A DNA stretch of 64,000 bases from Lachnospiraceae bacterium (GTDB lineage: Bacteria > Bacillota > Clostridia > Lachnospirales > Lachnospiraceae), in assembly GCA_015056815.1 (NCBI GenBank), contig SVFN01000005.1, positions 62,001 to 126,000 of the forward strand, read 5' to 3'. Positions 1-64,000 of this stretch are shown one piece after another. The position numbers were made by a program, and so were the translations under genes. Positions within the stretch are counted from its first letter, which is position 1. Every line of letters begins with the position of its first letter. Under the pieces are notes generated by a model. The model was not told the DNA's origin and did no database searches. It saw only the letters and a list, made by a program, of their open reading frames with translations.

Positions 1-259
1 GTACTACTGCTTTGCGCGTAACGGCTCCTTCATAGCAACTGATCACGACATGTGCCACATTATAGCCCAGAACTAACAGATAAAATAGCAGGATCGTCTT
101 CGTATACGGCACTGAAACCTTTCGCATAAATGAATGCTTTTTGTCCTCATTGATGCCGATCAGCATGACCAGGACAATAATGAGCAGGATCAGATTAAAG
201 CTCATTTCCATAATGATCTGCACAAATATTCCAAGCCCCATTCGTTCTATAATTTCCAT
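1..259 (-). CDS. Partial CDS (3' end outside the window): membrane-spanning N-terminus, possibly a sensor protein
   Basis: Reverse-strand reading from ATG at 259 is open to the window edge: MEIIERMGLGIFVQIIMEMSFNLILLIIVLVMLIGINEDKKHSFMRKVSVPYTKTILLFYLLVLGYNVAHVV... It lies downstream of a response regulator. It is absent from the ORF track because it has no stop inside the window. Confidence 0.6.
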   Translation of the reverse strand, partial: MEIIERMGLGIFVQIIMEMSFNLILLIIVLVMLIGINEDKKHSFMRKVSVPYTKTILLFYLLVLGYNVAHVVISCYEGAVTRKAVV

Positions 260-339
260 ACTGTCCTCCAAGGCTTTTTGCAGCGGCAGACTTTTACGGC
301 AGTCATCCCTGCATGTTTTTTCCGCTCATCTTGTTCCTG

Positions 340-1143
340 TCACACGCTTCTTTTTAAAATTCCGATCGCATCACTGACTTCTGCCCAGGAATACTCCGGC
401 AGATACTCTCCCCGATACAGATTCACAATCTCCGTTTTCCCATTCAGTGCTTCATACAGATCACAATACACTTTACTCTTATCGATCCGGATCTGCCTGT
501 TTTGGCGTATCAGCACTTCTTTAAACCCGGCTTTGTCCAGCTCTTCCATCAGGATTGCAATCGCTTTGGAAACTTTCTTAGAAACGTTTTTGTCAAACGT
601 CTCCTCCAGCACCTCTCTTGCAATATCCTTACTGGTAACGGGAAATCCGTTCCGGTCGATCAGATACGCAAAGATCTCTCTGGAAAGAGCCCGCGAAAAT
701 CTCAGGGGAACTCCTTCTTTGCAATACACTGCAAACCTTCCAAAGGTTGTTACCTTCAGACGACCATCCCAGTCGCCGGTACGGGTTACGGGATTTCTTA
801 AATTTTCCAGCTCTTTTCTGATATCTTCCGCCTCATACGGCTTCATCACATAACCGCTGGGACGTGTCTGATATGCTTCCAGCCCATATTCCGGATAACT
901 CGTGACAAATATGATATTGCAAAGCGGTGCATGTTTCTTCAGTTCAAAAGCAAGCTGTATCCCATTGACCGCTCCCAGTTCAATGTCCAAAAACGCTACA
1001 TCAAACTCTGATTTATCCGGATACTCTTCAAATTCTTCCACGCTATTAAAGCTTACGATCTCGTCCTGCGGGCAAAGCTCCTGCAGAGTGTCTGTCAGAA
1101 GATACAGTGCCGGCCTCTCATCATCAATCGCCATTATTTTCAT
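340..1143 (-). CDS. Response regulator with a C-terminal transcriptional activator (BTAD/SARP-like) region
   Basis: Receiver motifs (IDDE, FLDIELG, FVTSYPEYGLEAYQTRPSGYVMKPY) followed by a winged-helix-like KVTTFGRFAVYCKEGVPLRFSRALSREIFAYLIDRNG. Confidence 0.85.
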   Translation of the reverse strand: MKIMAIDDERPALYLLTDTLQELCPQDEIVSFNSVEEFEEYPDKSEFDVAFLDIELGAVNGIQLAFELKKHAPLCNIIFVTSYPEYGLEAYQTRPSGYVMKPYEAEDIRKELENLRNPVTRTGDWDGRLKVTTFGRFAVYCKEGVPLRFSRALSREIFAYLIDRNGFPVTSKDIAREVLEETFDKNVSKKVSKAIAILMEELDKAGFKEVLIRQNRQIRIDKSKVYCDLYEALNGKTEIVNLYRGEYLPEYSWAEVSDAIGILKRSV

Positions 1144-1147
1144 AGTT

Positions 1148-2209
1148 TTACCGCTTTCTTCTGCTCTTGTTTTGTTCCGCCTTCTCTATGGTTTCCTTTT
1201 TAGAACCCTTTCCCGTTTCCGGCTTTTCCGGTTTCTCTGTTTCCCGTTTCCCCCGGTGCATCTTCTCAGCCCCGGTCTCTTCCGCTCCTGCGGTCTTTAC
1301 GACATCGATCAGATACGGAGGGCGGTTGCGCGAAGCATCCAGTGTCCTCCAGACATACTCGCCCAGGATCCCCATCATGAGCATCATGATCCCGAAGGAA
1401 AACAAAACCACACACATCATGGAGGCCCAGCCTAAGATCGGTGTACCTACCGTGCATTTCTCCACGATCACATTGATCATTAAGATCACGGACAGTACAA
1501 AGAACAAAACGCCCATTGTCGACATGCAACGGATCGGAAAATAAGAAAAACTCATCATGGAATCCATTACCAGTTTGAATTTCTTGGCAAAGGTCCATCG
1601 GGATTTACCCACTTCTCTGTCCTTACGGTGGAAATAGATCTCATCGGTCTGAAATCCTGCCCACAGCACCTGCAATGTCAGAGACGAATTCTTCTCATCC
1701 AAAAGCTCTAACACCTCGATGACCTGTCTGTCCAAAAGATAGCAGTCGCAGCCACCTACCGGCATACGCTTGTTGACAAACTTGCGTACGATGAAGTAAT
1801 AAAGATTGGCAAAAAACTTCTTGACCGCATTCTCATCTCTGGATGCCCGCACAGCAAGTACAACTTTATTGCCCTTCTTCCAGCTCTCATACATCTCCAG
1901 AATGATCTCGGAGTCCTCCTGAAGATCCGCCTGTTTTGTCACGGCACAATCTCCCGTACAAACAGAAAGCCCCGCTAAAAGGGCTGCATGTTCTCCGAAG
2001 TTTCTCGAAAGTTTCACACACTGTACATTGGGATCCATCGCACGGATCTCATTCATGATCTCCCAGGAATTGTCCCCCGAACCGTCGTCCACAAAAACCA
2101 GCTCATAGTCGCCAAGCTTCCCTAAGATCTTCTTTTTCATATCTTCATATAGCATCATTAATGTGTCGGAATTGTAGTAGACCGGCACAACGATCGAAAT
2201 TTTACTCAT
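1148..2209 (-). CDS. Glycosyltransferase family 2 (polyprenyl-phosphate transferase type, two C-terminal TM segments)
   Basis: IVVPVYYNSDTLMMLYEDM, FVDDGSGDNSWEIM and KQADLQEDSE motifs; C-terminal hydrophobic pair. Confidence 0.9.
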   Translation of the reverse strand: MSKISIVVPVYYNSDTLMMLYEDMKKKILGKLGDYELVFVDDGSGDNSWEIMNEIRAMDPNVQCVKLSRNFGEHAALLAGLSVCTGDCAVTKQADLQEDSEIILEMYESWKKGNKVVLAVRASRDENAVKKFFANLYYFIVRKFVNKRMPVGGCDCYLLDRQVIEVLELLDEKNSSLTLQVLWAGFQTDEIYFHRKDREVGKSRWTFAKKFKLVMDSMMSFSYFPIRCMSTMGVLFFVLSVILMINVIVEKCTVGTPILGWASMMCVVLFSFGIMMLMMGILGEYVWRTLDASRNRPPYLIDVVKTAGAEETGAEKMHRGKRETEKPEKPETGKGSKKETIEKAEQNKSRRKR

Positions 2210-2312
2210 ACCCTTATCCTGTTATCCATCTGTTTCTCTTTCTATCCGTTACGATCCGGTTCCCGGCCGCCCTGACACCAAATACAGCATATATTGCACG
2301 CAATCCGGTGTT

Positions 2313-2750
2313 TTATACAGTCTCTTTGCAGACACGTTTCCCTCTCACTTCCCGGATAAACGTATCATAATCCCGGATATATTCCTCGCCGTCATAATGC
2401 TCGCTGGCCAATACCAGAAGCACCGAATCAGCAGAAAAATCGTACATATCCTTCCACAACATGGTCGGAAGATACAATCCCATACGCGGCTTGTTCAGCT
2501 CAATGATATCTATCTCATAGCCGTTATCCACTTTCACTTTACTGGTACCGCTGACATTGATCAGCACAAATTCCGTCCGGCGGTTCGCATGCTGTCCCCG
2601 TATGACGGTTGCATCCGAACCATACATATAAAACACCCGTTTGATGTCGAAAGGGATATCCATGCCACTCCCCTCTGCCACTACGAGATTGCCTCTCTCA
2701 TCACCAAACTCACCAAATTCCAATATCCTATATTGCTCTTTTATATTCAT
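2313..2750 (-). CDS. Sugar 3,4-ketoisomerase (FdtA/WxcM-like cupin)
   Basis: Start taken at MNIKEQYRILEFGEFGDERGNLVVAEG (ATG at 2750). The cupin core IRGQHANRRTEFVLINVSGTSKVKVDNG matches the FdtA/QdtA family. Adjacent to a DegT aminotransferase. Confidence 0.85.
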   Translation of the reverse strand: MNIKEQYRILEFGEFGDERGNLVVAEGSGMDIPFDIKRVFYMYGSDATVIRGQHANRRTEFVLINVSGTSKVKVDNGYEIDIIELNKPRMGLYLPTMLWKDMYDFSADSVLLVLASEHYDGEEYIRDYDTFIREVRGKRVCKETV

Positions 2751-2845
2751 AAAAATACTGCCTCTGCTTATTTTCTTCTCTTTCTTCTCCGATCGCTCTC
2801 CATACGGTTTTGCTCCCTCCGGTCTTCTCTTTTGTCCTTCGGGTA

Positions 2846-3955
2846 TCATGCCGGCTTGAAAGCATTCAGTGCCCGGATCACATACTCCTGCTCCTCATCC
2901 GTCATTCCATTGTACATCGGTATCGATACTACCTGTGAAGCAAACCGCTCCGTAACGGGGAAGTCTCCCTTATGAAATCCCAGATATCCGTAAGCTTCGG
3001 ATAAGTGCGGCGGTATCGGGTAATGAATGATCGTCCCGATCCCCTTCGCTTTCAGATCCTCGATCAGTTCATCCCGGTAAGGACTCCTTAGTACGAACTG
3101 ATGCCAAACATGATTCGCATGACTCCTGAGCTTCGGAAGCTCGAAATACTCACTTTGCAGCTCCTTAAGATAGCGTTGTGCGATCTTTTCCTTCTCTTTT
3201 GTCAGCTCATCGAGGTGGGAAAGTCTTACCCGAAGAAGCCCGGCCTGCAATTCATCCAGTCTGGAATTGGCTCCCACAACTTTATTGTAATAGCGTTTCT
3301 CACTTCCGTAGTTACGATACATCCGCATATCCCGGGCGATCTTCTCATCATCGGTCACGATCGCTCCGCCGTCTCCGAAGGCTCCCAGATTTTTGGAAGG
3401 GTAAAAGGAAAAGCAGCCGATATCGCCAAAGGTACCTGTCATCTTCCTGTCAAAGCAGGCTCCGTGTGACTGCGCGCAATCCTCCACCAGCCTGATCCCG
3501 CGTTCTTTGCAAAGTGCACTTAAAGCGCCCATATCGCAGGGCTGCCCATATAAATGAACCGCCAGAACCGCTTTCGTCTTCGGTGTGATCGCTTCCGCAA
3601 CCTTCGCCACGTCAATCCCGTACAGATCATCCGGCTCCACAAAGACCGGCGTCGCACCGTTTATGGTAATGCCCATGACGCTGGCTATATAGGTATTGGC
3701 CTGCACGATCACTTCATCGCCCTTGCCGATCCCCAGTATGCGAAATGCCAGCCATAAGGCGTCCAGGCCGCTTGCCAGTCCCACACAATAGCGCGCACCT
3801 GTATAGCCGGCAAATTCTTCTTCGAAAGCAGATACTTCTTTCCCAAGCACATACCAGCCGGAGCGAAGCACCTCCAATGCCTTTGTCTCAAACTCTTCCT
3901 GATACCGGAAAAACCCCCGGTCCATTCTGTTTGGCATGATCTGCATAACTGTCAC
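2846..3955 (-). CDS. DegT/DnrJ/EryC1/StrS family PLP-dependent sugar aminotransferase (FdtB-like)
   Basis: YCVGLASGLDALWLAFRILGIGKGDEVIVQANTYIASV, VEDCAQSHGA and GCFSFYPSKNLGAFGDGGAIVTDD motifs. Confidence 0.93.
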   Translation of the reverse strand: MTVMQIMPNRMDRGFFRYQEEFETKALEVLRSGWYVLGKEVSAFEEEFAGYTGARYCVGLASGLDALWLAFRILGIGKGDEVIVQANTYIASVMGITINGATPVFVEPDDLYGIDVAKVAEAITPKTKAVLAVHLYGQPCDMGALSALCKERGIRLVEDCAQSHGACFDRKMTGTFGDIGCFSFYPSKNLGAFGDGGAIVTDDEKIARDMRMYRNYGSEKRYYNKVVGANSRLDELQAGLLRVRLSHLDELTKEKEKIAQRYLKELQSEYFELPKLRSHANHVWHQFVLRSPYRDELIEDLKAKGIGTIIHYPIPPHLSEAYGYLGFHKGDFPVTERFASQVVSIPMYNGMTDEEQEYVIRALNAFKPA

Positions 3956-4007
3956 CTGAGTCCTTCTGTTAGTCTGTCCCTGTATCCGTTATGATCGTAC
4001 ACGAAAA

Positions 4008-4052
4008 AGGGCACGAATGTACATACATGGTTTATTGTAACATTCACGCCCT
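4008..4052 (-). terminator. Putative stem-loop between the 4104-4478 gene and the DegT gene
   Basis: AAGGGCACGAATGT ... ACATTCACGCCCTT, an imperfect 14-bp inverted repeat in an intergenic region. Confidence 0.45.
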
Positions 4053-4103
4053 TACTAGTCAAACATTTCCGTTTTTTTCTTCGTTTTCCCGTTTTCCCAA
4101 ATC

Positions 4104-4478
4104 CTACCGTTTTTCTTCAGACACGACCTGTATCCACGCCACCGGTCTGTCGGCTGCATTCAGATAAACGATCTCCAGCCTCCTGTTGTGTCTCTTATCA
4201 TAATATGTCAACCGGTAGAGCATCTGGGAATAGTCATACAGTACTTCTCCATAATCTTCCCCCAACTCCTTTATCATATCCTGTTTTGTCAGATTCATGC
4301 CATCCGTATCGATCCGGTGGGAATAGGACATATCGATCCCGTATCCGCATACCACAACCCGGGTCAGATCTGTAGATACCGTAAAAAACCGGCTGTTTTT
4401 CATTAAAAGCCCCGCACACAGCAGTGTCAGCAAAGCCAGTACGATAACAGAAGTGATCGTAATTCTTTTCTTTAACAT
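4104..4478 (-). CDS. Small membrane-anchored hypothetical protein
   Basis: N-terminal TM (ITITSVIVLALLTLLCAGLLM). Ends 3 bp from the upstream DUF4173-like gene. Confidence 0.65.
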   Translation of the reverse strand: MLKKRITITSVIVLALLTLLCAGLLMKNSRFFTVSTDLTRVVVCGYGIDMSYSHRIDTDGMNLTKQDMIKELGEDYGEVLYDYSQMLYRLTYYDKRHNRRLEIVYLNAADRPVAWIQVVSEEKR

Positions 4479-4481
4479 ATC

Positions 4482-6248
4482 TTATTCCCCGTTCCACGCT
4501 CTCGCCATGTTTCCCTGTTCTATGTCCTCATTTGTCAGCTTTCCCGCAAGTTTCCCTGCCACATACTCTCTGGACAGATTCATTCTTCTGAGCGAAAACC
4601 CCTTTTGTCTGTCATATTTGTCCCGCAGTCTATCCACCAGGCATTCCTCATAGTCTTCGATCGTTCCCCGATCCAGCGCCCTATAGTATCCGCTTAGCGC
4701 ATCTGTGCTGTCTGCCTGCAATGCCTCCCTTCTCGCATAGGCGCGTATGATCGCCGGATATGCGTCCATAGACAGTTTGTGACAAAGATAATAATAGTCC
4801 ACATTCTCTCTGTTTCCATAATTAATATTGTAATTCGCGATCTGATAATCCGGCCGCAAAAAGACCGCCAGTGCAAAGCAGATCGTCACAACCCATAACC
4901 CGCTTTTAAACAATGAAAAACTCTCCTTTCCAATGTAGAGAATCACAAGTACCATTAAAACCGCGATCACGCCCAGCGCCCACAGCACCATCAGTCTGAG
5001 AAAGGTCAGATTATAGACAGAAATATACAGACACATTTTATAGGCACTCGCAAAGATCATCACATAAGTACAGCCGCACATCACATAAAGCAGGCATCTT
5101 ACTGCGTGGCTTTTTTCAAAGCGTGACAGACTGACGAGCACGATGAGCATATTGATAAGTGCCAGTGCAAAAAGCTGGAAAAAACCTTCTCTTGCATACT
5201 CTGCGTAGGTATAGCCCTGCGGCAGTGCCACATTGGAATTTGCGATCCCGAAGATCTGGAAGCCGCTAAACACCAGGTATACAAATGCAATGACCGAAAG
5301 CACCGTGATCCCGGTAAGAATATTCCCGTATTTTTTCTCATTTTCTTCTACCAGTATCCCCTCCGGCTTCAGGACTGCCTTGCGAAACAGTCCATAACAG
5401 CCGCACAGCGCGAGCAGAAAGCCAAACAGCAGCCCGGGAGCATTCGAAACCAGCTTCACAATAAATGCACTGTCAAAGATGCGTAACAGCCAGTCGATAT
5501 TGAAAGTACGCTCCAGAAAGTTTTTGAACACAATATCAGCGCTTGCCATGACCGGTAAAATGATACATAACAGTCCTGCTGCCACAAGCAATCCTTCCAC
5601 CACATACTTTGTTCCGGCCGGCAGCTCGATCTTTTTCCTGCTTTCCATTACAGACTCTGCAGACACTCCGGATTCTTTTCGTTTTTGCTTCACTTCCGGT
5701 GAATCACTCAAGTCCGCCAAAAGAGGAATGAAACCGATCAGGCAGTTTCCCAAAAGATATGCCTCACTCTGCACAAAGCGCAGGTCCGTCCAGTCCTCAT
5801 ACGGGATAAACAGTTCCACTGCCAGAAGAAAGAACAAGATCACGCACAGACATTTCGTGATCCCCACCATCACACTGTTATCCGTAAAAGGTACACCGAG
5901 TGCCAGTATCCCGAGAAGTACCACCGGTAAAAGACTTCTCTTTGAAACCGCTGCTTTCCACTCCAACGATATCTGTGGCTGTTTTAAAACAGCATATTCT
6001 CCCGGCGTCCTGTCTGTTTTCGGTCCCTGCAGACCGGCATCTTGTACCATCCCACATACATTTCCCGACTGTGCACCGGATTTGTTTTTCCAAAGCCGCA
6101 GTCCATACAAAAGCCAGATCGCAGCTCCCGTAAAGACCGGAAACGTGATCGCAGACGGGTTGTGGTACATGCAGATCACATAAATAGCGGAAAGGATCAG
6201 GCAATCCCGAAGTCCCTTTCGGAACAGATCATAATTTTTCTCATCCAT
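4482..6248 (-). CDS. Polytopic membrane protein, DUF4153/DUF4173-like
   Basis: 588 aa, many TM segments; the C-terminal NYNINYGNRENVDYYYLCHKLSMDAYPAI resembles DUF4173 proteins. Confidence 0.75.
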   Translation of the reverse strand: MDEKNYDLFRKGLRDCLILSAIYVICMYHNPSAITFPVFTGAAIWLLYGLRLWKNKSGAQSGNVCGMVQDAGLQGPKTDRTPGEYAVLKQPQISLEWKAAVSKRSLLPVVLLGILALGVPFTDNSVMVGITKCLCVILFFLLAVELFIPYEDWTDLRFVQSEAYLLGNCLIGFIPLLADLSDSPEVKQKRKESGVSAESVMESRKKIELPAGTKYVVEGLLVAAGLLCIILPVMASADIVFKNFLERTFNIDWLLRIFDSAFIVKLVSNAPGLLFGFLLALCGCYGLFRKAVLKPEGILVEENEKKYGNILTGITVLSVIAFVYLVFSGFQIFGIANSNVALPQGYTYAEYAREGFFQLFALALINMLIVLVSLSRFEKSHAVRCLLYVMCGCTYVMIFASAYKMCLYISVYNLTFLRLMVLWALGVIAVLMVLVILYIGKESFSLFKSGLWVVTICFALAVFLRPDYQIANYNINYGNRENVDYYYLCHKLSMDAYPAIIRAYARREALQADSTDALSGYYRALDRGTIEDYEECLVDRLRDKYDRQKGFSLRRMNLSREYVAGKLAGKLTNEDIEQGNMARAWNGE

Positions 6249-6631
6249 AGGTAAATTCCCCCTGTTTTCTTATCGTTATCCTGTTTCTGTCACTACCATA
6301 CCACATATTATTCTGGAAATCAATACTTTTTTATCGTTATACAATAAATTATAGATTATATACGATAATTCCTTATCGTTGTGTCATACATTCATTTACA
6401 CTGGTTGCATTGACCGTGACCACCGTGCATTTACACTGGTTCAAAAGTAGCTTAAAAAGTGCTTCCTCCACCAGTTCATCTACCCGCGACAATTGGAATC
6501 CGAGGGGGAGATCCGAAGTGCTGAATCGGCTGTTGGATTGGAAGCTTTCCCTCTTCTACTGGTCAAGATCACAATTCCATGATATACTCTTTATTTAAGG
6601 TGATTTGTAAAATGGATGAGACAGCATCCAT

Positions 6632-8194
6632 ATGAAGGAGTCTCTGATGAAAGAAGTCAGCAAGAACAAACAGTTTATCATAAATATGTCCGCAAGCCTG
6701 ATCTCCTGTGTGGTCGGACTCGCTATTTCTTTTTTTATCTCTCCGCTTGTCATCAACAAGCTGGGATTTGAAGCGCACAGCTTCGTGACAATGGCGAACA
6801 ACTTTGTCAACTATGCGGCGATCCTTGCCATGGCGCTCAATTCCATGGCCGGACGTTTTATCACGATCAAGATCCATCAAAATGACACGGAAGGCGCCAA
6901 CGCCTATTTCAACTCCATCATGTATGCCAATATGATGATGGCCGGCATACTGATCCTTCCAAGTATACTCGTCGTGGTCTTCTTAGAGCGTATCGTCAAT
7001 ATCTCTCCGGAGCTTCTGGCAGATGTACGTCTTCTTTTTGCCGTGACTTTTCTAAATTTTATGGTAACGATCATCAGCACGACCTTCAGCACTGCCACCT
7101 TCGCAGTCAACCGCCTGGATCTGTCTTCCATGCGTACGATCGAATCACAGCTGTTAAAAGCGGTGCTTTTGGTCTCTTTGTTTCGTTTTCTGCCGGTCAA
7201 TGTCAGCTACATCGGGATCGCGACCTTCGCTTCCAATGTGTATCTGTTTCTGACTTATATACATTATACGAAAAAGCTGCTCCCGCAGATCACCGTCAGC
7301 ACCCGCTATTTCGAATGGGCAAAGGTCCTGGAAATCCTTTCTGCCGGAATCTGGAATACGGTCATGCGAAGCGGTCAGGTGCTCACCAATCAGCTTGACA
7401 CCTATCTTTCCAATCTGTGGATCGGAAAGGATGAGGGCGGACTCACCAGCACTGCGACTACGATCGCCAATGCCATCAATACACTCTATGAGACAGTGGC
7501 AGCTGTTTTTACGCCTTCATTGACGATCAGCTTTGCGAAAGACAACAAAGACGAGCTCATCAGCGATCTGAAATCCGCCATGCGTATGACGGGCCTGTTT
7601 GCCAATATCCCGCTGTGCTTTGTGATCGCTTTTGGTATTCCGTTTTATCAGTTATGGCTTCCCCAGAAAGCGGACTCCATCCCTGTGATCTACCGGCTGA
7701 CGCTTTTGATCATGTGCGGCACTCTCGTGGGCGGCGCGATCAGTCCTTTGTTCAATGTATATACGATCGTCAATAAACTGAAATGGAATTCCCTGGTCAC
7801 GCTTTTTATGGGGATCGCCAATGTGATCGTGGTATTTATCCTGCTGCAGTTCCCCGCTTTGCATGATTATGGTCTGTATTTTATCGCAGGAGTTTCCTCC
7901 TTCCTTGGGATCATCAAGAACCTGACCTTTACGCCGATGTATGCGGCGCACTGTCTGGGACTTCCCAAGAAGACCTTTTATCCTACGATCTTTAAATATA
8001 TGTTTGTAACGGTTCTGATGACCGGGGTCTTTTGTGTGTTTAACCGGCTTATTGCGACATCGAACTGGTTTGTACTGATCGGGGATGTTTTTCTTTGCGG
8101 AATGACAGGGCTTTTGATGAATTATGCGATCCTGTTTACAAATAAAGAAAGAAGCATATTGCAGGAGACGGTTTTGAAGTATGTAAAGAGGTAA
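6632..8194 (+). CDS. Oligosaccharide/polysaccharide flippase (MATE/MVF superfamily)
   Basis: 520-aa polytopic protein: NMSASLISCVVGLAISFFISPLVINKLGFEAHSFVTMANNFVNYAAI; ANAINTLYETVAAVFTPSL. Confidence 0.88.
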   Translation: MKESLMKEVSKNKQFIINMSASLISCVVGLAISFFISPLVINKLGFEAHSFVTMANNFVNYAAILAMALNSMAGRFITIKIHQNDTEGANAYFNSIMYANMMMAGILILPSILVVVFLERIVNISPELLADVRLLFAVTFLNFMVTIISTTFSTATFAVNRLDLSSMRTIESQLLKAVLLVSLFRFLPVNVSYIGIATFASNVYLFLTYIHYTKKLLPQITVSTRYFEWAKVLEILSAGIWNTVMRSGQVLTNQLDTYLSNLWIGKDEGGLTSTATTIANAINTLYETVAAVFTPSLTISFAKDNKDELISDLKSAMRMTGLFANIPLCFVIAFGIPFYQLWLPQKADSIPVIYRLTLLIMCGTLVGGAISPLFNVYTIVNKLKWNSLVTLFMGIANVIVVFILLQFPALHDYGLYFIAGVSSFLGIIKNLTFTPMYAAHCLGLPKKTFYPTIFKYMFVTVLMTGVFCVFNRLIATSNWFVLIGDVFLCGMTGLLMNYAILFTNKERSILQETVLKYVKR

Positions 8195-8208
8195 AGGAGA
8201 ATTGATTT

Positions 8209-9297
8209 ATGGATAAGACGCTCGGAATTGTAAGTACCCCTTACCATTTGATCGTATTTTTGTTTTTAAAGGAAAGTATTTTGAAGGATCACCAGGTAGA
8301 TCTGGTGGTGACGGATAAGACACCGTTTATGGCTCAGGCTTATCATAACGGAGATTTTGACGGATTTTTTCATAAGGTTCTTTTTGCAGATGCCAAAAAG
8401 ATCCGGAATCCTTATAAGTCAGCGGTCGTAACGCTTTTTGAGAGCATAGTCTATAATCCGACTACCAATGCTTTTCTGGATCAGAAGCTGGAGACTTACG
8501 ATCATGTTTATTTTGCTTCTCCCGGAATGCCGGATGAGATCGTGAAGGAAATCGCAAAGACCTTGATCTTAAAAAATCATACTGTCACATTTCATCGTTT
8601 CGAGGACGGTTTCGCCAGTTACACCAAGCCGCCGCTTCATATCGTAAATACCGAAAGAGGGCAGAAGCTATATGGCTCTCTTTTACATTATTCCGTTTGT
8701 GCGCACGAAAAAGAACTGTATCTGTTTGAGCCGTATCTTGCCGAACAGAATGTGGCCGGTACAGATTTTACGCTTATGCGGATCGATCGCGATGAAAAGC
8801 TGGTGCAGTCTGTCATCAGTCTGATGAAGCAAATGCTTCATTTCGAACCGGCTTCCATGGAAGGGGATCTGCTGTTTTTGGGACAGGGGACCGCAAACGG
8901 TGCCGGAAATGTGCAGACTTACCGGAAGCTGATCTCTCAGATCGGTGAAAAAGCGGGATATGACCGCTTTATGATAAAGCCGCACCCGCGTGGCGTAAAC
9001 GACGACTTTGGCGATACTTTCCGTGTCTATCGCGATAATTGTCCGTTTGAGCTCGCTCTGGCGGGTGGCGGTTTTGAAGATAAAACCCTGATCTCCTACT
9101 ATTCCACTGCCTGTGCCACCGGAAGCATCCTTTTTGGCTCGAAAGCAAAGGTGGTCTTTCTGTATCCGATGGCAGAAGATTCTTTTAATGAAAAATGTGA
9201 TTACGAGGATTACTTCCGTAAACTGACCGAACTTTATGACACGATTCACATCGCCCATAACCGGGAAGAATTGTGGAAGCTGTTAGGTATTGACTGA
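8209..9297 (+). CDS. Sialyltransferase/polysialyltransferase-like GT-B glycosyltransferase
   Basis: N-terminal GIVSTPYHLIV; FHRFEDGFASY (D/E-D/E-G-like motif); MIKPHPRG (HP motif); ISYYSTACATGS (S motif). RBS-spaced after the flippase. Confidence 0.7.
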   Translation: MDKTLGIVSTPYHLIVFLFLKESILKDHQVDLVVTDKTPFMAQAYHNGDFDGFFHKVLFADAKKIRNPYKSAVVTLFESIVYNPTTNAFLDQKLETYDHVYFASPGMPDEIVKEIAKTLILKNHTVTFHRFEDGFASYTKPPLHIVNTERGQKLYGSLLHYSVCAHEKELYLFEPYLAEQNVAGTDFTLMRIDRDEKLVQSVISLMKQMLHFEPASMEGDLLFLGQGTANGAGNVQTYRKLISQIGEKAGYDRFMIKPHPRGVNDDFGDTFRVYRDNCPFELALAGGGFEDKTLISYYSTACATGSILFGSKAKVVFLYPMAEDSFNEKCDYEDYFRKLTELYDTIHIAHNREELWKLLGID

Positions 9298-10092
9298 TCA
9301 CCAGTCTGAGCCCCAGTCTGTACTGCCACTGTCCCAGGAATCGCTGGAGCTCCAGCTGCTGTCGCTGTCCCAGCTGCTGTCATCATCCTCGGCATACCAG
9401 CTTGTATCCTCAAAGCTCTTGCCGGAATGATCATCGATCCGGTATTCACTCTCCGTATCCGAGTTGATCTTCTCGTCCAGTTCCGAATAGTTGTCGGCCC
9501 TAAGCCAGTCATCTGTCGTATCATCATAGTAATACCAGCTTGAATTCTGATAATAATAATCATGGTTATTGTAACGATAATATCCTCTTGATGGGGTATT
9601 ATCCAGAAAAGCCATGACAATCAGGATAAGAAACGACGCCACGACGACGCCGACGGTCCAGAATGTTTCCTTCTTTTTGCTTGTACTCTTAGTTACCCGT
9701 CTTTTCCCCGTTGATCCGGCATTTCTGTTTTTCTGATCCGCGATCTCCGCCTTGAGTCTCTGATAAAGCTCATTGACCGCATACGCTTCGTCCGATCCCT
9801 GATAGCGTACCGCCCTTGACCCGTCAGACTTATTTTTATATACGACAAAATCGCCCTTCTCATCCTGATAGATACCAAAGGCCTTTGGCTTTTTGTAATC
9901 CTTACCGATGAAAAAGCGGGTTACATTCTCAGGCGGCAGATTATGATCTTCATACCACTGTTTCAATTCCCCGATCGTCTTTGGCTGTCCGGATGCTGTA
10001 CGATTGACGCCGGAAAGCGTGGCACCGCAATTGGGACAGTTTTTTTCGTTTTCGTCCACCATCGTTCCGCAATAGTCACATTTGATCTTCAT
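9298..10092 (-). CDS. Zinc-ribbon membrane protein with a Ser/Trp/Asp low-complexity tail
   Basis: MKIKCDYCGTMVDENEKNCPNCGATL double CxxC; single TM (TVGVVVASFLILIVMAFL); tail ...SSWDSDSSWSSSDSWDSGSTDWGSDW. Confidence 0.8.
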   Translation of the reverse strand: MKIKCDYCGTMVDENEKNCPNCGATLSGVNRTASGQPKTIGELKQWYEDHNLPPENVTRFFIGKDYKKPKAFGIYQDEKGDFVVYKNKSDGSRAVRYQGSDEAYAVNELYQRLKAEIADQKNRNAGSTGKRRVTKSTSKKKETFWTVGVVVASFLILIVMAFLDNTPSRGYYRYNNHDYYYQNSSWYYYDDTTDDWLRADNYSELDEKINSDTESEYRIDDHSGKSFEDTSWYAEDDDSSWDSDSSWSSSDSWDSGSTDWGSDW

Positions 10093-10178
10093 AATAGATT
10101 CCTTTCTTCAATACCATCTTTTTTATTTGAGACTGTTGAACCTCTTTTCTTGTGTGAGTCTTTAGTCTGAATCGCAAT

Positions 10179-12347
10179 CTATTCTTTCACAAGCACTGCA
10201 TCCGGTGCATCGGGATTGACATCGCTGACATAGATGCAGCGATAAGCGGTTCCCTGATACGTCAGGCATTCTCCCTCGTTAAGCCTTCCATGCTCCACAT
10301 ATAAAATGCATTCCGGAAGAAGCGATGAGTCCGTTTTTCGTCCTGTTTTCCCGGAAGGTGCTAAATCGGGCAATGTCTCTCCCAACTCCTCCCCGTTCCG
10401 GCGGTCTTCATCCAGGATCACATGATATAAACGCACATCCCTGTCAGTCTCCCGATACATCAGCCACAAAGGATAATCATAGCCGTCTCCCGAAATGGAA
10501 AGCCCGATCTTCTTAAATCCAAGCTCCTCTGTTTTGGCAATGAGCTGCTTATAAGCTGTATAGCGGTCGTTAAAGCGGAAATACCGCTTCTGTCTGTCCT
10601 TGCAGCCAGCCTGTGCATTTTCGATCGCAGGCTGAAGATTATAGATGACAGGCCGGATACAAAACAGTGCAGCCAAAGCGATCAGGATCATACAGCCGCT
10701 CCCGCTTTTCCAGTCTTTCCTTCTTCCTGCAAAGACTGCGCCTGCGGCATTCGCAATGGTGATGACCATCATGGCAAGCGCCGGATACATCAGTCTGCTC
10801 CCCCATGGCTGCCACCGAAGCAGCGCCATGATAAAGCCCAAAGACAACCAGGACGAAACGATAAATCCGATGCTTAGATGCTCATACCAGGGTTCTGTCG
10901 TTTTGCGTTCTGCCGCATCCTGTCTGCCGTCAGTCGTACTATCGGAATGCTCTGCCTTTCTTCTCTTTCCCCCAAGCGCTGCCAGCACAGCCACTATCAT
11001 CACCACACCCGCGAGCAGTGCCAGATACGCCACCACCGCACTGGGCGTCTTATCATGGCTGTACATATCCTCTCCCATATTCATATGATGCAGAAAATCA
11101 AATCCATGATATGAGATCGCCTCATTGTTAAAATCCACCTGCAGGATCGTCCCGACGCCGATGGCAAACCGATAGATCACACCGTTTAGCGGCCGCAGCA
11201 GATGCTGGGTAATGAGCAGGGAAAAATTTTTCAGGATATTCACCACAATATATTTTACATTTTTAGTCGCCACCATGATGTTGGAGCTGGTCGTATCCGC
11301 CATCAGATGTCCGCAGGATAAACAGGTACGGATCAGCGTCTCACTGATCAGTGCCACCAGAGTCACTCCTGCCAGCGCGGCACTCTCAAGCAGCTTGATA
11401 AAACGGTCCTTTCGTTTCAGGCAGACGAGCACAAGCCATGGCATGAAAAACAGCATGGAGGCGCAGACACTTGTCTTGGTCAGAAAGGCAAACGCCACGC
11501 TCGCTCCCACGCAGAGCAGTTTCTTTCTCTGCTCTTTGTCAAACGTGATCTGAGAAAGCTTTACAAAATCCACCAGATAATACAGAAAGACCGCAAACCA
11601 CATAGCGCCCAACAGATCGTTCTGTGTCGTGATGCTCTGGGATACCGTAAGAGGCATGGTGTAAAACAAAAAAGCCGCAAGCATGGAAAACTTCGGATCT
11701 GTCCCAAGCTTTGCCGCTGTCTTATACAGGATCACACCGGTAAAGATCATGGAAGTATATTGCAGGAAATTTAAAAAAAGATCATTGCCTGCAAGCAGCC
11801 ACATATGCAACATCTCATACTCCGAAAGCACCGGGGAGTAGATCTGGCGATCAATGTTCGTCACATAATGATTCACGCTTCCATTGTCGATCCAGTGTGC
11901 GATCCGGCCAAGGTGATAGGTCATGGAATCGTAGTTATAAGGTACGGTAAACACCGCTCCGAATAACAGAACCAGAAGCAGTATCCCGATCATGGCAAGC
12001 ATCAGCTTCCCACAGACCCCGGTCTCATTTAAGAACCGCCTTGCGTCATGGATCCACCCTTTTATTACTGCTGTTTTCTGTTTTTCATTCTCTCCGTCTA
12101 AGGCTCTTCTTTTCTCGCACTTTGCATTCCGAAGCAGTAAAAACAGGACAACCACCAGGATTGCCAGCCAACTGAAAAATACCGTCCATGTATTTAAAAG
12201 CCCCGGTATACTCCAAAGATTCGTGATAACGAGAAGACAGGTATGATACACAAGCTGTGTCATCACCAGTCCTTCGATCACATCTTTTTCTTTCTTTGCC
12301 GCCAGATACCAGATTGCTGAAAAAACGGCAGGTAAAATGATCATCAT
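10179..12347 (-). CDS. Membrane glycosyltransferase, GT39-like
   Basis: 722 aa polytopic; FTVPYNYDSMTYHLGRIAHWIDNGSVNHYVTNIDRQIYSPVLSEYEMLH resembles ArnT/PMT-type first-loop acidic motifs. Confidence 0.75.
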   Translation of the reverse strand: MMIILPAVFSAIWYLAAKKEKDVIEGLVMTQLVYHTCLLVITNLWSIPGLLNTWTVFFSWLAILVVVLFLLLRNAKCEKRRALDGENEKQKTAVIKGWIHDARRFLNETGVCGKLMLAMIGILLLVLLFGAVFTVPYNYDSMTYHLGRIAHWIDNGSVNHYVTNIDRQIYSPVLSEYEMLHMWLLAGNDLFLNFLQYTSMIFTGVILYKTAAKLGTDPKFSMLAAFLFYTMPLTVSQSITTQNDLLGAMWFAVFLYYLVDFVKLSQITFDKEQRKKLLCVGASVAFAFLTKTSVCASMLFFMPWLVLVCLKRKDRFIKLLESAALAGVTLVALISETLIRTCLSCGHLMADTTSSNIMVATKNVKYIVVNILKNFSLLITQHLLRPLNGVIYRFAIGVGTILQVDFNNEAISYHGFDFLHHMNMGEDMYSHDKTPSAVVAYLALLAGVVMIVAVLAALGGKRRKAEHSDSTTDGRQDAAERKTTEPWYEHLSIGFIVSSWLSLGFIMALLRWQPWGSRLMYPALAMMVITIANAAGAVFAGRRKDWKSGSGCMILIALAALFCIRPVIYNLQPAIENAQAGCKDRQKRYFRFNDRYTAYKQLIAKTEELGFKKIGLSISGDGYDYPLWLMYRETDRDVRLYHVILDEDRRNGEELGETLPDLAPSGKTGRKTDSSLLPECILYVEHGRLNEGECLTYQGTAYRCIYVSDVNPDAPDAVLVKE

Positions 12348-12601
12348 TTACTTCTTCGCCCTTTCTGTTTTCGCCACTATCGTGCCGATACCTTAAGAGA
12401 TTATAGCATTGAAGGTTTCCACTTCGCAAGGGCGAAAAAACATTTATCATACCTTCGTATCCATTCCATACAGAATACTGATCGATTTATTTTTGTATGC
12501 TTTTGCATAGACTACTCCCTTGCAGATACTCTTTTTTTTCTATATACTAATATTTGTCGCAAGAAGGCAACAGAAACAGTACAGTTAAAGGAATTAAAAT
12601 T

Positions 12602-14290
12602 ATGTCAACCAATTCGTTTTTTATGCGTCATAAACACCATCTTATTTTATTTGTGATCACCCTTTTCTACTGGGGACTGACCCTGTTTACGGATACAAAG
12701 ATCTTCACGCACGATCCTCTGGACATGAACTGTCTGCCAAAGGACGAGTCCATGGTCACACTGATGCATCTTCTGACCAAGGTGATCCTGTTTTTTGTCA
12801 TCTTCGGACTTCTGGAATTCTTATGGTATGCCAAAGATCATAAAGCCCTGCTCTTTTCTTTTCTGGGCTTTAGCGCACTTTATCTTGTGGGACTGCTTGT
12901 CACCTATCCCGGCTATTTTATGAGTGATGATCCCATCATCTTTGCCTATGCATCCCGCTATTATCCGGTGTACTGGCACAATTATCTGACAAGCCTGTTT
13001 TATATGGTGGGCATGAGCCTGATCCCGGCTTCCTCCGGTCCTGTGATCCTCAGCGATCTCTGTTATGGACTGGTGTATGCCTACATTTACGAAAATACGA
13101 GAAAGCTCTATCCATCAAAATGGACACATTCCGTTCTTTTTCTCGGTGTGCTTCCCTTTACGCTGCTTGGCAGCCTCCTGTGCTTCCGCCCGGCATTGTA
13201 TGCACCGTTTTTTCTGTTCCTGATCGCTTATCTGTTTTTTGAATGGAAGAAAAAAGCCCCTCTTACGCTCCGTAAACTTTGCGGGATTGCCTTTATGAGC
13301 GCTCTCCTCTCCATCTGGAGAAGCGAAGGGATTGTATTGATGGTATTCATCTATTTTATTCTCGGATTCGTCTACCTCGTACCCCGTCCCGTTCTTACGG
13401 ACTCCGACGAGGAGCCATCGTCCGGCAGTAAAAGACGATCCGGCTGTGTTTCTGCTTTCTTCTGCGAAAGAAACCTGATCGTCTTTACGGTATTTCTTCT
13501 CGCTTTTTTCTGTCTCATCAAGCTCCCGCAGAGCCACGGTGAGAAAAAATATTACGGAAATGATTATCTTATCATCTCCACTACACGGCCCCTGTCGGTC
13601 ATCGTACACCGCGACCAGACCTACGAGGGAGCCGATGAAGATCTTGCCAACATAAGCGCCGTAACGGAATACGGCTATCTGCACAACGACTCGCTCTCCT
13701 GCAGTGCCTACAACCGCTACAACAGCGACCACAATGAGGGCAAATACACCGAGACCGGAGCAGACGCCGCCACACAGAAAGCATATCTAAAAAGTGCCTT
13801 CCGGCTGATCGCCCACAATCTCGATCTGTATCTGGGCGAGCGCCTGCAGCTCTTTTTAGTGACAAACGGGATTTATGATTATGATAAGAATATGGTTTTG
13901 AATCTGAAGCCGGTGGTAACGACGGATTTCCACCTTTATGAACATGACCGCTCTTACGGCTTTGAACTGATCGAGGGTAACAAACGACTTCCCCTTTCCA
14001 CAAACAACACTTACGCGATGGCACTGTATTCCTACGGCGGAGAGGCTTACATTCCCATGCTGCTGTTATTATTGATTCTGACACTGTTTACCCTGGTACG
14101 TAAACAGTATATGGTGTTTTTCACCTGTCTGATGATGCTTGCGAGAGAGGGCGTCATTTTCCTGACGGCTCCCGCTTCTTTCATCCAGTACAGCTATCCG
14201 GTCATGTTTGCGACCGCGTTTCTGGTCTTTATGACAGTCTTTGAGACCACTGCTGCCAGAGCCACCGTAAAGCCTGACAGCGCCGAATAA
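12602..14290 (+). CDS. Polytopic membrane protein, DUF6020-like
   Basis: Start taken at MSTNSFFMRHKHHL; GYFMSDDPIIFAYASRYYPVYWHNYLTSLFYMVGMSLIP resembles surface-polysaccharide-associated DUF6020 proteins. Confidence 0.75.
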   Translation: MSTNSFFMRHKHHLILFVITLFYWGLTLFTDTKIFTHDPLDMNCLPKDESMVTLMHLLTKVILFFVIFGLLEFLWYAKDHKALLFSFLGFSALYLVGLLVTYPGYFMSDDPIIFAYASRYYPVYWHNYLTSLFYMVGMSLIPASSGPVILSDLCYGLVYAYIYENTRKLYPSKWTHSVLFLGVLPFTLLGSLLCFRPALYAPFFLFLIAYLFFEWKKKAPLTLRKLCGIAFMSALLSIWRSEGIVLMVFIYFILGFVYLVPRPVLTDSDEEPSSGSKRRSGCVSAFFCERNLIVFTVFLLAFFCLIKLPQSHGEKKYYGNDYLIISTTRPLSVIVHRDQTYEGADEDLANISAVTEYGYLHNDSLSCSAYNRYNSDHNEGKYTETGADAATQKAYLKSAFRLIAHNLDLYLGERLQLFLVTNGIYDYDKNMVLNLKPVVTTDFHLYEHDRSYGFELIEGNKRLPLSTNNTYAMALYSYGGEAYIPMLLLLLILTLFTLVRKQYMVFFTCLMMLAREGVIFLTAPASFIQYSYPVMFATAFLVFMTVFETTAARATVKPDSAE

Positions 14291-14295
14291 AAAAC

Positions 14296-14330
14296 AAGGC
14301 AGAGTACCCTGCAACAGAGTGCTCTGCCTT
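14296..14330. terminator. Bidirectional intrinsic terminator between convergent genes
   Basis: AAGGCAGAG...CTCTGCCTT stem, A-rich on the left and T-rich on the right, between stops at 14290(+) and 14340(-). Confidence 0.85.
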
Positions 14331-14339
14331 ATCTTATTC

Positions 14340-15392
14340 TTAACCTAATTTCTTCCACTGAGGTTCTTTTTCATTCGAAACGATATCCTCTACGCCAAGC
14401 TGTTTTTCATAAGCTTCTCTTGCCTCATCCGCAGTCGCTTTTCCGTCAAACTTAAAATTGTGCTTTGCGGCGATCCCGTCGATATAATCCACCATCTCCT
14501 GCGTGATCGAATCCCCAAGATAATAGTAATAGCTCTTGCCGTCAATGTCTTCTTTGTAATAAACGATCTCCGTCGCGTCCGCATTACCCTCTCCGGCTTC
14601 TTTCATCGTCTCATTCAAAGCCTCGTTCGGTCCGTTCTCATCCCAAAATTCAAATCCGTAATACTCCTCGTCAACCGAAGATACCTTATGATACGTTAAG
14701 GAAGCATCCGGCGCATAGATCTCATAGACATGGGAACCGGCACCGTTTGAACCGTCATCGTGAATAATACCGTTCTCATTTACCGAAATATAACGTCTTG
14801 ACCACGAATCTCCCGCAAATATGATCTTAAGCTCACCGGCATCCTCCGAAAGGATCAGCAGCTCTGTGACATTCTCCACATCCGCTTCATAGTAAAGCTG
14901 CAATGCATACAGCTTCTTATCTTTAAAAGAAAGGGGTGCATAGGAAATCTCAGGATTCTTCCCGGCCAGAAGTTCATTATCCTTTTCCAGAAGTTCCTTA
15001 ATGTCCTGAACCGTAAAAGCAGCTCCTCCGTCAAAGGTCAGGGTTGTCATAACAGTCGCTAGGTAACAATCGTCTGCCACTCCGGCAGCGCCTTTCCCCA
15101 TTACGAAATCCGCAAACAAATCTCTGGCTGACATATTGTCGCTCTCCGTCTCCTGATCTGCTTCTGCTTCCGCCTGCTCCCCACTGTCCGCTGTACTGTC
15201 TGTCACTTCCGGCTGTTCCGTTTCTTCTGTTACCTCAGCTGCTTCGTCCTCAGCCTCCGGTGCAGCACTCTCTGTTGTCTCAACCGCTGTCTCTGCCTGA
15301 TTCTCTGCCACAGGTGCCTCTTTGCCTGCACATCCGCTGCAGAGAACCATCGCACCTAATAAAAACAATAATTTCTTTGCCTCTCTTTTCAT
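14340..15392 (-). CDS. Lipoprotein with a Glu/Ala/Thr-rich linker
   Basis: Signal peptide with lipobox LFLLGAMVLCSGCAGK; acidic low-complexity linker. Confidence 0.75.
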   Translation of the reverse strand: MKREAKKLLFLLGAMVLCSGCAGKEAPVAENQAETAVETTESAAPEAEDEAAEVTEETEQPEVTDSTADSGEQAEAEADQETESDNMSARDLFADFVMGKGAAGVADDCYLATVMTTLTFDGGAAFTVQDIKELLEKDNELLAGKNPEISYAPLSFKDKKLYALQLYYEADVENVTELLILSEDAGELKIIFAGDSWSRRYISVNENGIIHDDGSNGAGSHVYEIYAPDASLTYHKVSSVDEEYYGFEFWDENGPNEALNETMKEAGEGNADATEIVYYKEDIDGKSYYYYLGDSITQEMVDYIDGIAAKHNFKFDGKATADEAREAYEKQLGVEDIVSNEKEPQWKKLG

Positions 15393-15518
15393 ACATTCCT
15401 CCTTATGGTTCCTGTCTTCTCAAACATACCCATAGTAACGCAGGATCATGGAAAAAGCAAGCTGATAACTCAACGCTATTCACTCTTTTTTATCCCTCTG
15501 TTCTGTTTAACCGGTCAG

Positions 15519-17174
15519 TTAATTTGACTGCAAAGCCTTCAGATAGCGTTCATACTGTGCCTGTCTGACCGCAATCACATCATCCAGCCCCGCTTCCTTA
15601 AGTCCTGTCAGATACCCCTCATAATCTTTCTCAATATCCATCGTACCCGTTATAAATCCTTTCGCACTGTCGGCCGCCTTCGTCTGAATATCCGGCAGGT
15701 AAAGGTTTACCGTATCACTCTCTTTACTCGTCGAGTAGATCTCCGGCCACGGATCCCTGATATAGGCACGCAACTGTCTGTTAATCTTTGCATGCCAGTC
15801 GGCAACCAGGATATCTGTTGCCTCCACGGACTGAAACGCCGGGAAAACAAACGAAGGATTGATGCCGAACTGCTGCAGCCAGTCATTATCATTTCCCTGT
15901 TCGGTATACTCTCTGCTTCCATCCGCATTTTCGATATAGCTTTCTCCTTTGATCCCCCACTGATAATAGTCCTGGCAATGTCCGGACATGGAATAATCCA
16001 GAAACTTCACAGCCAGTTCGATCTGCTGGGATTTCGTGCTGACGCCAAACCGGCCCGCAAGGGAATTCCGTCCCACATAGAATCCTTCGCTCTCTCCTTT
16101 AAGCGGTGCAACCCCTACAAATGCGGTTGCCTCTGTCCCGTCATAATAAGGCAGGACATTGGAGTACATCATGGACATTGCCCAGCTAAAGTCAAAGGCA
16201 ACGCCTGTCAGATCTTTGGAAATACGGTCGATCACCCCGTCTCTGTCCAGCGATGCATAGTCTTTTTCCAAAAGTCCCTCACGGTAGAGTCCGTTTAAAA
16301 ATTCCAGGTACTTTTTATAATTTTCCCCATCCGCATAAGCATATGTCACCTTACCGTCTTTGTCTGCCTGGAAGCCGCTTACCAGATCCAGCCCGAAAGC
16401 AGGGCCGAACATATACGGTAAAAACTCCTCCATGACACTCATCGGGATCTCGTCGTCCGTATCGCCGTTGCCGTTCATATCATTTTCCTTAAAACAGCGC
16501 AGCATCTGAACAAATTCATCCAGCGTCTGCGGCGCCTTTATCCCTGCCTTATCCAGCCAGACCTGATTATACATCAGACAGGGCTGATAATCGTCTGCGA
16601 CATTGATGCCTGCAACATAATAGATATGACCGTCTTCCGCCGTCAGCTCCGCCTTCTCCACCGGGTTCTCGGAAAGCCATCTGGTGAAATTGGGCATGTA
16701 GTCAAAAAACTCGTCAAGCGGTACAAAAAGTCCCGACTTGATATAGTCCTGATTCGGATCGGAATCCGGTATCTTGATGATATCCGCATCCGTATCCCCG
16801 GAACTGATCACCTTAGAAGCCTCTGCCTCATAGTCGTCATAATCGATCAGATCCCAGTCCGGCTCTACTCCTGCTTCCTCGAATACCTTCAGCACGATCG
16901 GTGCCTTTGTGATATCCACATTGGTATAGTTGGAAGTCTGGGCCAGGATTCGGATTGAACCTCCATCCTTTGTAACAGGCGCTTCTCCGGTATAAACATA
17001 TCCACCCGAATCCTCTACCGTTTTGGCATGCTCAATGGCACTGTCTACCAGCTCCGTATTGGCAAGTCCCGTATTCTGCTCTGTCTCTGTCTTCTGCTCC
17101 GCCTGACCGCAGCCGGCAGTTAATCCGCCTATTAACGCAGCGGAAAGTATGACTGATATCCATTTCTTTACCAT
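15519..17174 (-). CDS. ABC-type extracellular solute-binding protein (lipoprotein)
   Basis: Lipobox ALIGGLTAGCGQ; family-1-like features (SSGDTDADIIKIPDSD, FVPLDEFFDYMPNFTRWLSENP, YYVAGINVADDYQPCLMYNQVWLDKAGIKAPQTLDEF). Confidence 0.88.
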   Translation of the reverse strand: MVKKWISVILSAALIGGLTAGCGQAEQKTETEQNTGLANTELVDSAIEHAKTVEDSGGYVYTGEAPVTKDGGSIRILAQTSNYTNVDITKAPIVLKVFEEAGVEPDWDLIDYDDYEAEASKVISSGDTDADIIKIPDSDPNQDYIKSGLFVPLDEFFDYMPNFTRWLSENPVEKAELTAEDGHIYYVAGINVADDYQPCLMYNQVWLDKAGIKAPQTLDEFVQMLRCFKENDMNGNGDTDDEIPMSVMEEFLPYMFGPAFGLDLVSGFQADKDGKVTYAYADGENYKKYLEFLNGLYREGLLEKDYASLDRDGVIDRISKDLTGVAFDFSWAMSMMYSNVLPYYDGTEATAFVGVAPLKGESEGFYVGRNSLAGRFGVSTKSQQIELAVKFLDYSMSGHCQDYYQWGIKGESYIENADGSREYTEQGNDNDWLQQFGINPSFVFPAFQSVEATDILVADWHAKINRQLRAYIRDPWPEIYSTSKESDTVNLYLPDIQTKAADSAKGFITGTMDIEKDYEGYLTGLKEAGLDDVIAVRQAQYERYLKALQSN

Positions 17175-17247
17175 GCTGTTCTCCCTTCTTCCGTAAGCGT
17201 TTGTGGATGTTAAAAAAACTGTCGGTATTCAGGTAATGTATTCTACC

Positions 17248-20200
17248 TTACATACTGCCCCTTAGTCCCGCTATGATCTCCAGACACTGCTCTGTGTCAA
17301 TGTTTGCAACCGCCTTGTGCAGTTCTTCTATCTGACCTGCGATTTCTTCCTCAAATGCATATTCCTTCAGCGCATTATCCGCTTCCTCCATGCCGTCCAT
17401 ATCTAGATCGTTGCAGTTCGCCTCAAGCTCCTTAAGAAGCTGTTCCAGGTTTCCCCGGTCAATAACCGGCTTCTTTTGCACCGCAGGCTCAGCCTCATTC
17501 TTTTCAAAATAAGGGGTCAGCTCTTTTAACAGACTCTCAAAGCCGTTAAGTAACGCTCCCGTATCCGAGCGGATCGTATCGATATCTCCGGCTTTCCCGG
17601 CCATTTCCAGATCTTCCGCCTGTTTCCCGAGCTCCATGGCTCCGATCTGTCGGGAACTGCTCTTTAAGGCGTGGACTCTGATCGTATAATTCTCCCAGTC
17701 TTCCCCGTCAAAGGCTTCTCTGATCGCTTCGAAACGCTCCTCTCCCGAACGGTAATATTCCCCGATGATCTTGTCATATAATGCCGCAGAACCGAGAGCC
17801 CGCACCGCGCTTTCGGTATCAAGCACTCTGCAGGATGCAAATACTGTCTGTTCCTGCTTCATGACGGCCTCATCCTCTGTCCGGCTTTCTTCAAAAGAAC
17901 TGATCCGTTCCTTCGGCAGCCACAGTCTGATCTTTTCGGAAAGCTCTCTGATATCGATCGGCTTGCCCACAAAGTCATTCATGCCGGCTTCCTTAAACAG
18001 TTTTCTCGCCTCTTCCATCACATTGGCGGAAAGTGCGATGATCACAGGCTGATGAATGGCATCCCCCTCTGAACGGATCAGCTTTGTCGCATCCACGCCA
18101 TCGATATCCGGCATCATATGATCCATAAATACAATATCGTATGCTTCCGCCTTTACCCGTTCGATCGCGCTCTGTCCGCCGTCAGCCATATCCGGTCTGA
18201 TCTGCAGCGTCGCAAGTAATCCCTCCGCGATCGTCAGGTTGATCGGATTGTCATCGACCACCAGGATCTTCGCCTCCGGTGCCACGAAATCAGGCTGAAA
18301 GATCTTTTCCTCATCGATACGCCGGCTCTCCTGATAGCGCTCATTCAGTGCACGCGCCGCGCTCATGGTCGTGACCGGTTTGCGCAGGATATGCACGTTG
18401 GAAAGTCCCGTTCCCGGATCAAAATCCGCTCCCGCCCAGATCAGACCGGTCACCTGTGCGTTGGCTCCCAGAAATGCCTTTACCCTGTCATCATAGAACA
18501 TTTCGTCGATAAAGAGGAATTCCTTTTTGCCGCTCTCTGTGTAATCCTCAGCCGAAGCGATCACACCGCCTTCGGCGCCGAGATGTCTCATTTCTTCCAG
18601 AAACAGTGCCGTTCCCTCATTCTTTTCCCCGAACAGATAAACATACTTTCCGGCAGCATCCTCTACTTCCATATCGTTGGTGGCATCCACCACCTTCTGC
18701 GGTATCTCAAACCAGAAATCAGAACCCTTTCCGTATTCACTCGTCACGCCGATCCTGCCTCCCATGGCCTCCACGAGACGCTGCGAGATCGCAAGCCCCA
18801 GTCCTGTCCCTTCCACAGACCGGTTGCGCCTTGAATCCACCTGCTGGAAGCTCACGAACAGCTTTCCGATATCTTCTTTTCGGATCCCGATGCCGGTATC
18901 CTTCACATGGCACACCATGTTTACCCTTCCGTCCGCCAGATCTTCATACCGGATCTGGATCCCGACCAGTCCCGCTTTCGTGAATTTGATCGCATTGTTT
19001 GCCAGATTGATGAGCACCTGTCTGATGCGCATCGCATCACCGCAGAGTCTGCGCGGCAGTTTGGTCTCTACCGTGACAAAAAACAGTAACGGCTTTGTAC
19101 CTATCCTCGTATTCAGGACTCCCGCAATATCGGAGAGCTCTGCATTCGGCTCATATTCCTCCTCTAAGATCTCCATCTTGCCGGACTCGATCTTGGAATA
19201 ATCAAGTATATCATTAATGATATTGAGCAGATTCTTGCCGGAGCTCTGTATCTGTAAAAGGTAATCCTCAAGCTGCGGGGAATCCTTTTCCCGGATCGCA
19301 AGCTCCGCCATCCCGATGACTGCATTCATGGGTGTACGGATCTCATGACTCATATTCGCCAAAAAATCCGACTTCATGCGTCCGGCCCGCTCTAACTCCT
19401 CATTCGCCTGCTCCATCGCCTGCAGACGAGTGATGGAATCCGTGGAATCATGGAGAATATAGAGGGTTCCGATGTCTCCCCTGCTGCCGCCGAGCACTCT
19501 GACCGTCACACGGAAATAATGCTCTCTGTCCACGCCTTTATAAGCAATGCGTCCCTCGCCCTCCACGTTATTGACGGAGTTCACCCATTCCTCCAGCTTT
19601 TTCTTGTCCTCAAAATCGGCGATCAGACTTTGCGGCAATGTGTTTTTTACCATGTCATTGATATGGATCAGATCATCATGCTTATCGTACAGGATCAGAC
19701 CGTCGCTCATATCATTTGCAAAGCTGTCAAGCGACCATTCCCTTAGCCTGCTTCTTGCATATCCTCCGGTCAGATACAGACAGAAAACGGAAATGATATT
19801 ATAGCCCGCACTCAGCACCCACACCGGGAGCAGGAAACGTATCCTCAGAGTTTCTATAATACTGTAAACAAACATGATCAGGATCATAGCGATATAGCCT
19901 GACCGGAAAATCCTGTGCGAGTACCGGATACATCCGATCAGAACGATCAGGATCAGTAAAAGATTGAGATATCCTGCGACACGATAAGAACGATAACTGA
20001 ACAGAAGACCCGTATTTTTAGTGTCTACCGCCACCCAGAAAGCCTTACCGAAAAAAATTCTCCGCTGAAAGGAAAAGATTCTCGCTCCCATATACTGACT
20101 GACAACGAGATAAGTCTGATATATACAGAGTCCCGCCGACAGGACAAGGCATCCCGGCCACTGTCTGTAGCGGTCGACCAGAATGATCATAACCAGAATC

Positions 20201-20424
20201 GCAAAAAGAAACCAGGCATGCAGGAACTGATACGGAAGCAGCACTTTGGAAACCACCACCATATCCTGCGCACCCAGAATCGGCACACAAATCAGATCTC
20301 CGGCTGCGATGATCGCCGCTACCGCCAGAAACCCGTTATTTCTTCTCTTGTCCATCGCTCCCACGACCCCACATGCTACGGAAACGATAAAAAAAATCAT
20401 GAACAAAAACTTAAGTAACCCCAT
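17248..20424 (-). CDS. Hybrid sensor histidine kinase/response regulator with a C-terminal Hpt domain
   Basis: Polytopic N-terminus; [23 protein letters not shown] (H-box); [10 protein letters not shown] (N-box); GTGLGLAIS (G-box); receiver [11 protein letters not shown]...[11 protein letters not shown]; Hpt-like [13 protein letters not shown]. Confidence 0.95.
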   Translation of the reverse strand: [1058 protein letters not shown]

Positions 20425-20647
20425 GCCAAGTCCTCATCTGACTGCGCCTTCGTTTCTGAACTCATAATAAGTGAAAAAATAAATATAAGTACAGATATTT
20501 TAACATATATAGAGGAAAATGGCAATTATTTGGTTTACATAACTATTTTGTAATTTCCTTGAAGAAACGGACTATCTTCATTAATTTTTTCTTGAACAAT
20601 CGTATTCTTTCTTTATAATAGAATAGCCTTATACGAGGAGGGATACT

Positions 20648-21637
20648 ATGTTTTTCACACGCAAAGTATATGACTAAGTGACAGAATGGAAGCAACATTA
20701 CGCGGACCAATATGCGGTATTACTGGAAGGGACCAGACGAGTAGGAAAGTCAACGATTGCCGAACACTTTGCAAAGAATGAATACCGTTCCTATATTCTG
20801 ATCGATTTCTCAAAGACGACGGAAAATATAAAGAAGTGTTTTGAAGATATCGACAATAAAAATATATTCTTTTTACGCCTTCAGGCAGAAACGGGAGTGA
20901 CTCTGCATGAACATGAATCACTTATTATTTTGATGAAGTACAGCTTTTTCCCAAAGCCAGACAGGCAATAAAACATCTGGTTGCAGATGGCAGGTATCAC
21001 TATATTGAAACAGGATCTATTATCTCCATAAAAAAGAATGTAAAAGATATTCTGATTCCCTCAGAAGAAATGAAAATCCAAGTATTTCCAATGGATTATG
21101 AAGAATTCTGTGCGGCTACCGGAAACAATTATGCTCTTTTAAAGCAAATATATGATACAGACAAGGGAATCGGGCAGGACAGCTTGCCATTGATAGCAGA
21201 AAATTCAGAATCACAACCACAATCAACAAGAAAATATCAGTCTGTTCATTACAGCGATGTTCATAGACAGACCTGAAGTGGAAAACGAATTGTATGCCAA
21301 ATTGTTATCGGATAAGCTTCCTGTCAATCTGTGATATCTGTATGAGAATCTGGTTGCACAGATGATCGCAGCAGCAAACATTGAACTGTACTACCATACA
21401 TGTGAAAAGAAAGGTAGCACTCATTATTACGAAGTGGCTTTTTCAGTCTCAGAAGGCAGTAAAATAAACGTATTTGAGGTAAAAGCATCGGGAAAGGGAA
21501 AGCATGAGTCCATTACAGAGTTTTCGAAAAAGTATTCGAAAAACGTCAGTAAAGCATATTGGTTATCCCAAAAGGATGTGGGCAAAGAGGAAGCGTTATT
21601 CCTCAAACCAATATATCTGACACCGTTTCTGCTTTGA
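20648..21637 (+). pseudogene. Decayed AAA+ ATPase (DUF4143-type) gene
   Basis: MFFTRKVYD* / VTEWKQHYADQYAVLLEGTRRVGKSTIAEHFAKNEYRSYILIDFSK (Walker A), then frame changes through DEVQLFPKARQAIKHLVADGRYHYIETGS, MKIQVFPMDYEEF and finally FEVKASGKGKHESITEFSKKYSKNVSKAYWLS. Multiple stops and frameshifts. Confidence 0.88.
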
Positions 21638-21644
21638 CCACGGA

Positions 21645-21675
21645 ACAAAAGTCCTAGGACTGTTAGGACTTTTGT
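21645..21675 (+). terminator. Strong stem-loop after the ATPase pseudogene
   Basis: Perfect 12-bp inverted repeat ACAAAAGTCCTA-ggactgt-TAGGACTTTTGT. Confidence 0.7.
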
Positions 21676-21760
21676 GTCATTAGATTTTCTTTGCATTTTT
21701 ATCCCACAAAAGGTTTCATCTGCGAAATGAAATTTTCCACATATTCATTTGAAAAAGTTA

Positions 21761-21789
21761 TTGACAACCAGCCTTTAAAGTAGTATGCT
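21761..21789 (+). promoter_or_regulatory. Sigma-A-type promoter
   Basis: TTGACA (21761-21766), 17-bp spacer, TATGCT (21784-21789), upstream of the 21854 ORF. Confidence 0.8.
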
Positions 21790-21792
21790 TAA

Positions 21793-21825
21793 GACGTATC
21801 GTTAGACGAATCGTTCCACGTGGAA
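21793..21825 (+). promoter_or_regulatory. Candidate operator: two 12-bp direct repeats abutting a 12-bp perfect palindrome
   Basis: GACGTATCGTTA GACGAATCGTTC (10/12 identical), then TTCCACGTGGAA at 21814-21825 (self-complementary), immediately after the -10 box. Confidence 0.6.
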
Positions 21826-21853
21826 TCAAACTAAGAGAAAGGGGAAGTTTGTT

Positions 21854-22267
21854 ATGAAAGAATTGAAGACAAAATCTCAAGAATGGATCATGAACACAAA
21901 TTTGGCAGTTGCACGGGGCTGGCGCTGTTGCGATTATTGGGCTAACAAAAGTCCAGCTGTTGCAGTCGGTGACGATGTCAAGGTGATCGATATCGCCAGC
22001 AAAGAACGCCCTACAATTTTCGAGGGCGTTGTTCATGAAATCCTTGTTGCAACACCGCGCGATGCTTTTGATCAATTTTGGGCTCTCGAAAAAGAACATC
22101 CCGGAGCTTTGCACCTGCTCGGCTGCTCATATGATTTGGACAAGTTCGACCCGGCTAACCCTGCCAAAAAGAACAGCATGTTCGCGCAATATGTGAAAGT
22201 GATGAAGGCTGCATTTACCGGCGACTTACGGAACGAAATCACCCACATTATCGTTCGCTTGTGCTAA
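21854..22267 (+). CDS. Hypothetical protein (137 aa)
   Basis: Intact ORF with RBS-like GAAAGGGGAAG and a consensus promoter: MKELKTKSQEWIMNTNLAVARGWRCCDYWANKSPAVAVGDDVKVID... Confidence 0.75.
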   Translation: MKELKTKSQEWIMNTNLAVARGWRCCDYWANKSPAVAVGDDVKVIDIASKERPTIFEGVVHEILVATPRDAFDQFWALEKEHPGALHLLGCSYDLDKFDPANPAKKNSMFAQYVKVMKAAFTGDLRNEITHIIVRLC

Positions 22268-22278
22268 CTTTTTGATTT

Positions 22279-22308
22279 TTCATGCTCGGCGATTACGTCG
22301 AGCATGAA
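22279..22308. other. Stem-loop 3' of the 21854 ORF
   Basis: TTCATGCTCG-gcgattacgt-CGAGCATGAA, a 10-bp perfect stem. No T-tract follows it on the + strand. Confidence 0.65.
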
Positions 22309-22479
22309 GAATGGCGGTAGCCAAGCGTTAACGCGACAAGCAGAAACGGTATCCACTTGCGAATATCTGGTAACAAGATCCAGGAATTTTCCACTATCAT
22401 TACAGCAGAAACATACAGTTTATTGTAATCGTTCCAGAATTACCTTATGAGATTATTCCGAATTAATATGGGAAATCAT

Positions 22480-22690
22480 CTGTTAATGATAATATAGCAT
22501 TCTGCCCTCTCGGCGAGCCTTCTATATTCAAATAGCCTGCCTTTATCAATATGTTAATGGCTTCTCATAAAGCCACTACATTTTTCCGGCTTTTTAATTT
22601 TGTCATCAGTACTTTTCTGGATACCTGATTATTTTTTAGAAATACAGATACTGTCTTGGTGCTTTTATAATCAGCGAATTCATCCTTCAA
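22480..22690 (-). pseudogene. Possible decayed winged-helix/DNA-binding gene fragment
   Basis: Reverse-strand reading LKDEFADYKSTKTVSVFLKNNQVSRKVLMTKLKSRKNVVAL*EAINILIKAGYLNIEGSPRGQNAILSLTDDFPY*: protein-like on both sides of an in-frame stop. Confidence 0.4.
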
Positions 22691-22695
22691 GCATC

Positions 22696-23547
22696 TTATT
22701 CAATCGACACTTCTCGAATTATTGTATTTACTAACTCCATGGTTTTGTCTTTATCATCCCTACTTTTATTTATCTCGAAAATCATTTTAAGAATTTCTCC
22801 ACTTACCCTATCTCCACCCAAAGAGGAAAAGATCAAAAACCGACTTCTTTCTACGCCTTTTTTTAATGTATCTAATTTTTTGAGTCTAATATCTAGTTCT
22901 TCCTCCTTAAACTCCAAAACATTACCTAATCGTTTATTTCTTTCAACTTTGTGTTTTAATGCAATTCTTGTACTTTTCTTTTCTTTTCCATTCCATCCAG
23001 CATTATCTAATCCTAATTGACGAATAAGCTTATCTAAAATTGTTGTACTCCTGATTCCTCTTTTTTCCGCCAAATCATTAATCACCTCATTAAACATTGA
23101 CACTCTTTCGTCTTCATATTCTGGTAATAAAAATTCTTCTCTTTTCCACCTTTCATGTTCAGTTTTTTCTTTGATTGTCGAATATACTATCAAATTCTGT
23201 CTCACTCTTTCCGAAACACCAATGAGCTCACATTTTTCTTCAATATCTTCTACAAACCAACTATCCTTTTCTGATTTCTCTTTTGTATCAATTTCATGTT
23301 CCTTTATTTCTTCTCTCTTGCTTTCTCCGCAATTATCTTTTTCATCTATTTTCTCCAAGTATCCCCAAAGTTCTTTTGTCAAATCAATTTGTTTCTCTCT
23401 TTGCCCATTGGAATACGAAAGCAAAATTTGAGTTCTCTGTATATCCAGATTAACACTTACTAAGGGTGAACTCATATCTGAATCAGCATAATTAATTGTA
23501 AGATTAACATTCCAATCTTTGGCATCACGTTTTATTTTACGTTTCAT
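22696..23547 (-). CDS. Hypothetical protein, highly charged
   Basis: 283-aa intact ORF starting MKRKIKRDAKDWNVNLTINYADSDMSSPLVSVNLDIQ; RBS-like AGAGAGGAACG upstream. Confidence 0.65.
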   Translation of the reverse strand: MKRKIKRDAKDWNVNLTINYADSDMSSPLVSVNLDIQRTQILLSYSNGQREKQIDLTKELWGYLEKIDEKDNCGESKREEIKEHEIDTKEKSEKDSWFVEDIEEKCELIGVSERVRQNLIVYSTIKEKTEHERWKREEFLLPEYEDERVSMFNEVINDLAEKRGIRSTTILDKLIRQLGLDNAGWNGKEKKSTRIALKHKVERNKRLGNVLEFKEEELDIRLKKLDTLKKGVERSRFLIFSSLGGDRVSGEILKMIFEINKSRDDKDKTMELVNTIIREVSIE

Positions 23548-23778
23548 TTTACGTTCCTCTCTATGTTCATTTTTTCGTCTGTAAAATCATCTTAACAAAA
23601 AACCTAGTTGTCGTCAAGTATATGCTGAGGGAGACCTATCACCAGATATATTTCTCCTAAGGTGTAGAAAACCAAACAGGTATGATATCTATCTCCCTTT
23701 TCAAAAAAATGTTTTATTGTATTGGCACTAATCAGATTTCATTTTTTCGCCTATCACCTTCATCACAAAAAAGAACCA

Positions 23779-24072
23779 TTATATTTCTTCTTCCCACTCG
23801 TCCTCATAGTCTCCTGTCCTGTTCACCCGAACTTTTTTACCGGTATCCTGTTCATATTCCAGTCGCATTTCGTCCCTTCGTTTCTTTGATTTGTTCCTAA
23901 ATGATTTATAGGACATATCGTACTTCAAAAACAGCCAGTCTGTTAGATTTCGCGCCTTTGTATAATCGGAATGCTCTGTTTTTCTTCGTACTAATTTAGA
24001 TGGGTTAGTTATATGCGGCGGATAGGTATTTGTATTCATCCATTTGTTGTTCGGTTTTTTTACTCTACTCAT
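23779..24072 (-). CDS. Small basic hypothetical protein
   Basis: 97-aa ORF preceded by GGAGGAAGCGGGAAC; MSRVKKPNNKWMNTNTYPPHITNPSKLVRRKTEHSDYTKARN. Confidence 0.6.
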   Translation of the reverse strand: MSRVKKPNNKWMNTNTYPPHITNPSKLVRRKTEHSDYTKARNLTDWLFLKYDMSYKSFRNKSKKRRDEMRLEYEQDTGKKVRVNRTGDYEDEWEEEI

Positions 24073-24135
24073 GTTCCCGCTTCCTCCACTTATTCATCTT
24101 AATAAAATGACCTGATATTTTCATCATACACCCCC

Positions 24136-24151
24136 TGTCTCCTATAGGAGA
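24136..24151. promoter_or_regulatory. 16-bp perfect palindrome in a divergent intergenic region
   Basis: GTCTCCTATAGGAGAC equals its own reverse complement; lies between divergent genes 24072(-) and 24417(+). Confidence 0.5.
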
Positions 24152-24416
24152 CCTCTCAAAAACATATAGAGCATGGTCAAAATCGAACCATACACAAACA
24201 AGCACCTCCTATTTATATATGGGTAACCTATATTTTTTTTGGAGGAAACCGTATGCAACGTGCGCCACCTTAATTCTTATGAAAACCTAACTGCATTGCT
24301 ATTTCATTCGTGCCGGAATAAGTTGTTTCTCAAGGGCAACATCTATCCATTCACCCTGAAATTAGAAAATGCAAATTCCGTTTATCAAACATCGTATTTA
24401 GAAAGGAACCTAACTT

Positions 24417-24884
24417 ATGGAAAAAATAAAATATTCAAAAAAAATAACCAAGCAAAGTGCTTCCAAAAGCATTCGATTAAAAACACAAGCTGTTCTGAAA
24501 AGTACGAAGACGCCAGAAAAGGATAGTCCGAAAAGAACTACATCTCCCTATATTTTGCTAATTCTCTCCGTGCTTGCCAAGTACAGCGATGAGCACCAGC
24601 CCCTGACGCCGAAGGATCTTACCGATAAGATCCACAGTGAATTTTATTATATGGATTGGTACGATCAGGGGTACATTATCAGCACCAGCGCGATCAGAAG
24701 ACTTTTGAGCACTTTTTATTATAATTTTTTTGATCCTCAAAATCCCATGCTTTCACTTGAAATGATCCATAAAAATGTAGAGGCGTTCGGATTCCGGCTG
24801 TATTATAATGACACCTACCCTAGAAGTTATTATGTAATCCTTTCACCGCAAAAGCATTCTTTTCTGAAAAATCCAAAGATCTAA
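24417..24884 (+). CDS. Hypothetical protein, possible winged-helix N-terminal region as in WYL-type regulators
   Basis: YILLILSVLAKYSDEHQPLTPKDLTDKIHSEFYYMDWYDQGYIISTSAIRRLLSTFYYNFF; RBS-like AGAAAGGAACC. Confidence 0.6.
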   Translation: MEKIKYSKKITKQSASKSIRLKTQAVLKSTKTPEKDSPKRTTSPYILLILSVLAKYSDEHQPLTPKDLTDKIHSEFYYMDWYDQGYIISTSAIRRLLSTFYYNFFDPQNPMLSLEMIHKNVEAFGFRLYYNDTYPRSYYVILSPQKHSFLKNPKI

Positions 24885-25297
24885 TCAAATAACTAAATCA
24901 AGGGAGGCGGGGCGTTTGCCCCGTTTTCTCTGTTTTTACATTTAATCCGTTTTGGCCGCTTTCTTCTTTTCTCCGTCCTCTATATATTCTGTCTTTCCCA
25001 TCTTTATGTAAACCGCTCACTTGCCGTACCGACAGACTCTGCCGCTTCAGCTATATGCGGTTTCACCCAATCTGCTCAAATCCCCAATCTCCTCCCATGT
25101 CGTAAATCATAAACGCCTCCTCATCTGAAATCGTTGAATCCCCGCATCCAGTTCTTTTGTTTCCTATGGGCTTACATTAATTTTAACAGGATACGAAAAT
25201 CAATGTTTGGCATTATTACTCATTTTGAAAATTTTATGCGGCACTGATAAAATAGGAAGTAAATTCCTTATAAAAAAGTTTATACAATTAAATACCG

Positions 25298-25342
25298 AAG
25301 TGTACTTCGGCGAAGTTTACTTCGGTAAAATCCATTTCGGTT
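25298..25342. repeat. Three tandem imperfect 15-bp repeats
   Basis: aagtgtacttcggcg / aagtttacttcggta / aaatccatttcggtt. The first overlaps the inverted repeat CCGAAGT-gt-ACTTCGG (25295-25310). Confidence 0.7.
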
Positions 25343-25407
25343 TTTGGAGGTTTTATGAAAGAAATATTCAGAGTTCGTCTGACATCAATGTACATTGAAA
25401 ACTGTTG

Positions 25408-25790
25408 CTATTCGAGTTGTGGCCGAAGTTCCCTGATATTCTCAAGAGTTTCATAGAACTCAGCTTTATACGGGCAACTGCTTCACAATTTAAAAGTCGT
25501 ATATCGTGCTGAATGAACAACTCTTGCGGCTATCTTCATCAGCTTCAGCCTGACTGTATCTATGCGGAGCTTCCGCATATCTGCCGCAAGCGCCAGGCGT
25601 CTGAACCAGTTAAAGAGGTTGTATGCAAGTGCATGCAGACGGAGCCGGTTTGCATTAACGATCTTCGATTTACTGCTGACCAAAGAAAAACCAAAACCGT
25701 CCTTGCCTTCCTTGATGAAGTTTTCCATCTTTCCGCGTCTGCAGTAAAATTGACGTTCTTTACGGGAGACGCAGAATCAGTATGACTATG
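25408..25790 (-). pseudogene. C-terminal remnant of an IS1380-type transposase
   Basis: RKERQFYCRRGKMENFIKEGKDGFGFSLVSSKSKIVNANRLRLHALAYNLFNWFRRLALAADMRKLRIDTVRLKLMKIAARVVHSARYTTFKL*SSCPYKAEFYETLENIRELRPQLE*; premature TGA at 25483-25485, and the N-terminus is absent. Confidence 0.8.
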
Positions 25791-25809
25791 CTCATAAATA
25801 AATACTGAT

Positions 25810-26085
25810 GTGGCAAAGTATGTCCGACAGTTTAATACCTCTTTAAGCCTTGATGATAACATCATAGAGCAGTTCTATTCTTCCGGCAGATATTTTTCGG
25901 AGGAACAGATCAAAACCGTTATCACCAGTGACCGCAAAAATCCGGCCTTATACAATTCCAGCATTTCTGCTGTTACGACCGGACACACCAAAAATAATGA
26001 AATTGCTACGTACATCGGTTCGGATGATGTAACCTATCCTTTTTTCCTTCCTAATACTAACCTGCTTCTCCGGGAAAATCCATAA
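25810..26085 (+). pseudogene. Fragment of an archaeal-type ATPase (DUF234-like) gene
   Basis: FYSSGRYFSEEQIKTVITSDRKNPALYNSSISAVTTGHTKNNEIATYIGSDDVTYPF resembles the C-terminal region of these ATPases. No Walker motifs are present. Confidence 0.45.
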
Positions 26086-26857
26086 GCAAAAGCTGTGTCT
26101 CATATTTTCCCAGCCTATAGTGTCTTACATTATTTTTGAGTTTATCTTCGTCTTCAAACCGCTTAACGATATGCCAGACATAAAGACTTGCTTCAGTATC
26201 CTTAAAATCCTCAAGATTATCTGAATATATTCCTTTATTGTGACTCAGATTAACAAAAGGATTTCCAAAAACCGATACATATTGATATCGTGGGTGATAT
26301 AATGCAACACTCTCTCCATTTTCATATAAATGATACACCGGTAAATATTTTTCGTTAACAAGATGCCTACAGGCTTCAAAGCCCATTTTTTCATAGTAGG
26401 ATGTATCCTCGCCCATCCAATATGATTCTTCCCCATCATAACAAATGCCCCTGATCTCATAACGACATAACTTAAGAAGCTCGCCATCGCTGGCATTTCT
26501 AACATAGCGGATATAGTATGTGATATGATCCATGTGATAGGTACTTGGAAATCTGTATACATTGTAAACGTTCTTCGTAACATCCGTTTCCACGTATGAT
26601 CTCTCAGCAATAATCTCAACCTTTTTCTTTTGAACTATATTTAACTTCGGATCGTCCGAGTAATAATCTGTAACAATTTCACCTGCTTTACTTTTTAGAT
26701 ATCTTATTACCGATTCATTATACTCGTGTTCAGAATCCCAACTCTTATTATGTGGAAACCAATTCTTTTCAAAGTTCTCCAGATTATCAACAAAAAATCG
26801 AACTACTCCATCACATATGGGTGAACGATTATGATCATAAAGTTCTATTTGATACAT
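26057..26857 (-). CDS. Hypothetical protein (266 aa)
   Basis: Intact ORF MYQIELYDHNRSPICDGVVRFFVDNLENFEKNWFPHNKSWDSEHEYNESVIRYLKSK; upstream GAGGAGGG RBS. Confidence 0.65.
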   Translation of the reverse strand: MYQIELYDHNRSPICDGVVRFFVDNLENFEKNWFPHNKSWDSEHEYNESVIRYLKSKAGEIVTDYYSDDPKLNIVQKKKVEIIAERSYVETDVTKNVYNVYRFPSTYHMDHITYYIRYVRNASDGELLKLCRYEIRGICYDGEESYWMGEDTSYYEKMGFEACRHLVNEKYLPVYHLYENGESVALYHPRYQYVSVFGNPFVNLSHNKGIYSDNLEDFKDTEASLYVWHIVKRFEDEDKLKNNVRHYRLGKYETQLLLMDFPGEAG

Positions 26858-26924
26858 CTATACCCTCCTCGTATCTTTCACGTCACAACACACCTTTTTC
26901 TCCTGCTCTGTTTTTACGTTTTCT

Positions 26925-27580
26925 CTATTCTCCGTTCACCAATTTCTTCATTACCCTCTGAAAGACTCTATAATTTCTATCATCTTCCGGTCTGCAATAC
27001 ACTGCAAACTCTACTTTTTTGAACGCATAAAGATATTCTCTTAGTACCTTATCTGCAGCTCTGGCTACAACCTCCGGATTATTCTGAAATGCACCTGATA
27101 CCATTCCTCCTCCGGTAACAGCTTCGGCTCCGATGTATCCGATTTAAATACCATAACATTCGGTGTGTAAATAATATCATCATTATGGATCGCGTCATGT
27201 GCATTGCGGTGAGGAGTATAAAACCCTTCCCACATGCATTTCACATTCAGATTAAAATACAAGCCCGAACATCTGCACAGACACTCCTCCTGCGCACTTG
27301 CTCCTTTTACCACTCCGCCGCCCGGATTAGCTGCGGAAGCAAAATTGTGGACCGCTGTCTTAGTCTCCTGATATGCCGCTGCCGCCTCAAGAGTTCTCTT
27401 CCCTGAAACAACTACCTTTGCCTTTTTATCGTATAAATTCTTTTTCTGTTCCTTCAAATGATCCGTTTCCAAAATAAGCTTCTGATGCTCTGTCGAGTCC
27501 TTTACCGTCTCTGCCAGTTTTGCATTTGTCTTACACAAACGCTCTGTGTTGTGAAATATCCCTACGTTTTCCCGTTTACT
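26925..27580 (-). pseudogene. TIGR02452/PARG-like macrodomain gene, start lost and internal out-of-frame deletion
   Basis: KRENVGIFHNTERLCKTNAKLAETVKDS...VHNFASAANPGGGVVKGASAQEECLCRCSGLY...LLPEEEWYQV then, in another frame, GAFQNNPEVVARAADKVLREYLYAFKKVEFAVYCRPEDDRNYRVFQRVMKKLVNGE*. Confidence 0.85.
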
Positions 27581-27584
27581 CTGT

Positions 27585-28358
27585 TTATTCCGTTTTCTCT
27601 GACTTTATTTTGATCATAACCGGAAACACCTTCCAATCATCGAGCCTTAAGAATAGTGCGCCATTGTTAAGCCCTTTGTGATATCCCAATGCGCAGCCCC
27701 CGTCGATATCGATAAAATTCTTCTTTCGGAATATACTAAGCTCATTGACGTTTTGACCTCCGGCGAACCACTGTCTGACCCGCATGACCGGTACATGACC
27801 CGTGATAAAAGTATATTCATAATCCCCATAAATATCAGGTCCATGTGTTTCCCATTCTTCGCGATACATGGAATTCCATACGATATTCCAGACATCCCTG
27901 TACTCCATTTCCTGATAAGTCTTATTTTCCATTCCTTCTTTGTAGTACGAATGAGTCAGGCAGAAGGTCGTTTTACCTATTTTTAGTGTTTTCATCACAT
28001 ATCTTCGCCTTAACCAAAGCAAAAGGGACTGCCTTTTCTTTAAGGATAATTTTTTATATTGTGCAAACGTCTTGGTTCCGCCGTTTCCGTACAGCCACAG
28101 GTCGGCATCTTCTCCGTTACACCTGTCCCTGCCGTCCGGATCCACTGAATTCAACATCAACAATTCATGATTGCCGATGATGAGATCCATATTCTTATGT
28201 TTTTTTATGTATTGAAGAATTCGGATTCCGTCATCGCCTCTGTCGATTGCATCTCCTATAACATACAGTTGATCCTCCTCACCCAGTCCGATTTCCTTCA
28301 GGCCTTCCATGAACACCTCAAACTGTCCGTGAAGATCAGACACAACATAAACGGACAT
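27585..28358 (-). CDS. Metallophosphoesterase (PPP-type Ser/Thr phosphatase-like)
   Basis: MSVYVVSDLHGQFEVFMEGL, VIGDAIDRGDDGIRIL, LIGNHELLML and FITGHVPV motifs; start taken at 28358. Confidence 0.9.
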   Translation of the reverse strand: MSVYVVSDLHGQFEVFMEGLKEIGLGEEDQLYVIGDAIDRGDDGIRILQYIKKHKNMDLIIGNHELLMLNSVDPDGRDRCNGEDADLWLYGNGGTKTFAQYKKLSLKKRQSLLLWLRRRYVMKTLKIGKTTFCLTHSYYKEGMENKTYQEMEYRDVWNIVWNSMYREEWETHGPDIYGDYEYTFITGHVPVMRVRQWFAGGQNVNELSIFRKKNFIDIDGGCALGYHKGLNNGALFLRLDDWKVFPVMIKIKSEKTE

Positions 28359-28422
28359 ATTTTTCCCTCCATTCTTTTCCCCCGGTGGAAACACTCGGTC
28401 TCAGAGCGTCCCTGTCCGGCTT

Positions 28423-29355
28423 CTATTCAATAATACCCGCAGGATATAAATCGCCGTCCGGAAGGATAGGCTTCTCAACCTCAGCATTTTCCTTCACAAC
28501 TTCTTTCCTGTCACCAGGCTCAAGTCTTATTATGCCTACACTTGTTCCGGCAAAAATAACCGCATCTCCAATATTCTCAATGTACCAAGGACAGTCATCC
28601 GTATGCTCTGAATAGAACTCTATGTTCTGATAATGCGGAAAGTAGCGGAGATCAATCTCATAATTTTCCGTATCTATCAAATAGCTGTCTTGAAAGGTGC
28701 CTATATGAGGCCAACTGGAAAACTCAAGGCATTTTCCGTCCTCAGACTCCTTTGGTACATAATAGAGCGAATGAAAATAGTAATCGCAGAAATTTGCCAG
28801 CACTAACAGAACCTTCCCCGGCTCTATCGTTGGATATTCTATTGTATCCTTATACTTTTCCTTTAACCGCTCATAATCCGGTATGATATCCGGATACTCA
28901 TCCTGCTTCTTGAATCTGCAATATGCCAGCGGACAGTAATACACGCTATTCTCCGTTGTAAGCACCAGTTCTCCCTCTCCCTCATCGATATAAATGGCCT
29001 TCACATCTGAGGTATGTATATCCATAGCATCTGAGAACCTCTTGTGACCTGTTACAATACCATGCCCTCTGCGCACCATCTCGCCGCCAAACTCATGCTC
29101 CCCGATATACCAAAAATGGAGCTGAAGCTTTTTCCATTCTTCATGAGAAACCAGATTCGCTACATAAGAATCTATGATATTCCTTCCAAGCTCCTCGTAT
29201 TTGTTACCTTTTAAAAGATTTCTCTGAATACCCATAACAATATCTTTTCCTTCATAGGTGAAGAACAGCTTCGTTACCACCCCATAGTCTCTCACTGTTC
29301 CGTGAATATCGTACTTTTCAGAATATACCCCTACTTCTTTTTTCAGCCACGCCAT
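28423..29355 (-). CDS. Hypothetical protein (310 aa)
   Basis: Intact ORF MAWLKKEVGVYSEKYDIHGTVRDYGVVTKLFFTYEGKDIVMGIQRNLLKGNKYEELG. Confidence 0.65.
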   Translation of the reverse strand: MAWLKKEVGVYSEKYDIHGTVRDYGVVTKLFFTYEGKDIVMGIQRNLLKGNKYEELGRNIIDSYVANLVSHEEWKKLQLHFWYIGEHEFGGEMVRRGHGIVTGHKRFSDAMDIHTSDVKAIYIDEGEGELVLTTENSVYYCPLAYCRFKKQDEYPDIIPDYERLKEKYKDTIEYPTIEPGKVLLVLANFCDYYFHSLYYVPKESEDGKCLEFSSWPHIGTFQDSYLIDTENYEIDLRYFPHYQNIEFYSEHTDDCPWYIENIGDAVIFAGTSVGIIRLEPGDRKEVVKENAEVEKPILPDGDLYPAGIIE

Positions 29356-29491
29356 AGCATTCTCCCACCCTTTCTTTGCCGTCTCTTGTTCATTCGTATC
29401 CCGTCAGAATACTGCTTTACCGGATTTTCTTTCCTTAACATTACTATTATATCCCCGGATTACTCACTTTGTAATTGAACGTGCGGTTTAA

Positions 29492-29577
29492 AAGCAAAAA
29501 AAACCAAACATTTATGTTGGCCTGATCTACCATTCAGCTTAACAGGGGACCAAAAAAAATGTTTGGCATTTTTGCTT
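29492..29577. repeat. Short element bounded by about 20-bp inverted repeats (MITE-like)
   Basis: AAGCAAAAAaaaCCAAACATTT ... AAATGTTTGGcaTTTTTGCTT. The right arm is related to a single copy at 25183-25228. Confidence 0.6.
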
Positions 29578-29639
29578 AAAATAAATATTTTTGAAAAGTA
29601 AGATAACGATGTCCGCAAAATTTCTTACAGGACCTGTGG

Positions 29640-29968
29640 AATCTCAATATATGAAACCGTGCATTCCACCATAAACTTAACACCGATCTGTTCAAATCTC
29701 TGTTAGTTCCTGCTTATGTCAACCATATTTCTTCTCGGAACAAATACGTCCACATGGTGTTTCTCACAAAAGGAAAGGCAATCCTGTATATATCCCCTTC
29801 CGTCAACGGTTCCCAGTACCATTCATCGCATACCTTCCCAATGACGGAATCCGTCTGTTTGTTCGTCCCGATCACATATATTTCTTCCCGCTCATCCTGC
29901 TTCATCAGCTCAATCAGTCTGTAAGCGGTGCTGAACCAATGATTAAACCATACTCTTACCATTTTCAA
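29640..29968 (-). pseudogene. N-terminal remnant of an ATP-grasp family gene
   Basis: MVRVWFNHWFSTAYRLIELMKQDEREEIYVIGTNKQTDSVIGKVCDEWYWEP, frameshift, CLSFCEKHHVDVFVPRRNMVDISRN*QRFEQIGVKFMVEC. Confidence 0.65.
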
Positions 29969-31068
29969 CTTCTCCGTATTTCTCTTTTATTTCTTTGCGT
30001 AAGATGCCCGAACAGCACCGCATCAAGTACCGGGATCTTGCTTATGACAAAAACCCCCGCCGCACTGACAATGCACATGAGAAGGAAGGTTATGATGACC
30101 GTAAGCACTCCTTCGGCGCAGTAAAGAGAATACTGCGTATCGCCCAGCCCTCTGACACGCACGAACGCCGCGTGCATCGCATACTGGAAGATGTAGAGCT
30201 CCAGGGTTCTGACTCCGATCTTTGAAAAGGCTTCTTTCATCTTCCCCTCTTTCATCCGGTAGATGCCGTAAAAGCAGACAAAACAACCGGTCATACCCGC
30301 TGCCATCTGTAAGACAATGTCCGAAAGACTCTCGCTTTTTTGCAGATCAAAGACGATCACAAAGCACAGAAACACCACGAGTGCTCCCCACCAGAGCCCC
30401 TTCGTGATCCGCACGGGCACACACCACAGTTCAAGCCGCTTCACATAAGCCGTCCAGACATATCCCGCCGCATAATAAGGCAGATAGGTCAGCGTCAGAT
30501 TCGGGCTTAAGAAGGTATTACCGCTTCTGTTCTGCATAAAGAAAAGCACATAAGCTGCCAGAAGGATGATCAGAAAGGCACATAAGCGCAGCGCTTCCGT
30601 CTTTCTGTCGCCCCTTCCGTGATTCTTTGTATCGCCGTCAGCCTCCCCGGCACTTTGGGGCTTCACGATGCCGGATGCCAAAAACTGCGCTATCACGGTG
30701 ATCACCATCACGATAAACAGCGTGCCCAGAAACCACAGGCCTTTATCGAGCTGCCACAGGATCCCTGCGATCTCCCGCAGGGGATGCGTAGGATGTAACA
30801 GCATGGGCCATACAAAAAACGGGATCAGATACGCTGCCGCACGTTTGGCTATCAGCTGACCGGTCTGTATCAGATTTCTTTCTTTTCTCCCAAGTCCCGC
30901 AAGGTAGCCGCTTACCATCATAAACAAAGGCATCTGCACTGCCTTGATAAAATCATAGATATACGGATCTGTGGCGGAAAGATTGTTCCACACCAGACAG
31001 TGCCCGAACAGCACTAACAATATGGCGAAGCCTTTTACCGCATCCAATGATACATCGCGTTCTTTCAT
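29965..31068 (-). CDS. Acyltransferase family 3 membrane protein
   Basis: RDVSLDAVKGFAILLVLFGHCLVW; polytopic; MPLFMMVSGYLAG. Confidence 0.9.
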   Translation of the reverse strand: MKERDVSLDAVKGFAILLVLFGHCLVWNNLSATDPYIYDFIKAVQMPLFMMVSGYLAGLGRKERNLIQTGQLIAKRAAAYLIPFFVWPMLLHPTHPLREIAGILWQLDKGLWFLGTLFIVMVITVIAQFLASGIVKPQSAGEADGDTKNHGRGDRKTEALRLCAFLIILLAAYVLFFMQNRSGNTFLSPNLTLTYLPYYAAGYVWTAYVKRLELWCVPVRITKGLWWGALVVFLCFVIVFDLQKSESLSDIVLQMAAGMTGCFVCFYGIYRMKEGKMKEAFSKIGVRTLELYIFQYAMHAAFVRVRGLGDTQYSLYCAEGVLTVIITFLLMCIVSAAGVFVISKIPVLDAVLFGHLTQRNKREIRRS

Positions 31069-31146
31069 AACGTTCCTGCTCCCTTTGATTGAAGACAGAT
31101 AGCCGCCCCTGTCTCCTACACTGTCTCCTAGAATATCACAGATTTA

Positions 31147-31183
31147 AAAAAAAGAAAAGTACAGGCGCTTTGCCTGTACTTTC
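31147..31183 (-). terminator. Intrinsic terminator after the MCP gene
   Basis: Minus strand: AAAGTACAGGC-aaagc-GCCTGTACTTTT followed by CTTTTTTTT. Confidence 0.88.
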
Positions 31184-31206
31184 CGTCATACTCTTTCTTA
31201 TCAGTT

Positions 31207-33207
31207 TCAGATTTTAAAGGTTCCGACAAATTCACCGACCTTCTCTGCGGATTCGGAGACAGTCCTTGCACTGTGGTCTACCGACTCGCTCTCGTCCGCC
31301 ACCTGTGCGGCACTTGCCACTACACTTTCAATCGTATCCGCGATCTCGATCGTACTCGCCGACTGTTCCTCGGAGATTGCCGCTACACTGGCTGCGATCT
31401 CATTGACATCCGCCATCATTCCGATCATGGTCTGAACGGTCAGACCGGTCTCCTCCAGATTCTTAAAGATCTGTGCGAAGGTATCTCCCGCTGTTACCAC
31501 TGCACTGCTGCTCTGTCCGATCTCATCCATATTCAGTTTAGACTTCTCGGAAAGCATCTGGATCTTCTGCGTGATATCATGAATAATATCCGTGATCTCT
31601 GTCGTCGCGTTGGCACTTTCATTGGCCAGATTGCCGATCTCAGTCGCCACAACTGCGAAACCTCTGCCCGCTTCTCCCGCTCTGGCCGCCTCAATGGAAG
31701 CGTTCAGGGAAAGGAGGTTGGTCTGGGAGGAGATCGCGTTGATCATTGCCACAATGGTGTTGATCTTCTGAGCCGCTTCATCCACTTCCAGTACCACCGC
31801 ATTCATATCATCCATAGATGAAGCCACCTGCTTCATAGTGCTTTGCAGATGCTCCATATCCTTCTGTCCGTTCTCCGCCTGCTTGACCAACATTTCCATC
31901 GTCTCGTTTGCGGAATATCCCTTGTTCGTCAGGTCGCTCATGGATCCTGCCAGAGAGGTTGCATTGTCCGCAAGCTCTGTAACGGAATCCGAAATCCCGT
32001 TGATGGAATCCTTGATCTGCAACATGGAAGTACTCTGTTCTCCTGCCTGACGGTTCAGTTCTCCGGAAACCTCAAGACTGCTCTGTGCCTCCTCGGAAAG
32101 TCTGCCGGTAATCCCCTGCATATCGCCGAGTGTCATGCGCATGGATTCGATAAAATCGGCCATACATCCGTTCATGACCGCAATTTCATCTGTTCCCTTG
32201 CGGTCGATCTGTACTGTAAAGTCGCCGGTGGTAATGTCCTGAATATTCTTCGTAAGTTTACGTACCGGTTTGGTAACGATCGTCTTGATCAGACGATACA
32301 TGACAATACCGATGACCAGGATCATCACGATCATCACAATGTAACAGATCATCATAAATCTGGAAAGGCTCTTCAATACGTCCTTTTCACTTACAGAGGA
32401 AACCATGGTCCAGGATGTACCCTCCACATTATTCAAAGCTACATAATAAGTGGTGCCGTCAACCGCTATTTTACGGATTTCTCCCATAGAGCCGTTCATG
32501 AATTCTTTTAACTTCACCAGGAAAGCATCCTCGGGATGATCGGAGATCTTACTGCCGTTATAAGATGCCTCATAGTAAGATAAGATATCCTCCCCGGCAA
32601 GCATCATGGTCATACCGGTCTCCATCGGCTTAAACTGTGCTGTCGCCGCCACGATACTGTCAAGAGTGACATCCACTGCCGCAACACCGACTCTGCCGTC
32701 CGCCAGCGTGATTTTGCGCGACATGGTCACGACCACGCTCCCGCTGTCGCTGTCAACATACGGCGTACCGTAGGTAAACTTACTGCTGCCGATTCCGTCC
32801 TTATACCAGTCGCGTTCTGTGATCACATAATCCGCATCCGGCTCCCAGCCCGAGGGATCGATCCAGGTACCATCCTCAAGTCCTGTGTAGAAACCATTCG
32901 GCGTCAGTTCACTGAACGTAAGCGAGGGCTCCAGATAGGCCTTCATTTCCTCGATATCCTTAAACGGAACTCTCTCGAGCGTCTGCGCATACTGTTCGAA
33001 GGTCGCCGTCAGCGCCTCCATCTCTCCGCTGATCTGCGCCGCATTTGCATTCGCATCACTCAGCAGGTCATCCTGCGCTAAAGATGTGATAATACTTTTT
33101 GCCTGCATGGACAGAAACAGGATCACAAATATGATCGCCACTGTCACCATAGGAAGCAAAATGGTCAATAACTTCGTGCTGATACTTCTTTTTGCCTTTT
33201 TTTCCAT
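31207..33207 (-). CDS. Methyl-accepting chemotaxis protein (Cache-type sensor)
   Basis: Two TMs, HAMP-like linker and MCP hairpin tip INAISSQTNLLSLNASIEAARAGEAGRGFAVVATEIGNLA. Confidence 0.95.
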   Translation of the reverse strand: MEKKAKRSISTKLLTILLPMVTVAIIFVILFLSMQAKSIITSLAQDDLLSDANANAAQISGEMEALTATFEQYAQTLERVPFKDIEEMKAYLEPSLTFSELTPNGFYTGLEDGTWIDPSGWEPDADYVITERDWYKDGIGSSKFTYGTPYVDSDSGSVVVTMSRKITLADGRVGVAAVDVTLDSIVAATAQFKPMETGMTMMLAGEDILSYYEASYNGSKISDHPEDAFLVKLKEFMNGSMGEIRKIAVDGTTYYVALNNVEGTSWTMVSSVSEKDVLKSLSRFMMICYIVMIVMILVIGIVMYRLIKTIVTKPVRKLTKNIQDITTGDFTVQIDRKGTDEIAVMNGCMADFIESMRMTLGDMQGITGRLSEEAQSSLEVSGELNRQAGEQSTSMLQIKDSINGISDSVTELADNATSLAGSMSDLTNKGYSANETMEMLVKQAENGQKDMEHLQSTMKQVASSMDDMNAVVLEVDEAAQKINTIVAMINAISSQTNLLSLNASIEAARAGEAGRGFAVVATEIGNLANESANATTEITDIIHDITQKIQMLSEKSKLNMDEIGQSSSAVVTAGDTFAQIFKNLEETGLTVQTMIGMMADVNEIAASVAAISEEQSASTIEIADTIESVVASAAQVADESESVDHSARTVSESAEKVGEFVGTFKI

Positions 33208-33341
33208 CTTAACCCTCTCCTTTTATCATAAGATTTTTCATTTTCCCATCACTCATATCCTCATTTTATCGCAAAATACGCTTAGGCAAAAGTACTGTTT
33301 TTCTCTCTTTTTTTTGTCAGTTTTTATCCATTTTAAACAAT

Positions 33342-34451
33342 TCACTGCTTGAAAATGCTTCTTTTCATCCCTTGCGCATTTCTTTTCCGTTCCCGGATCC
33401 TGTTCAGTATACTGCCTGCACAGGAAATCCCCGCGATCGTTACAGGGATCATTCCAAACCGCAGTAAAACCGGGACCACGGAATCCTCCCGCATGCCTGC
33501 CATTTCACACAGAACCGCGATCCCGCTTTGCAAAAACAGAAACACAAACAGATGATAACACAGGATCGTCAGCGTATATTTTCCCGGCTTATAAAGTATA
33601 CGCGGCAGATAAGAACGCCGGCCCCCGCACTCCGCCCGGTAGCATAAAAGCATGATCAGAAAGGAGGCTGTAACAGCATTATACAGGTCGATGATCATGG
33701 ACTTGCCATACTCTCCGATAGAAAGATTTGCAGATCCGTTCCACAAAGCAGTCAGCACAAAGACCGTCCCCGCCGCCAGACAAAAGAGCGAAGCCTTTTT
33801 GTCCCGGCAGGCTTTCTCCAGAAAATCCGTCTTGCCGATCGAGTAGCCCACCTCCAGAAGCGCCGTAAAAAACGGTACGGCGTCCAGACTCCACGGCAAC
33901 AGTACCGGAGAGATGTAATGATAAAAAAACTGAAGAAACAGCCCGATAGATATCACCAGGCCTGTCCTTTTTAAATCCTCTTTGAACAAACGCATCAGAC
34001 CGTCAAATACAGCAAGACTTACAAACAATGCGGGCAAAAACCAGGTCGGTGCATTCTGCAGATGCAAAAAGAACACATTCTTCTCCGGCATCGTTCTTGC
34101 GCTCAGATAAAGCTGGTTTCTCGCATATAAGATCCCGATCACACTCTGCATGCCCACCGTATGAAATCCGCCATCCACCACCCATTCTTTGCATGCAAAA
34201 AACAACAGATAAAACAGGTTCGCTGCCAAATACGGCAAAAGAAGTCTTTTTGCCTTTTCCTTTATAAACTCCCGATACGAAATCTCTTTTGTCCGGTATG
34301 TAAAACCGGCCAGCACAAAAAAGACCGGAACATAAAACATACCGCCCCAGAAATTAACGCCGGGGATCCCAACCTGCGCATGATTCAATAATACGATAAA
34401 GATCGCGATGGTCTTGACTGCATCCAGCCATCCTTCTCTCTTTTTTTTCAT
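33342..34451 (-). CDS. Acyltransferase family 3 membrane protein
   Basis: REGWLDAVKTIAIFIVLLNHAQV; FYVPVFFVLAGFTYR; polytopic. Confidence 0.88.
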   Translation of the reverse strand: MKKKREGWLDAVKTIAIFIVLLNHAQVGIPGVNFWGGMFYVPVFFVLAGFTYRTKEISYREFIKEKAKRLLLPYLAANLFYLLFFACKEWVVDGGFHTVGMQSVIGILYARNQLYLSARTMPEKNVFFLHLQNAPTWFLPALFVSLAVFDGLMRLFKEDLKRTGLVISIGLFLQFFYHYISPVLLPWSLDAVPFFTALLEVGYSIGKTDFLEKACRDKKASLFCLAAGTVFVLTALWNGSANLSIGEYGKSMIIDLYNAVTASFLIMLLCYRAECGGRRSYLPRILYKPGKYTLTILCYHLFVFLFLQSGIAVLCEMAGMREDSVVPVLLRFGMIPVTIAGISCAGSILNRIRERKRNAQGMKRSIFKQ

Positions 34452-34540
34452 ATCTCCAGATTCTTTCTATGATAGATTTATATCTTACCCTGTAATTCGC
34501 AGTAAGGATAGCACATTTGACACTCTTTTTCAAGAGAACT

Positions 34541-36313
34541 TCAAAACGGATTGTTCTGATAGAACAGGATCAGTTCAGCATCCTCCCGCGGGATCTCGAA
34601 GGAAGGTTTGTCTTTGATCTTCCAGGCAAGAGGATCTGTCTGTTTTTTTACCTTTTGTACCATCTGCGGCACCTGAAGCAGTTCCTCCCGGTATTTCGAG
34701 GCTGCCTTCCTCTCTCCCTGTATAGCGCTGTAAGCGGCGGCTTCGTCCAGCAGGTGAATGTACTCGCTGTATGCCGTCATATTATATCTGTTCAACGCAA
34801 TATAATGCTGCAGTGCCGTAAACATGGCGTCGTACTTTTTTTCATCACGATAGTAATACGACTGCACAAGCCAGCCCGCACTGCTGTAGGGATTGGCATT
34901 TACGATCCGCTCGGCATATCCTGCTGCTGACTCTGTATCCTCCTGTTGCACCATCAGATGCTCCTGCACAGAGGACTTAAACGGATAAAGTTTTGCCGAC
35001 AGCTCATATTTTCCGCTCTCCTCCAAAAAGCCTGCCACTGCAAACCACAGCATCATAACTGCGAAGCCGGCAAACGCCAGACTCCATTTTTTTCCCTTTA
35101 AAGCAAACATTTCATCCTGCTTTTTCCGACTGGTTTTGGTGCAAAGGCTGACCGGGAATGCGTTTTTCTCCTCCCAGTCCATCATACATAAAAGAAAAAG
35201 CGCTACAAAAGAAAACGCCAGATCCGGATCAAAAAACAAATGTACTCCGATGATGACAAGTAGCAGACGTTTTTTGCCATCTCCCCGTTTCCAGACTCTT
35301 ACAACTAAAAACAAAAACGCGCCGAGTGCCACCAGCCCATGATCCAGTGCGATCTGAAGCCAGTCATTGTGTACATAACGGACCGAATAAACTCCGTTTC
35401 TGATCAGTGGCTGTATCTCATAATACCCAAGATACCCAAGTCCCAGCGGATGCTGCAGAAGTAAAGGTATTGCATCTTTCCAGTAAAGCAGGCGTCCGAG
35501 CAGGGTGCTCTCCTGAAAGGAGATCGTCAGAAACCTGCCAAAAGATGTTACGTTTCCAGTCCTGCCTGCCAGGAGGAATGCTCCTATAAGGCAGACAGCG
35601 CACGGGAAGAGGATCCACTTGCGAAGTATTTTTTTCTTCCAAAACAGCCAAAAGCAGACCCCCGCCGCTAGAACAAAGGTCAGCCTGCTGCCTGTCCAGA
35701 AAATCCCTGTCAAAAGAACCAAAAGCATGAGAAGATGTAAAATATCTTTCCGCATCCATCGTTTTTTTTCATTCGCTTTCGATGAATCGGCTCCTTGTGT
35801 TTCCAAGATCTGTTCCAAAAGAAGCACCAGCGCAAGAAGCAGATACAAAGCCATGGTATTGGCATATTGAAAGAATCCCCCAAGACGTCCGCTATTGATG
35901 ACAAGCCCGCGAAGATCCGGAATCCTGCAAAAGATCAACGCCATCAGAACCATCACCACGCCGCTTGCCGGTAAAAGTCCAAATGCTTCCTCCCTCTCTT
36001 CTTTCGTTTTCTGCATCAGAAACAATACCCAGATTCCCGCCGCCAGGACCCGCAGAAAACCAATGAATGCCGTTCCTTTATCAATCCCGCACAAAAAGGC
36101 CAGAAAGGCTGCGCCTATGTAAGCACTCCCTGCCAGCACATTCCTGTTTCGGTATACTCTGATCCCGTTTTCCCTGCATGCCCCATACCCCAACAGAGCG
36201 CACAATACCACCGTCAGGGTAAATAATAAAAATGGATAAGACAGCCCGCACAAAAATGCTGAGGCTGTCAGTATCCATTTGATGTAATTGTGGGATGTAT
36301 CCCGTTTTTTCAT
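34541..36313 (-). CDS. O-antigen ligase/polymerase (Wzy_C)-like membrane protein
   Basis: Polytopic; PLLLQHPLGLGYLGYYEIQPLIRNGVYSVRYVHNDWLQIALDHGLVALGAFLFLV typical of Wzy_C; soluble TPR-like C-terminus. Confidence 0.85.
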   Translation of the reverse strand: MKKRDTSHNYIKWILTASAFLCGLSYPFLLFTLTVVLCALLGYGACRENGIRVYRNRNVLAGSAYIGAAFLAFLCGIDKGTAFIGFLRVLAAGIWVLFLMQKTKEEREEAFGLLPASGVVMVLMALIFCRIPDLRGLVINSGRLGGFFQYANTMALYLLLALVLLLEQILETQGADSSKANEKKRWMRKDILHLLMLLVLLTGIFWTGSRLTFVLAAGVCFWLFWKKKILRKWILFPCAVCLIGAFLLAGRTGNVTSFGRFLTISFQESTLLGRLLYWKDAIPLLLQHPLGLGYLGYYEIQPLIRNGVYSVRYVHNDWLQIALDHGLVALGAFLFLVVRVWKRGDGKKRLLLVIIGVHLFFDPDLAFSFVALFLLCMMDWEEKNAFPVSLCTKTSRKKQDEMFALKGKKWSLAFAGFAVMMLWFAVAGFLEESGKYELSAKLYPFKSSVQEHLMVQQEDTESAAGYAERIVNANPYSSAGWLVQSYYYRDEKKYDAMFTALQHYIALNRYNMTAYSEYIHLLDEAAAYSAIQGERKAASKYREELLQVPQMVQKVKKQTDPLAWKIKDKPSFEIPREDAELILFYQNNPF

Positions 36314-36328
36314 AATCCGTTGTTTATC

Positions 36329-39300
36329 CTATTTTTTGTTCAGTACAATCTTTTTTGCCTTTGACCAGGCAGAATAATATTTCTTTTCGCGGATCTTTTT
36401 GTAAGAACGGATCCGCACATAATAAGTGCTTTGCTTAGAGCGCAGTCCCTTTAAGATCACCCAGGTGGCTTTATTATTCCGAATCGTCTGCGTCTTTGCT
36501 TTGGCAAAATTCTTTTTTAACGAATAACTGATCTCATATCCGTCCGTGTTTTTGGTCTGCTTTCTCCAGGTAACCTTAATCCCTCTGGATTTTGCCGACA
36601 GCTTCAGTCCGGAAGCATTCTTCGGTCCGATATAAAATTTCAGGGTCCTGCTTCCGCTGTAATCGCCTTTTAACGTAACAGTCGCCGTATAGGCACCGAT
36701 CTCCTTACAGTTTTTCGGAATCGTCAGAGTATAATCCGTATTTTCCTTCAGACTCCGTCCTGTACTGTCTTTTATGACCAGCTTCGGTTTTCTGTTTTTG
36801 CCCTTATAAGTCAGGATTTCCTCCGCGAAGCATACCTGTGCCACTTTCGGGATCACTGTCACAAAAGAGCTCTCTAGGCATTCCTTACAATGCCTGCTCT
36901 TTTGTCCGTCTTTGGTAAAGGTCGCCTTACGGTCGATCGTCCACTTGCTGTCATAGCGGTGTGTATGTGCAAAAGTCGCGCCCGCCTCTGTCGTTCGGAT
37001 ATTCGTCAGACGTTTCGATGATGTCGTCACACCGATATAGATCGGTGAAAAGGTCACAAAGTTCGGATAAATGTAACCATTCGGATCCACCTCGCACTGC
37101 TGGGTACTCCAGTTGCCGTCATGGTAATGTCCGACCACCGCATAGAGTCCGGTAAAGGATTTCCCGATGTAGATTCCGATCTGTCCTTTTCCTTTGGCAT
37201 TCAGATCAAAAAGCTTCAAAGCCTGTACCGTTGTCTGTGTCTCCTTGGCCGCATTGATCACTCCATACACCACATCCTTTAACGAATTTAAGGCATTCTG
37301 ATCCTTCACTTTCGTCACATCCTGAATGCGCAGACTGCTTTCGGACGGGATCCTGAAGCCTGTCAGATCCAACAGTTCTTCATCTTCCGCGCTCTTTACA
37401 AGCTGTCCGGCCTTCTGCTTAGCTTCCTCATCCGTCTGAGGAATCGTCGTGTCTGTATTGTCAAATTCCTTACCGTCCTGATCGTATTCCTTTTCTTCAA
37501 ACACCGTATATAGCGTAACATCCTGCGTCACCCGGTAGGTATTAATGTTGATCACCTGACCGCCTTCTGTCTCGGAGAAACCGATAAACTTCTGTGTGGG
37601 CCGGTCAAAGTAATGACACCATCTCTCAAAATAGACCAGACTTCCGTTCTCGGGTATGCGATACTCTCCGTACAGCATTCCCTTGAAGGTCACTGTAAAA
37701 TACTGATCCGTCCAGGATGCATACAGATTCGTATCCTCTGTGGGCGTGAAGTTCGAAAGATCCACCGTCTCACCATTTGCTTCGGTGCTCCAGCCCGCAA
37801 AAGCATAGCCGTCACGCACTGCCGTATTTCCCACATAATTCATCGGCTTATCTGTATAGTAAGAACCTGCAAACATCTTACTCAGTTCTTCCTGGTCATC
37901 CCGGTAGATCGATGCTCCCCAGTAAGAAGCCAGTTTTCCTTCGTTGGCATGTACGGTCACTGCTACTACCTTTTTCCATACGGCATAAAGAGTGATATCC
38001 TTTTTTGCCTCAAAGGTATCCTCATTGACCACATTTCTGCCATCCGCCGTAGTACTCCATTCCACAACTTTAAATCCGTCTACCTCCGGATGGCTGAGTG
38101 TGATCCTTCCGGTAATGTACTTCCTGCTGTAGTCCGGCATATCCTCTGCCAGATTTCTTCCGTTTCCGTCATACGTGACCGTTACCACCGGAAGCCACGC
38201 TGCTGTGATCGTCATATCCCGCGCCGGTATAAAGGACGAAAGCGCATCCTTTCGCTTTCCTTCATCCGTCACCCAGCAGTGAAAACCATAGTTGCGCTTC
38301 GTCGCATAAGCGGAAGGAATCCATGCATTCGATTCGACAAAGGATTTTCCTTCGATGACTTTACGGGTTGTGGAAGAAACCAGATCTCCGATCCCTTTTT
38401 CAGCATCATAATAAGAGAGACTTCCGCCGTTTGCCAGGAAAGTGATCAGATATGCCTTTTTCCATACAGCATACAAGGTCATATCACTCTCAACCTTCAT
38501 CGTATTGATGTCCGTTATCACTTCTCCGTTTTTCGTCAGACTCCAGCCTCCAAAGGCAAGATGATCATTGTTGATCGACGGGGGAGATGTATAATAATAG
38601 TTCAGGCTCTGTCCCTGCGGATAATCCTGCTTTTGGGTGGTGATATTGACTCCGAAATACCCGCCGTTGGCATCATACGTCACCGTTTTTTTCGGTTTAA
38701 ATACCGCATATAATGTCGTATCCGCCGTCAGTTTATCCTCGTAGGTGATCAGTCCGCCCGATGCATCCGCTGTCCTGGACCAGCCGAAAAACAGCATACC
38801 CTGTGGCGGAGTCAGCGTATAGCTGTAAGCGGAAGCCGCACTTAAAAGACTGCTTCCCTCGATCTTTCGCTCCACTGTGATCGCATCCCTGCTGTTTTTA
38901 TACGAGCCGCCATTTAAATCCAGTGTCACATCGAAGGCCTGCTTCCAGACCGGATACAGGGTCGTATTGCGCTCTGCCGTGATCCCGGGCAGAACCTCCT
39001 GTGCGTTAAGTCCCGTATTCCATCCGGCAAAGGCAATATTGTTGCCCTTTGTCGCCTTGATGGTATAGCCGTTGAAGGTCTCGTTCGACGTATAAAGACT
39101 ATAATAGGATCCTTTCTGTACAAACGTATCAAATTCTGTCACTTCCTCCGGTGCCGCCTGTCCCGAAGAGGAACGTATTGCCGTTCCCTTTTCGATCACA
39201 AAACGGATACGGACGGTATCCTTCCATACCGCATAAAGCGTCACATTTCCTTTGACTGTATAGGAATTACTGTTGGAATAAGCGGTACCGCTTCCGTCCT

Positions 39301-39928
39301 GCGCCAGACTCCAGCCTGCAAACACTTTGCTCTCATCCGCCCATTTGGCATCTGTAAAATAGGTACTGCCCGCATAGCCGATCACCGTACCCGGCGCATA
39401 CTTTTTGGTAATGCGCGCCACATCCTCGATCGTACCGCCATTGGCATTAAAGGTAACGCTATAAGGATCTCCCCATACTGCAGTAAACTCTGTATCTTTT
39501 GTCACCAGATATTCATACTTTCCTGTATAAAGCTGGGAACCGTCCGCGGTATTACTCCAGCCTAAAAAGATCTTGTCCGGCTCCGCATGCACCAGTGCGC
39601 TCTCCTCTCCGGCACCGAGCAGAATCGTGCTTCCCTTTTCCACATCACAGACAACCGAATCGCTTCCCTGCGAAGACGTCACTTTGGCCCCTGCAGCAGT
39701 GCTCTTAAGCTGCAGCTGAAGCTGCTCTTGAAACTGCCCGTTTTCTCCGGCATGAAACGTGATCTTGCAGGAAGATGCGGCAACTGTCTGGGGCAGGATC
39801 GCATTCTCCGATACACCGGCCGCCCCTTCCTTTGCCTGTACATTCCATGGAACCGCCATCCAGAACAAAAGCGTGATGACAGCAAAAAATAACCGTATAT
39901 TCTGAGATTTATGATCTGATCTGTGCAT
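36329..39928 (-). CDS. Secreted InlB B-repeat/List_Bact repeat surface protein
   Basis: Signal peptide. Many repeats of the type YDANGG....FGGWSLTKNGEVI......DMTLYAVWKK. C-terminal Fn3-like segment; no LPXTG seen. Confidence 0.9.
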   Translation of the reverse strand: MHRSDHKSQNIRLFFAVITLLFWMAVPWNVQAKEGAAGVSENAILPQTVAASSCKITFHAGENGQFQEQLQLQLKSTAAGAKVTSSQGSDSVVCDVEKGSTILLGAGEESALVHAEPDKIFLGWSNTADGSQLYTGKYEYLVTKDTEFTAVWGDPYSVTFNANGGTIEDVARITKKYAPGTVIGYAGSTYFTDAKWADESKVFAGWSLAQDGSGTAYSNSNSYTVKGNVTLYAVWKDTVRIRFVIEKGTAIRSSSGQAAPEEVTEFDTFVQKGSYYSLYTSNETFNGYTIKATKGNNIAFAGWNTGLNAQEVLPGITAERNTTLYPVWKQAFDVTLDLNGGSYKNSRDAITVERKIEGSSLLSAASAYSYTLTPPQGMLFFGWSRTADASGGLITYEDKLTADTTLYAVFKPKKTVTYDANGGYFGVNITTQKQDYPQGQSLNYYYTSPPSINNDHLAFGGWSLTKNGEVITDINTMKVESDMTLYAVWKKAYLITFLANGGSLSYYDAEKGIGDLVSSTTRKVIEGKSFVESNAWIPSAYATKRNYGFHCWVTDEGKRKDALSSFIPARDMTITAAWLPVVTVTYDGNGRNLAEDMPDYSRKYITGRITLSHPEVDGFKVVEWSTTADGRNVVNEDTFEAKKDITLYAVWKKVVAVTVHANEGKLASYWGASIYRDDQEELSKMFAGSYYTDKPMNYVGNTAVRDGYAFAGWSTEANGETVDLSNFTPTEDTNLYASWTDQYFTVTFKGMLYGEYRIPENGSLVYFERWCHYFDRPTQKFIGFSETEGGQVININTYRVTQDVTLYTVFEEKEYDQDGKEFDNTDTTIPQTDEEAKQKAGQLVKSAEDEELLDLTGFRIPSESSLRIQDVTKVKDQNALNSLKDVVYGVINAAKETQTTVQALKLFDLNAKGKGQIGIYIGKSFTGLYAVVGHYHDGNWSTQQCEVDPNGYIYPNFVTFSPIYIGVTTSSKRLTNIRTTEAGATFAHTHRYDSKWTIDRKATFTKDGQKSRHCKECLESSFVTVIPKVAQVCFAEEILTYKGKNRKPKLVIKDSTGRSLKENTDYTLTIPKNCKEIGAYTATVTLKGDYSGSRTLKFYIGPKNASGLKLSAKSRGIKVTWRKQTKNTDGYEISYSLKKNFAKAKTQTIRNNKATWVILKGLRSKQSTYYVRIRSYKKIREKKYYSAWSKAKKIVLNKK

Positions 39929-40009
39929 ATTCTTTCTCCTTCCTGCTTTTTTCTTCCGGATCTGTCTGCAGCAGTAAGACAGTCCTTATGGTTTATATCG
40001 GCTTTTTTC

Positions 40010-40936
40010 TCACTTTTCTTTACTGATTTTATAGTTTCCGTTTCCGTCTCCTTCAATCACAATGGTACCGTTTTGCAGGGAAGTATAGTAATCGGTCTGT
40101 CTTTGGGTTAACAGCGCACACACCTCATCCTCCATGGGTTCCTCCTCCCCGTCTGTGACAAGTACGATTTTGGGTGTTACACTGTCTAAAAGATCATCCG
40201 TCTTTTTGTTTCCGTCACCATGATGGGGCAGTTTACACACATCATAATGCCTGCCTTCTTCGCGCTCCAGAAATGCTTTGATTCCTTTTTTCTCCAGATC
40301 CCCGGTAAACAGATAGCTGTCTTTTCCATACTCTGCCTTTAGCAAAAGAGAAAGATCATTATCGTTTTCCTCCCATGCATCATAGACGATCCCCGAACTT
40401 TCAACCGTAAATGTCGCGCCGTCCGCTTCCAGGAATACCCGGTCGGATACGCGCTCTGTCCCGGCATCGCTTTTTTGCAGTGCCGCGACCATTTTGCGAT
40501 ACTGCTCCCCATGTCCGGTATAATCGGGAAGATAAATCTTTCCCACTCTGAACGCGGATAAGATCCCGGCCGCACCACCCTCGTGATCTTTATCAAAATG
40601 GGTAATGACCATCGTATCGATCCGGCTTACCCCGTTTTCTTTCAAATACGTTATGACCCTGTCTGCTGTCTGCTCATATCCGGTATCCAGCAAAAGCGTA
40701 TACGTTTTTGTCTGCAGTAAAATACAATCCCCTTTTCCGACATCGATGCAGCTCACCCGCAGTCCCCGGATGTCCAGACCGTCCTCTTTTTTTACGCCTT
40801 CGCCTTCCTCCTTCACTCCCCGGACAGCTTCTGCCCTGTCTCCGGCATCAGACGGTATTGTTGCAGCCTCCTGACAGCCGGTCAGCAAAAGGCACAGCCA
40901 AAAACAGAACCAGTATTTTTTGATCGCTCGTTTCAA
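40010..40936 (-). CDS. ComEC/Rec2-like metallo-beta-lactamase-fold hydrolase, lipoprotein
   Basis: Lipobox LCLLLTGCQE; DVGKGDCILLQTKTYTLLLDTG; MVITHFDKDHEGG; YLFTGDLEKKG; LPHHGDGNKKTDDLL. Confidence 0.88.
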   Translation of the reverse strand: MKRAIKKYWFCFWLCLLLTGCQEAATIPSDAGDRAEAVRGVKEEGEGVKKEDGLDIRGLRVSCIDVGKGDCILLQTKTYTLLLDTGYEQTADRVITYLKENGVSRIDTMVITHFDKDHEGGAAGILSAFRVGKIYLPDYTGHGEQYRKMVAALQKSDAGTERVSDRVFLEADGATFTVESSGIVYDAWEENDNDLSLLLKAEYGKDSYLFTGDLEKKGIKAFLEREEGRHYDVCKLPHHGDGNKKTDDLLDSVTPKIVLVTDGEEEPMEDEVCALLTQRQTDYYTSLQNGTIVIEGDGNGNYKISKEK

Positions 40937-40938
40937 GA

Positions 40939-43900
40939 CTAAAAGCTCAACTCCTCTCCCAGATGAAAACTGTAAATGATTTTCTCTTTATTCGGAAACG
41001 TTGTCAGCTTGCGAAGTGCTTCTCCATAATAGTCAAGCTGTGTCTGATAACGTCTTACCAGCGCCTGTCCACTTTCAATACGGTCCGTCTTATAATCGAG
41101 CACCACGACCTGTGCTTCACCGGTTTCGTCCGTCTCGACAAAGAATACATCTATGATACCCTGGATCAGGACTTCTTCCAGGCCCGCCGAAACCTCCTGT
41201 CTGATGCGGTTTGCATCCACTGCCATGACAAAGGGCTGCTCCTTATAAAGCTTCCCTGCCCTGTCTGCGCGCGCCATGCGGTAAGCACTTTTACTTTCCA
41301 GAAATTTCTGTATGTGTTTTTGTGATACCAGTCCGATATCTTCCTTCATTTTTCCGCATGTCCCGATCCGCTCAAACTCCTGTTTCGTAAAGTCTGCCAC
41401 GGTATCGGCGGGAAGAGGGGCATAGTTTCCTTCCCGATGTTCCTCATAAAGCCTGTAAAGCGCCTTATAATCGATCAGCTCCAGTAGCCGGTGATACGCC
41501 GTTCCGCGCGCCGTTCCGCCTGCTTCTTCTTTCTGCCTGCAAAATCCGGGCAGATAAGGTCTTGCCGTTTCATCGGTCTCAAACACAACCTGTGTTTCCT
41601 CATCCTCATGAATATGCGCTTTTTTCAATTCCGAGACACTGGTCTTGGTATAAAGAGTGCTCAGATAATCGTAAGGATACTGATATGAAAATTTTTCTTC
41701 AAACTGCAGACAGAGTCTGTCTTTTTCGCCATCCTCCCCACTGTGCTGCCCGCATCCGCTTATAAATGCCTCCAGCCTTTTCCTTCCCGTAAGCCCCGAC
41801 AGCTCCTTTGCCACCTGTGCTCCCAAAAGATCGCCATCATGAAAAACAGTCGTAGCAAAACCGTTTCTGCCGACAGCACTCACCACATATTCCAGGTGAG
41901 ACTGCATGGAGGACAGTCTGGAAAACGGGACCGTCCCGCCTCCCATACTGACCGCTTCCCACTTCGTTACAAGCTTTTCGTAGTCCGCCACTGCACCACA
42001 CAAAAACAGTTTCTCACGTGCTCTTGTCATCCCGACATATAAGATCCTCAGTTCCTCGCCCAGCGTATCCAGTTTCATTTTTTGTGCCAGGATCTCTTTC
42101 CGAAGGCTCTTTCTTTTGACACGATTGTTACAATCAATGACCGGGACTGCCAGACCATAATCCACATCCATAAACAGTATTCCTCTCAGATCCAGCAGAT
42201 TGATCTTTTTGGCCATGCCTGCCATAAAGCAGATGGGAAACTCCAGTCCCTTACTCTTATGGATCGACATGATCCGGACAACGTCTGCATCCTCCGCCAT
42301 CTGATCCGCCTCTCCAAAATCCACTTCATATTTCTGCAGTTTTTCCATATAGTGAATAAAAGAATACAGACCATGATAGCTTGTCTTTTCAAAATCCACA
42401 GCCCTCTGTAAGAGCATTTCCACGTTTGCCCTGCGTCCTCTGCCGTCCGGCATCGCCTCCACATATTCCGGATAGTGATAATCCTTCATCATGATACAGA
42501 GAAGTCTGTAAATATCCGTATGATCTGACAAGGTGCGATATTTTTCAATCTGCTCCCTTAGTCTGACTGCTTTTTCCTCTTTTGCGGTCAGAAGGTTCTC
42601 ATACAGGCACTTGTCCGGATCCCGAAGACGGAGCGCTGCCAGGTCATCCGCCGTCATACCGCCAAATACGGAAGTCATGACCGCGGTCAGCGGGATATCA
42701 TGATAAGGATTCTTTAAAACTCTCAGGAAATTTAAGACATTTTGCACCTCATCCGCCGCAAAATACCCAGTCTTGCTTTCCGTATACACCGGGATCCCTC
42801 TGTCATTTAATGCCTTTTTGAACACCTCATCCCAGCCCTGGTTGCTGCGAAGAAGGATCACAATGTCCCTGTATCCGGCCGGCCGTGGCTTTCCCGTCTC
42901 TTCATCTGTGATCTGAAAGCTGCCCACCAGTTCCTCTATTTTGGAAGCCACCATGACAGCTTCCTTCTGCCGCCTGTTTCGCAAGATCTCCTCATTCTCA
43001 GCAGTTCTTTCGGTCGCTCCTTTTTCGGACATTTCGGGATCCGCCTCCTCGTAGATCAAAAGTTCTGTCTGAAATCCCCCCCGGTTTCCTGAAATCTCAG
43101 GATACACTGCTCCCGCATAAAGTGCTGCTTTTTCATCATATTCCACACCGCCCACAGCCTCTGTCATGATCTTTTCAAACACCTGATTGACGCTCTCAAT
43201 GACCTCCCTGCGGCTTCGGAAGTTTTTGCTCAGATCAATTCGCTCGCAGGCGTTTGACGGATCTGCCTTTTCGTCCTTTTTTTCATAAGCCTTATACTTT
43301 TCCAGAAAAATCTCGGGTCTTGCCAGACGGAAGCGGTAAATACTCTGCTTGATATCCCCGACCATAAAACGGTTGTTTGGCTGATTGCTATCTTCTCTGG
43401 AAATGGCAGACAACATCAGCTCCTGCACCAGATTGGAATCCTGATACTCATCGATCATGATCTGCTCAAAGTAATCCCGATAGGAAGCTGCCGTCTGTCC
43501 GGGTTCTTTCGTTTCCTCATCCAGTAAGATCTTTAATGCCAGATGCTCCATGTCCGAAAAATCGATCACGCCTCTGTCTCTTTTGTATGCCTCAAAGCGC
43601 TCCAGGTATGAGATCGTCAGATCGATCAGTGTTTCTACCGCTGCTTTGGACTGTGCGAGTCCTTCCGTTACACGTCCGGCCGATTCAAAAAACAGACTGT
43701 TTTTCAAGGTTTTGACATCCTCTTTGATCATTTCCCTAAGGATCTTGAAGCCTGTTTTTTTCTCCTCACTGACACTCTCATCTTTCTTGCGGGATAACGT
43801 GGAAAACTTACAGTCCGCCAGTTTCTTACGAAGTGTCTCATAATCCTTTGCAGCAAAAAGATCATCCAGAAGTGCAGCATCCTTTTTGACATTTTCGGCA

Positions 43901-44640
43901 TACATATAAGGACCGTCCTTTTCTTCACAAAGCTGCATCATTTTTCCTGCAAGTCTTCGGTCTTCCAGCAGATAGCGGTATGCATACAGCATTCCGAGCT
44001 GCATCCAGTCTGTCTGATCCGGCGAATAATCCTCTCCGATCTTATAATCCCGTTTACATCGCTCCAGCCACTTTTTCGGCTCGGGATAACTTAACGCAAA
44101 ATCTGCCAGCTTTTCCACGAGCTGCGCAAGAGCCGTATCCCTCACGCCCGGAGCGAAATAATCCTTGCAATGCAAAAATGCTTCGGAACGTTGCGTGTAG
44201 CATTCCTCAAACAGCGCTTTCTTCACATCTTCCCTCATCAGGCTGGTCTCGCCCTCATCTGCGATCCGAAAAGCTGGATCCAGACCGATCTCATGAAAGT
44301 GATTGTGCAAGAGGAACAGACAAAAGCTGTGGATCGTCATGATCATGGCATTGTGAACAAGCGCCGCCTGTCTTGCCAGATTGGGATCCTCCGGCTCCTC
44401 CTCCAGCTTTCTTATGATGGCCTGATAGATTCTTTCACGCATCTGAGCTGCCGCCGCATTTGTGAATGTCACGACCAGAAGTCTGTCGATGTCCACCGGT
44501 TTCTCTTTATCCGTTATCAGCTGAATGATCCGCTCCACCAGTACAGCCGTTTTACCGCTGCCCGCTGCTGCCGCCACCAGGACATTACTGTTTCTGATAT
44601 CGATAACCCTTTGCTGATCCTCGGTAAAATTCATTGCCAT
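40939..44640 (-). CDS. addA: Helicase-exonuclease AddAB subunit AddA
   Basis: FTEDQQRVIDIRNSNVLVAAAAGSGKTAVLVERII; VTFTNAAAAQMRERI; nuclease motif VVLDYKTDRIESG. Confidence 0.96.
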   Translation of the reverse strand: MAMNFTEDQQRVIDIRNSNVLVAAAAGSGKTAVLVERIIQLITDKEKPVDIDRLLVVTFTNAAAAQMRERIYQAIIRKLEEEPEDPNLARQAALVHNAMIMTIHSFCLFLLHNHFHEIGLDPAFRIADEGETSLMREDVKKALFEECYTQRSEAFLHCKDYFAPGVRDTALAQLVEKLADFALSYPEPKKWLERCKRDYKIGEDYSPDQTDWMQLGMLYAYRYLLEDRRLAGKMMQLCEEKDGPYMYAENVKKDAALLDDLFAAKDYETLRKKLADCKFSTLSRKKDESVSEEKKTGFKILREMIKEDVKTLKNSLFFESAGRVTEGLAQSKAAVETLIDLTISYLERFEAYKRDRGVIDFSDMEHLALKILLDEETKEPGQTAASYRDYFEQIMIDEYQDSNLVQELMLSAISREDSNQPNNRFMVGDIKQSIYRFRLARPEIFLEKYKAYEKKDEKADPSNACERIDLSKNFRSRREVIESVNQVFEKIMTEAVGGVEYDEKAALYAGAVYPEISGNRGGFQTELLIYEEADPEMSEKGATERTAENEEILRNRRQKEAVMVASKIEELVGSFQITDEETGKPRPAGYRDIVILLRSNQGWDEVFKKALNDRGIPVYTESKTGYFAADEVQNVLNFLRVLKNPYHDIPLTAVMTSVFGGMTADDLAALRLRDPDKCLYENLLTAKEEKAVRLREQIEKYRTLSDHTDIYRLLCIMMKDYHYPEYVEAMPDGRGRRANVEMLLQRAVDFEKTSYHGLYSFIHYMEKLQKYEVDFGEADQMAEDADVVRIMSIHKSKGLEFPICFMAGMAKKINLLDLRGILFMDVDYGLAVPVIDCNNRVKRKSLRKEILAQKMKLDTLGEELRILYVGMTRAREKLFLCGAVADYEKLVTKWEAVSMGGGTVPFSRLSSMQSHLEYVVSAVGRNGFATTVFHDGDLLGAQVAKELSGLTGRKRLEAFISGCGQHSGEDGEKDRLCLQFEEKFSYQYPYDYLSTLYTKTSVSELKKAHIHEDEETQVVFETDETARPYLPGFCRQKEEAGGTARGTAYHRLLELIDYKALYRLYEEHREGNYAPLPADTVADFTKQEFERIGTCGKMKEDIGLVSQKHIQKFLESKSAYRMARADRAGKLYKEQPFVMAVDANRIRQEVSAGLEEVLIQGIIDVFFVETDETGEAQVVVLDYKTDRIESGQALVRRYQTQLDYYGEALRKLTTFPNKEKIIYSFHLGEELSF

Positions 44641-44643
44641 GTC

Positions 44644-47600
44644 CTAATCCTCCTTTCCGACAGCATCCGCGATCAGGTTCCACGCCTCATCCTGTCCGAT
44701 CCTGTCCAGATCTCTCATCCGGAATCCCTCTATACGCGGGTCAAAATGGCAGATCCCTTTGTAGCTGCAATAAGTACAGGCATTCTTTTTATCCTTACAG
44801 TACGGATTCACTGCGATCTCTCCTTCGTAGACCTTTTTTTCGACCTCAGACATTTTATGATCCACATACTCCATAAGAAGCTCCATCTGCGCCTGCGATG
44901 CTGTGATGGAATTTGCCGTAAAGCAGCCGTCTTTTTTGCGCTTTAAGGGTATCACGTCCGATTCGGTTTCAAACTCCCGGTCCATTGCCCGGATCACCTG
45001 TTCTTCTTCTGACACCAGACCGGTCATCTTCATCTTTTCCAGCAGTTTTTTCTCCACCTCATTTATCAGCAAAGAATCGTCCACACCGAACAGATCACCC
45101 TCTTCTGACTCGGCTATGGGATTCTGGAACTGATAGTAAACCATTGCCGCCGGAAGCACTTTTTTGTCCTTCTGTTTTTTCTGCTCTGTCTCCACCGCCG
45201 CTTTCATATAGACAGCAAGCTGCATCTTCAGTCCAAAATAAAATTCGACCGGATCGAACTCGTTTTTTCCGGATTTATAATCCACGACCTTGACATAGAC
45301 CTCTCCATCCTTTTCGTAGGTATCCACGCGGTCGATCCGTCCTTTCGCCTTGATGTTTTCTCCTACATAAAACGGCATCTCGAAATAGCGCGGCTCGAAC
45401 AGCCCCTTCGCCATCTGATAGCGGAGGGTCCTCAGGGTTCTCTTTAAGATCCGTGTCATGTCTGTCACTGCATACAGATTCTCTTCGCTGCTGTAAAAAA
45501 GAGCATTCTCATATTCTTTGGCAAGCGTCTCCATGGTGTTCTCGACAAACACATCCGCCTCCTCAAGCGGGAAATCCATCCAGTGATAACCGTTTGTCTT
45601 TAAAAACTCTGCAAACCGCTTCATGACTTCATGATAAACAGTTCCCATGTCCGCACGGCTGACATCAAACTCCGTCTCTTCGTTTATCTTCAGACCATAC
45701 TGAAGAAAATGCGCAAACGCGCAGGCTGAAAAGCGTTCCAGCCTCCCGACGCTGCTCTCCACGATATCTCCGTACAAAGCCCTTGCAAGATCTGCGGAAA
45801 GGCTCTGCGGCCTGTATGTGAGAAATGCTGCTTCCAGAAATTGACGGATCCTTTCTTCTTCCCCTTCTTTGCAGTAAGCCCTGATCAAAGCCTCAAGCAC
45901 TTCCCTCTTCTCATCCGTATCCAGTTCTCCTCTGGCATATTCTCCCATAAGCGCTGCCAGATCGTCCAGGCCGTCTTCCCTGGTGGCAATCCTGTCTGCC
46001 AGCGAGAGTTCGGAAGCATATCTGACAGACAGACGCGGAAACAGTTTCTGTACCACGCCCACCAGATAGGATTTTCTTACCGTCTTGCCCGCATTATCCA
46101 CTCTGCTGTAGGACAGGTACAATCTCTCTGACGGTTTTGTCATGTTCAGGTACAGATACAGCCGCTGTAAAAAGATCTGTTCTCTGGGCGTCGGTGCCAG
46201 CTCATGCCCCGCTCCGCGCAAAAATTCTCTTTCCATATCCGACAAAAGGCCGCCGCCCTTGCTGTCTTTTGGAACAGCACCATCATTTATCCCTAAAAAA
46301 AACAGTGTTTTGACCTGTTTTAATCGCGTTCTCTCGATATCTCCCACCACTACCTGATCCATATTCTGTGGAATCGTGCCGATCGTGATCTCACTCAGAC
46401 CCGCCTTTAAGATCTGTGCAAACTCGTCAAGCTCTAATTCTTCACCGGATAAAAGATCGTGCATCTGGTCAAACAGGTCAACGACCGCCTGATATACCTG
46501 CGCATATTCCCTCGCTCCTGCCAGATCCCCTTTTTCTTCAAACTGTATGCGATACTGCTCCATTTTATCCTGAAGTCCGGCCCTAACACAGATTTCATAT
46601 ACCGCTTCGATCAGTTTTTCTGCCGGCACACCTTTTTGCAGCGATAGCACACGCAACGGTTCTGTCAGATCTGCAAATTTCTGTCTGCTTGCATTGAGTT
46701 CTTCCAGTTCGTGCGTTTCCAGTCGGTCTGCGCCTCTTGTAAACAGTCGCTCATACGCTTTTTCCCCGCGTATGCCATACCGTTCCAGATACAGTTCCAG
46801 TCTGTCTGTTTCTTCCCTTGTCAGACCCGCCAGCATCGTGCGAAGGAACCGCATCACACTTTCTTTCGTAAAGTCCTGTACAAACAGCTCCAGCAAAGAA
46901 AGAACGAATTCAGACATGGGATGAAACAGGATCCCTCTGGTCTTATCCATATATAGAGGCACTTCATAATCGTCGAACTCTGTCTGTAAAAGATGTTCGA
47001 AACGGGACAGATCTCCCGTGACCACCGCAATATCCCGATAGGCATATCCTTCTTCCCTCACCAGCCTTTTGATCTCCAAAAGCATCGCCTGCAGTTCTTT
47101 TCTGGGATTGAAGCATTCGGTCAGAACGATATGGGAGGTCACATCCTCATACTGTCTGCGCCCTGCCCGAAACAGATGCTTCTCCAAAAAGCCAAGCTCC
47201 GCGTTTTCATGGAAGCGGGCAGCATATGCCCTGTCCCCCTCCTCCCCGGATGTCGTCAGCACAATATCTTTCTTCTTTTCGATCTGTTCTTCTGCAGCGA
47301 TCTTAGAAAGGATCTCGTATGTATGGCGGCTTAAATAAAACAGCTTTTCCTCTGCCTGCATCTGCTCCCCCCGGACATCCTCCACCCCGTCCGCTACCAG
47401 CGTAACCATCACTTCATCCGCCACCAGAAGCAGCTTCTTTAGCAGTTTATTCTGGATCGGCGTAAATCCGGTAAATCCATCTAAAACAACCACACTGTTT
47501 TTTACCACTTCCGACCGGGGCAAAAGCTCGCACAGTCTGTCCAGCTGTTCCTCCGTGGTAATGTATCTGCCTCTGATATAATCCGAAAAGGCTTCCCGTA

Positions 47601-48087
47601 AGATCCGCAGATCTCTCAGTTTATAAGCCAGTGACCCCTTTTTCTCCGAATAATCGATCAACTCATCCAGTTCCTTCTCTCCGATGTCATACTGATAAAA
47701 CTCTGAGAGCATGGATTTCACTTCATGAATATATCCGATCTTTTTTAAATGAGCCCCGATCACGGTCAGATCATCCTTCTTCTCCTCCGCCACCCGGCTT
47801 AAGATCAGATTCTTTCCGGTATCATCCAGCAAAATGGCAGGATCCTCTCCCAGCTCCTCCATGATACGCCAGCTGAGTCTGGAAAAGCTCAATACCTCGA
47901 TATTCATGATTCCCTTTCTGTCATTCGCCGGGAAGGTACACAGATCCTTCTGTGTCTGCATGGTAAACTGATCCGGTACCAATACCAGAAAATGTCCCGG
48001 ATCGGTCTTGGACCTTTCCAAAATCTGCTGATAGATAAAATGGCTTTTGCCACTGCCGCTGCCACCTAGGATAAACTGTAAGCTCAT
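44644..48087 (-). CDS. addB: Helicase-exonuclease AddAB subunit AddB
   Basis: MSLQFILGGSGSGKSHFIYQQI; VVDYKSGKNEFD; C-terminal Cys cluster NPYCKDKKNACTYCSYKGICHFD. Directly upstream of addA. Confidence 0.96.
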   Translation of the reverse strand: MSLQFILGGSGSGKSHFIYQQILERSKTDPGHFLVLVPDQFTMQTQKDLCTFPANDRKGIMNIEVLSFSRLSWRIMEELGEDPAILLDDTGKNLILSRVAEEKKDDLTVIGAHLKKIGYIHEVKSMLSEFYQYDIGEKELDELIDYSEKKGSLAYKLRDLRILREAFSDYIRGRYITTEEQLDRLCELLPRSEVVKNSVVVLDGFTGFTPIQNKLLKKLLLVADEVMVTLVADGVEDVRGEQMQAEEKLFYLSRHTYEILSKIAAEEQIEKKKDIVLTTSGEEGDRAYAARFHENAELGFLEKHLFRAGRRQYEDVTSHIVLTECFNPRKELQAMLLEIKRLVREEGYAYRDIAVVTGDLSRFEHLLQTEFDDYEVPLYMDKTRGILFHPMSEFVLSLLELFVQDFTKESVMRFLRTMLAGLTREETDRLELYLERYGIRGEKAYERLFTRGADRLETHELEELNASRQKFADLTEPLRVLSLQKGVPAEKLIEAVYEICVRAGLQDKMEQYRIQFEEKGDLAGAREYAQVYQAVVDLFDQMHDLLSGEELELDEFAQILKAGLSEITIGTIPQNMDQVVVGDIERTRLKQVKTLFFLGINDGAVPKDSKGGGLLSDMEREFLRGAGHELAPTPREQIFLQRLYLYLNMTKPSERLYLSYSRVDNAGKTVRKSYLVGVVQKLFPRLSVRYASELSLADRIATREDGLDDLAALMGEYARGELDTDEKREVLEALIRAYCKEGEEERIRQFLEAAFLTYRPQSLSADLARALYGDIVESSVGRLERFSACAFAHFLQYGLKINEETEFDVSRADMGTVYHEVMKRFAEFLKTNGYHWMDFPLEEADVFVENTMETLAKEYENALFYSSEENLYAVTDMTRILKRTLRTLRYQMAKGLFEPRYFEMPFYVGENIKAKGRIDRVDTYEKDGEVYVKVVDYKSGKNEFDPVEFYFGLKMQLAVYMKAAVETEQKKQKDKKVLPAAMVYYQFQNPIAESEEGDLFGVDDSLLINEVEKKLLEKMKMTGLVSEEEQVIRAMDREFETESDVIPLKRKKDGCFTANSITASQAQMELLMEYVDHKMSEVEKKVYEGEIAVNPYCKDKKNACTYCSYKGICHFDPRIEGFRMRDLDRIGQDEAWNLIADAVGKED

Positions 48088-48287
48088 GCTGCTCCTCCCG
48101 CTTTTGTTTTTAAATATCTTTCTTTAGTATAATGGCGATCGGGAGACATTTCAACTGTTTGCCGAATATCCTGTTGTTGCGATAAAACGTCCGCCGAAGA
48201 AAAGGATTGATTTTTTCTCCCGTTTTCGATATGCTAAACGAAAGCGACCATTTGTTAGGATGTGGAACTTAAAATAGGAGATAAATT

Positions 48288-49049
48288 ATGAAAGAAACAT
48301 TATATACCATCCCCCTGACCGATGCCTTCCAGGCACACGATGAATGCCCTTTCTGTTTTGTGGAGCGTAATGTGGAGCAGGATCTTCTGGATCTGGTCTT
48401 AGGCTCCGGCTCCTCGTATATGGAAAGTGACATGCGTGAAAAGACAGATCATGCCGGTTTTTGCCGCGCACATTTCAAAAAAATGTTCGATTACGGAAAT
48501 ACACTTGGAAACGGCTGGATCTTAAAGACGCATTACCTGCAGATGCAAAAAGAATTTGACAAGCAGGTCAAAATGTTCTCACCTGCCAAGGCAGGCTTTA
48601 TGAATAAGCTCAAAAAGAACGAATTCGAGGGGAATTCCATGAGTCAGTGGGTGGCTGAAAAAAACAGATCCTGTTATATCTGTCAGGAATTTGACAAAAT
48701 GTATGATCGCTATCTGGATACCTTCTTCTTCATGTATACAAAGGATAACGAGATGACGGAAATGATCAAAAACAGCAAGGGCTTCTGTCTGACGCATTTC
48801 GGAGATCTGTGCCGCAGGGCGGATCTTGTCCTAAACGACAGACAAAAAGCTGCCTTTTATCCGCTTTTGTTTGGGATCATGAAGGAAAATCTGGCAAGAT
48901 TATCCGGGGATGTGAGCTGGCTGGTGGACAAATTCGATTATCGCAACAAAGACGCGGACTGGAAAAATTCCAGAGACGCCATACAGAGAGGCATGCAAAA
49001 ATTAAAGGGCGGCTACCCGGCTGATCCGGTATACAAACAGTCCAAATGA
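48288..49049 (+). CDS. DUF6062-like hypothetical protein
   Basis: MKETLYTIPLTDAFQAHDECPFCFVERNVEQDLLDLVLGSGSSYMESDMREKTDHAGFCRAHFKKMFDYGN; CxxC/CRAH-type motifs. Confidence 0.8.
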   Translation: MKETLYTIPLTDAFQAHDECPFCFVERNVEQDLLDLVLGSGSSYMESDMREKTDHAGFCRAHFKKMFDYGNTLGNGWILKTHYLQMQKEFDKQVKMFSPAKAGFMNKLKKNEFEGNSMSQWVAEKNRSCYICQEFDKMYDRYLDTFFFMYTKDNEMTEMIKNSKGFCLTHFGDLCRRADLVLNDRQKAAFYPLLFGIMKENLARLSGDVSWLVDKFDYRNKDADWKNSRDAIQRGMQKLKGGYPADPVYKQSK

Positions 49050-49074
49050 CAAAAAGGGAGACGACGCAGAGAGC

Positions 49075-49695
49075 TTACTCCTCTATGCTCCCGCGTTCGC
49101 AAAAATTCTCTTTCATGATGTCAAGCATGGACACTGCCTCTTTGTAAAGGGCATCGGCGTCGGTCCTGCCGGCTTCCATCTGTTCCCTGCGAAGCCCGTC
49201 AACGGTAAAGATCATCATTTTCATGATATGCGCCGGATTCAGCCCCTGCTTCAGCGTGGAAAGATCCGCCCTCGCATAGATCCGGCTGACCAGGGACGCA
49301 TAATGCTCTCTTTTGTCTGCCGTCTGGTTCTGGATCTCCGGATTCTCCTCCAGAAATGCGCTGTTTAAGAAGGGATACATATACGGATAATACTTCATGA
49401 CCTGACGTTTCGCATATTCGATCTGCTTCTGGATCTCAAACAGATCCGTCTCTGTCTCCGCCACCTCACGGACATACTCCATCTCCAGAAACTGAATGCT
49501 GTATTCATATAAAAACAGGTACAGTCCCTGCTTACTGATAAAATAATGGAACAAAAGTCCCTTGGAAATCCCTGCTTCTTTTACGATCTCATCCGTACTT
49601 GCCCTCTTATAGCCACATTCTGTAAAGATCTTCATCGCTGCATTGATGATCCTGTCCTGTTTTTCCTTGCGTAAGTCCCAAAATTTATCATTCAT
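49075..49695 (-). CDS. TetR/AcrR family transcriptional regulator
   Basis: Start taken at MNDKFWDLRKEKQDRIINAAMKIFTECGYKRASTDEIVKEAGISKGLLFHYFISKQGLYLFLYEY. Confidence 0.92.
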   Translation of the reverse strand: MNDKFWDLRKEKQDRIINAAMKIFTECGYKRASTDEIVKEAGISKGLLFHYFISKQGLYLFLYEYSIQFLEMEYVREVAETETDLFEIQKQIEYAKRQVMKYYPYMYPFLNSAFLEENPEIQNQTADKREHYASLVSRIYARADLSTLKQGLNPAHIMKMMIFTVDGLRREQMEAGRTDADALYKEAVSMLDIMKENFCERGSIEE

Positions 49696-49840
49696 GCTCT
49701 GCCTGCTGCCTCTAACTTTCTGTTTCACAGCGATCCGCCGCGTTTTCTCTCTGAAAGGAATGATACCATAAAATACGCGCAATTACCATAACTAAGTTGG
49801 ATTTTCATGAAGCCTTATCCATCTTCTGTTACTCAGTTCC

Positions 49841-49938
49841 CAGCCGGCCGGTCACTGAATGTAACATGTTTTGCATATATTTAGTTCGGCTACGTCGAAG
49901 TGCAAAACATACTTGGCTGCTTTACACAGTTTTTCCGT
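49841..49938. repeat. Dispersed hairpin-forming repeat, copy A
   Basis: ccggtcactgaatgtaacATGTTTTGCAtatatttagttCGGCtacGTCGaagTGCAAAACATacttggctgctttacacagtttttccgta, closely similar to 54994-55092. Confidence 0.8.
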
Positions 49939-50094
49939 ATCGTTGCGTGCTTCGCACTCTCACAATCCTCCCAAATTATAAACATTCTAAAAAGCCGATT
50001 TCATACTTTTTTTACTTGTTTTCGCCCGTATTTTATTTTAAAATATAGAAAAAATAACAGCGAATGGACAGATCCATTCCGAAAGGAGCAGAAA

Positions 50095-50781
50095 ATGAAG
50101 GGGTACAAAAAATGGTTGTTTTTGGGGGCTGCGATCGGTGCTGCAGGCGCTTACTATTTGCTCAATGAGAAAAAAATGCAGGAAGAATTCGATGACTTTG
50201 ACGATTTCGACGATCCTGATGAAGATGAGGATGAAGAAGCCGGTGAAAGAAGCTATGTGCATCTGAATAAAGAAGAGGATGTTAAAAAATCCGCTGACAA
50301 AGCAGTCGATGCCATGAGTGATGCTGCTTCCAAGGCAGCCGATGTCTTTTCCGAAGCAATGGATACCTTTGCAGACAAAGCAGAAGTCTTCATAGATAAA
50401 GCAAGGGATTTCGCAGACAAGGCAGTCGGTACCATGTCCGAAAAATTTGCAGAAGCGGCGACCAGGGCAGAAGAAGCGGCAGAAGAATTTGCGGAAGATA
50501 TCGCAAAGAAGGCGGAAGAGGCCAAAGAGGCGGCAAGTGAAAAAGCCGGTGAAGCGGCGCAGGAAATGGCTGAAAAAGCAGAGGAAGTTTCCGAAGATCA
50601 CGCTGAGAATGCCGAAGCTCCCACAGAAGCTGTCGTTGAGAATGCCGAAGCTCCCGCAGAAGATGTTGCTGAGAATACCGAAGCTTCCGCAGAAGATGTT
50701 GCTGAGAATACCGAAGCTTTCGCAGAAGATATCACTGAGAGCACCGGGATTCTCTCTGATACGGCAAAAGAAGATTGTTAG
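50095..50781 (+). CDS. Membrane-anchored Ala/Glu-rich amphipathic repeat protein (YtxH-like N-terminus)
   Basis: MKGYKKWLFLGAAIGAAGAYYLLNEKK anchor, D/E-rich stretch, then SKAADVFSEAMDTFADKAEVFIDKARDFADKAVGTM... and tandem ENAEAPAEDVA repeats. Confidence 0.8.
   Translation: MKGYKKWLFLGAAIGAAGAYYLLNEKKMQEEFDDFDDFDDPDEDEDEEAGERSYVHLNKEEDVKKSADKAVDAMSDAASKAADVFSEAMDTFADKAEVFIDKARDFADKAVGTMSEKFAEAATRAEEAAEEFAEDIAKKAEEAKEAASEKAGEAAQEMAEKAEEVSEDHAENAEAPTEAVVENAEAPAEDVAENTEASAEDVAENTEAFAEDITESTGILSDTAKEDC
50605..50736 (+). repeat. Four 33-bp in-frame tandem repeats
   Basis: gagaatgccgaagctcccacagaagctgtcgtt and three variants at 50638, 50671 and 50704, encoding EN(A/T)EA(P/S/F)(A/T)E(D/A)(V/I)(V/A/T). 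Confidence 0.9.
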
Positions 50782-50835
50782 ATTTTCTTCTTTCCCGTAA
50801 AATCGTTTCGAACAATATCCCGTAAAGCAATACGG

Positions 50836-50870
50836 AAAAAGGAGCGATCATTTTTGATCCGCTCCTTTTT
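50836..50870. terminator. Bidirectional terminator between convergent genes
   Basis: AAAAAGGAGCGATC-attttt-GATCCGCTCCTTTTT stem-loop. Confidence 0.88.
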
Positions 50871-52285
50871 CATTCGTTTTCTTCCAAAAGCCATGCCCGT
50901 TTTAAGGCTGCCACACCTTCTTCAATCTCCCGTTCCGTAAGTCCCGCATAGCCGATCAGAACAGTTGCCCTCCAGTCTTGTATTGCCTGCTCGATCCGAT
51001 AGCTGCTAAGGCCGTAAACTTTACAGCCGGTCTTGTTCGCTTTTTCCACCAGTTCTTCTTCTGTCACAAGCGGATCTTTGCTGACTAAGAGCACATGAAG
51101 TCCGGCTCCCTCTCCATAAATCTCAAATCGTTCTTCAAAAACCTCTAAAAGCCTGCACAATTGATTATGTTTATTCCGGTACAGCTTTCTCATCTTATTC
51201 AGATAGCGTTCATAATGGCCGCCCCGTATAAACTCGGCAAGGACATTCTGCTGAATTCTTGACACCGAAGAGGAAAAAAAGGAGCAATTCTTTTCATACC
51301 GCTCCAATAGTTCCTGCGGCAGCACCATATAGCTGACACGGATTGCCGGAGCAATGGACTTGGAAAAGGTTCCGACATAAATCACCCTTCCTCTCTTATC
51401 CACAGATTGCAAGGAAGGGATCGGTTTTCCGCGATAACGAAATTCGCTGTCATAATCATCTTCGATCAGAAAGCGTTCCTCCTTTTCATTGGCCCAGTTC
51501 AAAAGCTCCATACGTCTGCCGATGGGCATGATCACCCCGGTCGGAAACTGATGGGAAGGCATGATATAAGCAGTATCGGCTGCGCTTTCGCGAAGTGCCG
51601 GAACCTGCATGCCATTTTCATCAAGAGGGATAGCGCTGATCTTATAACCGATCGAAGAAAAGATACGATATGCCCGCAGGTACGTCGGATTTTCGATCGC
51701 AAGCTTACGTCCTTCTCCCAGGATCACGCCAAGCAGCATCAGAAGGTAATCATTTCCCGCTCCGACAATGATCTGTTCTTCCCTGCATTTGACACCCCGG
51801 AAGCTGTGCAGGTATTGGCAGATCGTACGTCGTAAGCCCGGATCTCCTTTCGGATCCCCCAGCTCCAAAATCTCATTATAGTGCTCTGACAGTACCTCCT
51901 TATTGATCTTTTGCCAGACAGACATCGGAAAGCTGCTCACATCCACCGCATTGGGCGAAAAATCATACCGGACCGTCTGCCGGAGCGGCTTCTTCTCCTC
52001 CTTCTTTGTTTCCGGTTGTTCCAGATACAGCATACCTTCCAGTCTGCAAACGTAATAGCCCTTGTAGGGAACCGACTCAATATATCCTTCGGAAAGCAGC
52101 TGGTCATAAGCCAGTCCCACTGTGCTTCTGGCCACTTCCAGATGTTCCGACAGTGCACGCGTAGAAGGGAGTCTGTCACCTTCAGACAGACTCCCCTCTA
52201 TGATCTCTTTTTTGATATACTGATAAATCTGTTCGTAAATATGTTCTTTCCCGTTTACTTCGATCGGTATCGTAAGCTCTCTCAT
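50870..52285 (-). CDS. MocR-family (GntR-HTH/aminotransferase fusion) regulator
   Basis: GntR HTH EIIEGSLSEGDRLPSTRALSEHLEVARSTVGLAYDQLLSEGYI; PLP domain IEDDYDSEFRYRG and GTFSKSIAPAIRVSYMVLP. Confidence 0.95.
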   Translation of the reverse strand: MRELTIPIEVNGKEHIYEQIYQYIKKEIIEGSLSEGDRLPSTRALSEHLEVARSTVGLAYDQLLSEGYIESVPYKGYYVCRLEGMLYLEQPETKKEEKKPLRQTVRYDFSPNAVDVSSFPMSVWQKINKEVLSEHYNEILELGDPKGDPGLRRTICQYLHSFRGVKCREEQIIVGAGNDYLLMLLGVILGEGRKLAIENPTYLRAYRIFSSIGYKISAIPLDENGMQVPALRESAADTAYIMPSHQFPTGVIMPIGRRMELLNWANEKEERFLIEDDYDSEFRYRGKPIPSLQSVDKRGRVIYVGTFSKSIAPAIRVSYMVLPQELLERYEKNCSFFSSSVSRIQQNVLAEFIRGGHYERYLNKMRKLYRNKHNQLCRLLEVFEERFEIYGEGAGLHVLLVSKDPLVTEEELVEKANKTGCKVYGLSSYRIEQAIQDWRATVLIGYAGLTEREIEEGVAALKRAWLLEENE

Positions 52286-52290
52286 GCTGC

Positions 52291-53139
52291 CTAGCCCTGA
52301 ACCTTCTTTTTGAAAATCTCTAACAGTTCTTTTGCTTTTTCATGGATCTGCGGATTGGTCATCTTCGGCTTGTCAATGACATTTTTCAGTCTCTTGGCTG
52401 TCACATCATAGCGGTTAAAGCGAAATGCCAATACGGCGATGAGATAGTCCATCGTCATAGTATCCATCCCGCATATCGGGAACGATTCTGTCGAAACAGC
52501 ACTTAAAAATCCCTCCAGGGCGTTCTTTAAGTATTCATTTTCCTGATCCGTGATCTCAGCAAGCCGGAAATTGTAGCGGATGTCTTCTTCATCCAGCGCC
52601 TCTCCCATGGATCTTAATACCCAGCCGATCTTTAAGCAGATATACGCTTTCTCACTGTCCTTCGCATGCTTCACCACAGCATTCGCCAGCGCAAGCTTAT
52701 AGCGCGTCAGGGCATCTTCAAACGTGTAGGTTTCCTTTTCTTCGATATTGGCAAGAAAATGGCTGGAGATTTCTGACCGGATCATCTTGGTCTGTCCCGG
52801 TGTCAGATAATCGAAGAAGCGCTCCAGTGCAGTATAGCCACACTCCGGACACATTACCACATCATATTTGATCGGATCCACATAGTCATATCTGGGGCGC
52901 AGATCCATATCAAGGTCTACGATCCTGACTCTCTTGATCCGGATCGTCTTATTCTTGAAGGCTGCCCCGCATGCTTTACAGGTATAATTCTTGTCATACA
53001 GGAAATCTTTTTCATCGGTTCCCTCGGGTGCAGAGGTTTCCACCGCTTCGTCTTCCTGCACAGTCTCATTGTTGAAAAGGCTTTTGCCGCCCAGATTATC
53101 CAGGCCAAACATATCTAATCCGGAAAATAAATCTGCCAT
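52291..53139 (-). CDS. DUF2225 family protein
   Basis: YDKNYTCKACGAAFKNKTIRIKRVRIVDLDMDLRPRYDYVDPIKYDVVMCPECGYTALERFFDYLTPGQ. Confidence 0.88.
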   Translation of the reverse strand: MADLFSGLDMFGLDNLGGKSLFNNETVQEDEAVETSAPEGTDEKDFLYDKNYTCKACGAAFKNKTIRIKRVRIVDLDMDLRPRYDYVDPIKYDVVMCPECGYTALERFFDYLTPGQTKMIRSEISSHFLANIEEKETYTFEDALTRYKLALANAVVKHAKDSEKAYICLKIGWVLRSMGEALDEEDIRYNFRLAEITDQENEYLKNALEGFLSAVSTESFPICGMDTMTMDYLIAVLAFRFNRYDVTAKRLKNVIDKPKMTNPQIHEKAKELLEIFKKKVQG

Positions 53140-53161
53140 GTTATCTCTCCATTCCTCTATT

Positions 53162-54868
53162 TTATTTCGGTAATTTGAAAGAACTCTTCAAAGAAACGAT
53201 CCTGTTAAATACCAGCGCATCTTCTTTGGAATCCTTATAGTCCACACAGAAGAATCCGTTGCGCACGAACTGGAAACTGTCATAAGCCTTCGCTCCCGCG
53301 ATCGCAGGCTCTACAAAGCACTCTTTCTTTATGGTAAGAGAATTCGGGTTCAGATTCAGACTGCCGTCTTCTTCATTATACACACCCTTTTCCTCATCGA
53401 CAATATTTTCATATAGTCTTGCCTCTACCTGAACAGCTTCCTTTGCCGGAACCCAGTGGATCGTACCTTTGACCTTACGTGCACTGAAACCGCTTCCGGC
53501 CTTTGTCTCCGGATCATAGGTACAATGTACGACAGTCACATTACCGTCTTCGTCCTTTTCAAAACCGGTACATTTCACGAAATAAGCATGCATCAGGCGT
53601 ACTTCGTTGCCCGGGAACAGGCGGTAGTATTTCTTAGGTGGCTCTTCCATAAAATCATCCCGTTCAATATAAAGTTCTCTGCCAAAAGGAACCTGATGCG
53701 TTCCAAGCTCCGGATTCTCCATATTGTTGGCCGCCTCCAGAAGCTCACTCTGTCCTTCCGGATAGTTATCGATCACCAGTTTGATCGGATCCAGCACAGC
53801 CATCATGCGTGGCTTTTTGATCTTCAGATCCTCTCTCACACAGTACTCAAGCATCGCATAGTCTGCAGAGGAATTGGATTTGGATACACCACACAGCTCC
53901 ACAAATTTCCGGATAGATTCCGGTGTGAAACCACGACGTCTGAGCGCTGCGATGGAAACCAGTCTCGGATCATCCCATCCATCGACGATCCCGTCCTCCA
54001 CCAGTTTTTTGATATAACGTTTCCCTGTCACGACATTTGTCAGATACATTTTGGCAAACTCGATCTGTCTTGGCGGCTTTTCGTATTCCAGCTCCCTTAC
54101 CACCCAGTCATACAGCGGTCTGTGATCCTCAAACTCCAGGGTGCAGATGGAATGTGTGATGCCCTCGATCGCATCCTCAATAGGATGTGCAAAATCATAC
54201 ATCGGATAAATACACCACTTATCTCCGGTATTATGATGTGTCATATGCGCCACACGATAAATGATCGGATCCCGCATATTGATATTCGGGCTTGTTACAT
54301 CAATCTTCGCACGAAGTACTTTCGATCCGTCTTCATATTTACCTTCCCGCATTTCCTCAAAAAGCTTCAGGTTCTCTTCAATACTCCGATCCGAATACGG
54401 ATCTTTCTTACCGGGCTCTGTCAGTGTTCCGCGGTACTCCTTGATCTGTTCCGCAGACAGATCCGACACATAAGCCTTCCCTTTTTTGATCAGCTTCACT
54501 GCCCCTTCATACATCTGATCAAAATAATCCGATGCAAAAAAGAGTCTGTCTTCCCAGTCAGCGCCAAGCCACTCAATGTCCTGTTTAATGGATTCCACAA
54601 ATTCCGTCCGTTCTTTCGTCGGGTTGGTATCGTCAAAACGCATGTTAAACTTCCCGCCGTATTCCTGTGCCAATCCGTAATTTAACAGAATGCTCTTTGC
54701 ATGTCCGATGTGCAGATAACCATTGGGCTCCGGTGGGAATCTGGTATGGACCGTATCATACACTCCCTCTGCCAGATCTTTTTCAATTTCCATCTCAATA
54801 AAATTTTTGGAAACCACTTCTTTTTTTGCTTCTTCCTGTTCTGTCATGTTTTTTTCCATTGTGTTCAT
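53162..54868 (-). CDS. glnS: Glutamine--tRNA ligase
   Basis: [50 protein letters not shown]-type catalytic core and GlnRS-type anticodon-binding C-terminus. Confidence 0.95.
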
Positions 54869-54993
54869 CCTTTTCTATTAATCTTTCATTCAAAGCATCT
54901 TGCGATGTTCTGAATGATTCCCTTTCTTCTCTCTATCTTGTCACAGAATATCTTCGCTGTCAATTCCGTGTTCCCGTAAGTGTCAGGATCCGT

Positions 54994-55092
54994 TTCCGGC
55001 TGGTTACTGAATATAACATGTTTTTGACATATTTAGTCCGGCTACGCCGAAGTGCAAAACATAATTGGCTGTTTTATACCGTTTTTCCGTAG
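54994..55092. repeat. Dispersed hairpin-forming repeat, copy B
   Basis: ttccggctggttactgaatataacatgtttttgacatatttagtcCGGCtacGCCGaagtgcaaaacataattggctgttttataccgtttttccgta, matching copy A. Confidence 0.8.
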
Positions 55093-55133
55093 CCTCGCAA
55101 AAACCGGGTGCCACTCTTTCCCGCCGGGTGGCT

Positions 55134-56675
55134 TTACCTTCCGGCGATCTGATCGCTGATTACCAGCATTTCATGGATGCTCTCCGAATAGCAAGTCTCT
55201 TGAAAACGTTTCTTTGTGACAACAAAAACATCCTTTCGATTATCCGCGTTGACCGCAAGATAATCACATCGGTTCCCCAGCATATATTCCTGCCCGTTAT
55301 AAATGCCGAATACCTTGACCGGTGACAAGAGCTTTTTGGCATATATTTTTTTCTTTCCGATCGTCTCACATTTTTTCGCCAGATCCATCAGCTGCTTTGA
55401 CTCGCTCTCTTTCTGGATCCGCGCCACCGGCGGATAACTGGTCTCAAAAATATAAGGCTCCTCCAGAATCCGGTATTTCTTTTCAAAATGCTCTTTCCCG
55501 ATCGGATATACCTCCCCCTGCGGTCCTATGATCACATAGGTGTCCGCATCTGACGCTACCGCGATATCTCCTTTTATGGTACGGATCTTAAAATTCGTCC
55601 CGACCGGCCAAATGTCCTCAGTCCTGACAAAGCCGGATGGAATATTCCCCATGATATACGGCTCCATGTCGGATATATCGATCTCTTCCCGGCCGGCGTA
55701 AATGATCGGTATGGTATCGAAGTATTGCCGCAGCCTTTTTTCGATATAAACCTCCGATGAGATATTCCCGTATTTTTCCACAAACAGAGCCTGATTGATA
55801 AAACCGCCCGCTTTTTCGTAATGCCCGCCTCCTGAGCCAATCCCCTCAGTCAGATACATGGCAAGTCCGCTGGCCTTGGTCTCCTTCTCACAACTTCGCA
55901 CCGACAGTTTATAACCGCCGATCATCTCATTATAGACAACGCAGGAATTCACTCCATCCACCTGCAACATGAAATCACTGATCAACCCCAGGATATTCGG
56001 ATCGCAGGGCTCTGCCTTGATAATGGCACAGTGATGCCTGTCGTCAAAAACTCCGTTTAAGATTGCCTCTCCGGTGATCTTCATTTCTGCCACGGAGAGA
56101 TTGGAGCCTTTCAGAAGCGTGATCAGATTCCGGTCATAGCTGAGCTGGTCACGCATATCCATGTCAAATGGATTGAAGAGCTCAGAAAACTGATACGTAT
56201 CCATAAACAGCCCGTAAAACAGCGCTGTGTTCAGATTCGGATATGCCTGGATCTCAAAATTTTCCTCCTGTAAAAGCTGCCATACCAGAGTCGCACAGCT
56301 TCCCAGATTCGGCTGTATCAGACATCTTTCATCCTGCTCGATCTCGGCAAAATGGTGATCGATCACCGCCACTTCGTCCGCCTCAAACCTTGTGACGTTC
56401 CCCGCCCTGTACTGGCAGTCAACAGTGATCAAAAGTCCCTCGATCTTTTCTTCTTCCGGCTTACGGTATGTGATGGGAATCTGCAGTCTTTCCGTCATCA
56501 TAACGATATTGGCCTTCTGGATCTGAAAGGCTCCGCTATAGATCAACGACACGTTTTTCCCCTGTTTCTTAAAATACAGATACAGTCCGTATCCCGAAGC
56601 GATCGCATCCGCATCCGGATTATCATGGCATTGTATTGTGATGTTTTCAAATTCAGTCAGATCTCTTAAATGCAT
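55134..56675 (-). CDS. DHH/DHHA1 family phosphoesterase with a C-terminal PGDYG-like extension
   Basis: ITIQCHDNPDADAIASGYGLYLYF, VAVIDHHFAE and GIGSGGGHYEKAGGFI; C-terminus VASDADTYVIIGPQGEVYPIGKEHFEKKYRI. Confidence 0.88.
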   Translation of the reverse strand: MHLRDLTEFENITIQCHDNPDADAIASGYGLYLYFKKQGKNVSLIYSGAFQIQKANIVMMTERLQIPITYRKPEEEKIEGLLITVDCQYRAGNVTRFEADEVAVIDHHFAEIEQDERCLIQPNLGSCATLVWQLLQEENFEIQAYPNLNTALFYGLFMDTYQFSELFNPFDMDMRDQLSYDRNLITLLKGSNLSVAEMKITGEAILNGVFDDRHHCAIIKAEPCDPNILGLISDFMLQVDGVNSCVVYNEMIGGYKLSVRSCEKETKASGLAMYLTEGIGSGGGHYEKAGGFINQALFVEKYGNISSEVYIEKRLRQYFDTIPIIYAGREEIDISDMEPYIMGNIPSGFVRTEDIWPVGTNFKIRTIKGDIAVASDADTYVIIGPQGEVYPIGKEHFEKKYRILEEPYIFETSYPPVARIQKESESKQLMDLAKKCETIGKKKIYAKKLLSPVKVFGIYNGQEYMLGNRCDYLAVNADNRKDVFVVTKKRFQETCYSESIHEMLVISDQIAGR

Positions 56676-59323
56676 TATCTCACATACTTTCGCTCAAATT
56701 CGTCCCGCTGCATGGGTCTGTCAAAATAATATCCCTGCACCATGCGCACCTTCATTCCCTCTAACACACTGCATTGTTCTTCTGTCTCCACACCTTCCAC
56801 GCAGATCCCGACGTTTATCGCCTCTGCAAGCTCTGAAACCATCTTGATAAAGGACTGGGAATATTCATCCTCCGTCAGCTCCGTCACAAAAGACTGATCT
56901 ACCTTAATGACATCTAATGGGATCTCCCGAATATGATTGAGGGAAGAATAGCCTGTTCCAAAATCATCCAGGGCGATCTTTACGCCCAGCTTACGTATGC
57001 TTCTTAAAATCTTCTTCATGCGTTCCAGATCGTTGATCGCAAGGCTTTCCGTCACTTCCAGAGTCAGTCTCCTCGGATCGATCCCTGTGTCCTGTATGGT
57101 CGCGCTGATCTGCTCTACGATGTCATTCTGTAAAAGCTGTACCACCGACAGGTTCACACTCACCCCAAGCTCCCGTCCGCCCCTCTCATTCCATTCTCTG
57201 CACGCCTCGCAGGCCTGCCGCAGAACATGATTGCCAATGGGATTGATCAATCCCAGATACTCTGCTAACGGAATAAAGTCCGATGGGGGGATGAAGCCCA
57301 TGGAAGAAGAATTCCAGCGTAAAAGTGCCTCCGCTCCGATACAGGGTTTTCCCGGCTTTCGGATATCAATGACCGGTTGGAAAAAGACTTCAAACTCATT
57401 ACAGTTATCCTTGGAAGCATGGCGCATGTTTTTCTCCATGTCAAACCGGTATGCCGTCTCTTCCTCAATCTCTCCGGAATAGAAGCTGACTCTGTTCTTG
57501 CCTGTTTTCTTGGCCTCATACATGGCAATGTCAGCTTTCTTGATCAGATCCTGCACATCATCTCCCTGATCCGGGAACGTGCAGATCCCCATGCTCATGG
57601 TACAATAATAGTCTGCATCTTTCAAAAACCATGGCTTGCAGAACACGTCCTTGATCCTGTCTATGATCTCATCAAATTTCGCAAAGCTCTCCGGAGGAAT
57701 GATGATAACAAATTCATCACCTCCCATACGGTAACAGCCATTGTAAATCCCTTCGATCTGCCGAAGCGACTGGGAAATGGACTTCAGAAGCACATCGCCG
57801 TACTGGTGTCCCAGTCCGTCGTTGATATTCTTAAAATCATCCAGATCCATATATAAAAGACTTCCCTTGCCTCCGGTCAGCTTCGCTTTATCAATCTGTC
57901 CCGCCAGGTCTCTTTCGCAGCACATGCGGTTATAGAGTCCGGTCAAAAAGTCCGTATAAGCCTGCTGTTCGATCTTCTTCTGATACAGCTTCTTATCCGT
58001 CACATCATAGAGGGCGCACAGCGACACCTTGCTTCCGTCCACCCAGGTAATGAAGGTATAATACATATCATACCAACGTTTGCGCTGGGCATGATGCACC
58101 TCATAATACCCCTCGCGCACTCCCAGGGGCCTCGCTCTGTCCAGAAGATCATCCAGTGTATTGCGGGAAATCTCCCACTCAAAGGTCTTTTTCAGAAGTC
58201 GGTTGGCAAACAGCACTTTTTTGTTCTCCACATCCCGCACATAAATACATGCTCCGACATTATCCAAAATTGCCTGCAGGGAAACATAGGAGCTTGCCAG
58301 TGAATTTTTCTGGATCCGCTTCAGCAGCATGCTCTGCAATACTTTAACGACATCACTGACAAATTTGACCTCATCGATCTGCCAGATCTTTTCCAGCTTT
58401 TGTTCCGTAACAGTCAGATACATGGCCACTTCCTTCTGAACCAGTATCGGATAAACCATAAAAGCTTTTAATTGATGCTCTGACATAAACATTCGCATTG
58501 CACCGGAAACCATGGTATCTTTTGAAACCACACTGGATTTATCACTTTCAAAGAAATCGGTCCGCTCCAGCCCGTGGGTTTTTTCATAAAAGACCGGACA
58601 GCACTCAGCTCCCCATTCCACTGCAACGTCCAATGTGTTGCCATCTCTTGCAACCTGTAAAAGCTGAACCCCCGTGACACCTAAAAACCTTCCCACAATC
58701 TCCATGATCCTGCCGGCCAGTTCTTCAAAGGATCCCTCATTTGTCAGCATCTGTACCACATTTGTCATGGCTTCGGTCCTCTTCAGCGCCCTGGTAAGCT
58801 CTGTAGCAGAATGCCGGCTTCTGACAGACTCCGTTCGCACATTCTCAAATTTCTCCCAGACACTGAGAATCTGTCCCGCCATAACCCCAAGCATATCGAG
58901 TGCCCTGTAAAAAGGAAGTCTGTCCGTCGTTGTAGAACATCCCCGAAAGCATCTGCCGGAATCGATAATATCTTCTTCGTTTAAAACACAACAAGCAAGC
59001 CAACACATAATTGGCCTGCCTTCTTTCTTAACTGCGACCGCAGCAACTTTTACGTTCGCATATTCCGTATCCTCCACAAGCTGATCCTCTAACGGGCTTT
59101 CCATGACTCTGTGCGCCAGATCGTGAAATGCCACCGGTCCGATCGCGTCCAAAAGCCGCTCCGCCTCATCAGTCTTGCCGGAAACCTCTGTAAGCCGTCC
59201 GCCTCTGCTGTCCACTGCATATACAAACAAATTCGCAAGCTTACAAAAATAATCCTGTACTTTCTGCAGATCCATCTCCTCTGCAAGCGCAAGATATAGC
59301 TCCTGTTGTCTGTCTTTATACAT
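56675..59323 (-). CDS. GGDEF-EAL dual-domain c-di-GMP signalling protein
   Basis: YRMGGDEFVIIIP (GGDEF) and IGAEALLRWNS plus IALDDFGTGYSSLNHIREIPLDVIKVDQSFV (EAL); N-terminal GAF/PAS-like sensory region. Confidence 0.95.
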   Translation of the reverse strand: MYKDRQQELYLALAEEMDLQKVQDYFCKLANLFVYAVDSRGGRLTEVSGKTDEAERLLDAIGPVAFHDLAHRVMESPLEDQLVEDTEYANVKVAAVAVKKEGRPIMCWLACCVLNEEDIIDSGRCFRGCSTTTDRLPFYRALDMLGVMAGQILSVWEKFENVRTESVRSRHSATELTRALKRTEAMTNVVQMLTNEGSFEELAGRIMEIVGRFLGVTGVQLLQVARDGNTLDVAVEWGAECCPVFYEKTHGLERTDFFESDKSSVVSKDTMVSGAMRMFMSEHQLKAFMVYPILVQKEVAMYLTVTEQKLEKIWQIDEVKFVSDVVKVLQSMLLKRIQKNSLASSYVSLQAILDNVGACIYVRDVENKKVLFANRLLKKTFEWEISRNTLDDLLDRARPLGVREGYYEVHHAQRKRWYDMYYTFITWVDGSKVSLCALYDVTDKKLYQKKIEQQAYTDFLTGLYNRMCCERDLAGQIDKAKLTGGKGSLLYMDLDDFKNINDGLGHQYGDVLLKSISQSLRQIEGIYNGCYRMGGDEFVIIIPPESFAKFDEIIDRIKDVFCKPWFLKDADYYCTMSMGICTFPDQGDDVQDLIKKADIAMYEAKKTGKNRVSFYSGEIEEETAYRFDMEKNMRHASKDNCNEFEVFFQPVIDIRKPGKPCIGAEALLRWNSSSMGFIPPSDFIPLAEYLGLINPIGNHVLRQACEACREWNERGGRELGVSVNLSVVQLLQNDIVEQISATIQDTGIDPRRLTLEVTESLAINDLERMKKILRSIRKLGVKIALDDFGTGYSSLNHIREIPLDVIKVDQSFVTELTEDEYSQSFIKMVSELAEAINVGICVEGVETEEQCSVLEGMKVRMVQGYYFDRPMQRDEFERKYVR

Positions 59324-59326
59324 AAG

Positions 59327-60088
59327 CTAAAATTCCTTCTTCATAAATGCCAGAATACCGGCCACTGTCGATATTCCTGTATAAACCACTCCCAATCCCA
59401 GAATAAGCGGCAGGTTCAGGGTGTAAAAATATTGCAGTTCCCCAAAGCGCGGTGTGATCAGAAGGTACTGCTTAATCCAGACAAACAGACCGATACTTCG
59501 CCTTTCTGTTGCAAAAAACATGATCACTCTCGGTAAAAGGAGTACAAATCCCAAAAATGCGATATAAGCGTTTTTCTTTTTCGGGAACAAAAAGAAACAG
59601 GCATTCGCGATGGAAACCCCTGCGATCCATAACGGAACGGCGATCAGCACCTTCTGGCAGAAATCCAGAATCGTCCACCAGCCGATCGTACCATCGGAGG
59701 AGAACAAAACAGTGATCCCCAGAAACAGAATGATCGCAACCAGCATAAAAAATGCCGAGATCAGTATCTCCGAAATCAGTTTCCCGATATATAGCTGGGT
59801 ACGGTTCAAACCGATGGTTGCCTTCGTCTTGATCCTCGGATTCGGATATTCCCTGCCAAAGATAATATCTGCGATCAGAACAGTGCTGTAATATGGTATC
59901 ACAAATACCCACTCTGCAAACAGGATCAGATTGTACGCATACGAACCGTCATTCAGTCCATAAACTGTACGAAACGCGATCATCGCCAGATTCGCCAATA
60001 TACAGAGGATCGCCACACCGCCAATATAAAAATATGTTCCTTTTCTCTTTAATGCTCCTATAACCTCATCTGCAATATAATAACCCAT
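59327..60088 (-). CDS. Membrane protein, ABC-2-type permease-like
   Basis: Start taken at MGYYIADEVIGALKRKGTYFYIGG with a GGAGG RBS; six or so TM segments. Confidence 0.65.
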   Translation of the reverse strand: MGYYIADEVIGALKRKGTYFYIGGVAILCILANLAMIAFRTVYGLNDGSYAYNLILFAEWVFVIPYYSTVLIADIIFGREYPNPRIKTKATIGLNRTQLYIGKLISEILISAFFMLVAIILFLGITVLFSSDGTIGWWTILDFCQKVLIAVPLWIAGVSIANACFFLFPKKKNAYIAFLGFVLLLPRVIMFFATERRSIGLFVWIKQYLLITPRFGELQYFYTLNLPLILGLGVVYTGISTVAGILAFMKKEF

Positions 60089-60161
60089 TATTGCCTCCGA
60101 AAACCACACAGGCTTCTCCCATGTGGTTTTCTCTTTTAGATTTTATTCATTTTTGTGCTTT

Positions 60162-61652
<1,491 letters not shown>

Positions 61653-61661
61653 TTATAATTT

Positions 61662-61695
61662 CACACAGTTTACCAAACTTGTGTGGTTCTGTCAA
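61662..61695 (-). promoter_or_regulatory. guaB promoter overlapped by an inverted repeat
   Basis: Minus strand TTGACA (61695-61690), 17 bp, TAAACT (61672-61667). Overlapping inverted repeat CACACAGTTT-acc-AAACTTGTGTG (61662-61685, + strand). Confidence 0.65.
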
Positions 61696-61759
61696 TTGAT
61701 AAATTCACGATGTTACATCGGTCCTGTCGCCGGACTTGTAGTATATTTCTACAACAGAC

Positions 61760-62260
61760 CTACTCCTTAAACACCTTGCGTGGGGCTGTGTTGCAGAAGC
61801 ATTTATAGAGCTCATCAGAGCCCTCCACGATCATGATCTGCATCCCTTTCTTTCCATTATAAACAACAGCATAAGGATCCGAGTCCGCCATTCCCGAGGA
61901 ATAATCCGTCACCTGCATTCCTTTGTCAAGATATCCCTTGATCCGGTCAGAAGACAGGGGCGCGTAGATCTCCAGATGGGAAATCTCCACATTCGCAAGT
62001 TTTTTGCGACGTGATCTGTTGCGGATGATATCTACGGATAATTCTCTGTCGACAAACAGATATTCGTATTCGATCTCGGAATTCAGGTGCACGACTATCG
62101 CCACCGCCACCGCCGCGATCGCTGTCAGAAAGGCAAGCGGCGTGATCATGACCCCTGCTATACAGGACAGGACCGCCATGACGATCATCAATATTTTCAC
62201 AGCTCCCATACCCGCGGGAGTCTTTCTTTGTACCAACTGCTCTACATATGCTTCATTCAT
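61760..62260 (-). CDS. DUF6106-like membrane protein
   Basis: MNEAYVEQLVQRKTPAGMGAVKILMIVMAVLSCIAGVMITP; two TMs then EYEYLFVDRELSVDIIRNRSRRKKLANVEISHLEI. Confidence 0.75.
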   Translation of the reverse strand: MNEAYVEQLVQRKTPAGMGAVKILMIVMAVLSCIAGVMITPLAFLTAIAAVAVAIVVHLNSEIEYEYLFVDRELSVDIIRNRSRRKKLANVEISHLEIYAPLSSDRIKGYLDKGMQVTDYSSGMADSDPYAVVYNGKKGMQIMIVEGSDELYKCFCNTAPRKVFKE

Positions 62261-62484
62261 CTCAGCCAGGATCTCCTTTGATCATTTCATTCTGCCTGCT
62301 TTCTTCTTTGCAAACCTTTCTATATAATAGTACATTCCAAGAAACTTTTCAAGGGGATAGCGTCTCCATAATTTCCATAAAAAATCAAAAATCTCTTTAC
62401 AGATTTTGTTTTTTTTGCTAATACTGATACGGTAATGAATTTTTGAAAGGAAACGCTTCTTAAAACAGCAGGCGATATCAGAGC

Positions 62485-63243
62485 ATGATCACACTATTTT
62501 CAGATTTGGACCATACCATGTTTTTTTCCCACAGAGTTTTCCTTAACGAAGAAAAACTTCCGGCAGAATATCTCAATGGCAAAGAGCAAAGCTATATTCC
62601 CGCAGAACTATACACCACATTGAAACAATACAAAGACAGACTGTCTCTTGTTCCTGTGACGACTAGGACCATCGAACAGTTTCACCGTCTCTTTCTTTTG
62701 CGAAAAGATCTGCACTGCAGATATGCGCTGGTCTGCAACGGCGGGATCCTTCTGGAAAACGGTCAGCCCCGAAAGGACTGGTATCAGGAGACCTTAAAAC
62801 TCAGCAATGCGCAAAACCCGGAGGTGGCCAAAGCCTTTTCGATCGCAGAGAACCGGTTTTTGCAGGCGAGACTTCATTTTCCCGAGCCCTTCTTTTTTTA
62901 TGCCGCATGCGAAGATGTACAGACTCTTTATGATACTTTTCAAAATGAACTGGATACCAACCTTGTCTATATCGGAAAAGACAGTCGTAAAGTTTATGTC
63001 ATCGCGTCATCGGTGAGTAAAGGAACGGCTGTCAAACGCTTTGCCGGTCAGTTTGGCACAGACCGGATCATGGTTGCCGGAGACAGTGAATTTGATCTGT
63101 CAATGCTGGAATACGGAGAGCCGGCGTTCCTTCCAAAAGAGCTGTCGGAAAAGCTGTCCAATCCAAAGAAGCGCATAATGAAAACCGGCGGACTCGGAGC
63201 GCTTTTAGCAGAAGAATTGGAGACAGAAATGTCGCATACATAA
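62485..63243 (+). CDS. HAD-superfamily hydrolase (Cof/sucrose-phosphatase-like)
   Basis: MITLFSDLDHTMFF; VPVTTRT; KGTAVKRFAGQFGTDRIMVAGDSEFDLSML. Confidence 0.9.
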   Translation: MITLFSDLDHTMFFSHRVFLNEEKLPAEYLNGKEQSYIPAELYTTLKQYKDRLSLVPVTTRTIEQFHRLFLLRKDLHCRYALVCNGGILLENGQPRKDWYQETLKLSNAQNPEVAKAFSIAENRFLQARLHFPEPFFFYAACEDVQTLYDTFQNELDTNLVYIGKDSRKVYVIASSVSKGTAVKRFAGQFGTDRIMVAGDSEFDLSMLEYGEPAFLPKELSEKLSNPKKRIMKTGGLGALLAEELETEMSHT

Positions 63244-63310
63244 ATAGAACCCGGCTTACGAATATGCGTGAAAGAACGTTATTGGCGCAGGTTCTGTGAA
63301 TGGATATCCG

Positions 63311-63434
63311 GGGACTGTGAAAGTAACGCATTTTGCCATTAAAAATCGCTTCGCGATGGGCCAAATCCAATAGCAACGATGGTTGATCGAGCCGCAAATG
63401 CGCATTTCGGCTGTGAGTAACGAACAGTGTCCTG
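63311..63434. repeat. Structured repeat-like intergenic element upstream of the aquaporin gene
   Basis: Complementary ends ggggactgtgaaagtaacg / gtaacgaacagtgtcc; internal ATCGC-ttc-GCGAT hairpin (63345-63357). Confidence 0.45.
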
Positions 63435-63550
63435 TCTATATATAAAAAGGATTGGAAATATCCCGGAAATATGTTATCATAAGAATTAAAGTTGTTACGG
63501 CACGTTTGCAGAAGTGCTGTCAATAAATCAATTAGGGAGGTTGATACATC

Positions 63551-64000
63551 ATGGAAAATTGGAGAAAGTACCTTGCCGAGTTTCTTGGCACATTTACCCT
63601 TGTTTTCCTCGGCTGCGGCACAGCGATGCTTGTCGGCTGTGATTCTGAATCGGGAGGAGGTTACATTCTGACAGCGTTTGCGTTCGGTCTGGCGATCGTG
63701 GCACTTGCCTACAGCGTGGGAAATATTTCCGGCGGTCATGTAAATCCTGCCGTATCATTGGGATTTCTGATCACAAAGCAGATGTCTGTGGCGGATTTTG
63801 TAGGATATGTGATCGCACAGATCTTTGGTGCTCTTTTCGGAAGCGGGGCACTGGCTTTGATCTTTAAGCTGGGCGATGTGGAGGATATGACCGGAGGCTT
63901 TGGCACGAACGGTCTGGCAGGCGTCAACGACAGCGTGTTCGCCGGTCTTCTCGTAGAGATTTTTTTAACCTGCATCTTTGTACTGTGTATCCTCGGTGTG
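63551..64000 (+). CDS. Aquaporin/MIP family channel, partial (runs off the window)
   Basis: MENWRKYLAEFLGTFTLVFLGCGTAMLVGC...GNISGGHVNPAVSLGFLITKQMSVADFVGYVIAQIFGALFGSGAL with NPA motif. AGGGAGG RBS. Not in the ORF track because there is no stop in the window. Confidence 0.95.
   Translation, partial: MENWRKYLAEFLGTFTLVFLGCGTAMLVGCDSESGGGYILTAFAFGLAIVALAYSVGNISGGHVNPAVSLGFLITKQMSVADFVGYVIAQIFGALFGSGALALIFKLGDVEDMTGGFGTNGLAGVNDSVFAGLLVEIFLTCIFVLCILGV

Follow-up and report, generated by a model that had tools for sequence, protein, structure and literature searches.

Phage morons are single genes that have their own promoter and 3' hairpin and are unrelated to their neighbours. The ORFans of genomic islands are coding, have no homologues and are found in variable regions among gene remnants, while an integron gene cassette consists of one ORF followed by a folded site, attC. 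Orphan accessory genes of this sort are numerous and mostly unexplained. Here we describe a gene for a 137-aa protein in a 64,000-nucleotide stretch of bacterial DNA (the window, to which all positions refer), which offers a clean test case: the gene is intact and coding and appears to be self-contained.

Organization of the locus

The initial annotation of this locus described a consensus promoter, two tandem 12-mers running into a palindrome, a strong ribosome-binding site, an intact ORF of no recognised family and a stem-loop, located beside a dead ATPase gene with a hairpin of its own. Direct reading recovered the promoter motif, the 12-mers, the palindrome TTCCACGTGGAA and the ribosome-binding site at the positions given in Table 1, and the picture of an intact orphan gene lying among gene remnants, with a promoter-like site and a 3' hairpin of its own, was borne out. 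The stem was found to be longer than described (17 bp vs 10 bp).

Table 1. Features identified at the locus of the 137-aa ORF
Feature	Position	Strand	Remarks
AAA_14-type ATPase pseudogene	20650-21640		upstream of ORF; has a hairpin of its own behind it, at 21645-21675
Putative sigma-70/sigma-A-type promoter, TTGACA-17-TATGCT	21761-21789	+	direct reading, scan 10/12; -35 TTGACA at 21761-21766, 17-nt spacer, -10 TATGCT at 21784-21789
Tandem 12-mers GACGTATCGTTA / GACGAATCGTTC, candidate operator	21793-21816	+	direct reading, at 21793-21804 and 21805-21816; covering the predicted transcription start
Perfect 12-bp palindrome TTCCACGTGGAA, candidate operator	21814-21825	.	direct reading
Shine-Dalgarno-like AAAGGGG	21838-21844	+	direct reading; 9 nt 5' of ATG 21854
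137-aa ORFan protein-coding gene	21854-22267	+	codon score; no homologue
Larger, branched RNA fold around the stem	22249-22351	+	RNA z-score; overlaps ORF end
17-bp stem with 4-nt loop	22275-22312	+	structured mRNA 3' end, no U-tract behind; core stem TTCATGCTCG/CGAGCATGAA at 22279-22308, extendable to 17 pairs
283-aa ORF	22696-23547	-	AT-rich, 31.5% GC; no family match

In the promoter scan, the putative promoter matched the consensus at 10 of 12 positions, and just one other site in the 20.5-24.5 kb region was equally good. The strong expression proposed in the initial annotation is not supported beyond this consensus match.

Coding capacity and searches for relatives

Using a codon table built from the long genes of the window, the ORF scored 0.06, compared with -0.25 to -0.99 for the other five frames and -0.21 for the best of 2000 shuffles. 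Since its score exceeds those of all the other frames and all the shuffles, the 137-aa frame is very probably a real protein-coding gene. Its codon usage is nearer to that of the host than is the codon usage of the AT-rich 283-aa neighbour, and its base composition is 47% GC, vs a window mean of 46%.

None of Pfam, PHROGs, NCBIfam and PADLOC gave a match to the protein above cut-off, in keeping with the initial annotation, which had suggested an HMM search and recognised no family; the PADLOC models also identified no known anti-phage defence protein. No match was found among PDB sequences, and no relative was detected by tblastn in 50,697 phage and 72,556 plasmid records or in viral contigs. 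A relaxed search of the viral contigs, for which a two-row alignment was used with a made-up conservative variant as the second row solely to widen the patterns, gave 78 pattern matches, none of them a relative. One match came from a peptide-pattern scan covering 84,980 species, a method that reaches close relatives only and the sole search here to cover phyla other than that of the window; this match, in Polyangiaceae, was judged spurious, being antisense to a long CCA-adding-enzyme-like ORF and centred on the seed peptide common to both sequences. Five overlapping tblastn samples of Bacillota (299, 399, 392, 46 and 391 genomes), ranging from family through order and class to phylum, gave one weak match, which was rejected as an isolated, low-scoring alignment, 29% identical to a portion of a P-loop ATPase-like ORF in genome G390. 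The gene is also absent from the one other genome of the genus that was searched (n=1). AlphaFold models predicted without an alignment had pLDDT values of 45 and 54, and the structure search proposed in the initial annotation, carried out with Foldseek on these models, returned nothing better than E 0.7; searches with such models would not be trusted in any case. The undescribed function suggested in the initial annotation is compatible with these results, there being no relative from which to assign one.

Candidate operator in the leader

The tandem 12-mers and the palindrome together span the predicted transcription start. The leader RNA is unstructured, folding no better than shuffles (z +0.8); a riboswitch reading was therefore rejected, the repeats being better read as DNA sites. 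Of 5000 dinucleotide-shuffled versions of the 93-bp leader, 2.1% contained a 12-bp palindrome, 0.2% a tandem 12-mer with at least 10/12 identity, and none (0/5000) both. As these features had been picked post hoc, and as 12-bp palindromes that are perfect occur 24 times in the whole window and tandem-12 sites at about a dozen separate places, the palindrome and the repeat are each modest evidence alone. In combination, they are better than chance expectation.

A search of the 3.97-Mb genome for further copies of the operator had been suggested as a route to its regulator. The double 12-mer proved to be single-copy with up to 3 mismatches allowed, and the palindrome has one exact copy, its total including near matches being not above the control, so that no genome-wide regulon is detectable for the candidate operator. 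The description of the unit as tightly regulated is therefore not supported: the operator occurs nowhere else in the genome, the analysis found no regulator and there are no homologous promoters for comparison. The putative operator may have a dedicated regulator, which could be the 137-aa protein, it may have no regulator left, or the repeats may be incidental.

Tandem repeats of the GACGTATCGTT type, nearly identical to the 11-12-bp repeat of the window leader, are present in the related viral contigs L005-L009 (e.g. L007:7697-7719). However, these appear to lie within a coding region, possibly as replication-origin iterons, and their loci have no palindrome; the combination of 12-mer and palindrome is absent from all the viral contigs searched. 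As the gene and these contigs share neither a palindrome nor a protein, a link between them was rejected.

RNA structure at the 3' end

As RNA, the 116 nt from 22245 to 22360 fold at -45.9 kcal/mol vs -27.7 kcal/mol for shuffles (z -5.6), with 0/200 shuffles as stable, and the two non-Watson-Crick positions of the 17-bp stem are G-U wobbles only in the + strand RNA. The fold region has no match in Rfam, and the hairpin is single-copy genome-wide. Since no U-tract follows the stem and the terminator scan makes no call, the stem reads as a structured mRNA 3' end and not as a classical terminator; an mRNA-protecting or Rho-assisted end appears likelier.

Genomic surroundings

The upstream ATPase gene is dead, as initially described: its frame is broken by internal stops and a frameshift, and it has lost a large central portion that is retained in the intact homologues (444-463 aa) present in many genomes of the same bacterial family. 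Downstream of the ORF, no long open frame occurs before the 283-aa gene. Farther downstream, 23800-24073 and 26921-27575 each have a copy, 82-90% identical, on another contig of this genome, C15, where the copies occur together; this suggests a second copy of part of a variable region, and such recurrence of pieces of the 23.8-27.6 kb segment would be expected in a variable accessory region.

No phage structural genes were detected among the ORFs tested in 21.8-30 kb. A serine/threonine phosphatase-like gene (27585-28394), matching a NinI-like phage family, is the sole gene of clear phage type to be recognised nearby.

The search for mobile-element ends, a target duplication and an empty site found none of them, and looking for the empty site via the upstream kinase gene gave domain-level matches only. 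An inverted repeat (21619-21634 / 22338-22353, 15/16) was considered as a pair of transposon ends and rejected: the left arm corresponds to where the ATPase coding sequence naturally ends, the homologues ending in PIYLTSFL or PVYLTPFI, and no target duplication is visible.

Origin of the gene

The gene is intact and coding, has no counterpart in the sequences searched and is located among decayed genes. We favour, with moderate confidence, its interpretation as a single-gene ORFan accessory unit, moron-like and probably horizontally acquired, in a variable region of a Clostridia-type genome, beside the remnant of an AAA_14-type ATPase gene. This is supported by the coding signal, a codon usage more host-like than the AT-rich neighbour's, the lack of relatives and the decayed ATPase gene, as well as by the recurrence on C15, the promoter score, the stable 3' structure and the unstructured leader. 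Against it stand the lack of a mobile-element end, target duplication or empty site and a GC content near the window mean; because of the latter, the case for a foreign origin is based on uniqueness and neighbours. A monocistronic mRNA would be transcribed from the promoter at 21761 and be protected or ended by the 3' stem-loop, and the repeats at the start site may be bound by a repressor, which could be the 137-aa protein or a protein that stayed in the donor.

The gene could also be a fast-evolving native gene of the lineage, with relatives diverged past detection and expression perhaps regulated by its own product. Its moderately host-like codon usage and the occurrence of the operator solely at this locus, as autoregulation predicts, are in line with this, whereas its absence from the other genome of the genus that was searched and from the five tblastn samples, which reach from family to phylum, together with neighbours that are remnants, makes a native origin rather unlikely. 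A toxin, antitoxin or anti-phage component might be expected to be small, stand-alone and intact amid remnants, as this gene is, but PADLOC, Pfam and NCBIfam all gave no match and no partner gene lies on the same transcript, so that such a function is less probable still.

The best score in Pfam and NCBIfam, to MOV-10_beta-barrel at residues 30-63, is sub-threshold (12.6 bits vs a cut-off of 23.6). If taken at face value, the protein might be the first member of a new small family, a beta-barrel nucleic-acid binder repressing its own promoter at the 33-bp composite operator and thereby forming a self-contained regulated cargo unit; as a whole this is improbable, and the self-repressor idea, being based on one sub-threshold match, is speculation.

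An integron-type cassette captured at a secondary site, in which a single ORF is directly followed by an attC-like folded site, is very improbable: TAAC at the stop codon and the downstream CAAGCGTTA look like attC ends and both DNA strands fold better than shuffles, but in the DNA folds and by direct reading the candidate outer boxes pair over GTTA/TAAC only, the spacers are 6 and 14 nt and thus not near-symmetric, the inner stem has no extrahelical base, the wobbles favour RNA over DNA pairing, and the genome contains no second such hairpin that would provide an array context.

Comparison with known systems

The moron-like accessory gene favoured here is of an ordinary, unexplained kind, not a recognisable new system, and its function is not set apart from that of other ORFans. 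It resembles the phage morons in being one gene with neighbours unrelated to it, a putative promoter of its own (the consensus site at 21761) and a 3' hairpin. In contrast to the morons, no prophage was recognised around it (the ORFs tested in 21.8-30 kb include a phosphatase with a phage-family match), and the strong 3' stem has no terminator U-tract and received no terminator call. The gene is therefore described as working like a moron and is not classed as one. With the ORFans of genomic islands it shares coding capacity, the lack of homologues and a position in a variable region amid remnants, and it differs from them in its unusually clear promoter and leader repeats.
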